Source: Candidatus Flemingiibacterium merdigallinarum (GTDB taxonomy: Bacteria; Bacillota; Clostridia; Oscillospirales; CAG-272). From it: a stretch of DNA of 49,487 nt. Under the pieces are notes generated by a model, which made no database searches, was not told the DNA's origin, and saw nothing but the letters and a program-made list of their open reading frames with translations. The stretch covers positions 1-49,487 of the forward strand of contig CAJFKR010000008.1 of the NCBI GenBank assembly GCA_904386005.1. Reading direction: 5' to 3'. Shown piece by piece: positions 1-49,487 of this stretch. Numbering within the stretch: the stretch's first letter is position 1; each line of letters starts with the position of its first letter. A program made the translations under genes and the position numbers.

Positions 1-91
1 AATAACCATATGGTATGATACAATTTAAGCGTAATTTGCTACGTTTATGTGTTGTATTAATACACAGCCTGTCTTGAGAAAGGATTATATC

Positions 92-1537
92 ATGTATCTG
101 ACCAGACTTTACCCCTCACCTAATACATATACCGAGAATTCGGGCGAAGCTTTCATGTTCGGCTCCGAGTGCCGAATTGCACTGCCTGATTGTCTTAGTG
201 ACGCGGAAGTTAAAAATATCGCTGACCTTTTCAGCCGCTTCACGTTTACCGCGTCGAAGGCGAAACTTGTACGCTGCTCCGGCTATACCGCGTTTGTTGG
301 CGACTTCCCTGTTGACGCCGCCCCAGACGCCGGCGAATACTACACCGTCCATTCGGACAAGCGCGGAGCCGTCGTCTCGGCAGTCAGCAAAAAGGCGCTG
401 ATCGAAGGCGTGTCGATGCTCATGCAGCTGATAATCCCCCGCTCGCTCGACGCTGGCTCGGAGGAATTCACTATTACTCCTGTCGACCTTGCCGACCAAC
501 CGTCTATCAAGGTGCGGATGATTCACCTCTGTGTATTCCCCGAGAGCAGTATGTCAACGCTTAAAAAAGCGGTCGCGATGGCCGGTTTCCTCGGCTTCAC
601 GCACGTGATCCTCGAATTCTGGGGTATGCTGAGATATGACATAAACCCGTCGCTGTCTTGGGACAACGCGTTCACCAAGACCGAGATGAAGTCGCTCGTC
701 GAGCTCGCGCAGGGCTGGGGCATGGAGGTTATTCCGATGATAAACCATCTCGGTCACGCCGCGCAATCTCGAGTCGGCATGGGTCGCCACACGATACTAA
801 ACCAGAATCCTCGGATGCAATTGCTGTTCGAGCCGGACGGCTGGACTTGGTGTACAACCAGCAAGAAGGCGAGAGCGCTGCTGTCTGACATACGTTCAGA
901 GCTGATGGAGCTCTGCGGCGACGGAGAATACTTCCATCTCGGATTTGACGAGGCGTATTCGTTCGCTACCTGCCCGAATTGCCGCAAACATGAGCCCTAC
1001 AAGCTGCTTGCCGAGTATATCAACTATCTGTCGGATGATCTTGCAAAATACGGTCGCCGCGGAATTATCTGGCACGATGAGCTTATCAGCTGCAACGACT
1101 TCTCCCCCGAGGAGCGCAAAAATATGGTCGCCAATGGTCAGAGCCACAACACACATCCGGCGCTCGACCTCATCGACCACCGAGTCGTGATTGCCGACTG
1201 GCAGTACAATTATGGAACTGACGCGAACCCCTCGACCGAATACTTCATCAAGAAGGGCTTCGATGTGCTCTGCTGTCCGTGGGACAATCCGTCGAATGTA
1301 AAGGCTCTTTGCAACTCGACGCGCAATACCGGAGCCTTCGGCATAATGATGACCACATGGCATCACCTCCCCGCGTTCATTTCGATGATGCCTCGCTTCG
1401 GCGATTATATGCACAGCGAAAAGCCCGCGCCCTTCCTGCCGATCAGCGAAACAGCCGCGCTGCTGCGCAAGGTCTATCCCGAGGCTATTCAGACCTTCGA
1501 GGAATCGGGCTGGCGCCGCTGCGAAGTTGACGACTGA
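92..1537 (+). CDS. GH20-like beta-N-acetylhexosaminidase
   Basis: ORF with catalytic-type motif HLGFDEAY (GH20 HxGxDE); RBS AGAAAGGA 8 nt upstream of ATG at 92, preferred over ORF start 47. Confidence 0.78.
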   Translation: MYLTRLYPSPNTYTENSGEAFMFGSECRIALPDCLSDAEVKNIADLFSRFTFTASKAKLVRCSGYTAFVGDFPVDAAPDAGEYYTVHSDKRGAVVSAVSKKALIEGVSMLMQLIIPRSLDAGSEEFTITPVDLADQPSIKVRMIHLCVFPESSMSTLKKAVAMAGFLGFTHVILEFWGMLRYDINPSLSWDNAFTKTEMKSLVELAQGWGMEVIPMINHLGHAAQSRVGMGRHTILNQNPRMQLLFEPDGWTWCTTSKKARALLSDIRSELMELCGDGEYFHLGFDEAYSFATCPNCRKHEPYKLLAEYINYLSDDLAKYGRRGIIWHDELISCNDFSPEERKNMVANGQSHNTHPALDLIDHRVVIADWQYNYGTDANPSTEYFIKKGFDVLCCPWDNPSNVKALCNSTRNTGAFGIMMTTWHHLPAFISMMPRFGDYMHSEKPAPFLPISETAALLRKVYPEAIQTFEESGWRRCEVDD

Positions 1538-1552
1538 CACAACATAATAAAA

Positions 1553-1584
1553 AACGGTCTCCGTGTCAAAAACGGGGACCGCAG
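1553..1584 (-). terminator. Rho-independent terminator of HydG-like gene
   Basis: minus strand CGGTCCCCGT-TTTTGAC-ACGGAGACCG followed by TTTTTTATT. Confidence 0.75.
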
Positions 1585-1598
1585 TTGTTTCGCTAATA

Positions 1599-2702
1599 TC
1601 AAAATCTGAATCCGCGCTCGCCGCCGCGTATCTGCTTCATGGCAAGTGCCAGTTGGTCGCGTATCTGCTTATTGCCAATTCCGTAGAGACGATTCAGAAT
1701 CAGATCGGTGGCGGCGATTCGTGTCTCGCGCGAAGCGTGATCGGCGACAAATTCACGCAGTGATATCAAACTGTTCAAATAGCAATAGTTGTAAAGCTGT
1801 TTGTCAGCACAGAGATCCGCGTATTCGCCCGAGTATCTGTCACAGGCGACGCAAGCGGCACAGAGACCGGACAGAATATGTGCGTCTGTAAGCCGTTTAA
1901 CCACATCGTCTAAAGCCTTTATCGCCTCGCCTGAAAGATACACAAGCGATACTCCCGCTTTGGCAAAATCGACGACATCGTTAGTTGTACCAAGCTCAAT
2001 ACCGATTTTCGCGAACGGCAGCGAGATCGCAAGCAGCGCGCAGAAGCGTATCAATGCAGCCTTGTCTGTATTTGATGCCGGACATACCCGAATCCCGGCA
2101 ATATACAGCTTGTCCGGCTGACCTTCCGACTCGGCGCACAGCTCAAGTGTCTGCCGCAGTGCCGCCGCAGGATCGCCGCTCAATTCAATGTCTAAACCGA
2201 TGAGCTTGTATCCGGCAGCTTTCACATTTGCGAAGCTGTTCTGTACATCCCCTCGCTCGAAACCGGCACTGATATTTGCGAAGCAGAGTTCCGCGCCCAG
2301 TTCGTGCAAATCGTTCAGTCCGGCGTCGAACGACTGCGCACCCAGTTCGATACAGCCACAGTGATCTTCATCAAATTGTTTGGCTGCCGATGAAACCGCC
2401 TCACGGTCTTTGTCGATATCGCCGGACAATTTGATATGGAGACGCTTGTGTCCACACTCGGCGGCACGTTTGATCTCAGCTTCAAATGATTTCGCGCCCT
2501 CGACCTGTATAGACGCGGCAATAGTAACGCTCTCGGAGAAAATGTCCCGTTTGAGCGCGGCAGCCACATCTGTCAGATGTTCTGTGGCACAGTCGCTGTC
2601 GGCAAACATCGATACAGCCTCATCCGGATTCAATCCGGTGAAGTTTTCAACCCGTTTGAACAGCTCCGATTTGTCATAAGCGTTTTGCTTGTTATTTTCC
2701 AT
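1599..2702 (-). CDS. HydG-like (radical SAM ThiH/HydG family) protein lacking the CX3CX2C motif; C-terminal CX2CX22C retained
   Basis: C-terminus CAACVACDRYSGEYADLCADKQLYNYCYLNSLISLREFVADHAS..ETR..ERGFRF is collinear with the HydG C-terminal domain; start MENNK has RBS GCGAGGA. Confidence 0.7.
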   Translation of the reverse strand: MENNKQNAYDKSELFKRVENFTGLNPDEAVSMFADSDCATEHLTDVAAALKRDIFSESVTIAASIQVEGAKSFEAEIKRAAECGHKRLHIKLSGDIDKDREAVSSAAKQFDEDHCGCIELGAQSFDAGLNDLHELGAELCFANISAGFERGDVQNSFANVKAAGYKLIGLDIELSGDPAAALRQTLELCAESEGQPDKLYIAGIRVCPASNTDKAALIRFCALLAISLPFAKIGIELGTTNDVVDFAKAGVSLVYLSGEAIKALDDVVKRLTDAHILSGLCAACVACDRYSGEYADLCADKQLYNYCYLNSLISLREFVADHASRETRIAATDLILNRLYGIGNKQIRDQLALAMKQIRGGERGFRF

Positions 2703-2740
2703 AATAATATCCTCGCTTGATTCCACTGTTATTTTATAAT

Positions 2741-2769
2741 ATTATAACATAAATCTTCGTCAAATGCAA
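2741..2769 (-). promoter_or_regulatory. sigma-A type promoter for HydG-like gene
   Basis: minus strand TTGCAT-17 nt-TATAAT. Confidence 0.6.
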
Positions 2770-2813
2770 CCGCATTGGCGTCAAATATATTGATTAAAGG
2801 ATGGCGAATCGTA

Positions 2814-3920
2814 ATGAAAAAATTAAGAATCGGCTTTGTCGGCGTCGGATGCATCAGCGGCATCTACCTTGAAAATATCACGAAGCTCTTCCGCGAAATC
2901 GAGATTGCCGGTGTCTGCGACCTTGTCCGCGAAAAGTCGGAGAACGCCGCGAAGAACTACCCGATACCGAAGATTTACAACGATATGTACGAGCTTTTCG
3001 CCGACCCGGATGTCGATATCGTGCTGAATATCACGCGTCCTGCCGACCATTACGAGGTCACGCGCGCCGCGCTGCTCGCCGGCAAGCACGTCTACTCGGA
3101 GAAGCCGCTCGCGGCTGAGTTCAGTCAAGGACTCGAGCTGGTGAAGCTCGCGAACGAAAAGGGACTGATGCTCGGCGGCGCGCCCGATACCTTCCTCGGC
3201 GCCGGACTCGAGACCTGCCGCCGCCTCATTGACGACGGCTACATCGGCAAACCTATCGGCTGTGCGGCAAGGATGGTCGGTCACGGACCTGAGTCATGGC
3301 ATCCCGACCCAGAATTTTTCTACAAGCCGGGCGGCGGTCCGATGATGGACATGGGGCCTTATTACATCACCGCGCTTGTCAATATGCTCGGTCGCGTAAA
3401 GTCGGTCTGCGGCATGACGAACATCTCCTATCCTGAGCGCACCTGCACCTGCAAGGAGCATTTCGGCGAAAAAATCACAGTCGAGACCCCGACATCGATA
3501 AACGGCATTTTGCAATTCGAGTCAGGCGCGATGGGAAGCATATACACCACATTCGACGTAGACCATACGAGTGGAGTCGCGCTCGAGGTATACGGCTCGG
3601 AGGGCACGCTCTACTGTCCCGACCCGAACACGTTCGGCGGCGAGGTAAGGCTGCTGCGCCACGGTCAGCGCGAACCTAAAGCTGTTCCCCTGCTTTACAA
3701 GTATGAGGGAAACAGCCGCGCACTCGGGCTGGCCGACATGGCAAAAGCGATAGCGACCGGACGAGCACCGCGTGCCGGCTGTCAGCAGACCCTGCACGTT
3801 CTCGAAGTAATTACGTCGATTATCAAGAGCGGCGAGACTCACGAATTCATCAACCTCACGACCGACTACAAGCGTCCCGAGCCGATGGTCTGGTCGGAGC
3901 TTGACGGAATCCTTGACTGA
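2814..3920 (+). CDS. Gfo/Idh/MocA family oxidoreductase
   Basis: N-terminal GFVGVGCISGIYLENI Rossmann motif, EKPLAAEF motif; internal ATG at 2814 chosen. Confidence 0.85.
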   Translation: MKKLRIGFVGVGCISGIYLENITKLFREIEIAGVCDLVREKSENAAKNYPIPKIYNDMYELFADPDVDIVLNITRPADHYEVTRAALLAGKHVYSEKPLAAEFSQGLELVKLANEKGLMLGGAPDTFLGAGLETCRRLIDDGYIGKPIGCAARMVGHGPESWHPDPEFFYKPGGGPMMDMGPYYITALVNMLGRVKSVCGMTNISYPERTCTCKEHFGEKITVETPTSINGILQFESGAMGSIYTTFDVDHTSGVALEVYGSEGTLYCPDPNTFGGEVRLLRHGQREPKAVPLLYKYEGNSRALGLADMAKAIATGRAPRAGCQQTLHVLEVITSIIKSGETHEFINLTTDYKRPEPMVWSELDGILD

Positions 3921-3930
3921 GATATACGAC

Positions 3931-3956
3931 AACCGCGATTGAATCGCGGTTTTTTA
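3931..3956 (+). terminator. terminator after Gfo/Idh gene
   Basis: AACCGCGATTgAATCGCGGTTTTTT. Confidence 0.8.
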
Positions 3957-4052
3957 TGTAAACTGACAGTTGCGCAAATTGATTATGAAATTTGGTGGCG
4001 TATTATTCCATAATCGGGTATAATAAAGAAAATCAAACATGGAGGTGTCCTG

Positions 4053-5468
4053 ATGAAACGCGCAATCATTCTCTGCTGCCTCTGTACACTCTCGCTCATT
4101 AGCTGCGGCAGCCAGAACCAATCTATTGAAACTACCACCGTAGTTGATACCACAATCGGCGAAACCAAACCGGTAATACCGGTCAAGGATTTTGGTGGAG
4201 AGACAATTACCATTTATGCAAGAGACGACCTCAAAGGCAACGAGTGGAACGTCTCTGACATCGACGCCGAAGTTGAGACCGGCGAGCCGATTAATGACGC
4301 GGTATATCGCCGCAATTCGAATATTATGGACCGATATAACATCAAGCTCGAAATTGTCCGAAGCGGGGCAATGTTTTCGGTCGATACAGTACGAAACGTC
4401 GTGCTCTCCGGCGACGACATTTACGACGCTCTAATGCTTGCGGGCTATGACATGACGGCTCTGACCCAGGAAAAGATGCTGTATAACCTGCTGTCACTCG
4501 AAAATATCAATCCATACGCGTCTTACTGGAACCCGACGCTCTCCGAAAGTCTGACTCTCGAAAACAAGCTTTACGCCGCTATCGGCGATATCAGTACTAT
4601 CGATAATCGAGCTGTCCGCTGCCTGTATTTCAACAAAGACCTGTTTGACAGCTACAACCTCGAATATCCCTACCAATCGGTTCTTGATGGAAATTGGACA
4701 TATGAGGACTTCTTTTCACTGGTAGCGATGGGCAACGCCGACCTCGACGGAAACAGCGTATACGACGAAAATGATCAGTATGGACTGTTCGTTCAGTCCT
4801 CACTCGGCATGAATTTATACTATGCTTCGGGACTGAGCTACATAAACAAGAGCGATGAGGGGCTGCTTGTGCCCGAGTTTACTGGAGAAAAAGCGGTCGA
4901 AATCATGCAGGACATCAGTGACTTGATAGCTTCAAACAAGAGCAGCATTGCATGGAGCGATGATTTTCAGAAATACATGACTTTGTTTTCCGAAAACAAA
5001 GGATTATTCTACGCCGAGGTGCTCTACTTCACTGAATATTTCCGTCAATATGATTTCAACTTCGGAATACTGCCTATGCCAAAATATGACGAAAACCAAG
5101 AGAACTACCAGCAGTTTGCCGACGGAAGCTGCGTCAATCTTTGCGGTATACCAATAACGAATAACTCTCCAGAGGACGCCGCGCTGATACTTGAAGCGCT
5201 CTCCGCTGAATCGGTCGAGCTCCTGACTCCGGCATATTACGATGTCTGCCTTATCGGCAAGCAAATACGTGACGACGAGTCTCGCGATATGCTCGATATT
5301 ATATTCAATTCATATGTCGTCGATTACGGAAATCTGCTGCAGCTTTCGGTTTGCTATACACTGAACAATGCTATGATAAATGGTTCAAACGTCGCTTCAA
5401 TAGTCGAAAGCCAGCGCTCACAGACCGAATCATTGTTAAACGATTACAATGAATTGATGACAGAATAA
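4053..5468 (+). CDS. extracellular solute-binding lipoprotein
   Basis: lipobox LISCG; RBS GGAGG; DLDGNSVYDENDQYG loop typical of SBP family. Confidence 0.8.
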   Translation: MKRAIILCCLCTLSLISCGSQNQSIETTTVVDTTIGETKPVIPVKDFGGETITIYARDDLKGNEWNVSDIDAEVETGEPINDAVYRRNSNIMDRYNIKLEIVRSGAMFSVDTVRNVVLSGDDIYDALMLAGYDMTALTQEKMLYNLLSLENINPYASYWNPTLSESLTLENKLYAAIGDISTIDNRAVRCLYFNKDLFDSYNLEYPYQSVLDGNWTYEDFFSLVAMGNADLDGNSVYDENDQYGLFVQSSLGMNLYYASGLSYINKSDEGLLVPEFTGEKAVEIMQDISDLIASNKSSIAWSDDFQKYMTLFSENKGLFYAEVLYFTEYFRQYDFNFGILPMPKYDENQENYQQFADGSCVNLCGIPITNNSPEDAALILEALSAESVELLTPAYYDVCLIGKQIRDDESRDMLDIIFNSYVVDYGNLLQLSVCYTLNNAMINGSNVASIVESQRSQTESLLNDYNELMTE

Positions 5469-5474
5469 ACTTAA

Positions 5475-5506
5475 GCCGACCGCGGTAAACGCGGTCGGCT
5501 GTTTTT
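5475..5506 (+). terminator. terminator after solute-binding protein
   Basis: GCCGACCGCG-GTAAA-CGCGGTCGGC then TGTTTTT. Confidence 0.85.
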
Positions 5507-6381
5507 CACAAATTTATCACTATAATCGCGGCGATGCCGATAATAATGCCGATTTTTCCCATAAACGTCGTCCGTTCACGCAGGACAAGCATCGCCCAGA
5601 GCGTGACAAAAACCATCGTGCCGCCCTGTACAAACGGGAAAAGATACGAGCTCGCGATCCGTCCGGACAGATACGAGACGACGACATTTCCGCCGCCGGT
5701 GCCAAGTGCGACTAACGTCAGCGGTACAAGCCCGCGTTTCAGCATTTTGAAATTATCAGCGCGTACTTCCTTTTTTCCGGTCAAAAATATCACAACGGCG
5801 ATTATCACCATGACTAAAAACGCGCAAAAGAGCAGCGCGATTGTGTCGGACAGCTCCGCGTCTCCGATGAAACGCTGGTGCAGCGTAATCAGCACCGAAA
5901 GACTTCCGTTGCATAGCCACGTCAGAAAACAGAGCGGCAACCACGCGCGATTTGCTTTATTTCCCCGCTCGCCGCCAAATACCGTGATACAGAGAAAAGC
6001 CGCTAAAAACAGCAGTATACCTATCTGCACCGGCAGAGTGAAAGGCTCCTTCCAGAATATCAGTCCGACCGCCGCCGGTATCAGCATACTTGCCGAGAAG
6101 AAAAAGCCGGTGTATGAAAGCGGTCCCGACTGCATCGCGAAATAGTAGACCGCGAGCGTCACCATGAACATTACGCCGACGATCACGCCGAATCCGAGGG
6201 TTACGGGCGCGATTTTTGTCCGCGTGAACAGCAGCACGATTCCGGTCGCCGCGGCGATTATCACAGCCGACGCGCCGGTCGTCAACAGATTTTCACGCAG
6301 CGAGTTTACCTCTATCTTTTTTAACGCCGCGCTCTGAATGCCGAACAGCAGTATTGAAACTGCGATCAATAAAATTTCCAT
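5506..6381 (-). CDS. EamA/DMT-type multi-TM transporter
   Basis: about 10 hydrophobic segments, terminal VTLWAMLVLRERTTFMGKIGIIIGIAAI EamA-like pattern. Confidence 0.75.
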   Translation of the reverse strand: MEILLIAVSILLFGIQSAALKKIEVNSLRENLLTTGASAVIIAAATGIVLLFTRTKIAPVTLGFGVIVGVMFMVTLAVYYFAMQSGPLSYTGFFFSASMLIPAAVGLIFWKEPFTLPVQIGILLFLAAFLCITVFGGERGNKANRAWLPLCFLTWLCNGSLSVLITLHQRFIGDAELSDTIALLFCAFLVMVIIAVVIFLTGKKEVRADNFKMLKRGLVPLTLVALGTGGGNVVVSYLSGRIASSYLFPFVQGGTMVFVTLWAMLVLRERTTFMGKIGIIIGIAAIIVINL

Positions 6382-6420
6382 AGCTGAATATTAATGGCGC
6401 TGTCAGGATGTCCCAATATG

Positions 6421-7335
6421 TCAGCTATTACCCATCAGCTTGACCATGACCGCTTTCTGCGCGTGCAGACGGTTCTCGGCCTCCTCGAATATCTCGTTTG
6501 CGTGAGCCTCGAATACCTCGGCGGTGATCTCCTCGCCGCGGTGAGCCGGCAGGCAGTGCTGAACCATTGCGTCCTTGGCAGCGACGCTCAAAAGCTCATC
6601 GTTTATCTGATAGCCCTTGAACGCTATTCTGCGCTTCTCGGCCTCGCCCTCCTGACCCATCGACGCCCATACGTCGGTGAACAGCACGTCCGCGTCCTTA
6701 GCGGCTTCGAATATGTCTCCGGTCAGCTTGAAGCTGTCGCCGTAACCGGCGGCAAAGTCGAGCACCTGCTTGTCGGGGTGGTAGTCGACCGGACAAGCCG
6801 CCGATACCTTCATGCCTACTGTCAGACCGCCGACAATCAGCGAGTTCGCCATGTTATTGCCGTCGCCGATGTAGCACATCTTCAGCCCGTCAAAGCCGCC
6901 CTTGAACTCGCGGATAGTCATAAGGTCGGCAAGTACCTGGCAGGGATGGCAGTAGTCGGTAAGTCCGTTGATAATCGGTATGTCGGCGTATTTCGCGAGG
7001 TCCTCTACCTCCTTCTGCGCGAAGGTGCGAATCATGATGCCGTCGAGATAGCGTGCGAGTACGCGCGCGGTGTCCTCAACCGGCTCGCCGCGTCCGATCT
7101 GCAAATCGCGGCTCGACAGAAACAAAGCCTGACCGCCGAGCTGGTACATTCCGGCTTCAAACGAGACGCGTGTGCGGGTCGACGCCTTCTGGAAGATCAT
7201 TCCGAGCGTTTTACCGGCGAGCAGCTTGTGCTCGATGCCGTTCTTGCGCTCATATTTGAGCTGCGACGCGAGATTTAGTATATCGATTATGTCCTCTTTC
7301 GTGAGGTCAGCCATTTTCAGAAGATCATTTTTCAT
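6421..7335 (-). CDS. argF: ornithine carbamoyltransferase
   Basis: KASTRTRVSFEAGMYQLGG, HCLPAHRGEEI motifs; RBS GGAAAGGA. Confidence 0.96.
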   Translation of the reverse strand: MKNDLLKMADLTKEDIIDILNLASQLKYERKNGIEHKLLAGKTLGMIFQKASTRTRVSFEAGMYQLGGQALFLSSRDLQIGRGEPVEDTARVLARYLDGIMIRTFAQKEVEDLAKYADIPIINGLTDYCHPCQVLADLMTIREFKGGFDGLKMCYIGDGNNMANSLIVGGLTVGMKVSAACPVDYHPDKQVLDFAAGYGDSFKLTGDIFEAAKDADVLFTDVWASMGQEGEAEKRRIAFKGYQINDELLSVAAKDAMVQHCLPAHRGEEITAEVFEAHANEIFEEAENRLHAQKAVMVKLMGNS

Positions 7336-7385
7336 AGGTTATTCCTTTCCGGTTGGTCATATGTAGTATGTACGGTATCAAGCTG

Positions 7386-8564
7386 TTATTTCAATACATC
7401 GGCGAGGATTGCGACACCCTTGTCGATTTCGTCATAGCTAATCGTGAGCGGCGGCAGCAGACGGATCACGTCGCTTCCGGCGGTCAGCACCAGCAGCCCC
7501 TTGTCGGCGCAGTCGTGTAAATAGTCCTTTGGATTGCCCGAAACTTGGAAACCTATCATCAAGCCCTTGCCGCGGACGCCGACGACCTTACTCGGCGAAT
7601 AGGACATTAACTTGTCGCAGAGATATTTGCCTTTCTTCGTCACCTCATCGAGAAACTCGGGTTTCGAGACGCGCTCAAGCACATTCAGCGCGCCCGCGCA
7701 GACGACTGGATTCGAACCGAACGTCGTGCCGTGCATACCCGAACCGAGCGTGTCGCAGCACTTCTCGCCCGCGATGAATACACCGATAGGCAGTCCGCCG
7801 CCAAGTCCTTTCGCGAGCGTCATGATATCCGGCTTCACGCCGAAATACTCGTGCGCAAAGAATTTGCCGGTACGACCGATACCGGTCTGTACCTCGTCGA
7901 ATATCAGCAGAATGTCGTGCTCGTCACAGAGTGCGCGAAGCTTCTTGACATAGTCAATGTCAAGTACGTTTACTCCGCCCTCGCCCTGAATCGGCTCGGC
8001 GATGACCGCGCAGACGTCGTCGGTGCAGGCGGCGGCAATCGCGTCGTAATCGTTCGCCGGGACATACTTGAAGCCCTCGGTGAACGGGTAGAAATACTGG
8101 TGGAACACATCCTGTCCGGTCGCGGCGAGCGTAGTTATAGTGCGTCCGTGGAATGAGCTCTTCAGCGAAACAATCGTGCTCCGACCGTCCTTGTATTTGT
8201 CGTATGAATATTTGCGCGCGAGCTTAATCGCGCCCTCGTTCGCCTCAGCTCCTGAGTTGCCGAAGAACACCTTCGACATTCCCGACAGCTCGACAAGCCA
8301 TTTTGCGACCAGTCCGGCGTTCTCACAGTAGTAGTAGTTGCACATATGCTGGAGCTTTGTGAGCTGCGCCTCAACGGCTGCGATCCATTCGTCGTCGCAG
8401 TAGCCAAGCGAGTTTACGCCGATACCGCTTGTGAAATCTATAAATGTCTTGCCGTCAGCGTCGACCATCGTCGCGTTTTTGCCTTTCATCGGCGCAATCG
8501 GCAGTCTGCCATAGGTCGCCATTATATATTCATGGTCGAGCGCCATGATTTCATTATTATTCAT
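7386..8564 (-). CDS. argD: acetylornithine aminotransferase
   Basis: PLP-binding region LIFDEVQTGIGRTGKFFAHE, TLAKGLGGG. Confidence 0.95.
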   Translation of the reverse strand: MNNNEIMALDHEYIMATYGRLPIAPMKGKNATMVDADGKTFIDFTSGIGVNSLGYCDDEWIAAVEAQLTKLQHMCNYYYCENAGLVAKWLVELSGMSKVFFGNSGAEANEGAIKLARKYSYDKYKDGRSTIVSLKSSFHGRTITTLAATGQDVFHQYFYPFTEGFKYVPANDYDAIAAACTDDVCAVIAEPIQGEGGVNVLDIDYVKKLRALCDEHDILLIFDEVQTGIGRTGKFFAHEYFGVKPDIMTLAKGLGGGLPIGVFIAGEKCCDTLGSGMHGTTFGSNPVVCAGALNVLERVSKPEFLDEVTKKGKYLCDKLMSYSPSKVVGVRGKGLMIGFQVSGNPKDYLHDCADKGLLVLTAGSDVIRLLPPLTISYDEIDKGVAILADVLK

Positions 8565-8633
8565 TGCAAAATTCTGCCTTTCGTATAGTCTGACTATTAA
8601 TCATACCGCCGGATATCTGACGCCGACGTGAAA

Positions 8634-9497
8634 TCAAAGCTTGAACAGTGTACCGATACCTTCATCGGACAGCATTTCTATAAGTATCGAGTGAGGTATA
8701 CGACCGTCGAGAATGACCGTGTGGCTGATACCGCCGCGCACCGCGTCGACGCAGCATTCGACCTTCGGAATCATGCCGCCGCTGATTATACCAGCGTCGA
8801 TGAGTCCCTGAACCTCGTCTATGCGTATCTCGGGGATTAATGTCGACTCGTCCTTCGAGTCGCGCATAACTCCGCGCGTGTCGGTCAGCAGCATCAGATT
8901 CTGCGCGCCGAGCGCGATCGCTATTTTGCAGGCTGCCGTGTCGGCGTTGATGTTGTAGACCGGACTGTCGGAGTCGCCATACGCGACGGTCGAAACAACC
9001 GGAATGTAGCCCGAGTCGATGTTGTCGCGGATTATCGACGCGTCTACCTCGTAGATGTCGCCGACATTGCCGTAATCGTATTCGCCTTTCAGCTTCTTTG
9101 CCTTGATAAGACCGCCGTCGATTCCGCAGAGTCCGACCGCGCGACCTCCGATCTGTTCGATTTTGTTGACTAAATCCTTGTTTGTCTTTCCCGCGAGCAC
9201 CATTTGTACAATGTCGATAGTCTCGTCGTCGGTATAACGCAATCCGTTGATGAACTTCGACTCCTTGCCGATTTTCTTCAGCATCTGCGATATCTCCGGT
9301 CCGCCGCCGTGAACCAATACGGTGTTGATTCCGACCAGCGACAACAGTACGATGTCGGATATAACCGCCTCTTTTAAGTCCTCGTTGACCATAGCGTTGC
9401 CGCCGTATTTGATTACGACCGTCTTGCCGGTATATTTTTGAATGTATGGCAGCGCCTGTATCAGCACCGCAGCCTTGTCATGATTCGATATGATCAT
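8634..9497 (-). CDS. argB: acetylglutamate kinase
   Basis: VIKYGGNAM, LVHGGGPEIS motifs. Confidence 0.96.
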   Translation of the reverse strand: MIISNHDKAAVLIQALPYIQKYTGKTVVIKYGGNAMVNEDLKEAVISDIVLLSLVGINTVLVHGGGPEISQMLKKIGKESKFINGLRYTDDETIDIVQMVLAGKTNKDLVNKIEQIGGRAVGLCGIDGGLIKAKKLKGEYDYGNVGDIYEVDASIIRDNIDSGYIPVVSTVAYGDSDSPVYNINADTAACKIAIALGAQNLMLLTDTRGVMRDSKDESTLIPEIRIDEVQGLIDAGIISGGMIPKVECCVDAVRGGISHTVILDGRIPHSILIEMLSDEGIGTLFKL

Positions 9498-9527
9498 TGT
9501 CGTATTCCTTTGAAATGTGATTTTCTG

Positions 9528-10763
9528 TCATGAGCGGTAGTCGCCGTTGATGTGGACGTATTCATAGCTTAAGTCGCAGCCCCACGCGGTCGCGTTGCAG
9601 TCGCCCGACTTCATATCGATATCGATTATGATTTTGTCGCAGAGCAGAATTTCCTTAGCCCTTTCCTCCGAAAAGTCGACGCTGTGACCGTTTTCCGACA
9701 CGAGTATCTCACCGGCTTCGCTGATAAACTTAACGTCGATTTTATCGGTGTCGATGTCGATTCCGGCGTAACCGAGCGCGCAGAGTATGCGTCCCCAGTT
9801 AGCGTCCGCGCCGAACATCGCGGTCTTGACAAGTGACGAGTTGATGACCGACTTCGCGAGTATACGCGCGTTCGCGGCGTCGCCAAAATTGCGCACGCGG
9901 CACTCGAGCAGCTTGGTCGCGCCCTCGCCGTCAGCGGCAATAGCCATGCAGAGGTTCGTACAAACCTGTTTCAGCGCGGCTTTGAACACAGCGTAATCGC
10001 TGTCCTGAGCTGTAATTTCAGCGTTGCCGGCCTTGCCGGACGCGAGCAGGGTTACCATGTCGTTTGTCGACGTGTCGCCGTCGACGCTGACCATGTTGAA
10101 CGTGTCGCGGATAACTTCAGACAGCGCGGTCTGCAAAAGCTCGGGAGAGATCGCGATGTCGGTCGTAATGAAGCAGAGCATTGTCGCCATGTTAGGCTGA
10201 ATCATGCCCGAGCCCTTGCAGATACCGCCGATTTTCGCGGTCTTGCCGCCGACATTGAATTCATATGCGAATTCCTTTTTCTTGGTGTCGGTCGTCATAA
10301 TAGCGCGAGCCGCGGTGTCAGACCCCTCGGCTGTCGCCGAAATTTTATCAAGGAGCGTCGGTATTCCGGTGATTATCGGCTCGATTTGCAGCGGCACGCC
10401 GATGACTCCGGTCGAAGCGACTATGACGTCGTCCTCGGTAATGCCGAGCTTTTCGGCGAGTGCGGCGCAGACCGCGTTCGCCTTTTCATAGCCGTCGGGG
10501 CAGCAGGCGTTTGCGTTGCCGCTGTTGCAGATTACGGCGCGTGCACGCTTATTTTTGAGGTGAGCGCGTGTGACTCCGACCGGAGCGGCGAACACACGGT
10601 TGGTGGTAAACACTCCTGCCGCGGCGCATTCGTCGTCGGCGACGATCAGCGCGAGGTCGAGCTTATCTTTATTTTTACGCAGTCCGGCGTGAATTCCCGC
10701 CGCGCGGAACCCTTTCGCGGCGCATATACCGCCGTCACAAGGGACAATAGTATATTCGGACAT
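9528..10763 (-). CDS. argJ: glutamate N-acetyltransferase / amino-acid acetyltransferase
   Basis: IQPNMATMLCFITTD (autocleavage MATM-L region), ANWGRILCALGYAG. Confidence 0.95.
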   Translation of the reverse strand: MSEYTIVPCDGGICAAKGFRAAGIHAGLRKNKDKLDLALIVADDECAAAGVFTTNRVFAAPVGVTRAHLKNKRARAVICNSGNANACCPDGYEKANAVCAALAEKLGITEDDVIVASTGVIGVPLQIEPIITGIPTLLDKISATAEGSDTAARAIMTTDTKKKEFAYEFNVGGKTAKIGGICKGSGMIQPNMATMLCFITTDIAISPELLQTALSEVIRDTFNMVSVDGDTSTNDMVTLLASGKAGNAEITAQDSDYAVFKAALKQVCTNLCMAIAADGEGATKLLECRVRNFGDAANARILAKSVINSSLVKTAMFGADANWGRILCALGYAGIDIDTDKIDVKFISEAGEILVSENGHSVDFSEERAKEILLCDKIIIDIDMKSGDCNATAWGCDLSYEYVHINGDYRS

Positions 10764-10805
10764 CTTTGTTATTCCTTTCGTGATCTAAGGAGAGAAGTTC
10801 TAAAA

Positions 10806-11078
10806 GTGAGGAGTTAGGAGTTAGGAGTGAGGAGTTTTGGTAGGAAATCGCCTGCGGCGATTTCTTATAATATAAACGCGTGTGCGGACTTTTATATTTA
10901 CTCAGGGATTGAAGTTAAGTTGTAAGTGGGCAGTGCAATCATGTAGCACAAATTTGTTATGACATCAATCGCAAAGGTCATGCGCCGGAAATTTGCCACA
11001 GGCAAATTTCCTACAACGGCTCTCAAAACCGCCGTGCGGTTTTGAGACCACTCTTCACTCTCCACTCTCAACTCTTTT
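10806..11078. repeat. intergenic repeat block: G-rich tandem GTGAGGAGTTAGGAG..., three perfect palindromes, C-rich right end
   Basis: palindromes at 10844-10864, 10987-11011 and 11022-11046, each with a 3-nt loop; left GTGAGGAGTTAGGAGTTAGGAGTGAGGAG and right CACTCTTCACTCTCCACTCTCAACTC. Confidence 0.65.
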
Positions 11079-11124
11079 TACGCACAAATAATATATAGAA
11101 CACAATGTTTCGGCTTTTGTGTTT

Positions 11125-11877
11125 CTACGTGACATATCCGCCGTTCGGACTAAGCACCTGTCCGGTGACATACGACCCGCTCGCGGACAGAAAGTATATG
11201 CACTCGGCGACCTCGTCAGGCAGACCGGCGCGGCACATCGGAATCTCGTCGGCAAAGGCGTCGCGCTCCTCTTTAGTGAGCCGCGAGTTCATATCGGTGT
11301 CTATCATGCCCGGGGCGACGCAGTTCACACGGATCCCGGACGGCGCAAGCTCTTTCGCTAACGCTTTCGTGAAGCCGATAAGTCCGGCTTTCGCGGTCGA
11401 ATACTGCACCTCGCAGGACGCGCCCACCTGTCCCCACATCGACGAGACGTTGACAATAGCTCCCGATTTTTTTTGCAGCATATGCGGCAGCACCAGCCTT
11501 GCTAAGTTCATCGGCGCGAACAGGTTCACATCGAACAGCCGCTTCTCGCGCTCGGGGCTGATATCCGAAAACAAACCGAATTCGGAGATCGCGGCGTTGT
11601 TGACAAGCACGTCGACCCGTCCGGTCAGCTCGAGCGCGCGATTTACGAGCTTTTCGCGCCCCTCACTGTCCGCGATGTCAGCTTCGACTGTGACTATCCT
11701 GCCGGAATAGCTTGTGGTTCCGGTTCGCAGACTCAATGCCGCGTCAGAGCGGCTCTGATATCCGGCAATCACTAACCAGCCGTTCGCCGCGAATCGCATC
11801 GACGCGGCGCGACCTATGCCTCGCACACCGCCGGTGATTATCACCGTCTTGGTATCACTGCCAACATTGAAATTCAT
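11125..11877 (-). CDS. SDR-family (FabG-like) oxidoreductase
   Basis: TGGVRGIGRA, VNNAAIS, YSTAKAGLIGFTKALAKE motifs; starts 1 nt after argC stop. Confidence 0.92.
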   Translation of the reverse strand: MNFNVGSDTKTVIITGGVRGIGRAASMRFAANGWLVIAGYQSRSDAALSLRTGTTSYSGRIVTVEADIADSEGREKLVNRALELTGRVDVLVNNAAISEFGLFSDISPEREKRLFDVNLFAPMNLARLVLPHMLQKKSGAIVNVSSMWGQVGASCEVQYSTAKAGLIGFTKALAKELAPSGIRVNCVAPGMIDTDMNSRLTKEERDAFADEIPMCRAGLPDEVAECIYFLSASGSYVTGQVLSPNGGYVT

Positions 11878-11878
11878 A

Positions 11879-12928
11879 TCAGAACGCGGCCGGCAGTGTC
11901 AGTAGACCCGCTTTTTCGTCAATGCCGAAGCGTATGTTCATGTTCTGTATCGCCTGTCCGGCGGCGCCCTTGACCATATTGTCGATTACCGAGGAAATGA
12001 TCAGCGTGTCGCTCTGCGTGTCGAGGTGCAGCGAGATGTCGCAGAAGTTCGACATACGCACGTTCTTGATGTTAGCGTAATTGCCGAGCTTCTCGACGCG
12101 GACAAAATATTCATTCTTATACGCGTCCTCGTAGAGGTTGTGCAGCGCGTCGGCGTCATAACCCTTGCCTTTTTCGTTCAGCGTCACATATATCGACGAC
12201 TCGATTCCGCGGTTGACCGGCAAGAGGTGCGGCACAAACGTAACCTTTACTTTATTTCCGGCGAGCTCAGACAAGGTCTGCGCAATCTCGGGCGTGTGAC
12301 GGTGGCAGCCGGCTTTGTACGCCGCGAACGCCTCGTTGGTGTCCGGATAGTGCGTGCCCTGTGTCAATCCGCGCCCTGCACCGGTGACGCCCGACTTCGA
12401 GTCGATGATCACGTGGTCGGTGTCGATGATCCCGGCTTTGATCGCCGGCATGAGTCCGAGCGCGATCGACGTCGGATAGCAGCCCGGGTTCGCGATTATC
12501 GGGCAGTCATGCAGCTTCTCGCGGTGCAGCTCGGGTATGCAGTATACCGCGCCGCCGTGCAGCTCGGGATGCTTGTATTCCTTGCCGTACCACTTCTGAT
12601 AGTCGGCTTCGTCCGTGAGTCTGAAGTCCGCGCCGAGGTCGATAAGTACGCATCCGGCATCCGCGCATTTGACCGCCAGCTCTTCGGAAACTCCGTGCGG
12701 AACCGACGCGAATACGACGTCACAGCGCGAGATAAGCTCGTCGGCTGAAATCAGTGTGTCTCCGAGTATTTTCTTGAAATTCGGATAGATGTCGGCGAGC
12801 TGCTGTCCTTCATATGAGACCGACGACACGGCGGCAATCTCGGCGGCAGGGTGATTTACGAGCAGCCGCACCAGCTCCGCGCCGGCGTAACCGGTAGCTC
12901 CGATGATTCCGACTTTGATTTTGTTCAT
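11879..12928 (-). CDS. argC: N-acetyl-gamma-glutamyl-phosphate reductase
   Basis: KVGIIGATGYAGAELVRLL, NPGCYPTS motif; MNKIKVG start preferred (GTG at 12943 possible). Confidence 0.95.
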   Translation of the reverse strand: MNKIKVGIIGATGYAGAELVRLLVNHPAAEIAAVSSVSYEGQQLADIYPNFKKILGDTLISADELISRCDVVFASVPHGVSEELAVKCADAGCVLIDLGADFRLTDEADYQKWYGKEYKHPELHGGAVYCIPELHREKLHDCPIIANPGCYPTSIALGLMPAIKAGIIDTDHVIIDSKSGVTGAGRGLTQGTHYPDTNEAFAAYKAGCHRHTPEIAQTLSELAGNKVKVTFVPHLLPVNRGIESSIYVTLNEKGKGYDADALHNLYEDAYKNEYFVRVEKLGNYANIKNVRMSNFCDISLHLDTQSDTLIISSVIDNMVKGAAGQAIQNMNIRFGIDEKAGLLTLPAAF

Positions 12929-12972
12929 AACTGTAATTGTCACGGCGCGTTTATGCCGCGAGACTTCCTTTC
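12929..12972 (-). promoter_or_regulatory. SD-hairpin-AUG leader of argC
   Basis: AAGAAAGGA + GTCtCGCG-GCATAAA-CGCGccgtGAC + AATTACAGTT + ATG. Confidence 0.45.
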
Positions 12973-13072
12973 TTTGATAATAACCATGACTTCGCCAAAC
13001 GAAGTCTGCCTGCTTTATTCTGGAATATATATCAAGACTATGCTGCCGACAATATTATTAAACCGTATATAT

Positions 13073-14452
13073 TTACCGGTTCTCGGCGATAAATTCATCT
13101 ACAATTGTTATCTGCCGCTCGACCGATTCGCGCGCCGGACCGCCACGAACCTTGCGACCATTCACGCAGTTTTCGAGCTTGATCGCTTCGTATACATCGT
13201 CCTCGAAAACATCGCAAAGAGCGCGATATTCATCGAGCGACAGCTCCTCGAGCGTCTTGTCATTTTCGGTGCAGTATGCGACGAGCTTGCCTGAAACCTT
13301 GTACGCGTCGCGGAACGGCATTCCCTTTTTGACAAGATAATCGGCGCAGTCGGTCGCGTTGATGAAGCCTTTCGCCGCCGCGGCGCGGAGACGGTCGGCG
13401 CGTACGGTCATCGTCGCGAACATCGACGTGAACACCTCGAGCGAAATCAGCGTGTTGTCGATAGCGTCGAATATCGCCTCCTTGTCCTCCTGCATATCCT
13501 TGTTATACGCGAGCGGAAGCGATTTCATCATAGTTAAAAGCGTCATAAGGTCGCCGTAGATGCGTCCGGTCTTGCCGCGCACCAGCTCGGCGACGTCGGG
13601 GTTCTTTTTCTGCGGCATTATCGACGAGCCGGTCGAATACGCGTCGTCCAGCTCGATGAATCCGAACTCGGACGAGCACCAGAGAATGATCTCCTCGGAA
13701 AAGCGGCTCATGTGCATCATCAAAATCGACAGCGCTGACGCGAGCTCGATAACAAAGTCGCGGTCGGACACGCCGTCAATCGAGTTCTCGGTAACCGCCG
13801 GAAATCCGAGCAGCTCGGCGACCCTCTCGCGGTTTATCGGATAGGTCGTCGACGCCAGCGCGCCCGAGCCGAGCGGCATTACGTTCATACGCTTCTCACA
13901 GTCGCAGATACGACCATAGTCACGTATAAGCATCTGCGCGTAAGCCAAAATATAATGTGCGAGGGTCACCGGCTGCGCGCGCTGCAAATGCGTGTAGCCC
14001 GCCATGACCGTGTCGATGTTGGCTTTTGCCTTATCGGATATCGCTGACAACAGACCGAGTATTTTCGCCTTTAGCACCTTGGTTTCGGACAAAAGATACA
14101 TACGAATATCGAGCGCGACCTGATCGTTGCGGCTGCGCGCGGTGTGCAGACGCTTTCCGGCGTCGCCGATGCGATTTGTCAGTATCGTCTCGATGTTCAT
14201 GTGTATGTCCTCGGCGTCGATCGAGAATTCGACCTTGCCGGCTTCGATGTCGTCGAGTATCTTATGTAGTTCGCTGACTATAAGCTCCGAATCCTCGTGG
14301 CTGATAATTCCGGCTTCGCCGAGCATTGTCGCGTGCGCGATCGAGCCTTCGATGTCCTGTTTGTACATTCTGCCGTCAAATGAAATCGACGAGTTGAAGT
14401 CGTTGACTCTCGAGTCAACGTCCTTCTTGAATCTTCCTGACCATAATTTCAT
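13073..14452 (-). CDS. argH: argininosuccinate lyase
   Basis: [20 protein letters not shown] signature; ATG at 14452 preferred. Confidence 0.97.
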
Positions 14453-14518
14453 AAATGACAACAGATTTTGCGGCTCCGGAGCAAATCTTCACAACGAAGC
14501 CGCAAAATCCTCCTCTTT
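14453..14518 (-). promoter_or_regulatory. SD-hairpin-AUG leader of argH
   Basis: AAAGAGGAGG abutting 12-bp stem GATTTTGCGGCT(22 nt)AGCCGCAAAATC, then 11 nt to ATG. Confidence 0.65.
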
Positions 14519-14530
14519 CCCGATATTTGA

Positions 14531-15763
14531 TTATTTGTTGTCGCGGCGAGCGTCCAGCTTAGCCTTTTCCTTGATCGGCAGACCGAACAGGTTGATGAAG
14601 CCGGCAGCGTCTGCCTGGTTGTAATCCTCGTCCTCGCCGAACGAAGCGGTCTGCTCGTCGTAGAGGGTATACGGAGAGGTTACGCCGGCGTTGATCAGGT
14701 TGCCCTTGTAGAGCTTCAGCTTTACGTCGCCGGTCACGCGCTCGTTGACCTTGTCGACGAACGCGCAGATAGCTTCGCGCAGAGGTGTGAACCACTGTCC
14801 GTTGTAGGTCAGCTCAGCCATTCTCGGTCCGATCTGCGAGTACATGAAGTGGAAGGTCTCCTTGTCAAGAGTGATGGTTTCGAGTACATTGTGAGCCTTG
14901 TAGAGGATAGTTCCGGCGGGAGTCTCGTATACGCCGCGGCTCTTCATGCCGACGAGACGGTTCTCTACTATGTCAAGCAGACCGATTCCGTTCTCGCCGC
15001 CGAGCTTGTTCAGCTTCTCAACGAGAGTTACCGGGTCGCACTCAACTCCGTCAATCGCGGTCGGAATACCCTTTTCAAAATGAATCGTCACATATGTAGG
15101 CTTGTCGGGAGCCATCTCGGGCGACACGCCCAGCTCGAGGAAGCCTTCCTTGTTGTAGTTCGGCTCGTTTGCCGGCGACTCGAGGTCGAGACCCTCGTGC
15201 GACAGGTGCCAGATGTTCTTGTCCTTGGAATAGTTGGTCTCGCGGTTGATTTTCAGCGGTACGTTGTGCGCCTCGGCGTAGTCGATCTCCTCGTCACGCG
15301 ACTTGATGTCCCACTCTCTCCACGGAGCGATTATCGCCATATCCGGAGCGAACGCCTTTATTGTCAGCTCGAAGCGCACCTGGTCGTTGCCCTTTCCGGT
15401 GCAGCCGTGGCAGATCGCGTCCGCACCCTCTTTAAGCGCGATTTCAACGAGCCGCTTTGCGATGCAGGGGCGAGCGTGCGACGTGCCGAGCAGGTAGTCC
15501 TCGTATTTTGCGTCAGCCTTGAGGCAGGGCCAGATGTATTCCTCGATGTATTCGCGGCGCAGGTCCTCAATGTAGAGCTTCGACGCGCCGGTCTTTATTG
15601 CCTTTTCCTCGAGCCCATCAAGCTCGGTGCCCTGTCCGACGTTGCCCGAAACGGCGATGATTTCGCAGTTGTTGTAGTTTTCCTTGAGCCACGGTATGAT
15701 TATCGACGTGTCGAGTCCTCCCGAATAGGCCAAAACTACTTTCTTTATCTTAGACTTGTCCAT
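14531..15763 (-). CDS. argG: argininosuccinate synthase
   Basis: [31 protein letters not shown] motifs; RBS CGGAGGA. Confidence 0.97.
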
Positions 15764-15837
15764 TGTAATTATCCTCCGTTTTATATTTGACTTATATCAT
15801 ATTTCGCGCCGTATAATTTGCGCGGTGTATTTGCTTA

Positions 15838-15908
15838 TGTATGAATATTATACACCTATTTTTGTATAAATGCAAGGCTAAACCTGTATAATGATGAATA
15901 AATATTCA
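15838..15908 (-). promoter_or_regulatory. arg operon promoter with ArgR-type boxes
   Basis: TTGCAT (15870-15875) -17 nt- TATAAT (15847-15852) on minus; ARG-box match TGAATAAATATTCA at 15895-15908 and a weaker one over the -10. Confidence 0.75.
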
Positions 15909-16104
15909 GCGGCTTCTTTTGTCAACCTGAACAAATATGTATATTCGCCGGCAAATGTATATTTGACGCAATAATATCACTACATAATATTATAACTCAT
16001 AACGGCAAAAAAATCAATACAAACTTGCGCACAAATCGGGGAAAATATATTCGCGCCCGAATCTGAAAGGCGTTCTGAAAATTCATGATAAAGGATTGAT
16101 ATAA

Positions 16105-16890
16105 TTGACCAAAACGCGCGGAATTTCCCTGCTGCTCGCGGCGTCTCTTCTGATTTTGCCGACCGCTGCATCCGCCGACTCGAGCAGTGAATGTCATTGG
16201 TATATCAAGAAAAACGACTCGCATTCGCAGCCGCCGCTGCCGTCTGAATTCAGCTTTATCGAGGACTACGGCGGATATTACCTCGACCGCGACCATGGCG
16301 ACGACTGCACCGAAAAGGTGATCTACCTCACGTTCGACGCCGGTTATGAAAACGGCAATGTCGAAAAGACGCTCGACATCTTGAAAAAACACAACGCTAC
16401 CGGCTGCTTCTTCATCCTCGAGAATCTCGTCCGCCGCAACACCGACCTTGTCAAGCGAATGTTTGACGAGGGTCACACAGTCGCGAACCACACGATGAAG
16501 CACAAGAACATGGCTAAAATCACCGACAAAAAAGAAATCGAGACTGAGCTTGTCGGACTCGAGCAGCTCTGCCTTGAGCTGGTCGGCGAAAAGCCTGCCA
16601 AGCTCTACCGACCACCGGAGGGGTCTTTCTCCGAGGACAATTTGAAAATCGTGAACGAGCTCGGTTATAAGACGATTTTCTGGAGCTTCGCTTACGCCGA
16701 CTGGGACAATGACAAGCAGATGTCGCCCGACAACGCGCTCGCGAAGCTGCTATCGCATACGCATAACGGCGAAATTCTGCTATTACACCCGACCAGCTCG
16801 ACCAACGCCAAGATCCTCGACGAATATCTGACGAGACTTGAAGCTGACGGCTACCGCTTCGGCTCGCTTGAGGAGCTGTGCGGCATATGA
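16105..16890 (+). CDS. pdaA: polysaccharide deacetylase, PdaA-like delta-lactam biosynthetic
   Basis: IYLTFDAGYENGNVEKTLDIL, ANHTMKHKNM, RPPEGSF motifs; TTG start with AAAGGA. Confidence 0.7.
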   Translation: MTKTRGISLLLAASLLILPTAASADSSSECHWYIKKNDSHSQPPLPSEFSFIEDYGGYYLDRDHGDDCTEKVIYLTFDAGYENGNVEKTLDILKKHNATGCFFILENLVRRNTDLVKRMFDEGHTVANHTMKHKNMAKITDKKEIETELVGLEQLCLELVGEKPAKLYRPPEGSFSEDNLKIVNELGYKTIFWSFAYADWDNDKQMSPDNALAKLLSHTHNGEILLLHPTSSTNAKILDEYLTRLEADGYRFGSLEELCGI

Positions 16891-17600
16891 CGCGCGGCAA
16901 ATTCCGTATCAAAGTCTGTATTCACGCACTCATCTCATTCGCAATATTCGTGTCGGCGGCAATTCTGCCAATCTCTGCCGGACAAAACCCAGACAAGGTG
17001 GAGACAGTCTACTCGCACAGCAACGATTCAATGCGCATCGCGCTGACTTTCGACGATGGACCACATTACAAATACACCGCAGAAATCCTCGACATCCTCG
17101 CTGAATACAACGTCAAGGCGACCTTCTTTGTCGTCGGTATGCTTGCCGAACGCTATCCCGAGCTTATACTGCGCGAGCTTGCCGAAGGACACGAGGTCGG
17201 CAACCACACCTGGTCACATCCGAAGCTAAGCAAAATCTCCGAGTCAGAGCTGTCGCGCGAGTTATTGAACACCGAACGGGTGTTGAATGAAATCGCCGAC
17301 TACCGTCCGAAGCTCTTCCGTCCACCCGAGGGCAATACAAGCAAGATTGTCGAATCAGCGGCGCAGAAAAACGATTATTCAATCGTCATCTGGTCGGTCG
17401 ACACGCTCGACTGGGCGCACACTCCTACCGACAAAATAGTTGAAACTGTGCTTGACAAAACCTGTGCGGGCTCGATAATCCTCTGCCACGACTTCATCGG
17501 CAGCAACAGTCCCACCCCCGACGCGCTGCGCAGATTCATCCCCGCGCTGCTTGACGCGGGCTACAAATTTGTGACCGTCTCAGAGCTGATCGCGAACTGA
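16887..17600 (+). CDS. polysaccharide deacetylase
   Basis: ALTFDDGPHYKYT, GNHTWSHP, RPPEGN; ATGA overlap with the preceding gene. Confidence 0.9.
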   Translation: MTRGKFRIKVCIHALISFAIFVSAAILPISAGQNPDKVETVYSHSNDSMRIALTFDDGPHYKYTAEILDILAEYNVKATFFVVGMLAERYPELILRELAEGHEVGNHTWSHPKLSKISESELSRELLNTERVLNEIADYRPKLFRPPEGNTSKIVESAAQKNDYSIVIWSVDTLDWAHTPTDKIVETVLDKTCAGSIILCHDFIGSNSPTPDALRRFIPALLDAGYKFVTVSELIAN

Positions 17601-17624
17601 ATACTATGATTAATGCCAGAAAAA

Positions 17625-17660
17625 CCGGAACGCGGGCATATACCCGCGCTCCGGCTTTTA
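17625..17660 (+). terminator. terminator after deacetylase pair
   Basis: CCGGAACGCGGG-CATATA-CCCGCGCTCCGG then CTTTTATT. Confidence 0.75.
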
Positions 17661-17715
17661 TTCGTTCTGCGTGACCAAGTAAAAACAATCGCAATGTGCC
17701 GAAATCCGTGTCGCT

Positions 17716-18492
17716 TTAATATCGTTCAGGGCTTAGCGAGCCGTCGGTTTCGATAATGTCAGCTTGATATCTTTCAAGCGCTTCGGTACGCTCGCTCTCC
17801 TTGGTGAGCAGCCAAACGCCGAGTCGAGCGATATTATGTATCTTTTTGGCAAGCTCATCGCTAACCGGCGGATTCTTGCACCACGAGGTGCGCTCATTGT
17901 CAAAGCGAATCCAGACGCAGACGCGCTCGCGCGGCACAAGCTCGGACAGTCGGGCGAGATTCTCGTCCGTGACCGGACCGTCGTAATGCAGCTGCGAATT
18001 CGGGAACCGGTGTAGTATTTTTTCGATAAAGTCAAAGCTATTTGCCGTAAATCCGACAAATTCAGCCGCGCCCATGCGCTCGACCGTATCGAAGAATATC
18101 TCCTGCTGCGCCTCGGTATGACTTTGCAGCACATTGTCGAATTTCAGCAATATCCGGTTAGCGGCGGCAAATTCGAGCACTTCTTCAAGTGTCGGCAGCT
18201 TCTCGCCGCGAAACTGCTCTCCCGCTGCGATTCCGTAGTCATATTCGAGCGCGTCGGCGAGAGTGAGCGAGCTTATCGGGAGCTGTGATTCTATCTTCGA
18301 GCCGTCGCGGCGGCGCGCGGTTCGGTTTATCGTATGGTCGTGCAGTATTACGCAGCGGTCGTCGGCGGTGAATTTAGTGTCAAGCTCTATCATATCGTAG
18401 CCTAACCGAACCGCGGCCGAAAAAGCCGCGAGCGTATTGCCCGGATATTCGGTCGAAACGCCCTGATGCGCCTCAAGCATATACTTTTTCAT
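17716..18492 (-). CDS. glycerophosphodiester phosphodiesterase family protein
   Basis: EAHQGVSTEYPGNTLAAFSAAVRLGYDMIELDTKFTADDRCVILHD. Confidence 0.9.
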   Translation of the reverse strand: MKKYMLEAHQGVSTEYPGNTLAAFSAAVRLGYDMIELDTKFTADDRCVILHDHTINRTARRRDGSKIESQLPISSLTLADALEYDYGIAAGEQFRGEKLPTLEEVLEFAAANRILLKFDNVLQSHTEAQQEIFFDTVERMGAAEFVGFTANSFDFIEKILHRFPNSQLHYDGPVTDENLARLSELVPRERVCVWIRFDNERTSWCKNPPVSDELAKKIHNIARLGVWLLTKESERTEALERYQADIIETDGSLSPERY

Positions 18493-18532
18493 TTATAAGA
18501 CCCTGACTTTGCAGAGCAAAGCACCCTTTCCT
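18493..18532 (-). promoter_or_regulatory. SD-hairpin-AUG leader of GDPD gene
   Basis: AAGGAAAGGG + CTTTGC-TCT-GCAAAG + short linker + ATG. Confidence 0.65.
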
Positions 18533-18534
18533 TA

Positions 18535-19950
18535 TCAATTTTTGAACTGCGAAAGAACCTCGTCAAGCTGGGTTTCGACGCTCTCTTGCCATGAAGCGAG
18601 CATGGAGGACAGGTCGTAGTTATCGTTTGCCATCTCGGTATAAATCGCGTCGCTGAATTCTACGCCTATAATTTTGATGACATAGGAGACACTGTTGTGG
18701 ATAAGATCGAGCATTTCGAGCGAATCCTCGTCGCGCGCCACCTTGCCCTTGAGCATATTGTCATAGTACGCGGGCAGAACGGTGATGTGCGACTGGTACG
18801 CCATTTCTTCCATGACCGCGCCGGCAAAATCAAGGTCTGAACACGTTACCGGCACAAGCATTGCGTGTGGGTTCGGGCTGACGTTCCAGTAGCTCTCCTG
18901 CTCTTCATCGTACTTCGGAATCGGGAGTATACCAAAATCGACATCTGTGTCGCGCAAATTGGGCGCTGAACCGAGCGAGTCGACTATAAACAGAGCCTGA
19001 CCGCTCTTAAGCATATTTACGGCATTGCCTACATAGAACAGATTGCCGTTGTTCATAATGTCGAGTATGCGCGTGTATACCGTATTGAAACGCTCTGTGA
19101 AGCAGTTGAAGTACGGCACTCCGTCGTCGCCCTGCATTACAATCTCACAGTCGGCTCCGGTGAGCAGCGCCTCGCCAAGACCGGTGACGCCCCAGTTGAC
19201 AATTCCGTAACGGTCGTTTCCGTCAAAGCGCGTGTCGCCGTTTAAGTCGGATACCGCCATTAACGCGTATTCTTCGAGTTTATCAAACGTCCAAGTACCG
19301 TTTCGCACCATATCGTAGAGATCGGGCAGCTGTAAATCATCAGCCATCTCCTTATTAAAATATATTGTACGACAATTGTCTGTCTGAGTTGTTATCGAAT
19401 CGTTGAAGGTGTAGAACAGCTTGCCTTCGAACGAGAGCTTTTCCTCGGCATTCTGATCCCACCATACCTTGTCAAGGCTGATGTTCGGAATCTCATAAAA
19501 GTCGATACAGTAATTTTCGAGCACAAGGCTCATAACGTTCGAAAGGTCGGCAAAAGTAAGGTCGGCGAAATCATCGGCAGCGGCGACGCTGGTTTTAATC
19601 TGCGAAAGCGTTCCGTCCGTGACCTCAATGGTGATCCCGAGCCGGTCCTCGGTGTCCATGCAGCGCTGATACAGCGAGTCCGAATATACGTCGCCGGTCA
19701 TTTCCTCGGGGTATATGTTGGGCTCAATGTATTTAGTTTCCAGTCCGAAGCCATTGAATATGCGATAAGTACGACCCGCGTACTTATCCGTAGCCTCCGG
19801 CGGAGTCGTAGTCGGATCGGCGGTTTCGGCGCTCGACACGGTCTCGACGCCGCTGTTGTTGTTCGTAGTTACAGGCTCATTGCTGTCGCCGCAGGAAATC
19901 AGCGAGGTCGTAAACGCAGCGCATATCGCGAGCAGCACAATTCTTTTATT
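18535..19950 (-). CDS. extracellular solute-binding lipoprotein
   Basis: MNKRIVLL..TTSLISCGDS lipobox; DLNGDTRFDGNDRYG loop; start approximate. Confidence 0.78.
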   Translation of the reverse strand, partial: NKRIVLLAICAAFTTSLISCGDSNEPVTTNNNSGVETVSSAETADPTTTPPEATDKYAGRTYRIFNGFGLETKYIEPNIYPEEMTGDVYSDSLYQRCMDTEDRLGITIEVTDGTLSQIKTSVAAADDFADLTFADLSNVMSLVLENYCIDFYEIPNISLDKVWWDQNAEEKLSFEGKLFYTFNDSITTQTDNCRTIYFNKEMADDLQLPDLYDMVRNGTWTFDKLEEYALMAVSDLNGDTRFDGNDRYGIVNWGVTGLGEALLTGADCEIVMQGDDGVPYFNCFTERFNTVYTRILDIMNNGNLFYVGNAVNMLKSGQALFIVDSLGSAPNLRDTDVDFGILPIPKYDEEQESYWNVSPNPHAMLVPVTCSDLDFAGAVMEEMAYQSHITVLPAYYDNMLKGKVARDEDSLEMLDLIHNSVSYVIKIIGVEFSDAIYTEMANDNYDLSSMLASWQESVETQLDEVLSQFKN

Positions 19951-20121
19951 CATAATTTGCATGAATTTTACCAGCTTTCGTTTTTTTTTAGAATCTCGAA
20001 AATACATATAATTCGTGGCAAAGTAAATTGACGCGTATCATCGATTTATCTTTTCATTCATATCGTATTTATGAGATCACTTTAACAACCTCGCGTCATC
20101 CCCCTCGCGCGGCAGCGGTTA

Positions 20122-21054
20122 TTAGCCTGTTTCGTTAATTAAAACTTGTCTCTTCAGAGTGCGGATATCGGTATGACGCGGCGGATTTGTGCCCTCGGTG
20201 AGGCAGGCCGCGCTGCCGAAAGCGACTGCCAGCCGCAGAGCCTCCGACGCGTTTCTGTCCTCGTCCCAAAGCAGCGAATATTCAGCCGCGATAAAGCCCG
20301 CTATCATGCTGTCGCCCGCGCCTATTGTCGATTTCGCGTCGATTTTCGGCGCACAGGCGCTGATTACGCGTCCGCCCGACGCAAGCAGCGCTCCGCGGGC
20401 TCCAAGGCTCACAAGCACATTTTCGACGTCCGACGAAAGCGCGATGAGAAAATCCCGCGTATCAGCGTCGCTCGCAGTCCCGATATAAGCGGCCAGCTCC
20501 TCCTCGTTGGGCTTGATCAGCCAAGGCTTAACCCGCCTTATAGAGTCAATTCCGATCGACTTTGAGTCGATGACCAGCTTAACTCCGCGCTCGCGCAGCG
20601 ACAGCAGAAATTCGACCGCCGATTCTTCATCCATACCGACCGGCAGACTGCCGGTAAAGGTCACGATATCGCCCGGATTTATGTCGAGCATACCGCCGAC
20701 ATTGTCGAGCACATCGGGCGTGCTCTCGAAGCCTTTGAACGAAAGCCGCGTCTCCTTGCCCCCGTCGGGGTGTATCGTGATGTTTTCGCGTATCCGTCCG
20801 GGCACTGATATGGCTTTGTAGCTGATCTGTTCGGCTTCGAGCTTCGACTTGAATTCGGAGCCGTTCTCCTCGCCGAGCACGACCAACACGAGATTCGGTA
20901 TGCCGTTCGCGTTCAGAGCGCGGGAGATGTTGACCCCCTTGCCGCCGATGTCACGGCTGACGCTCGAAGCTAAATTCTCGTGCTCGACTATAAATGACGG
21001 CAACGACGCGTGTATGTCAAACGCCGGATTCAAGGTCAGCGTAAATATTTTCAT
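20122..21054 (-). CDS. PfkB-family sugar-phosphate kinase (1-phosphofructokinase/tagatose-6-P kinase-like)
   Basis: TLTLNPAFDIHASL, GGKGVNISRAL, STIGAGDSMIAGF. Confidence 0.9.
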   Translation of the reverse strand: MKIFTLTLNPAFDIHASLPSFIVEHENLASSVSRDIGGKGVNISRALNANGIPNLVLVVLGEENGSEFKSKLEAEQISYKAISVPGRIRENITIHPDGGKETRLSFKGFESTPDVLDNVGGMLDINPGDIVTFTGSLPVGMDEESAVEFLLSLRERGVKLVIDSKSIGIDSIRRVKPWLIKPNEEELAAYIGTASDADTRDFLIALSSDVENVLVSLGARGALLASGGRVISACAPKIDAKSTIGAGDSMIAGFIAAEYSLLWDEDRNASEALRLAVAFGSAACLTEGTNPPRHTDIRTLKRQVLINETG

Positions 21055-21094
21055 TTTATGACCATGACTTCGCGATGGCGAAGTCTCCTTTCTT
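21055..21094 (-). promoter_or_regulatory. SD-hairpin-AUG leader of PfkB gene
   Basis: AAGAAAGGA + GACTTCGC-CATC-GCGAAGTC + ATGGTCATAAA + ATG. Confidence 0.7.
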
Positions 21095-21110
21095 AGTCTG
21101 AAAATTTACT

Positions 21111-21956
21111 TTATACTTCTACGCCGACCCATTCATACGGCTGCGCCGCCGCTTTGATCGCCGCCGCGCGGACAGCCGCGATGGCAATCGTCTCCTCGTG
21201 AGGCACAATGACGCGACCGGTGTCGAAGAATTCGATGAGACTGTCGATGCACCGCGTCCAGAATTCGCCGCCCACCTTAAGTTCAGAATAGCTGCCGTCA
21301 CAATATCCGAGCTTCATTGAAAAATCCGCGCCGTTATACTGGTTGGTCTCGGCGGTGCGCCCATCCTTGAATTCGATGAGAATCGACGGGAATTTGTTAT
21401 TTCCGACCGACATCACGCGCTTTATATCGCAGCCCATCAATTTGACGATAGGTTCGAGCTGATGTATCAGATACATCTTGAACTCGCCGCCGCCGAAAGC
21501 CTGAAGGCGGGAAATAGCCTTCGGTACGTCTTTATAAACGTCGGCAAAGCGCAGCGCCGACGACGACCAACAGGGCGTGCCGTATTTGTCGGCGATATCG
21601 AAAATTGCGCGCGCGGTCTCGGCGTCGGGCGCGAAGGTCTTGTCGATATAGGTGCGCTTTCCCGATTTCAGCGCCGCCTCGGAAAGGCGCAGATGCTGCT
21701 CGGGATTGTCGGGCGACAGGACTATAAGCACGTCGCTCTTTTCAATGAGCTCGTCCATCGACGTTTCCAGCGGTATGTTCATATCTGCCGACCACTTCTC
21801 ATTCGTGCGTCCGCCGGGACGGGGTGACGGAACCTCCGCGTACGCGAGCGCGACCTCATAACGTCCGCCCGACTGCTTGGAAATCATTTTAGGATAATTG
21901 TTCGAGTGCCATTCATCGAGATAGTAATCGATGAATCCGATCTTTTTCGCGTTCAT
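21111..21956 (-). CDS. Gfo/Idh/MocA-like oxidoreductase
   Basis: SDVLIVLSPDNPEQHLRLSEAALKSGKRTYIDKTFAPD pattern; RBS AAGAGG. Confidence 0.75.
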   Translation of the reverse strand: MNAKKIGFIDYYLDEWHSNNYPKMISKQSGGRYEVALAYAEVPSPRPGGRTNEKWSADMNIPLETSMDELIEKSDVLIVLSPDNPEQHLRLSEAALKSGKRTYIDKTFAPDAETARAIFDIADKYGTPCWSSSALRFADVYKDVPKAISRLQAFGGGEFKMYLIHQLEPIVKLMGCDIKRVMSVGNNKFPSILIEFKDGRTAETNQYNGADFSMKLGYCDGSYSELKVGGEFWTRCIDSLIEFFDTGRVIVPHEETIAIAAVRAAAIKAAAQPYEWVGVEV

Positions 21957-22100
21957 TGTGAATACCTCTTTTTACTATAGTAAATCAGCAAACCTGCCAA
22001 AGCCGGTCCATTGCCTCGGCAGCGGCTCGTCAACGGCTGTAATAATAATTGCATCTTAACAAATGTAGAATATCTGATTGAAATGCAATTATTACGGCGA

Positions 22101-22220
22101 TTGACATATTCCGCATGGTATGCTATAATTATAATAACACAAATGATTATTTGAGTCAATATCAGCCGATAAAGTTTAAAAATAATCATAATTCTGAATA
22201 TATCAATCACAAATAATCAT
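22101..22220 (+). promoter_or_regulatory. deoR promoter with three copies of AAATAATCAT
   Basis: TTGACA (22101)-17-TATAAT (22124); ATGATTATTT 22143-22152 (inverted), AAATAATCAT 22180-22189 and 22211-22220. Confidence 0.75.
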
Positions 22221-22235
22221 TAGGAGAGTTGATAT

Positions 22236-22961
22236 ATGCTGATAAACGAACGGCAGCAAAGAATATTGGAGCTGTTATCAGAAAACCCCGCGCTGAACGT
22301 AAAGTCGCTCGCCAATCTGCTTCATGTCAGCGAACCGACAATAAGACGAGATTTTACCGAGCTTGCCGATCGGCACCTCTTGACCAAATTCTATGGCGGC
22401 GCAAAGCTCGTTCACGGAGCGGCGGACAGCGAGATACCGTTTATGCTGCGCGAGAACGAACGCAGTCAGACCAAGGTCGAGATGGGCAAAAAAGCCGCCG
22501 GGCATATCGCCGACGGAATGGTGATAATGCTTGACGGCTCGACAAGCGCGTATTACATAGTCCCATATCTTCAGCGATTTAAAGACCTTATTGTAGTCAC
22601 CTCGGGCGCAAAAACCGCGGTCGCGCTCGCTGAACGAAATATCCGCACCTATTCGACCGGCGGTCAAATGATAACGCATTCCTTCTCGCTTGTCGGCGAA
22701 GAAGCCGAAAGCTTTATCAGGAAAATCAACGCGAACATCTGCTTTTTTTCCTGCCGGGGTCTTACGCTCGACGGCATCATGACCGACGTCTCAGTCGCTG
22801 AAGTAAACCTGCGCCGGGTAATGTTTTCGCACAGCAAGAAAAAAGTCCTGCTCTGCGACAGCTCGAAGTTTGGCAAGACATATTTTTATAATCAGGGCAG
22901 GCTCGACGAGGTTGACGAGCTTGTGTCCGACAAACCCTTTGTCCTCGAAAATAAGCCTTGA
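22236..22961 (+). CDS. DeoR-family transcriptional regulator of sugar metabolism
   Basis: N-terminal HTH NERQQRILELLSENPALNVKSLANLLHVSEPTIRRDFTEL; C-terminal sugar-isomerase-like sensor domain. Confidence 0.93.
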   Translation: MLINERQQRILELLSENPALNVKSLANLLHVSEPTIRRDFTELADRHLLTKFYGGAKLVHGAADSEIPFMLRENERSQTKVEMGKKAAGHIADGMVIMLDGSTSAYYIVPYLQRFKDLIVVTSGAKTAVALAERNIRTYSTGGQMITHSFSLVGEEAESFIRKINANICFFSCRGLTLDGIMTDVSVAEVNLRRVMFSHSKKKVLLCDSSKFGKTYFYNQGRLDEVDELVSDKPFVLENKP

Positions 22962-23100
22962 CCGTATTTCAGCCGAGAGCATCATATTCGGCAAAGCATT
23001 TTTTTCATCGATAACTTTTTCTCCGCCAATAACTAATGCCCCAAAGCTAACAACCGGGCTAAAAAGTTTGTTTTTTGAAAGAACAGGTTGTAATTTTCGC

Positions 23101-23129
23101 TTGTACTATATGTAAAAAGACGGTATACT
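23101..23129 (+). promoter_or_regulatory. promoter upstream of solute-binding protein 3
   Basis: TTGTAC-17 nt-TATACT. Confidence 0.6.
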
Positions 23130-23188
23130 ATTTATAGCCGTAAGTCGGCAAACACTCTTTATTTTTACGTATATGCGGCAAATTGAAT

Positions 23189-23226
23189 GAAAGGAAGCTT
23201 TTATATAAGCTCAGGCAGTAATCATC
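23189..23226 (+). promoter_or_regulatory. SD-hairpin-AUG leader of solute-binding protein 3
   Basis: GAAAGGA + AGCTT-TTATAT-AAGCT + linker + ATG. Confidence 0.55.
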
Positions 23227-24696
23227 ATGAAGAATACAAATTTTGAAAGCACCTCCCGACGGTCACTGGCAATACTTTTGATTCTATTAACCTTGTCGAA
23301 TTTCGCGTGTGGCAGTACCGACAATACCGAACCCGATAGCACGACTGACGGCAGCACATCTGACGACACCTCAAGCACTACCGACAGCGCCGACACGACT
23401 ATTGCAATCGACGAACTTGAGGTGCGCGACCTTGGCGACCGTGACGTCAACATTCTGCTGCGCAGCGAATGGGATTATGAATTCATGGTCGACGAGGAGA
23501 GCGGCGACACCGTCTCCGACGCGATCTACAAGCGCAATACCGCGGTCGAGGACAGCTACAACTGCAACCTCAACTTCATCGACTTCGCCGGCGACTGGGC
23601 GAATCACGATAACTTTACAAACATAATACACAATTCGGTGCTCGCCGGAGACGGCGCGTATGACTTCATCGCCGGTTATCAGGCTGTGCTAACGCTTAAC
23701 ATCCAGAACGGCGACCTTATGAATCTGTATGAAGTGCCGCACCTCGAGCTCGACGCGCCGTGGTGGACCGAAGCCGGAATTGAGGAGCTGACTTTCAACG
23801 GTCGCTGCTATCAGGTCGGCGGAGACATCGCGGTTTCGCTGCTCGAGGGCATCAACTGTATGTTCTACAACAAGCGGCTCGCCGAGGATTTCAGTGTTCC
23901 CGATCTGTATGAGCTGGTGCGCGCCGGCGAATGGACGCACGACAAAATGCTCGAAGTCAGTCGCGACATATATTTGGATGTGAATTCGGACGGGATCAAA
24001 GGCACTGAAGACCGCTTCGGCTTTATCTCGCAGGGAACATACATCAGAACATATGTAGTGGCATATGACACGCCGACGATATCCGACGAGGGCGATATCA
24101 TCTGGAATACCGAGCACACGATAAATGTAATCGAAAAGCTCGTCGACTGCTTCGCCACGCCCGATGTATACGAGACTAAGGACAACGCCGAGAGCGAAAA
24201 GCTCTTCTCCGAGGGTCGCGCGCTGCTCATGAACTGCACGCTCGGCACCGCGTCGAAGCTGCGCTCTATGGACGACGACTTCGGCATCATCCCCTACCCC
24301 AAGTTTGACGAGAACCAGGAAAACTACATGACGACGACTTCAAACGAAGTATCGATGATCTGCGTGCCGGTAACCGCGCCCGACCCCGAAATCAGCGGAC
24401 TTGTCATCGAAGCGCTCTGCCGCGAGTCACACGACACGGTCGCGCCCGCGTTTTATGAGGTCGCGCTCAAAAGTAAATATACCCGCGACGAGAATTCGGC
24501 TGAAATGATCGACCTGATACGCGAATCGCTGACCTTCGATTTCGGCTGGATCAGCTCAATGGCGACTATCGTCTCGGGCGCGCAGTATCAGCTCATGGTC
24601 GAAGCCGGCAACAAGGATTTCGCGTCGTGGTACGCGGCGAATGAAGCCGAGATTCAGGCGGGAATTGACGGATATCTTTCGGTATACCGCGAATAA
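23227..24696 (+). CDS. extracellular solute-binding lipoprotein
   Basis: LTLSNFACGSTDN lipobox; DVNSDGIKGTEDRFG loop. Confidence 0.8.
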   Translation: MKNTNFESTSRRSLAILLILLTLSNFACGSTDNTEPDSTTDGSTSDDTSSTTDSADTTIAIDELEVRDLGDRDVNILLRSEWDYEFMVDEESGDTVSDAIYKRNTAVEDSYNCNLNFIDFAGDWANHDNFTNIIHNSVLAGDGAYDFIAGYQAVLTLNIQNGDLMNLYEVPHLELDAPWWTEAGIEELTFNGRCYQVGGDIAVSLLEGINCMFYNKRLAEDFSVPDLYELVRAGEWTHDKMLEVSRDIYLDVNSDGIKGTEDRFGFISQGTYIRTYVVAYDTPTISDEGDIIWNTEHTINVIEKLVDCFATPDVYETKDNAESEKLFSEGRALLMNCTLGTASKLRSMDDDFGIIPYPKFDENQENYMTTTSNEVSMICVPVTAPDPEISGLVIEALCRESHDTVAPAFYEVALKSKYTRDENSAEMIDLIRESLTFDFGWISSMATIVSGAQYQLMVEAGNKDFASWYAANEAEIQAGIDGYLSVYRE

Positions 24697-24766
24697 CGCG
24701 ATATTCCTGATTAATAGTACGATATTCCCGATTTAATATTGAACCCATGCAAAGGACAAAACCATC

Positions 24767-25537
24767 TTGAAACAAATCGATACTATCATATTCGGCGCGA
24801 CAGCGCTCGCGTTGCCGCTCGCTTACAGTCTCGGCGAGCGCTGTCTGGTCGTCGAGAGAGGCTTCTCAGCGGGCGCGGAGTTCGTCGACGCGCTTGTCGC
24901 GACGCCGACCGGAGTGTGTGAACCGGAGACTCGGCTCGCCGCGCGGCTGCGAGATGAGCTTACCGAGGCGGGCATACTCGCGCCTGACGGCAGAATACAT
25001 ATACTCGCGCTCGGCGGTCTGCTCGCGAAGCACTACCTTGAAACCGGCTGCCACCTGCTGCTCGGGACTGTTCCGGTTTCGGTCAATCAAATCTCAGACG
25101 GATTTGCGGTCGAGCTATTCAGCCCCGAGCAAGGTTATATAAGCTATCTTGCAAGGACTGTGATCGACACACGGGTGCTCGGGCAGATGGACTTCGAAAA
25201 GAGCTTCGGACTGCTGCTCTGCGGCGACAGCTCGCTCAAAAAATACGACGACGGCAGCGCGTACCTGCTGCGCGGTCGCTTCGACGACGAGTTTATCCTG
25301 CGCCTGCGCGTCGGACGAAATGCTACGATACCCGAGTCCGAGCTCGCAGCCGACGAATATTTAGCGCATAATCGCGAAAAGCTCGGGCACGCCAAGGTCG
25401 CCGGAATCGCGCTCGCGTTCGGATATAGCTTTGCGTCGCCGCTCGACTTCACGCGGGACGGCGTCAGATACATACCGTCAGCCGCCTATCCGGACGCGCT
25501 GTCGGCAGTCAGCGGGGGTGAGCGGATATGGCTTTGA
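24767..25537 (+). CDS. FAD-dependent-oxidoreductase-like protein with degenerate dinucleotide motif
   Basis: IIFGATALALPLAYSLGERCLVVERG resembles a Rossmann N-terminus without intact GxGxxG; overlaps next CDS. Confidence 0.5.
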   Translation: MKQIDTIIFGATALALPLAYSLGERCLVVERGFSAGAEFVDALVATPTGVCEPETRLAARLRDELTEAGILAPDGRIHILALGGLLAKHYLETGCHLLLGTVPVSVNQISDGFAVELFSPEQGYISYLARTVIDTRVLGQMDFEKSFGLLLCGDSSLKKYDDGSAYLLRGRFDDEFILRLRVGRNATIPESELAADEYLAHNREKLGHAKVAGIALAFGYSFASPLDFTRDGVRYIPSAAYPDALSAVSGGERIWL

Positions 25538-27318
25538 ATGAACAAAATCAGTTGTTCTCAGTTGACTTGAATCGGTCGGAATCGATTAACTCGATTAGCT
25601 CGATAAATTTGAAACGAAAGACTCTGGTAAATTCGCTTCCGGTCGAATCGAGCTGGAGCGGCGAGTTCGACCTTCATTGCGACGTATGCGTGGTCGGCGC
25701 GGGCACAGCCGGCGCGATAGCCGCGATAGCCGCGGCAAAACGCGGACATTCGGTCATAGTCTGCGACTCGGCTCCGATCGCGGGCGGCAGCGCGACCGCG
25801 GCCTGCGTCTGGGACTACTACTACGGCTCAGACGGCGGACTATATTGCGAGGTCAACGCCGAAGCCGACTCGGTGTCAGACATATACTTAAAATCGATGT
25901 CAGGTCAGCCCGGCTCGAAGCGCAGCTACACGACCGCGCAAAAAAGTCTCGCGCTCGCGAAATTCTTCGACAAATACAATATCAAAGCCTTTTATTCGTC
26001 ATATGTCACCGATGTCTTTGTCGACTCAAACAAGGTCTGCGGAGTCGCGATAAATGACGGCGAGCGCACAAGCACAATATCGGCAAAGGTCGTAATCGAC
26101 GGCGCGGAGGGCGCGGTCTGTCGGCTGCTCGGACTGAATACGCTCGGCGGGCGCTTGTCCGACGGCAGGTCGGCGCGCTTTTCGCGCACAGTCGGCGTGA
26201 TGAGCGGCGGATATCTGCTCGGTCGCTGGCGGTTCTGCGGCGATTTTGCCGGAGCTGATACAGAGAAGGCGGCGCGGCTCGACTACGAATACGCGGCCGA
26301 GCCTCCCTGTTCAGTCGAGCGGCTCGACGAGAGATGCCGGCTTTACTCGCTCGGTTATGAGACCGGACGGCGCGAGGTGCCCTGTATTGAGACCGAACAG
26401 GTTTATCTGTTCTCCGACTACCTCGACGGCAAGCACCCCGACGGCGCGATATTCTATACAACCTCGCCGCTCGACAACGCCAATCCGGATTTGTGGAACG
26501 AGGACGAGGATTTCCAGGACTGGCAGCTGCTCAGCGATATGCACGCATACGGAGTCTCGGTCGGCGTCACGCCGAAAATGCTGATCCCGAAAGGGGTCGA
26601 CCGGCTGCTGGTCGCCGGAAAGCATATCGGGACCGGACACACTATGACCTCGGCTGTCCGTATGAAGTCGGACATGGAGAAGTGCGGCGAGGCGGCCGGA
26701 GTCATAGCTTCGCTTACAATCGAGTATGAAACGACTACATTCGACATAGCGGACACGCACATTGACGAGCTGCGCGGAATATTAGGTGCGAGCGGCTGTT
26801 ATAATCCAGAAAATGACCGTGGGATATGCGATTTGAATGATCCAACCGGCAATACATGGAAGTCCTGCCATCTGCCGGTCACCGCCGAGGAGCTTCGTGA
26901 ATCGCTGTCGTCGATACATCCGTCGCTCGGGTTGATTTCGGTGCGGCTCGGTCTGCCGGAGCAAGCGAATGAGCTTTTGCGCGGCTTTCTTGATGAGGGC
27001 GGGCTGCTGCGCGAAAACGCCGCGATCGGGCTTGGACTGCTGCGCGACGAGAGCTGTATTCCGGTGCTACATGAGATACTCGACGGCGGAGTCAAGACCT
27101 ATCTATACGAGTCGCCGGTGAAGTATCAGTACCCATGGCTGCACGCGACCGAGCTTTGCAATTATATCAAGGCGGTATGTCTAATTGGCAGATTCGGTCA
27201 TGCTGACGACCGACCGCGGCTCGAAAAAATTGCCGCATACAGCGGCGACGATTCGCACCTCACGAAAGCAGCCGAATACGCGCGCGCCGCGCTGAAATCA
27301 TACGATCGTCAGGCGTGA
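25528..27318 (+). CDS. FAD-dependent oxidoreductase with HEAT-like C-terminus
   Basis: CVVGAGTAGAIAAIAAAKRGHSVIVCDSAPIAGGSATA; C-terminal LGLLRDESCIPVLHEIL repeat-like segment. Confidence 0.85.
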   Translation: MALNEQNQLFSVDLNRSESINSISSINLKRKTLVNSLPVESSWSGEFDLHCDVCVVGAGTAGAIAAIAAAKRGHSVIVCDSAPIAGGSATAACVWDYYYGSDGGLYCEVNAEADSVSDIYLKSMSGQPGSKRSYTTAQKSLALAKFFDKYNIKAFYSSYVTDVFVDSNKVCGVAINDGERTSTISAKVVIDGAEGAVCRLLGLNTLGGRLSDGRSARFSRTVGVMSGGYLLGRWRFCGDFAGADTEKAARLDYEYAAEPPCSVERLDERCRLYSLGYETGRREVPCIETEQVYLFSDYLDGKHPDGAIFYTTSPLDNANPDLWNEDEDFQDWQLLSDMHAYGVSVGVTPKMLIPKGVDRLLVAGKHIGTGHTMTSAVRMKSDMEKCGEAAGVIASLTIEYETTTFDIADTHIDELRGILGASGCYNPENDRGICDLNDPTGNTWKSCHLPVTAEELRESLSSIHPSLGLISVRLGLPEQANELLRGFLDEGGLLRENAAIGLGLLRDESCIPVLHEILDGGVKTYLYESPVKYQYPWLHATELCNYIKAVCLIGRFGHADDRPRLEKIAAYSGDDSHLTKAAEYARAALKSYDRQA

Positions 27319-27329
27319 TAACATAATAT

Positions 27330-27367
27330 ATGGACGGCGCAGACTCATTCTGTGCCGTCCATTTTTG
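27330..27367. terminator. convergent terminator
   Basis: ATGGACGGCGCAGA-CTCAT-TCTGTGCCGTCCAT then TTTTTG. Confidence 0.8.
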
Positions 27368-27378
27368 TTATATTACAT

Positions 27379-27945
27379 TCACTGCGCGATAGTTTCAACT
27401 CCGAGCTGTCCGTCTCCGACGTCGAGCGCATAACTCCAAACGACGACGTCGCCGTCGTGCAGCGCGTAACGCGAGCTGCCGTAGTTCGGCTGCCAGCCGT
27501 TCACTGTGTATATCCAGCCTGAAAACTCTCCCGCGTCGAATTCATACAGATTTCCGATCCCCTCGATATACGCCGAGTTGTAGAGCGGAGTGTCGACGAA
27601 CTCCATGTGAATCGAGTTCTGCCGACAGACGCGGCTTAACAGATTGAACACGCTCTCGCCGCCGTAGAACACGACTTCTGTCGCGGGGAAAATCACTCCG
27701 TCCTCGGGCACAAGCTCGAGCTTGTCCGGGTCGAGCTCGTCGGCGCCGTCGCCGAGCAGCGCGTCGCAGACAACCGAAATCGTGCAGGTGTATTCGACGT
27801 CTTCAATAACCGCGTCCTGCGGCTCGACCGGCTCGGGCATACCCTCGGGCACCGGGTCGGTTAAGTATATGTCGGTCTGCGACTCGCCGCAGCCTGCGAC
27901 GAGCAATAATATAGTCACGGCTGCTAATAAAATCAGCTTTTTCAT
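27379..27945 (-). CDS. DUF4430-domain lipoprotein
   Basis: lipobox LLLVAGCGES; ESVFNLLSRVC..YIEGIGNLYEFDAGEFSGWIYTVNGWQPNYGSSRYALHDGDVVVWSY. Confidence 0.8.
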   Translation of the reverse strand: MKKLILLAAVTILLLVAGCGESQTDIYLTDPVPEGMPEPVEPQDAVIEDVEYTCTISVVCDALLGDGADELDPDKLELVPEDGVIFPATEVVFYGGESVFNLLSRVCRQNSIHMEFVDTPLYNSAYIEGIGNLYEFDAGEFSGWIYTVNGWQPNYGSSRYALHDGDVVVWSYALDVGDGQLGVETIAQ

Positions 27946-27985
27946 ATCATCACTATAGCCGCCGCGACGCGGCGGCACCCTTTCT
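27946..27985 (-). promoter_or_regulatory. SD-hairpin-AUG leader of DUF4430 lipoprotein
   Basis: AGAAAGGG + GCCGCCGC-GTC-GCGGCGGC + TATAGTGATGAT + ATG. Confidence 0.7.
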
Positions 27986-28027
27986 GATATCGTTTTCTGT
28001 GAAAATGTATGCCGCTTAATTTCAGCG

Positions 28028-29599
28028 TCATATCAGCTTCGCGCCGCTGAGCAGCGCGTATATCATCATCGCGGTCTCGCCGCGCAGCACCTGATCGAGC
28101 GGCCGCAGATTCAGCGCGTTCGCGTCGAGTATTCCCTCGTCGCAGCAGAACGCGAGCGACTCGCGCGCCCACGACGACGATTTGATGTAGTCGGCAAACG
28201 GCGACAGCGAGTTGCGTATCGCACTCGAGTCGCGGGTCGTGTCAAAGCCGCAGAGCTTCGCGGCGCGCGCCACTACTACCGCCGCGGCTTCGCGCGTGAT
28301 AGTGCCGTCCGGATCGTACTTATTCGATCCGACTCCCTCGATAAGCCCGTATCTTACCGCCGCGGCGACGTATTCGGAGTACCAAGCGTCGCTCGCGATA
28401 TCGACAAATCCGGACGATTTGCCGCCCGACGTGAGTCCGAGCGCACGGACAATAATCGCCGCGAATTCGGCGCGGGTCAAACTGTTGTCCGGACGGAAGC
28501 TGCCGTCCTCATAACCGGTCAGAATGCCGCGCGACGCGAGCGCTTCAGCCGCGGTCAGGCATTCGTGCGAGTTCTCGCCGCCGATATCACCAAATTCAAC
28601 CGTGCCCGAAATCGACGGCACCTTGACCGCCGGATTTTTGCCGGACAGCCCCTGTGTGGTCGACGGCTCGCTCGTGTCGGGCGTGACGTCCGAATAGTCG
28701 AACAGCAAATTTTTGCCCGACTGCATACGGTCTACTGCCGCAAGCGCGAGCAGCGCCTGTTCTGTCGCCATGCGATTGTACTCGAGCTTCGATTTCACGT
28801 GCGCGTAGCCGTCTCCGGCGCGGTAGCTCTCGAGGTTGTCATAAAGCGAATTGTCTTTTGTAAAACGTTCGTCGTCCGGCTCGATTCCCAGCTTCGCCAG
28901 CGCGATAATCACATATGCTGTGACCTCCGAGCTCTCGCCCCAGCGCGACGGGAATCCGCCGCTCTCTCCCTGCGCTCCCGACAAGTATTCGACTCCGCGG
29001 TCAATCGCGTCCGAAACATCGTCTCGGTCTGAATAGTTCGCGAGCGCGAGCAATGCCATCGCGGTGTATTCGGCTTCCGAGCCCTCCAGCCCGCCGAACG
29101 AGCCGTCCTCCTGCTGATAGCCGAGGATGTGCTCGATAAGCTTGTCGCGGGTCGTGCGGTTCTTGACGCCGGTCGGATAGCTTATCTGATATCCGTTCGA
29201 ATCGAGCGCGATCAGGGCCCATGCCGCACCGTTCATTCCCTGCTTTATCACGGCGTCGAAGTCGCCGAGCGGCTTCACAAGGTCGTATCCGCCGACGTCG
29301 CGCGGGTCGCGACCGATCGCGCCGAGCGCGAGTATCAGTCGGCTGTATTCGGTATAACGGCTCTGGTGCAGGACGCCGTCGAGCGCGGCGACATATTCGA
29401 CCGCGTTGACATAATATGTGTCGGCGAGCGACTTGTCAAGCTTGCCGGCGCGTGCGAGCGCGACAACTGTCCAGTCGCCGCCGATGCTCGCCGGCATCAG
29501 CGACGGCGACGCGTCAGCGAGTTCGCCATACAAATCAACCGCGCCGAGCGGCAGTATGAATATGACTGCCGCGAGCAAAAATGCAACAATTCTTTTCAT
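28028..29599 (-). CDS. secreted prenyltransferase/squalene-cyclase-like alpha-alpha repeat protein with SLH domains
   Basis: repeats such as YQQEDGSFGGLEGSEAEYTAMALLALANY and AQGESGGFPSRWGESSEVTAYVIIALAKLG; three SLH-like segments at C-terminus. Confidence 0.85.
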   Translation of the reverse strand: MKRIVAFLLAAVIFILPLGAVDLYGELADASPSLMPASIGGDWTVVALARAGKLDKSLADTYYVNAVEYVAALDGVLHQSRYTEYSRLILALGAIGRDPRDVGGYDLVKPLGDFDAVIKQGMNGAAWALIALDSNGYQISYPTGVKNRTTRDKLIEHILGYQQEDGSFGGLEGSEAEYTAMALLALANYSDRDDVSDAIDRGVEYLSGAQGESGGFPSRWGESSEVTAYVIIALAKLGIEPDDERFTKDNSLYDNLESYRAGDGYAHVKSKLEYNRMATEQALLALAAVDRMQSGKNLLFDYSDVTPDTSEPSTTQGLSGKNPAVKVPSISGTVEFGDIGGENSHECLTAAEALASRGILTGYEDGSFRPDNSLTRAEFAAIIVRALGLTSGGKSSGFVDIASDAWYSEYVAAAVRYGLIEGVGSNKYDPDGTITREAAAVVVARAAKLCGFDTTRDSSAIRNSLSPFADYIKSSSWARESLAFCCDEGILDANALNLRPLDQVLRGETAMMIYALLSGAKLI

Positions 29600-29704
29600 T
29601 ATGCTGTCTCCATTCTGCATACAGAATAAGTTCAAAATCAAAATGAACCGCTGTCCGGCGCGACAGCAAATGTGTCAGCCCGACAGCGGTATCGCGTTTA
29701 TAAT

Positions 29705-29733
29705 ATTATAGTCGATATAGGCAGCTTTGTCAA
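29705..29733 (-). promoter_or_regulatory. promoter of SLH gene
   Basis: minus TTGACA-17 nt-TATAAT. Confidence 0.75.
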
Positions 29734-29828
29734 GCCTGATTGTATAAATAACGTGAGTTCGAGACGATTGTCGTATAATGGCACTATACAATATAAATAG
29801 TCCCGCTGTCAGCATTTTTTCCGAGCGG

Positions 29829-30722
29829 TCAGTCAGCCGCCTTGTCGCCAAAGATGTAGAGGTAGTAGTCCTCAAGCGTCGGAGCAACCTTGAGCGCGCC
29901 GTCGTGCGGCGGCTCGTCAGACAATACGCGCACAATCGCCTTTCCGCTCAGATCGTCGCGCGCGATGTTGATGACGCGCAGCCGCTCCTGTATCGACTGC
30001 ACCTCCGACTCACTACATGGGATATTCCATACCTTGCCGTCAATCCGACTCGACAGCTCGTGCGGAGCCGCGTTGTCGACGATGACTCCCTTTTTGAGCA
30101 TGACTACACTGCGTGCGATGAACTCGATATCCGACACCACGTGCGTCGCGATAACGACAATCTTGTTGAACGCGATTTTCGAGATGTAGTTGCGTATCGC
30201 GATCCTTTGCTTCGGGTCGAGACCGGCGGTCGGCTCGTCGAGTATCAGTATCTCGGGGGCGCCAAGCACAGCCTGCGCGAGCGTCAGTCTCTGCTTCATT
30301 CCGCCCGACAACGCGCCGATTTTGCGCCGTGGTACGTCGTCCAGCTCAACCGCGCTGAGGATTTCGGGTATCTGCGACTTTGCCGACGCTTTGTCCATTC
30401 CTTTGAGCGCGGCCATATACCACATGAAGCGCTCAACCGTGAAGTTCGGGTAAAGCCCCGGGTACTGCGGCATGAACCCGAGCTTTTCGCGGAAGCGGAC
30501 GCCCATTTTCAAAACGTCCTCGGTTACGCCGTCGTCGCTCGTGTAGCTGATAATCCCCGAATCGGCCTTGAGATTGTCGGTAATTATGTTCATCAGCGTC
30601 GACTTGCCCGAACCGTTCGGTCCGAGCAGCGCGTATATGCCCGGCTCAAGCTCCAGCGTGAAGTGGTCGAGCGCGAGATTTGTGCCGTAGGATTTAGTGA
30701 CACCGTTGATATTCAGCTTCAT
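29829..30722 (-). CDS. ABC transporter ATP-binding protein
   Basis: Walker A LLGPNGSGKSTLM, signature LSGGMKQRLTLAQAVLG, Walker B LILDEPTAGLD. Confidence 0.95.
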   Translation of the reverse strand: MKLNINGVTKSYGTNLALDHFTLELEPGIYALLGPNGSGKSTLMNIITDNLKADSGIISYTSDDGVTEDVLKMGVRFREKLGFMPQYPGLYPNFTVERFMWYMAALKGMDKASAKSQIPEILSAVELDDVPRRKIGALSGGMKQRLTLAQAVLGAPEILILDEPTAGLDPKQRIAIRNYISKIAFNKIVVIATHVVSDIEFIARSVVMLKKGVIVDNAAPHELSSRIDGKVWNIPCSESEVQSIQERLRVINIARDDLSGKAIVRVLSDEPPHDGALKVAPTLEDYYLYIFGDKAAD

Positions 30723-30846
30723 AGCTAACCTCCTTGTGTTATATTGTCAAACAAATGTAAAACCGCCTGTTTGCCATAAGACACAAATTAAATGACAATG
30801 CAGACAGCTCGTTTATTTCGCGGCTTTCTCGTTGTTCTTTATACAA

Positions 30847-30875
30847 AGTATACCATATAATTGTATCATTGTCAA
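30847..30875 (-). promoter_or_regulatory. promoter of ABC ATPase gene
   Basis: minus TTGACA-17 nt-TATACT. Confidence 0.7.
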
Positions 30876-30984
30876 GCGATATTGGATAATTGACAATATA
30901 CACAAAATCATCAAAGCGAAATTGTGTCAATCAACGAGATATTCTGCCAAGCCGGCATTATTTAGGTTCGTTTGAAGATTGGCA

Positions 30985-31013
30985 TTGACAAAATATACAT
31001 TTTATTATATAAT
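30985..31013 (+). promoter_or_regulatory. promoter of ara operon
   Basis: TTGACA-17 nt-TATAAT. Confidence 0.75.
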
Positions 31014-31087
31014 TAAGTCAGATTCAACCTCTATACCCGATATTCCCGCGCTGATATATGGTTCCGCGCTGACCACACCCCGAAAGG

Positions 31088-31123
31088 GAGAAAGGAAGCT
31101 TTATTAAAGCCACAGTTATATTT
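31088..31123 (+). promoter_or_regulatory. SD-hairpin-AUG leader of FGGY kinase
   Basis: GAGAAAGGA + GCTTT-ATT-AAAGC + CACAGTTATATTT + ATG. Confidence 0.65.
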
Positions 31124-32695
31124 ATGAAACACGACCAGACCACGACCGCGCTCGGCATCGAGCTCGGTTCGACACGTATAAAGGCAGTGCTGATAGCCCC
31201 GGACGCGACGCCTTTGGCTTCGGGCAGCTACGACTGGGAGAACGAGCTTGTCGACGGCTTGTGGACCTATTCGCTCGACGCGGTGCGGCTCGGTCTCCGG
31301 ACCGCGTATACAAACCTCGCCGCCGACTACAAGGAGAAATACGGCGAGGAGCTGACAAGCCCCGGCGCGATAGGCATATCGGCGATGGAACACGGCTACC
31401 TGCCGTTCGACATTGACGGCAATCTGCTCTGCCGCTTCCGCACCTGGCGCAACACGAACACCGGACGCGCCGCCGAAGCCCTGACCGAGTTGTTCGGTTT
31501 CAACATCCCGATGCGCTGGAGCATCGCGCACCTTTATCAGGCGATACTCGACAACGAGGAGCACGTACATAAGCTCGCGTTTCTGACTACTCTGTCGGGC
31601 TATGTACACAGACTTCTGACCGGACAGAAGGTGCTCGGAATCGGCGACGCGAGCGGTATGTTCCCGCTCGACAATAGAACGCATGACTATGACACCGGGA
31701 TGACGGAAAAATTCGACGCGATTCTCACCGAACGCGGATATGGCTTCAGACTCGGCGATATCCTTCCGAAGATACTCGAGGCCGGAGCCGACGCCGGACA
31801 TCTGACCGCCGACGGCGCGCAGCTGCTCGACCCGTCGGGCAAGCTCAAAGCCGGAATCCCGCTCTGCCCTCCCGAGGGCGACGCCGGAACCGGAATGGTC
31901 GCGACGAACAGCATACAGCCGCGCACCGGCAATGTCTCTGCCGGCACGTCGATATTTTCAATGCTCGTGCTCGAGCGCCCATTGTCGCGCGTCTACCCCG
32001 AGATTGACATTATCGCCACTCCCGACGGTCTTCCGGTCGCGATGGCGCACGGCAACACCTGCACGTCCGACCTCGACGCGTGGGTCAGGCTGTTCGGTCA
32101 GATGATCGAAGCCGCCGGCGCGAAGCTCGACAAACCTCGGTTGTACGACCTGTTCTATCAGTACGCGCTCGACGGCGAGCCCGACTGCGGCGGTCTTATC
32201 AATTACAACTATTTCGCCGGAGAGCCGGTCGCGAAGGTGGAGCGCGGCTGTCCGATGCTTGTCCGCCGCCCCGACTCGGCGTTCAGCTTCGCGAACCTCG
32301 CGCGAGCGCAGGTATATTCCGCGCTGTCGGTTTTGAAGCTCGGAATGGAGCTGCTCGAGGACGAAAAGGTCGAGCTTGACCGTATGCTCGGTCACGGCGG
32401 ACTGTTCAAGACGCCGGTCGTCGGACAGAAGCTGCTCGCCGCCGCGCTGAACACTCCGGTCGCGGTCATGGAGACCGCCGGAGAGGGCGGACCTTGGGGC
32501 ATGGCTCTGCTCGCGCTGTATATGCTGAACAACACAAGCAGCCTTGCCGACTTCCTCGACGGCATATTCAAGTCGGCGAAGCTGACGGTGATCGAGCCCG
32601 ACCCGACCGACGTCAAGGGTTTCGACGACTATATCAAGGTCTACAAGCAGGCGCTCGACGCCGAGCGCGCCGCGGCAGATGTCTTGGCGAAATAA
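31124..32695 (+). CDS. araB: FGGY-family carbohydrate kinase, probable L-ribulokinase
   Basis: GIELGSTRIKAVLI, GNVSAGTSIFSMLVLE; operonic with araA and araD. Confidence 0.75.
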   Translation: MKHDQTTTALGIELGSTRIKAVLIAPDATPLASGSYDWENELVDGLWTYSLDAVRLGLRTAYTNLAADYKEKYGEELTSPGAIGISAMEHGYLPFDIDGNLLCRFRTWRNTNTGRAAEALTELFGFNIPMRWSIAHLYQAILDNEEHVHKLAFLTTLSGYVHRLLTGQKVLGIGDASGMFPLDNRTHDYDTGMTEKFDAILTERGYGFRLGDILPKILEAGADAGHLTADGAQLLDPSGKLKAGIPLCPPEGDAGTGMVATNSIQPRTGNVSAGTSIFSMLVLERPLSRVYPEIDIIATPDGLPVAMAHGNTCTSDLDAWVRLFGQMIEAAGAKLDKPRLYDLFYQYALDGEPDCGGLINYNYFAGEPVAKVERGCPMLVRRPDSAFSFANLARAQVYSALSVLKLGMELLEDEKVELDRMLGHGGLFKTPVVGQKLLAAALNTPVAVMETAGEGGPWGMALLALYMLNNTSSLADFLDGIFKSAKLTVIEPDPTDVKGFDDYIKVYKQALDAERAAADVLAK

Positions 32696-32823
32696 ATTCA
32701 GCTGTTAAAATAAATTCAGCTGTCAATTGACATATGCAAAACTGCCGATCGAGTTATATACAGCTGTCGTAAAGATGTTCACAGCCGCCGATCGGCAATA
32801 TGACAAAACCGCCGTATACAGGC

Positions 32824-32866
32824 AGAAAGGCAGCTTTACCGCATCGCGGCAAAGTGGGTATTATAT
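32824..32866 (+). promoter_or_regulatory. SD-hairpin-AUG leader of araA
   Basis: AGAAAGG + CTTTaCCGC-ATC-GCGGcAAAG + linker + ATG. Confidence 0.65.
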
Positions 32867-34342
32867 ATGGGTATGAATAATTACGAATTTTGGTTTGTCG
32901 TGGGCAGTCAGTTCCTGTACGGTCCCGAGGTTCTCGAGACGGTGGACAGACGCGCGCATGAAATGGTCGACGTGATGAACGCGTCGGGCAGACTTCCCTG
33001 CAGGCTGGTCTACAAGCTGACTGTAAAGACGAGCGACGAGGCTGACAATGTGGTCAAAGCCGCGAACTACGACGACCGCTGCGCAGGTATCGTCACCTGG
33101 TGCCACACATTCAGCCCGTCGAAGCTCTGGATAGGAGGACTGTCGAGACTGCAAAAGCCGTGGTGCCACTTCGCAACGCAGTACAACCGCGAAATCCCGA
33201 ACGACGAGATCGACATGGACTTCATGAACTTAAATCAAGCCGCGCACGGCGACCGCGAGCACGGCTTCATCGGAGCGCGTCTGCGCGCGCCGCGCAAGGT
33301 CGTCGCCGGATACTGGCAGGACGAGGACACGCAGCTGCGGCTCGGCAGCTGGATGCGGACGGCGGTCGGAGCGGCGTTCAGCCGCGAGCTGCGCATTATG
33401 CGCTTCGGAGACAATATGCGCGACGTGGCTGTGACCGAGGGCGACAAGGTCGAGGTGCAGAAGAAGCTCGGATGGCAGGTCAACACCTGGCCGGTCGGAC
33501 TGCTTGTCGAGACTATGGACAAGGTCACAGATGCCGAGATTGACGCGCTGATGGACGAATATACCGCCGCGTATGACCTCGCGACCGACGACCTCGAAAC
33601 GGTGCGCTATCAGGCGCGCGAGGAGCTGGCGATGCAGAAGCTGCTCGACGAGAACAAGTGCCGCGCGTTCAGCAACACCTTCCAGGATCTGTATGGTATG
33701 CGTCAGCTGCCCGGGCTCGCGACGCAGCACCTGATGGCAAAGGGCATCGGCTACGGCGGCGAGGGCGACTGGAAGGTCGCCGGAATGACCGCGATACTTA
33801 AAGCGATGAGCGAGGGGATGACCGGCGGCACGGCGTTCATGGAGGACTACACCTACCACCTTGTCAAGGGCAATGAATACAGTCTTGGCGCGCATATGCT
33901 CGAGGTCTGCCCGAGCGTCGCGGCCGGACGTCCGCGAATCGAGGTTCACCCGCTCGGTATCGGCGACCGCGAGCCTCCGGCGAGACTGGTGTTCGAGGGT
34001 CACGCCGGGTCGGCTATCGTAGTCAGCCTTATCGATATGGGCGGCAGACTGCGGCTGATCTGTCAGGACATCGAGTGCGTCAAGCCGATCATGGATATGC
34101 CGAATCTACCGGTCGCGCGCGTGATGTGGCGTGCGATGCCCGACTTTGTGACCGGACTCGAGTGCTGGATCACCGCGGGCGGAGCGCACCACACAGTCTT
34201 TAGCTATGACGTCACCGCCGAGCAGATGCGCGACTGGGCGCGCATTATGGACATCGAGTTTGTCCATATAACTAAAGACACGACGGTAGAGAGCCTCGAA
34301 CACGACCTCATGCTCTCCGACCTTATGTGGAAGCTGAAATAA
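32867..34342 (+). CDS. araA: L-arabinose isomerase
   Basis: FWFVVGSQFLYGPEVLETV, MDFMNLNQAAHGDREHGFI motifs. Confidence 0.95.
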   Translation: MGMNNYEFWFVVGSQFLYGPEVLETVDRRAHEMVDVMNASGRLPCRLVYKLTVKTSDEADNVVKAANYDDRCAGIVTWCHTFSPSKLWIGGLSRLQKPWCHFATQYNREIPNDEIDMDFMNLNQAAHGDREHGFIGARLRAPRKVVAGYWQDEDTQLRLGSWMRTAVGAAFSRELRIMRFGDNMRDVAVTEGDKVEVQKKLGWQVNTWPVGLLVETMDKVTDAEIDALMDEYTAAYDLATDDLETVRYQAREELAMQKLLDENKCRAFSNTFQDLYGMRQLPGLATQHLMAKGIGYGGEGDWKVAGMTAILKAMSEGMTGGTAFMEDYTYHLVKGNEYSLGAHMLEVCPSVAAGRPRIEVHPLGIGDREPPARLVFEGHAGSAIVVSLIDMGGRLRLICQDIECVKPIMDMPNLPVARVMWRAMPDFVTGLECWITAGGAHHTVFSYDVTAEQMRDWARIMDIEFVHITKDTTVESLEHDLMLSDLMWKLK

Positions 34343-34376
34343 ACATTTCCGCGCCGAAATAACGCGGGTGAATATA

Positions 34377-34443
34377 TAGTGGTGAGTGAGGAGTTGAAAC
34401 CAAAATTTCCCGCGGAGATTTTTTATAGCTCCTCACGCTCCAC
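34377..34443. repeat. imperfect inverted repeat in araA-araD spacer
   Basis: GTGGtgaGTGAGGAG ... CTCCTCACgctCCAC arms. Confidence 0.5.
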
Positions 34444-34461
34444 AAATCAGAAAGGTTATTT

Positions 34462-35175
34462 ATGCTAAAGCAACTGAAACAGAAGGTCTATGAAGCCAAT
34501 ATGGAGCTCGTGCGGCATGGACTGGTCGTCTACACCTGGGGCAACGCCTCGGGGATCGACCGCGAGCGCGGGCTGGTCGTAATAAAGCCGTCGGGCGTCA
34601 AATACAGCGAGCTTACGCCCGAATCAATGGTCGTGCTCGACCTTGACGGCAGACGCGTCGAAGGCGAATTAAACCCCTCGTCCGACACCAAAACCCACCT
34701 CGAGCTCTACCGCGAGTTTCCCGAAATCGGCGGCGTCGTGCATACGCACAGCCGCGGCGCGGTCGCGTGGGCGCAGGCGGGCGAGGATATCCCCTGCTAC
34801 GGCACGACCCACGCCGACTACTTCGCCGGTCCGGTATACTGCACCCGCTCGCTCACAAAAGAGGAGATCGACAAGGACTACGAGCTGTATACTGGCAAGG
34901 TCATAGTCGAAACCCTGCGTGAGCATAAGCTCAATCCGAAGCACATACCGGCGATTCTCTGCCGCAATCATGGTCCGTTCACGTGGGGTCGGGACGCCGA
35001 CGAAGCGGTATACCACGCGGTAGTGCTCGAGGAGGTCGCGCACATGGCGGCAATGACACGTCAGATAAAGCCGGACGCCCCCGACGCGCCCGAGTCACTG
35101 CAAATGAAGCACTTTCTGCGAAAGCACGGCAAGAACGCGTATTACGGTCAGAACAAGCCGGACATTCAAGGGTGA
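34462..35175 (+). CDS. araD: L-ribulose-5-phosphate 4-epimerase
   Basis: [39 protein letters not shown]. Confidence 0.94.
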
Positions 35176-35179
35176 ATCA

Positions 35180-35311
35180 ACCGTATATCCAGACAGCGCA
35201 GCCGGACAATCAGGATTAAAAATACCATAAACCCGGTCAGCGCAGCCGGATAATCAGCATTGAATATACCGTAAACCCGGACAGATATAACTGAAATCCA
35301 TGTAGCATTTT
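35180..35311 (+). repeat. degenerate 44-bp tandem repeat
   Basis: units start at 35180 (ACCGTATATCC), 35224 (ACCATAAACCC), 35268 (ACCGTAAACCC); CAGCGCAGCCGGA shared by first two. Confidence 0.7.
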
Positions 35312-35426
35312 TCGGACAATCTGAACCAATTTACCGCCAATCCACATTAAATAAACTGACTGTGTGAACTGATTACTCCAGTCAATCCGAACAGAATCAA
35401 CCGAATGATCAGAACAAACCAATACT

Positions 35427-36896
35427 ATGAACTTTATATTCTTCTTCCCCGATGAAATGCGCGCTTCGAGCGTCTCCTGCTTTGGCAACAGCGTCGTAAA
35501 AATGCCGAACTATGACCGGCTCGCGTCAGAGGGAGTCTGTTTTGACGACTGCAGCGTGCAGAATCCGGTCTGCTCGCCGTCGCGCTGCTGTACAATGACC
35601 GGACTGTACCCGCACAACAACGGTCACCGCACACTCTGGCATCTGCTTCGACCTCATGAACCAAACCTGTTCGGCTACCTCAAGGACGCCGGATACGACA
35701 TCGCGTGGTACGGCAAGAACGACCTGTTTTCACAGGAGCTGCTCGACGAATACTGCGCTGATATATCCGAGAAGCGGAATGGATACAAGAGTATGCCGTC
35801 CCGACCGACCGGTCGGGTCAGCGGTCAAAGGAATCCCTACCCGCCTGACGACCCGCGCTATTATACGTTTTTATATTCACCGATACCCGAGCCGGACGGC
35901 GAGCTGCCGCTCGACATAAACGTCGCGCGCGGGATCGATTTCCTGCGCTCGCGTAAAGCCGGAGACAAGCCATTCTTTCTGTATCTTCCGCTGTCTATGC
36001 CCCACCCGCCGTATACCGCGCTCGAACGCTTCTACAATATGTATTCAGCTGAGCCGAACATACCGGTCGGAGCTGACGCAATCGGCGAGCCGATATACGC
36101 CGAGCTGATACGCCGCTACCGTCGGCTCGACAAGCTCGACGCGGATTTCTTCTCGAAGATATATTCGGTCTACCTCGGCATGAACAGCTACTGCGACTTC
36201 CTGCTCGGCGAACTGCTTGACGCGCTCGACGAGACCGGTCTCAAGGACGACACTACAATAATAGTCAGTTCTGACCACGGCGACTGGGCAGGCAGCCGCG
36301 GATTGGTCGAGAAGTGGCCGAATTCGATGTATGACGAGCTTGTCCGCGTGCCGCTGATCATCTATTCGCCCGGCTGCAAAGCCGGACACCGCGTGACCTC
36401 GCCAAATGAGCTGTTCGACATAATGCCGACAATACTCGAGCTTGCCGGAATCGAACCGAGACACACCCACTTCGCGCACTCGCTTTTGCCGATGCTGCGC
36501 GGCGGCAATGGCGACCCGAACCGCGCGGTATTCTGCGAGGGCGGCTACGACCCGCACGAGCCGCACTGCTCGGAGGCATACACCGGCAGCGAGCTACACG
36601 CCAAGGACCTGCTTGACCCGAACAACATCTACTACCCGAAGGTTCTGCAGCAGAAAGAGCATCCCGAGAGCGTATGCCGCACGGTTATGATAAAACAGAA
36701 CGGCTGGAAGCTCGTTCGACGCACGTCGGGCGACAATGGACTGTACAATCTGACAGCCGACCCGCATGAGCTTACGAATCTGTATAATCACACCGAATAC
36801 GACGACAAGCGGCGCGAGCTTGAGACGGCACTGCTCGACTGGTACATCAAAACCTCCGACACCGTTCCGACTACCGACGACCCGCGCGGATTCTGA
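35427..36896 (+). CDS. sulfatase
   Basis: CSPSR formylglycine signature in VCSPSRCCTMTGLYPH; VSSDHGDWAG. Confidence 0.92.
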   Translation: MNFIFFFPDEMRASSVSCFGNSVVKMPNYDRLASEGVCFDDCSVQNPVCSPSRCCTMTGLYPHNNGHRTLWHLLRPHEPNLFGYLKDAGYDIAWYGKNDLFSQELLDEYCADISEKRNGYKSMPSRPTGRVSGQRNPYPPDDPRYYTFLYSPIPEPDGELPLDINVARGIDFLRSRKAGDKPFFLYLPLSMPHPPYTALERFYNMYSAEPNIPVGADAIGEPIYAELIRRYRRLDKLDADFFSKIYSVYLGMNSYCDFLLGELLDALDETGLKDDTTIIVSSDHGDWAGSRGLVEKWPNSMYDELVRVPLIIYSPGCKAGHRVTSPNELFDIMPTILELAGIEPRHTHFAHSLLPMLRGGNGDPNRAVFCEGGYDPHEPHCSEAYTGSELHAKDLLDPNNIYYPKVLQQKEHPESVCRTVMIKQNGWKLVRRTSGDNGLYNLTADPHELTNLYNHTEYDDKRRELETALLDWYIKTSDTVPTTDDPRGF

Positions 36897-37088
36897 CCTT
36901 GCGGCATACGATTCAATCAAATTCAGCCTTACTATAAATATAACCGCGGTGCGTGATAAGTATCGGCAAATATCCTTGCCCTACCGACCAGCGCCGCGGT
37001 TATTTTACATTACGCCTGACATACCTTTGTATTATATGTTTTAGCTTTGCACTATACATCTCCAATTGTTCAAAGTTCAACAAAAATG

Positions 37089-37122
37089 CAAAAAACGCGC
37101 CACATCGCTGCGGTGCGTTTTT
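37089..37122 (-). terminator. terminator downstream of tRNA-Lys, possibly bidirectional
   Basis: AAACGCGCC-ACATCGCTGC-GGTGCGTTT flanked by A and T runs. Confidence 0.65.
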
Positions 37123-37198
37123 TGGTGAGCCACTGGAGATTCGAACTCCAGACCCTTTGATTAAAAGTCAAATGCTCTGCCTACTGAGCTAGTGGCTC
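37123..37198 (-). tRNA. tRNA-Lys(TTT)
   Basis: GAGCCACTAGCTCAGTAGGCAGAGCATTTGACTTTTAATCAAAGGGTCTGGAGTTCGAATCTCCAGTGGCTCACCA, CCA encoded. Confidence 0.97.
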
Positions 37199-37325
37199 AT
37201 ATCAAGTACTGATTTTCAAGTACTTTAGTATTATACCACATCTGAAAGCGTTTGTCAATAGGTTTCGCCATTGTTTCCAATCAGTTCACAATATATTTTC
37301 GTGGCAACCCCGACATATCGCAGCG

Positions 37326-38396
37326 TCACCTCGACAGCTCCTGACAAAAATCGGCGACAATACGCTGTATGAATTCGTCCTCCGCACCGTTTTCGCGCAG
37401 CTGCAAATGAGTGTGCTCAATATGAATTTCGGGAATAATAATATCAACAGTGAAGCATTCGTCAACCAGCTTGAATTCGGAATCCCAGCCATGTGCGTCG
37501 GCAATCTGCGCGCAAAGCATGAGCTCAATCAAGAACAGATTGTCACGTCCGGTCATGTATTTTACCAAATCATCAAGCGACGACACATCTATAAGCTCGG
37601 TCTGTGCCGTATTGATCCGAAAGGATATCGTTATGCTGCCATTCTTCACTCCGCAGCTCACATCTACCACGTTGTTTTTTGACAATCTTATCAAATTGAA
37701 TACCATGCCGCATATAAAGAGCGAAAACCTCTTGTGATTACACTTGCAGTAGAATATGGCAGGTTCTGGTTTGAAATTCATCTTGCAGCCATACACGGGC
37801 AGAGACATTTCGCAGATATTTGACATAGTCGTCAGCAGCGCGTTGACCGAAACCTCATCGCCGTCCAGCGCTTCATCCGTGAGATTGTTGTATAGCGCCG
37901 TCGCAATATGCTGCTTGATTCTGATCATGCGTATACAGCTGCGATCAAACCGAAACGCTTCCTCTTGTTTCGATGTGTGGAGCAGCTGGTAAATCAACTC
38001 GCCCAAACGCCGCTGCTCCGCGGCGAGTCCGGCGCTGATAATTTCATTCTCGTTACATTCGGGCGGCAATGTAATTCCATCGTCCAAAAGCAGTGCGATA
38101 TAGCTGTCTCTGCTTAGCTTACCGCTATACGCAATTATGTCGTAGGCTTTATTGTCAAAATAGATGCTGCCTCTGATTCCATCCCTTCCGGCTTTCGAGA
38201 TATCGTTTATAAGACTCATTTCCAGATGCGGCGTGAGGTTGGTTCCCACAATCGGGCGCTTGAGTGCTCGCTCCGCGCCGGAGCTTTTCATACAAACGTG
38301 CAATTTGGAGTCGCACAAAAACAGAATCGCCCCTGTGCAGGACAGCGCCGAGCTCTTGGCATTCTGACTTAGACGTGTATTATACTGGGTTTTCAT
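37326..38396 (-). CDS. sensor-like protein with degenerate histidine-kinase ATPase-like C-terminus
   Basis: FLIELMLCAQIADAHGWDSEF resembles a HATPase G2-like region; no clear H-box found. Confidence 0.4.
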   Translation of the reverse strand: MKTQYNTRLSQNAKSSALSCTGAILFLCDSKLHVCMKSSGAERALKRPIVGTNLTPHLEMSLINDISKAGRDGIRGSIYFDNKAYDIIAYSGKLSRDSYIALLLDDGITLPPECNENEIISAGLAAEQRRLGELIYQLLHTSKQEEAFRFDRSCIRMIRIKQHIATALYNNLTDEALDGDEVSVNALLTTMSNICEMSLPVYGCKMNFKPEPAIFYCKCNHKRFSLFICGMVFNLIRLSKNNVVDVSCGVKNGSITISFRINTAQTELIDVSSLDDLVKYMTGRDNLFLIELMLCAQIADAHGWDSEFKLVDECFTVDIIIPEIHIEHTHLQLRENGAEDEFIQRIVADFCQELSR

Positions 38397-38410
38397 TTTT
38401 CCACCTTTGG

Positions 38411-38446
38411 AATTTTACAATCATACTTAATTTTACAATCATACTT
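38411..38446. repeat. perfect 18-bp tandem duplication upstream of sensor-like gene
   Basis: AATTTTACAATCATACTT x2. Confidence 0.95.
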
Positions 38447-38550
38447 ATTTGTAAATATCAGGATAATTGTCGTGCTATCCTTTACATCGAAAACAGTTCA
38501 AAACAATATCAGTTGGCTTTATGCGGATACGACATCGTATCGATTTAAAA

Positions 38551-38826
38551 TCATTTCAGATTCGCAAAGCGTTCGACCGCCTTGGTGAAGCTCTCGATAG
38601 TCTTGTCCGCGTCGCCATGCTCGATTCCGTCCCGCACACAGTGCTTAATGTGACCCTCGAGCACAACCTGCCCCACCCTGTGCAGCGCCGACTTCGCAGC
38701 GTTTATCTGAGCGAGCACGTCCTCGCAGGGGACGTCCTCGTCAACCATACGGTCAATAGCCTGCACCTGTCCGATTATCTTTTTCAGCCTGCGGTGCAGG
38801 TTTTCCGAATCCATACATTGCCTCAT
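38551..38826 (-). CDS. CsoR/FrmR-family metal-sensing regulator
   Basis: LHRRLKKIIGQVQAIDRMVDEDVPCEDVLAQINAAKSALHRVG..GHIKHCV; RBS GGAGG. Confidence 0.9.
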   Translation of the reverse strand: MRQCMDSENLHRRLKKIIGQVQAIDRMVDEDVPCEDVLAQINAAKSALHRVGQVVLEGHIKHCVRDGIEHGDADKTIESFTKAVERFANLK

Positions 38827-38960
38827 CGCGCATCCTCCGAAATCACAAGAATTCACAATAATATTATACCACCACTACTCATAATTGTCAAGAAACGCGG
38901 CGCAAATAACCGCTGTCAAACCTTTAGCATAAGCACCGCGGCTGCGCGCCCAACGCAATA

Positions 38961-38997
38961 GCAAGAGCCCGGCGATCAATATATACCGGGCTCTTGC
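38961..38997. repeat. 12-bp palindrome, possible terminator
   Basis: GCAAGAGCCCGG ... CCGGGCTCTTGC. Confidence 0.5.
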
Positions 38998-39179
38998 TTT
39001 ATAAAGGTGAGTTTGTAAGAAATCCTCGCGGGAAATTGCTGTACCCCGCTACCGGCTTCTTGCTAACAACTAATTACTAATTGTTTATTTCTAATAAATT
39101 GAACCAATATTCCCGGTAGAGAATTATTGCTCCTCGCTCATAGCTTCCGACTGATCAGACCGCCCGCATCGCAAACACA

Positions 39180-42100
39180 CTAATCCAGAATATATTTGCG
39201 CTGCGCCTCGTAGTAATTCAGTATTCCCTCGGCGAGAGAAGCGGCGGCCGTATCGATCGCGTCGGGCTGCATCATCCGCTCGTATTCCTCGACGTTGGTC
39301 ATGAAGCAGACCTCGATCAGCGTCGATGGGAACTTCGGATTGCGCACCATCGCAAGCCTTTGCTTGGTCGGCGAACGGTCGAGTCTGCCGAACGCGTTCG
39401 CCATAGTCTCGCCGACGACGTCGGTCAGCATATAGCCTGAATCCGACCAGTATAGCCCCACAAGCCCGCGTATCGTCGTCACATCCGAGCTGTATGGCAT
39501 CGAATTCTGATGAATCGATACACAAAGGTCGGGGGCGACCTCGATCAGCTGATTGAGCCGGTCGTTTATCGGCACGTCTATTTCGGTTTCGCGGTCACGC
39601 GTCAGGACAATATTCGCTCCGAGCGCTTCGAGCTTATCCTTGGCCGCCATGACTATCTCGAGGTTCAGATCCGACTCGTTCAGCGCGCCCTCAGCACCGC
39701 CGAGCGGTCCGAGCGCGCCCGGGTTAGCTCCGCCGTGTCCGGCGTCAAGGATTATAGTCTTTCCGGCGAGCGGCAGCTCGCCGTCCGGAAGTACCTGCGG
39801 ATTTTTAAGCTCGATCACCAGCTTTCCATCGCGGTAGTAGTGGTCGAAGCCGTAAAAATTCTCAATATTGACGAGACTGAAGAAATACTTGTACGCGTTC
39901 GCTTTGACGCTGTTTTCGCCGCGCGCCGATGTGAACATCGGATTATTCGCGTAGTTTATCTCGGGCGCGGTGCTTGTGTTGACATTGTACAATGTGAGAA
40001 TGAATTCGCCGTTCTCGATATAACAGTTTATCGGTATGTTTATATCCGTAGCAATCTCGATATATGTCGAGTCATCATCGATTGTTACGACCGCGTCGCC
40101 GAGCGCAGCCAGCCCAAACGGCTCGCCCTCAAGCTCCTCGACTTTGTCAGCCGCTATGTAGCCGCCGCAGCTCAGCTTGTACAGCCCGCTCGACTGGAGC
40201 ACCGCGTTGTCGCACATACCGGCCGACTGCGGCGTGTAGTCGTCGTAATACCAGCTGTTCGGCAGTATCTTCAGCTCGGTGTCGTCGCCGAGCACCCGCA
40301 CCGGAATCGCGGCGTCTGTACCCATCACGCGTATTTCCGCGCTCTCCGCCGTCGCGCTCTCGTCGCCACGTGTAGCGGTGAATTTGATCTTGCCCACCGA
40401 CTCGACTACACCGTCGGACGCGAGCGGCAGAGTTACATTACCGACGTATACCTCGGTCATGTATTCGCCCTCATCCGGCGGGTCGATAGTCGCGGTAAGC
40501 GCGACCGATACCCCGCCGATTTCAGCCGTCACATCCGAACCGGACGGCGCGGTGACGCTGACTGACAGCTTGCGGTCGCTGCCGCTCCACGCGTATGACG
40601 GTGTGACCGCGGCGATTTTGTAGCTGTCGAGCTGCGAGTAGACTGTCTGTGTCGGCGTCGACGGCGTGACGCCGCGGTTTATCACATACTCGGTTTCGAC
40701 TCCCTTGTGAGTGAATATGAATTTATTCTCGCCCGACTCGAGCGGCAGATATACCGAAAAATAGCCGCTTTTCGTTCGGCTCAGCTTTTCGTCGCCGAGC
40801 CAGAGCGGCTCGGACGGGTCGGATGTGCCGATTACAAACGTGCCCGCGCCGTCGACATAGCTGCCCGAATAGGGGATGCTGACCGCGAAGCCGCTGCCGC
40901 TCGATTCGACGTCGGTATACACAATCTCCTCGCTGAACACATCCTGTACTTCGCCGAAAAGACCCTGCGAGTCATTCTTAAGCGCCGCGTAGCCATATAA
41001 TATCGAACCGCGGTAACAAAGCTCGCTGCGCGCGTATTCGACTTGCTGACTAAGCTCCATTGACGCGTTCTCCCAGGTGTCATAATTGTACACGCCGTGG
41101 CTGATTATCAAATCGACATCGCTGCCGTCCAAAAGCGCGTTCCACCAGCGAACGAGCACGTCGTAGCGCGCGACGTCGGTCGTGAACCTCCAGTAAATTT
41201 GCGGCGCGATATAGTCTAAATATCCGCCCTCAATCCACGCGGTCGGGTCGCAGTATATAGCCGAGTAGGATTCGAGACCGGCGGTGTCGCTGCCCCCGTT
41301 CGTACCGTCGTCATTCTGCCAGATGCCGAACGGAGCGACTCCGAACTCACAGTCGGGATCGACCGCCTTGACCGCGTCATAGCAGGCTTGGACGAGCGAA
41401 TTCACATTCGACCGTCTCCAGTCGCCGAGCTCAACTCCGGCGCCGTACGCCGCGTAGCTGTCGGCGTCGTCAAACACCGCGAGCTCGCTCGTGCCGTCGA
41501 CATATACCGGATAAGGATAGAAGTAGTCGTCGAAGATGATTCCGTCGACGTCATAGTTTTCAGCAATCTCGGCGACGCCGTCTGCGGCGAGAGCCCGAAC
41601 CTCGGGGATTCCCGCGTCGTAGTAGAGCTTGCCGTCAGCGTATTCGACGACCCACTCGGGATGCAGTCGCGCCGGATTGCTCTCGGCGAGCGCGTCGATG
41701 TCAGTCTCGGGATACGCGGTCGAGCCGGTCGTCACGCGCAGCGGATTGACCCACGCGTGGACGAGGATATTCTGCTCGTGCGCGGTTTTGACAAGATACG
41801 CAAGCGGGTCGAACTCGTCCGTGCCGTCCATTACCGGCGCGCCCTGCGTGCCGCTGAGCACCTTAGATGCCGGAAATATCGACGAATTGTAGAGCGCGTC
41901 GGACGCGGGACGAACCTGGAAATATATCGCGTTCAGATTGGCGTCGACGCAGGTCGCGACAATATCGTCAAGCTCGGCTTTAAGCTCGGCTGCGCTGAGC
42001 CCCGGCTTTGACGGGAAGTTGATATTCGACGCGGTGGCGATATACACGCCGCGCACCTCGCTGTCCGGATTGAACAGCGGCTCGGACGTCTCGCTTGAAT

Positions 42101-42317
42101 CGGACGAAGCTCCGACCTCGGGGCTGCCCTGCTGCAAAGACGACGCCGGGATATCATCCGGCAAATTCTCGGTCTGGCTGCGGCTAAAGATAAACCACAG
42201 CACACCGCCGCCGAGCAGCAGCGCGAAAACGAAGCCTGACAGTGCGGCTAAAACAAGCGGCAGTATCTTATGCTTCGGCTGCTTTTCATGGATTTCGGTA
42301 TCATGGATTTCATTCAT
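39180..42317 (-). CDS. membrane-anchored GHL10-type glycosidase fused to N-acetylmuramoyl-L-alanine amidase
   Basis: EVRGVYIATASNINFPSKPG..NAIYFQVRPASDALY (GHL10) and C-terminal IILDAGHGGANPGALG..CVSIHQNS (Amidase_3); N-terminal TM. Confidence 0.88.
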   Translation of the reverse strand: MNEIHDTEIHEKQPKHKILPLVLAALSGFVFALLLGGGVLWFIFSRSQTENLPDDIPASSLQQGSPEVGASSDSSETSEPLFNPDSEVRGVYIATASNINFPSKPGLSAAELKAELDDIVATCVDANLNAIYFQVRPASDALYNSSIFPASKVLSGTQGAPVMDGTDEFDPLAYLVKTAHEQNILVHAWVNPLRVTTGSTAYPETDIDALAESNPARLHPEWVVEYADGKLYYDAGIPEVRALAADGVAEIAENYDVDGIIFDDYFYPYPVYVDGTSELAVFDDADSYAAYGAGVELGDWRRSNVNSLVQACYDAVKAVDPDCEFGVAPFGIWQNDDGTNGGSDTAGLESYSAIYCDPTAWIEGGYLDYIAPQIYWRFTTDVARYDVLVRWWNALLDGSDVDLIISHGVYNYDTWENASMELSQQVEYARSELCYRGSILYGYAALKNDSQGLFGEVQDVFSEEIVYTDVESSGSGFAVSIPYSGSYVDGAGTFVIGTSDPSEPLWLGDEKLSRTKSGYFSVYLPLESGENKFIFTHKGVETEYVINRGVTPSTPTQTVYSQLDSYKIAAVTPSYAWSGSDRKLSVSVTAPSGSDVTAEIGGVSVALTATIDPPDEGEYMTEVYVGNVTLPLASDGVVESVGKIKFTATRGDESATAESAEIRVMGTDAAIPVRVLGDDTELKILPNSWYYDDYTPQSAGMCDNAVLQSSGLYKLSCGGYIAADKVEELEGEPFGLAALGDAVVTIDDDSTYIEIATDINIPINCYIENGEFILTLYNVNTSTAPEINYANNPMFTSARGENSVKANAYKYFFSLVNIENFYGFDHYYRDGKLVIELKNPQVLPDGELPLAGKTIILDAGHGGANPGALGPLGGAEGALNESDLNLEIVMAAKDKLEALGANIVLTRDRETEIDVPINDRLNQLIEVAPDLCVSIHQNSMPYSSDVTTIRGLVGLYWSDSGYMLTDVVGETMANAFGRLDRSPTKQRLAMVRNPKFPSTLIEVCFMTNVEEYERMMQPDAIDTAAASLAEGILNYYEAQRKYILD

Positions 42318-42649
42318 ATAGCAAGTCCTTTCACATATTAAAGACGAACAGGGCGGTTAATTTAAACTTTCATATATTATATCAAAATTCGACAAAATAT
42401 TCAATAGCGGTGGTAGGAGATTATTGTTAATTTTTTTGCTCAATATATTTTATTGCCGCATATGATTTTTTAATTCATCCTGCGGCAATAATCCTTGTGA
42501 AATTGATGAAATTTTCGCTCTAACTGCGCATATGCTTAACTGCGCATATAAAATATATACAGACCTGTTGTGCGCGGTCGGCTTGTGTTGAAAGGTTGTA
42601 CAATACAAGCTCTTAACACTATTACAATTTAACTGCGGAGGTTGGTATA

Positions 42650-42979
42650 ATGCCGTCAATAACCTATCTTCCGGCGCTCTGGCTGTCGCTGATGCTCGTC
42701 GGAATATTCTGCGAAGCCTGCCTTGAAAAATATATCGCGATACTGCTGACTCCGTCGGCCGCAGCCGCGCTTGTCTGTATGATATCCGGCGCCGTACCCG
42801 AGACGCAGCTCGATGTATTTATCGTCGCACTGACTATACTGCTGATTTTACGCGCCCTGCTCTCGCTGATTCATAAACACAGCGGAAAGCGAATAGAAAT
42901 TGAACGTATGTCCGCACGCGCGGTCAGACAAAGAAAAGACAATTCGGACAAAACTGACAATTACGAGCAGAAGCGCTGA
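42650..42979 (+). CDS. small membrane protein, NfeD-like N-terminal hydrophobic region
   Basis: three hydrophobic segments and a charged tail. Confidence 0.5.
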   Translation: MPSITYLPALWLSLMLVGIFCEACLEKYIAILLTPSAAAALVCMISGAVPETQLDVFIVALTILLILRALLSLIHKHSGKRIEIERMSARAVRQRKDNSDKTDNYEQKR

Positions 42980-43076
42980 TATTATACGTAGGTTCGCCGA
43001 AAGCTGTCAAGATTATTGCACGGTACAGATATACAAGCGGCTATATGCAAAAGAAAGGAGTAAACATTAATAAATC

Positions 43077-43823
43077 ATGACTACAAGTAAAATACCAAAA
43101 GATCGTCGTCATCATGCGGCGCTTGGCTTTGCCGCGGTCACAATACTGCTCGTCACAGCTTGTGCGCTGCTCTGGCTGACTTCACATTTTCTCGGTCGGG
43201 GTGAAATCCAGACCGCGTCGGGAACGAATACGCCGGACGTGACTATCATCATCGACGCGGGTCACGGCGGCATAGACGGCGGCACGCAGAGCCGTGACGG
43301 TCTGCTCGAAAAGGACATCAATTTAGCAGTCGCGAATAAGCTGTACGCTTTGTGTCGGCTCGCCGGAATCGACTGCCGCCTGACGCGATGTGACGACAAT
43401 ATGCTCGTCTCGGACGACATCAAGCAGAAGCGCAAGATGCACGACCTCAAAAACCGCGCCGCCATCGCGGACGAATACGTAAGTCCGGTATTTGTCAGTA
43501 TACATATGAACTCCTACCCCGACAGCCGCTATTCGGGGCTGCAGGTATGGTATTCGAAAAATGACGAGCGCAGCCGTTCGCTCGCGTCATATGTGCAGTC
43601 CTACGCCGCCGGCTACCTCGACCCGTCGAACACCCGTGTCATAAAGCCCGCGACCTCGTCGATATACCTGCTTGACCGTCTACAGGTGCCGGCGATACTG
43701 ATCGAATGCGGCTTTCTTTCAAACGAAAACGAAAGCGCGCTGCTCGCGTCAGACGACTACCAGACCAAGCTCGCGCTCGTGATTTTCGCCGCGCTCTGCG
43801 ACAGCATATCGACCAATATGTAA
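43077..43823 (+). CDS. cwlD: N-acetylmuramoyl-L-alanine amidase, CwlD-like
   Basis: IIIDAGHGGIDGGT, FVSIHMNSYPDSRYSGLQVWYS, ILIECGFLSNENES. Confidence 0.8.
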   Translation: MTTSKIPKDRRHHAALGFAAVTILLVTACALLWLTSHFLGRGEIQTASGTNTPDVTIIIDAGHGGIDGGTQSRDGLLEKDINLAVANKLYALCRLAGIDCRLTRCDDNMLVSDDIKQKRKMHDLKNRAAIADEYVSPVFVSIHMNSYPDSRYSGLQVWYSKNDERSRSLASYVQSYAAGYLDPSNTRVIKPATSSIYLLDRLQVPAILIECGFLSNENESALLASDDYQTKLALVIFAALCDSISTNM

Positions 43824-43870
43824 AAAACAGTATAAAACCCATGAAAATCTGTCATTTTATAATCGTGCTA

Positions 43871-43899
43871 TTGACAATGCCGATTTATTATGATATCAT
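43871..43899 (+). promoter_or_regulatory. promoter of beta-helix gene
   Basis: TTGACA-17 nt-TATCAT. Confidence 0.65.
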
Positions 43900-43978
43900 T
43901 ATGCTGAATTATACGATGAATTTTCAACCATAAGTTTCACACAATATACAATATCACAACGCGAAAGGAAGATGAAAA

Positions 43979-45874
43979 ATGGATTATATCGTAAAGAATC
44001 AGGACGAATTCAGCCGCGCGCTCAAAGGGGCGAATGAGGGCGACTCGATTATAATATCGGGGCGGATCAACCTGTCTGACGCGGTCAAGCTGAAAAACAC
44101 AAAGGGCATCTCGTTTATCGGCCAGAACGACGCCGCGCTCGACTTCATGCAGCCGGTTCGCGGTTTTGTCGAGACCACCGAAAACGGCGTGCGCGTCTTT
44201 GCCGCCGACATACCGTCCGAGCTCGCGAAGCTCAAGCCCTACGCCGCGTTCGCCGCCGACGGTAAAATGCTGAATCGTCCGCGTCTGCCGAAAACCGGAT
44301 TCTACAATGTCAAGGGCAGTCCCGATTTCGATATGTTCGCTACCAACCAACACGCTCGTCAGGACGCGATGATATACGGCGAGGGCGAGGTTCCGGTCAT
44401 GAAGTATCCGCTTGTCGCGCAGGTTCGCGCTTTCCACTACTGGACCGATGAGCTCTGCTACGTCGAATCGGTCGATTATGAGAACCGCGTGATACGTCTG
44501 AAAAATCAGCCGCTCTTCTCGATGGTGCGCGAAAACAGCCGCACTGAGGGCGCACGCTGGTACCTTGACAATGTGTTCGAGGCGCTCGACACCCCCGGCG
44601 AATACTACATAACCCCCGACTGCGACAAGCTGTACTATGTTCCGTTTGACGGCGAGAGCGCGGACGACCTCGCAATCTTCCTGTCGACCTCCGAGTCGCT
44701 GCTCGAGCTCGACGGCTGCTCTGATATCAGCTTCGAGAATCTCGAATTCAAAGGCTCCGACCGCGACAAGCTGCACATACTCCGCTCGCATTCGCAAGCC
44801 GCGTCCGACATTCCCTGCGCTATTGAGATAGACGATTCTGCCAATATCGCGTTCCGAAACTGCCGCTTTGCCGACATCGGTCTGTCCTGCGTCGGAATCG
44901 ACAACGGCTCGCACGATATCACGGTCGAGGGCTGCGAGTTCGCCGGAATCGGCGGCAACCCGGTCTACATCAAGGGACGCAACCTGAAGCAGTCGGATTG
45001 GCGCACGACCTATCCGAACGGCAAACAGGTCAACAATGTCGAGCCGGACATACAGCACAAAATAAAGATTGTCGGCAACCATATCCACGATTACGGCCGC
45101 GTATACATGAACGCCTGCGGAATCGTCCTGCGCTACGCGTATGACTGCGACCTGTCGGACAACCATATCCACGACGGCTACTACACCGGCATCTCCTGCG
45201 GCTGGGTCTGGGGCTACGCCGCTCACGCGACCAACCACGTCCGCATCGAGCGCAACCACATCCACGACATCGGAAAGACTCTGCTGTCCGACATGGGCGG
45301 TATCTACACGCTCGGACATCAGGAGGGCACCGTCATCCGCGGCAACCGGATACACAACATCGAAATGGACAGCTACGGCGGCTGGGGAGTATATCTTGAC
45401 GAGGGCTCGTCGGATATACTCGTCGAGGACAACATAGCGTATGACCTGACCGCACAGCCTTTCCACCAGCACTACGGCGCGAACAACCTTGTGCGGCGCA
45501 ACATCTTCGCGTTCGGCGAGGGCGGAGCGTTCATAATCACACGCAAGGAGGAGCACCTCAGCGTGATCCTCGAACGGAACATTCTCGTCTCGGACGGCAG
45601 CGCGATCTATGCGAAGCCTGCGGAGGGTTTCCACATCACCGACTGCATGAACCTCGTCTGGAACTACGCGGGTGAAGCACTGTCCGGACAGATGAACTTC
45701 GACGTCTACAAGCGCGAATATTCGTTCCCGAAGGAAAATCAGCGCACGCCCGACGAGATGAAAGCGGGCGGACTGTTCTCGGGAGTCATCGTCGCCGACC
45801 CGAAATTCCGCGACGTCAAAGCGCGCGATTTCACGCTCGCCGACGACTCGCCGGCAAAGGCGCTCGGATTCTGA
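43979..45874 (+). CDS. right-handed parallel beta-helix protein
   Basis: repeated N-H-I-H-D motifs (GNHIHDYG, DNHIHDGY, RNHIHDIG, GNRIHNIE). Confidence 0.85.
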   Translation: MDYIVKNQDEFSRALKGANEGDSIIISGRINLSDAVKLKNTKGISFIGQNDAALDFMQPVRGFVETTENGVRVFAADIPSELAKLKPYAAFAADGKMLNRPRLPKTGFYNVKGSPDFDMFATNQHARQDAMIYGEGEVPVMKYPLVAQVRAFHYWTDELCYVESVDYENRVIRLKNQPLFSMVRENSRTEGARWYLDNVFEALDTPGEYYITPDCDKLYYVPFDGESADDLAIFLSTSESLLELDGCSDISFENLEFKGSDRDKLHILRSHSQAASDIPCAIEIDDSANIAFRNCRFADIGLSCVGIDNGSHDITVEGCEFAGIGGNPVYIKGRNLKQSDWRTTYPNGKQVNNVEPDIQHKIKIVGNHIHDYGRVYMNACGIVLRYAYDCDLSDNHIHDGYYTGISCGWVWGYAAHATNHVRIERNHIHDIGKTLLSDMGGIYTLGHQEGTVIRGNRIHNIEMDSYGGWGVYLDEGSSDILVEDNIAYDLTAQPFHQHYGANNLVRRNIFAFGEGGAFIITRKEEHLSVILERNILVSDGSAIYAKPAEGFHITDCMNLVWNYAGEALSGQMNFDVYKREYSFPKENQRTPDEMKAGGLFSGVIVADPKFRDVKARDFTLADDSPAKALGF

Positions 45875-45883
45875 TAATATCAA

Positions 45884-45920
45884 ACAAGTGGGGAACCGCA
45901 CAGTTCCCCACTTGTATTTA
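45884..45920. terminator. convergent terminator
   Basis: ACAAGTGGGGAAC ... GTTCCCCACTTGT then ATTTATAT. Confidence 0.75.
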
Positions 45921-45951
45921 TATAAGCATAAATCCTATATAACTAATGTAA

Positions 45952-46578
45952 CTATTCACCATGTGCCTTTACGCTTTGGTTTACAAGTATTGATTGCTCA
46001 ATTTCTTCTTCAGAAATAAGCATTTCACCTTGATATTCGTAATTCCACCAATATTCGCCTGCAAAGTTTGTTGTAAAAATGACATATTTACGTTCGCCGT
46101 CAACTGTCAACGCAAAACACAGAGTATCTTCTCCGCTTCCTCCTCCGCCGCTGGGCATCGCAAGCAGTTCAGCATCATCGAATGTCAAAGTATCGGGAAA
46201 TAGTAAATTTACCTTTGTATATTTGTCACCGTCTTTGACATATGCGGAATAACCGATTGGGTCGCTTGAATCTTCGCACATGACCATATAGTAATCGGAA
46301 AGCGGAATTTTATTTACGCAAAATGGTGTCGCGGTTTCCGGTAATTCCGAAACAACCACGCTTTCATAAATAAAGTTCTCATGCACATCGGATTCAATCG
46401 GCATCTCACTTATACAAAAAGGTGCCGTAGTTTCAGGCAATTCCGCAGCGACCTTGCTTTCATCATAATAATCGCCGGAATAAACTGCTTCAGCCGGTTT
46501 ACTCATACTGCACCCATAAAAAGATATACAAGCTGAAATGATGAAATAAATAATTATCAATTTAATCGAAAGCATCAT
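45952..46578 (-). CDS. hypothetical lipoprotein with internal duplication
   Basis: lipobox ISFYGCS; repeats ELPETTAPFCISEMPIESD and ELPETATPFCVNKIPLSDY. Confidence 0.7.
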   Translation of the reverse strand: MMLSIKLIIIYFIISACISFYGCSMSKPAEAVYSGDYYDESKVAAELPETTAPFCISEMPIESDVHENFIYESVVVSELPETATPFCVNKIPLSDYYMVMCEDSSDPIGYSAYVKDGDKYTKVNLLFPDTLTFDDAELLAMPSGGGGSGEDTLCFALTVDGERKYVIFTTNFAGEYWWNYEYQGEMLISEEEIEQSILVNQSVKAHGE

Positions 46579-46634
46579 ACACCTCACCTTTTATATTTTA
46601 TATCTTAATTATGTTCATTTCTGCTCTCAAGTAT

Positions 46635-46663
46635 ATTATGCCACAATAACATAGATTTGTCAA
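46635..46663 (-). promoter_or_regulatory. promoter of hypothetical lipoprotein
   Basis: minus TTGACA-17 nt-CATAAT. Confidence 0.65.
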
Positions 46664-46810
46664 TACATTTACTACAAAAATAATTCAGATAAGATGTTCC
46701 AAATCAAAATTCCAAAATCCGAAATAACGCAACAAAATCAATATAAAAGTGTAAGAATCGCGTGCGAAACAGAGATATAATATTATAAACCCAATTACTG
46801 GAGGTGCTTT

Positions 46811-49189
46811 ATGCTAAGCGATAGAATCATTTCGCTCGACGGCGACTGGAAGCTCTGTTATATTGAAAACAAACGCTTTGTCACCGAGGGGCGCGACATA
46901 TCCTCAATCGACGCGATTGAAAATACCGGCTGGTCGAATATTCCCGCCGTTGTCCCGGGTAACTTCGAGCTCGACTTCGAGCGCGCCGGAATCATCGGCG
47001 ACCCATTCTATGCCACGAACGCGATTGAAAATCAGAAATATGAGAATCTCCACCTCATTTATTACCGCCGCTTTACGCTCGACTTCATTCCCGATTCGAA
47101 TACACGGCTCGTCTTTGACGGAATCGACACGATAGCCGACATCTACATAAACGGCAAGCTCGCCGGTCAGACCGACAATATGCTGATCGCGCACGAGATA
47201 GGCGACCTGCCGCTCAAATACGGTGAAAACGAGCTTGTCGTGCATATCCGCCCGACCGTGATCGAAGCCCGAAAATACGAGGTTCCGGTATCCTGCCACG
47301 CGCAGCCGAACAGCTACGAGCTGCTGTTCATACGCAAAGCTCCGCATATGGGCGGCTGGGACATCATGCCGCGTATGATTTCGGGCGGAATCTGGCGTCC
47401 CTGCCGGATAGTACAGCGCCGTCCCGACCGTATTGACGACCTCTGCGTCTATGTGCAGAATATAAACGTCAAGGACGGGTGGGCAGGTCTGACCTTTTTC
47501 TACAACCTCACGGTCGCCGAGGACGAGATACGCGACTACAGCCTGATCATCGACGGCAGCTGCGGAGACTCGAAGTTCCACGCCGAGACGAAGCGGCTGC
47601 TGCACACAGCGGGCAAGCTGGGCGCGCATATCGGAGGCGCCAAATTCTGGTGGCCGCGCAACTACGGCGACCCAAATCTCTACGATATTCGCGCTACACT
47701 ATGCTACCTTGGCAAGCCGGTCTACGAATACTCGCTCAAATACGGCATACGTTCAATCAGACTTGAGCGGACAAGCACGACCGACGTATCCGGCAACGGC
47801 GAGTTCTGCTTCTATATCAACGACAAAAAGATATTCTGGCTCGGCTCGAACTGGGTGCCGGTCGACGCGCTGCACTCGCGCGACCGCTCGCGCCTGCCGA
47901 AGATACTTCCCCTGCTCTGCGACATCGGCTGCAACAGCATACGCTGCTGGGGCGGTAACGTCTACGAGGACGATTATCTCTACGACTTCTGCGACGCAAA
48001 CGGCATCATGATTTGGCAGGACTTCTCGAACGCCTGCGCGATAAATCCGCAGACCGACGAGTACTGCGCGCGCTTTTCAGTCGAGGTCGAGTCGGTGATC
48101 AAGCGTTTACGTAACCATGCGTCGCTGATAGTCTGGGCGGGCGACAACGAGGTCGACGCCTGCTACCGCTGGAGCGGAGGAATCCCGTCGCGCGACCCGA
48201 ATCAAAACCGCCTGACCCGCGAGGTCATACCGAAGATGCTGTGGAATCACGACACGACCCGCCCGTATATCCCGAGCTCTCCGTATATCGACGAGGAGGC
48301 CTACCGCACCGGAAAGCCCACATCCGAGGAGCATCTCTGGGGACCGCGCGACTACTTCAAGGGCAATTTCTACAGAAATTCGGTCTGCCACTTCGCGTCC
48401 GAGACCGGCTATCACGGCTGTCCGTCGCCCGAGACGATGAAGCGTATAATCCGCCCCGAGCAGCTCTGGCACTGGTACGACGAGAGCGCCGGACTTCCGA
48501 AGCCCGACTGGACCGCGCACGCCGCCTGCTTCGCTACCGACGGCAGCGACGGCTGTATCTACCGTATCAAGCTGATGTCCGATCAGGTCAAGACCCTGTT
48601 CATCGACTTCCGCGACGACGAAGCCGCAATGGGGCTTGAAAACTACGCGCGCGCGAGCCAGATCTCGCAGGCCGAGGCGAAGAAGTATTTCATCGAGCGC
48701 TTCCGCATCTCGAAGTGGCGCAGGACCGGCATAATCTGGTGGAACCTTATCGACGGTTGGGGACAGATCTCCGACGCGGTCGTCGACTACTACGGCGTGA
48801 AGAAGCTGGCATATCACTACATCAAACGCTCGCAGCAGCCCTTCTGCCTGATGTTCGACGAGCCGGACGCGGACGGCAGAATCGCGCTGTACGCGGTGTC
48901 CGACCTGTGCTCTGACGTCAAGGTCAAATACACTGTCGCCGACCTGACGAGCGGTGAGAAATACGAGTCGGTTTGCACCGGAATCTCCGACAAGTCAATT
49001 CCGGTCTGGTACAAGCCGATCGAGCCGGGTGAGAAGCACTTCTATCTGATCGATTGGAGCTACGAATACGAGGGCGTGACGATAACCGGACGCAATCACT
49101 ACATGACTAATATCATCGACCTTGACTTTAATGAATATATAAGCTACATGAAAGAATGCGGATTCTATGATGAATTCGAGGGATTTTAA
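46811..49189 (+). CDS. glycoside hydrolase family 2, beta-mannosidase-like
   Basis: DGDWKLCYIENK..VPGNFELDFERAG, RCWGGNVYEDDYLYDFCDANGIMIWQDF, VWAGDNEVDACYRW; RBS TGGAGG. Confidence 0.88.
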   Translation: MLSDRIISLDGDWKLCYIENKRFVTEGRDISSIDAIENTGWSNIPAVVPGNFELDFERAGIIGDPFYATNAIENQKYENLHLIYYRRFTLDFIPDSNTRLVFDGIDTIADIYINGKLAGQTDNMLIAHEIGDLPLKYGENELVVHIRPTVIEARKYEVPVSCHAQPNSYELLFIRKAPHMGGWDIMPRMISGGIWRPCRIVQRRPDRIDDLCVYVQNINVKDGWAGLTFFYNLTVAEDEIRDYSLIIDGSCGDSKFHAETKRLLHTAGKLGAHIGGAKFWWPRNYGDPNLYDIRATLCYLGKPVYEYSLKYGIRSIRLERTSTTDVSGNGEFCFYINDKKIFWLGSNWVPVDALHSRDRSRLPKILPLLCDIGCNSIRCWGGNVYEDDYLYDFCDANGIMIWQDFSNACAINPQTDEYCARFSVEVESVIKRLRNHASLIVWAGDNEVDACYRWSGGIPSRDPNQNRLTREVIPKMLWNHDTTRPYIPSSPYIDEEAYRTGKPTSEEHLWGPRDYFKGNFYRNSVCHFASETGYHGCPSPETMKRIIRPEQLWHWYDESAGLPKPDWTAHAACFATDGSDGCIYRIKLMSDQVKTLFIDFRDDEAAMGLENYARASQISQAEAKKYFIERFRISKWRRTGIIWWNLIDGWGQISDAVVDYYGVKKLAYHYIKRSQQPFCLMFDEPDADGRIALYAVSDLCSDVKVKYTVADLTSGEKYESVCTGISDKSIPVWYKPIEPGEKHFYLIDWSYEYEGVTITGRNHYMTNIIDLDFNEYISYMKECGFYDEFEGF

Positions 49190-49195
49190 TCAAAT

Positions 49196-49487
49196 AGGGT
49201 AGACGGAGGGACACTGTGTCCCTCACGCCGCCCATTGCACCGTACGTACGGGTCTCGTATACGGCGCTACATGAATACAGATATTACTGCAATCAACCGA
49301 GATAATAGGCAAGAGGGTTGACCAACGCCGGTCGGCACTCTTCCTTATTGGCGGTCTCCAATACTTTTGGCGACAGCAAATAGTTGACGACATTCATCGA
49401 GCAGCGTCTGTATAATCCAAGCCTTGAGTTTGCGACTTTGTATATATCCTCGTCTGACATATTGCATTTATAGAGTCTGTTCAGCGC
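49196..49487 (-). mobile_element. 3' end of a group II intron (truncated by window edge)
   Basis: minus strand: ORF stop, then AGCGCCGTATACGAGACCCGTACGTACGGTGC (domain V-like), then GAGGGACACAGTGTCCCTC hairpin (domain VI-like), then CTACCCTAT. Confidence 0.7.
49293..49487 (-). CDS. C-terminal end of group II intron-encoded reverse transcriptase/maturase (partial)
   Basis: open frame from window edge: ALNRLYKCNMSDEDIYKVANSRLGLYRRCSMNVVNYLLSPKVLETANKEECRPALVNPLAYYLG*; ANSRxGxYR and VL...L pattern like IEP C-termini. Confidence 0.55.
   Translation of the reverse strand, partial: ALNRLYKCNMSDEDIYKVANSRLGLYRRCSMNVVNYLLSPKVLETANKEECRPALVNPLAYYLG

Follow-up and report, generated by a model that had tools for sequence, protein, structure and literature searches.

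A HydG-derived protein without the SAM-cluster loop at the ancestral hydG locus

The gene for a HydG-like protein was analyzed in a 49,487-nt stretch of DNA (the window). We found that the protein derives from HydG, that it has lost the loop that holds the SAM cluster together with the other active-site segments, and that it has kept the cysteine motif of the auxiliary cluster. The gene (pseudo-hydG) and its product (pseudo-HydG) stand where sister species have an intact hydG. Pseudo-HydG is probably a repurposed helper protein rather than the product of a decaying gene. That it is the descendant of a displaced type-B hydG and now acts as an accessory pseudo-maturase binding a [4Fe-4S] cluster is a reading to which we give about an even chance.

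RESULTS

The window protein derives from HydG

The window protein was compared with family profiles, with known structures and with two full-length orthologs from the same genus, one of 360 aa (G005:C9) and one of 341 aa (G001:C7). The HydG profile TIGR03955 matched the window protein with an E value of 4.5e-19 and the two orthologs with E values of 2e-34 and 2e-31. The scores of the three pseudo-HydGs (68.2, 118.8 and 109.2 bits) are all below 312.15 bits, the curated TIGR03955 cut-off for HydG. When the three pseudo-HydGs were aligned with 36 HydGs by hhalign, the two profiles were collinear over 354 columns (probability 100, E 1e-48), a stretch that runs from the N-terminal helices to the very end of the protein. 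Using tblastn with the HydG of a sister species, we found that residues 35 to 471 aligned with the G001 ortholog (E 5e-42), and a phmmer search of the PDB with the window protein returned HydG (4wcx) as the sole match. In Pfam, no family, including radical-SAM, matched the window protein up to an E value of 10, and none matched either ortholog up to 0.01. The initial annotation had read the protein as collinear with HydG from the letters; TIGR03955, the only NCBIfam family assigned to the window protein, and hhalign bear this out far above chance.

Structure prediction gave the same picture. AlphaFold2 was run with the three sequences only, and the model of the window protein (pTM 0.80) has a complete (beta/alpha)8 barrel of eight strands, followed by the C-terminal helices. 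The top PDB matches of this model in Foldseek were the HydG structures 4wcx (TMq 0.81) and 4rtb, and the G005 ortholog, modeled independently (pTM 0.81), also had HydG as its first match (TMq 0.77), which made HydG the best structural match of both proteins. The (beta/alpha)8 barrel and the C-terminal helical domain are thus retained in the predicted fold. The loop after C284 was modeled with low confidence, and the cluster geometry is not firm from the model.

The active-site residues are lost and the auxiliary-cluster motif is kept

The 36 HydGs share seven invariant cysteines. All three pseudo-HydGs lack four of these, namely the SAM-cluster trio and one more, and retain the trio of the auxiliary cluster. 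The CX3CX2C motif (C106/C110/C113 in the HydG of the same genome) is deleted or replaced in each of them, while CX2CX22C is exact in each. The alignments therefore agree with the earlier statements that the window protein contains no CX3CX2C and retains CX2CX22C, and both orthologs share the loss of the one and the C-terminal cysteines of the other. The initial annotation had also drawn attention to an extra cysteine, C287, which forms CX2CX2C. C287 is present in the window protein, but it is not conserved in the orthologs, in contrast to C298, so that we assign it no functional weight. Only C221, C281, C284, C298 and C307 are invariant across the three pseudo-HydGs.

The lesion was first described as deletion of the SAM-cluster loop. 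That loop is missing (Table 1), but the damage is wider, since no active-site segment of the barrel has escaped shortening or replacement, with the strands kept. The tyrosine-binding residues T299, R300, R306, S318 and S321 (ThiH numbering) are conserved in HydG (PMC9046217). In the pseudo-HydGs, the STRE...SRTSVGGY segment, which holds tyrosine-binding residues, and the SAM-binding GEDP region are replaced or deleted. The histidines of HAxHLE are lost as well, H269 being replaced by Q, R and R, and H272 by E, S and E, in the three proteins. One of these histidines is the fifth-iron ligand in HydG, and because they are lost the fifth-iron site of pseudo-HydG is probably gone. With the SAM-cluster loop and the SAM-, tyrosine- and fifth-iron-site residues lost, pseudo-HydG is not expected to make CO, CN- or the iron synthon Fe(CO)2(CN)Cys.

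Table 1. Features of the pseudo-hydG locus in the window
Feature	Position	Strand	Remarks
GH20-like glycosidase	47..1537	+	Homolog (55% identity) adjoins hydF in G003; syntenic marker
Intrinsic terminator of pseudo-hydG	1549..1581	-	Hairpin 1555-1581, then minus-strand TTTTTT (1554-1549)
Pseudo-HydG coding sequence	1599..2702	-	367 aa; ATG at 2702, stop 1599-1601
C-terminal helical tail, residues 318-367, most constrained part of pseudo-HydG	1602..1751	-	Invariant columns 20/50, against 28/261 in the barrel
Auxiliary [4Fe-4S] motif CX2CX22C (C281, C284, C307) and C298	1782..1862	-	C298 conserved in 3/3 orthologs
Position of the absent HydG CX3CX2C loop (about 24 residues)	2496..2516	-	Residues 63-69; from alignments
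GAGGA, likely ribosome-binding site, 7 nt 5' of the pseudo-hydG ATG	2710..2714	-	From sequence
Promoter-like site TTGACG-16-TATTAT upstream of pseudo-hydG	2736..2763	-	Consensus match only
argF	6421..7335	-	Locus anchor upstream of hydG (G002, G003) and of pseudo-hydG (G005, window)
argD, argB, argJ	7386..10763	-	Remainder of the conserved arginine cluster

The open reading frame has been maintained

The open reading frame is intact, and its coordinates, strand and ATG start are as first annotated. A promoter, ribosome-binding site and terminator of its own, also claimed at that stage, are plausible from the TTGACG-16-TATTAT, GAGGA and hairpin-TTTTTT elements in Table 1; the terminator is common to pseudo-hydG and the convergent GH20-like gene. 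Pseudo-hydG now stands alone, in no operon with maturases or hydrogenases.

We then compared pseudo-hydG among the three species. The pN values were 0.42 to 0.52 and the pS values 0.75 to 0.85, which is supportive rather than exact, as the alignment step somewhat favours identical residues. Synonymous sites of neighbour genes are saturated between these species (pS about 0.75), and because dS is saturated no figure is given for dN/dS. The dN of pseudo-hydG (0.6 to 0.9) is 5 to 12 times that of the neighbour genes (0.06 to 0.16), and constraint is weak, but the rate stays under that of neutral change. Of 200 copies evolved neutrally in a simple simulation, none still had an open frame at half the divergence of pseudo-hydG.

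The constraint has also shifted within the protein. In pseudo-HydG, 40% of the columns in the last 50 residues are invariant and 11% of those in the barrel, whereas in HydG the barrel reaches 47% and the last 50 residues, at 12%, are conserved least. This reversal has a p value of 2e-6, and some of the residues conserved in the tail region, such as L309, S314 and Y340, are specific to pseudo-HydG. Decay thus appears unlikely: three species have an open frame with synonymous divergence saturated, pN lies below pS, and such a shift of constraint is not what decay should produce. The small number of sequences, three, is the chief limit of this argument. The earlier view that this is not a decaying pseudogene is upheld on the same grounds.

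Pseudo-hydG occupies the ancestral hydG locus

In G002 the gene order is argJ-argB-argD-argF, hydE-hydG-hydF, an ECF transporter and a convergent alaS, and in G003 a glycosidase gene separates argB-argD-argF from hydG-hydF, after which come a convergent GH20-like gene and alaS. In G005, argF is followed by pseudo-hydG and a convergent alaS, with orientations as in the sister loci. The window has argJ-argB-argD-argF (10763-6421), three inserted genes, pseudo-hydG and the convergent GH20-like gene. The neighbour of pseudo-hydG in G001 is an SGNH hydrolase gene, 69% identical to one near alaS in G005. Since sister species have an intact hydG-hydF at this locus, the window gene is, by position, the descendant of the hydG found in G002 and G003. 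A tblastn search for hydE and hydF remnants at the pseudo-hydG loci found none. The three genes at 2775-6381, between argF and pseudo-hydG, encode a Gfo/Idh/MocA oxidoreductase, a solute-binding lipoprotein and an EamA transporter; they occur only in the window species and were apparently inserted into the conserved arg-hyd locus.

The window contains no hydG, hydF, hydE or [FeFe]-hydrogenase gene. The initial annotation had noted that hydE, hydF and hydrogenase genes are absent here, which is correct for the window but not for the genome. The window genome (G000) has an intact hydG-hydF at C106 and hydE at C82, and G005 has an intact hydG-hydF at C3 and hydE at C49, in both cases away from pseudo-hydG; [FeFe]-hydrogenase genes are present in both. 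To describe the gene as apart from the hydrogenase system was therefore misleading, given its ancestral hydG locus and the full hydE/F/G set elsewhere. Pseudo-hydG was found only in genomes with [FeFe]-hydrogenase genes. In G001, a 95%-complete draft (L074, L077), no hydE, hydF or hydG was detected, and a partial canonical HydA ([FeFe]-hydrogenase) and pseudo-hydG are present; missing contigs are as likely an explanation of this maturase gap as a real loss.

The HydGs of G000 and G005 (type A) are 77 to 79% identical to those of G002 and G003 (type B), and a single clade of all four is rejected (AU p 0.003). HydF is 56 to 62% identical between the G000:C106 and G005:C3 pairs and the G002:C17 and G003:C39 pairs. 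The use of two hydG-hydF pairs in one genus points to replacement of a maturase set by horizontal transfer or to its differential loss. All species with both pseudo-hydG and a detected HydG have type A, and the type-B species have no pseudo-hydG. A simple duplication of the genome's own HydG is disfavoured by the synteny with type-B hydG. In a tree of the C-terminal region, the pseudo-HydGs and type B fell on one side (support 65/17), and placement with type A was not rejected (p 0.07 to 0.11); the tree is thus compatible with a type-B origin, not proof of it, and synteny carries the origin. G002 (C3:4531-5553, L063) and G003 (C45:37259-38239, L064) each encode one more HydG/ThiH-like radical-SAM protein, of about 450 codons. 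They score 177 and 175 bits against TIGR03955 and are possibly ThiH; L063 was read through one in-frame TGA.

The family is restricted to one genus in the genomes sampled

Pseudo-hydG is present in three of the six species of the genus, which is probably one of clostridia that live in the gut or rumen. The window protein is 27 to 31% identical to its orthologs, which are 42 to 43% identical to each other. Searches of 395 genomes from the family, 394 from the order, 391 from the class and 399 from the phylum (partly overlapping sets, about 1,500 in total) yielded no further member. The matches in these sets were HydG C-termini in long frames and contig-end or frame-broken HydGs, and they were rejected as members. 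An alignment scan of contigs returned only the two known orthologs (in a Clostridiales MAG and in the 'uncultured Ruminococcus' MAG RUG11171), the same scan with the single window protein returned no match, and a scan of viral contigs found no pseudo-HydG. The family is therefore genus-restricted in the genomes sampled. Broken hydG frames were also noticed in other genera of the family: L048 (G347:C43) has a stop after ...HTISVPRL, and L050 (G126:C26) is joined to unrelated sequence, by either real decay or assembly error.

DISCUSSION

We propose that an ancestral type-B hydG between argF and alaS became pseudo-hydG at its original locus. The type-B system would have been displaced by type A, hydE and hydF would have gone from the ancestral locus in this lineage, and the B hydG would then have survived without its catalytic parts. 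H-cluster ligand synthesis would presumably fall to the type-A hydG-hydF and the separate hydE in G000 and G005. After loss of the SAM-cluster loop and of the SAM-, tyrosine- and fifth-iron-site residues, the protein has kept the (beta/alpha)8 scaffold, as predicted, and the CX2CX22C domain. C281, C284 and C307 may hold a single [4Fe-4S] cluster in which one iron site is open. Pseudo-HydG would then function by binding, not by catalysis. As an accessory pseudo-maturase, it could dock through its C-terminal domain on HydE, HydF or HydG-A, or keep a cluster or synthon bound while the [FeFe]-hydrogenase matures.

The fifth iron of HydG sits on the C-terminal cluster, the Fe(CO)2(CN)Cys synthon forms there, and HydG hands it directly to HydE (PMC12752695), so that an accessory role in maturation is the most economical guess. 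A role in H-cluster maturation is plausible and unproven. The loss of the HAxHLE histidines, the absence of a shared operon and the weak constraint count against it, and it would be wrong for G001 if the absence of hydE, hydF and hydG there is real. More tentatively, a SAM-less HydG could be a new H-cluster biogenesis factor whose auxiliary-cluster domain receives, holds or passes iron or an Fe(CO)(CN) intermediate, or gates HydE or HydF, beside a second HydG of foreign type; we consider this rather improbable at present.

The main rival is that pseudo-HydG is a [4Fe-4S] protein with a task outside hydrogenase maturation, such as sensing of iron, oxygen, CO or cyanide, or cluster transfer. The initial annotation had likewise inferred a SAM-independent carrier of a cluster or iron, or a sensor, derived from HydG; of this, the derivation, the lost SAM chemistry and the kept cysteines are supported, and the carrier or sensor role is conjectural, the histidines around the fifth iron of HydG being lost as well. 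Retention of the three cluster cysteines after loss of all catalytic parts would fit such a protein, as would a solitary gene with its own promoter-like site and the occurrence of pseudo-hydG in G001, where no HydE, HydF or HydG was detected. However, the gene has been found solely in [FeFe]-hydrogenase genomes and solely at the old hydG locus, the protein has no DNA-binding or other added domain, and the G001 maturases are possibly unassembled, a partial canonical HydA being present. We regard this rival as possible but doubtful. On the other hand, pseudo-hydG could be a functionless hydG copy in slow decay, its frame open by chance. It would have been redundant once type-A HydG was acquired, its product is only 28 to 31% identical to the G005 copy compared with 90% for HydG-A, deletions are many and the barrel is weakly conserved. 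Decay is nevertheless unlikely, as three frames are open past saturated synonymous divergence while the neutral simulations left none open, pN is clearly below pS, the deletions are in frame and in loops with the predicted fold whole, and the conserved residues, family-specific ones included, cluster around the auxiliary-cluster motif and in the tail.

Two further explanations carry very little weight. Some non-canonical SAM enzymes have other cysteine spacings, and the barrel fold is kept, but it is highly improbable that pseudo-HydG still works as a radical-SAM enzyme through an unusual cluster motif at another place in the barrel: the five invariant cysteines provide no three-cysteine motif there, and the residues for SAM and substrate are gone. 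An error of sequencing or assembly that removed the loop from a normal hydG can be practically dismissed. Although the host genome is a draft of 153 contigs, the segment is missing in three independent assemblies, about 75% of the residues of pseudo-HydG, along its whole length, differ from HydG, and a real HydG of 535 open codons lies separately in the same genome. The initial annotation had named such an error as a possible refutation, and the orthologs without the same segment refute it.

If pseudo-HydG folds and binds a cluster, it would represent a natural split of the HydG halves, with the tyrosine-lyase site removed and the auxiliary-cluster domain kept. Hydrogenase chemists could then probe the auxiliary domain alone for its cluster type, the fifth iron and HydE docking. 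It would also be a clean bacterial example in which a second gene copy displaces the old one and the old copy persists as a pseudoenzyme at the original locus.

Among known systems, pseudo-HydG is closest to HydG (TIGR03955; 4wcx, 4rtb), which it resembles in collinear sequence, predicted fold, CX2CX22C and C-terminal helical domain, and its gene shares the genomic position of the type-B hydG of sister species. In contrast to HydG, it is about 100 residues shorter and has no SAM cluster, SAM/tyrosine site or HAxHLE histidines, its gene is not beside hydE or hydF and evolves many times faster, and its constraint lies in the tail instead of the barrel. The aromatic amino-acid lyases ThiH and NosL, found by the structure search, belong to the same barrel family, but they are more distant than HydG, as they retain the SAM cluster and have no counterpart of the C-terminal cluster domain of HydG. 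In the literature searched, mostly open-access papers, no HydG relative lacking the SAM cluster was found. As in other pseudoenzymes, the fold is kept (as predicted), the catalytic residues are lost and the open reading frame appears to be maintained by selection. In the AdoMetDC prozyme (PMC5201418) and deoxyhypusine synthase (PMC3663545), a dead relative of the enzyme likewise keeps the fold and accompanies the active version in the genome. Those dead paralogs regulate enzymes; pseudo-HydG is likened to them by its fold, its lost residues and its open reading frame. Unlike them, it is prokaryotic, keeps a metal-site motif and probably arose from an ortholog that was displaced and stayed at its old locus rather than from a simple duplicate. 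Dead enzyme paralogs are thus a known kind, and pseudo-HydG is a variant of that kind.
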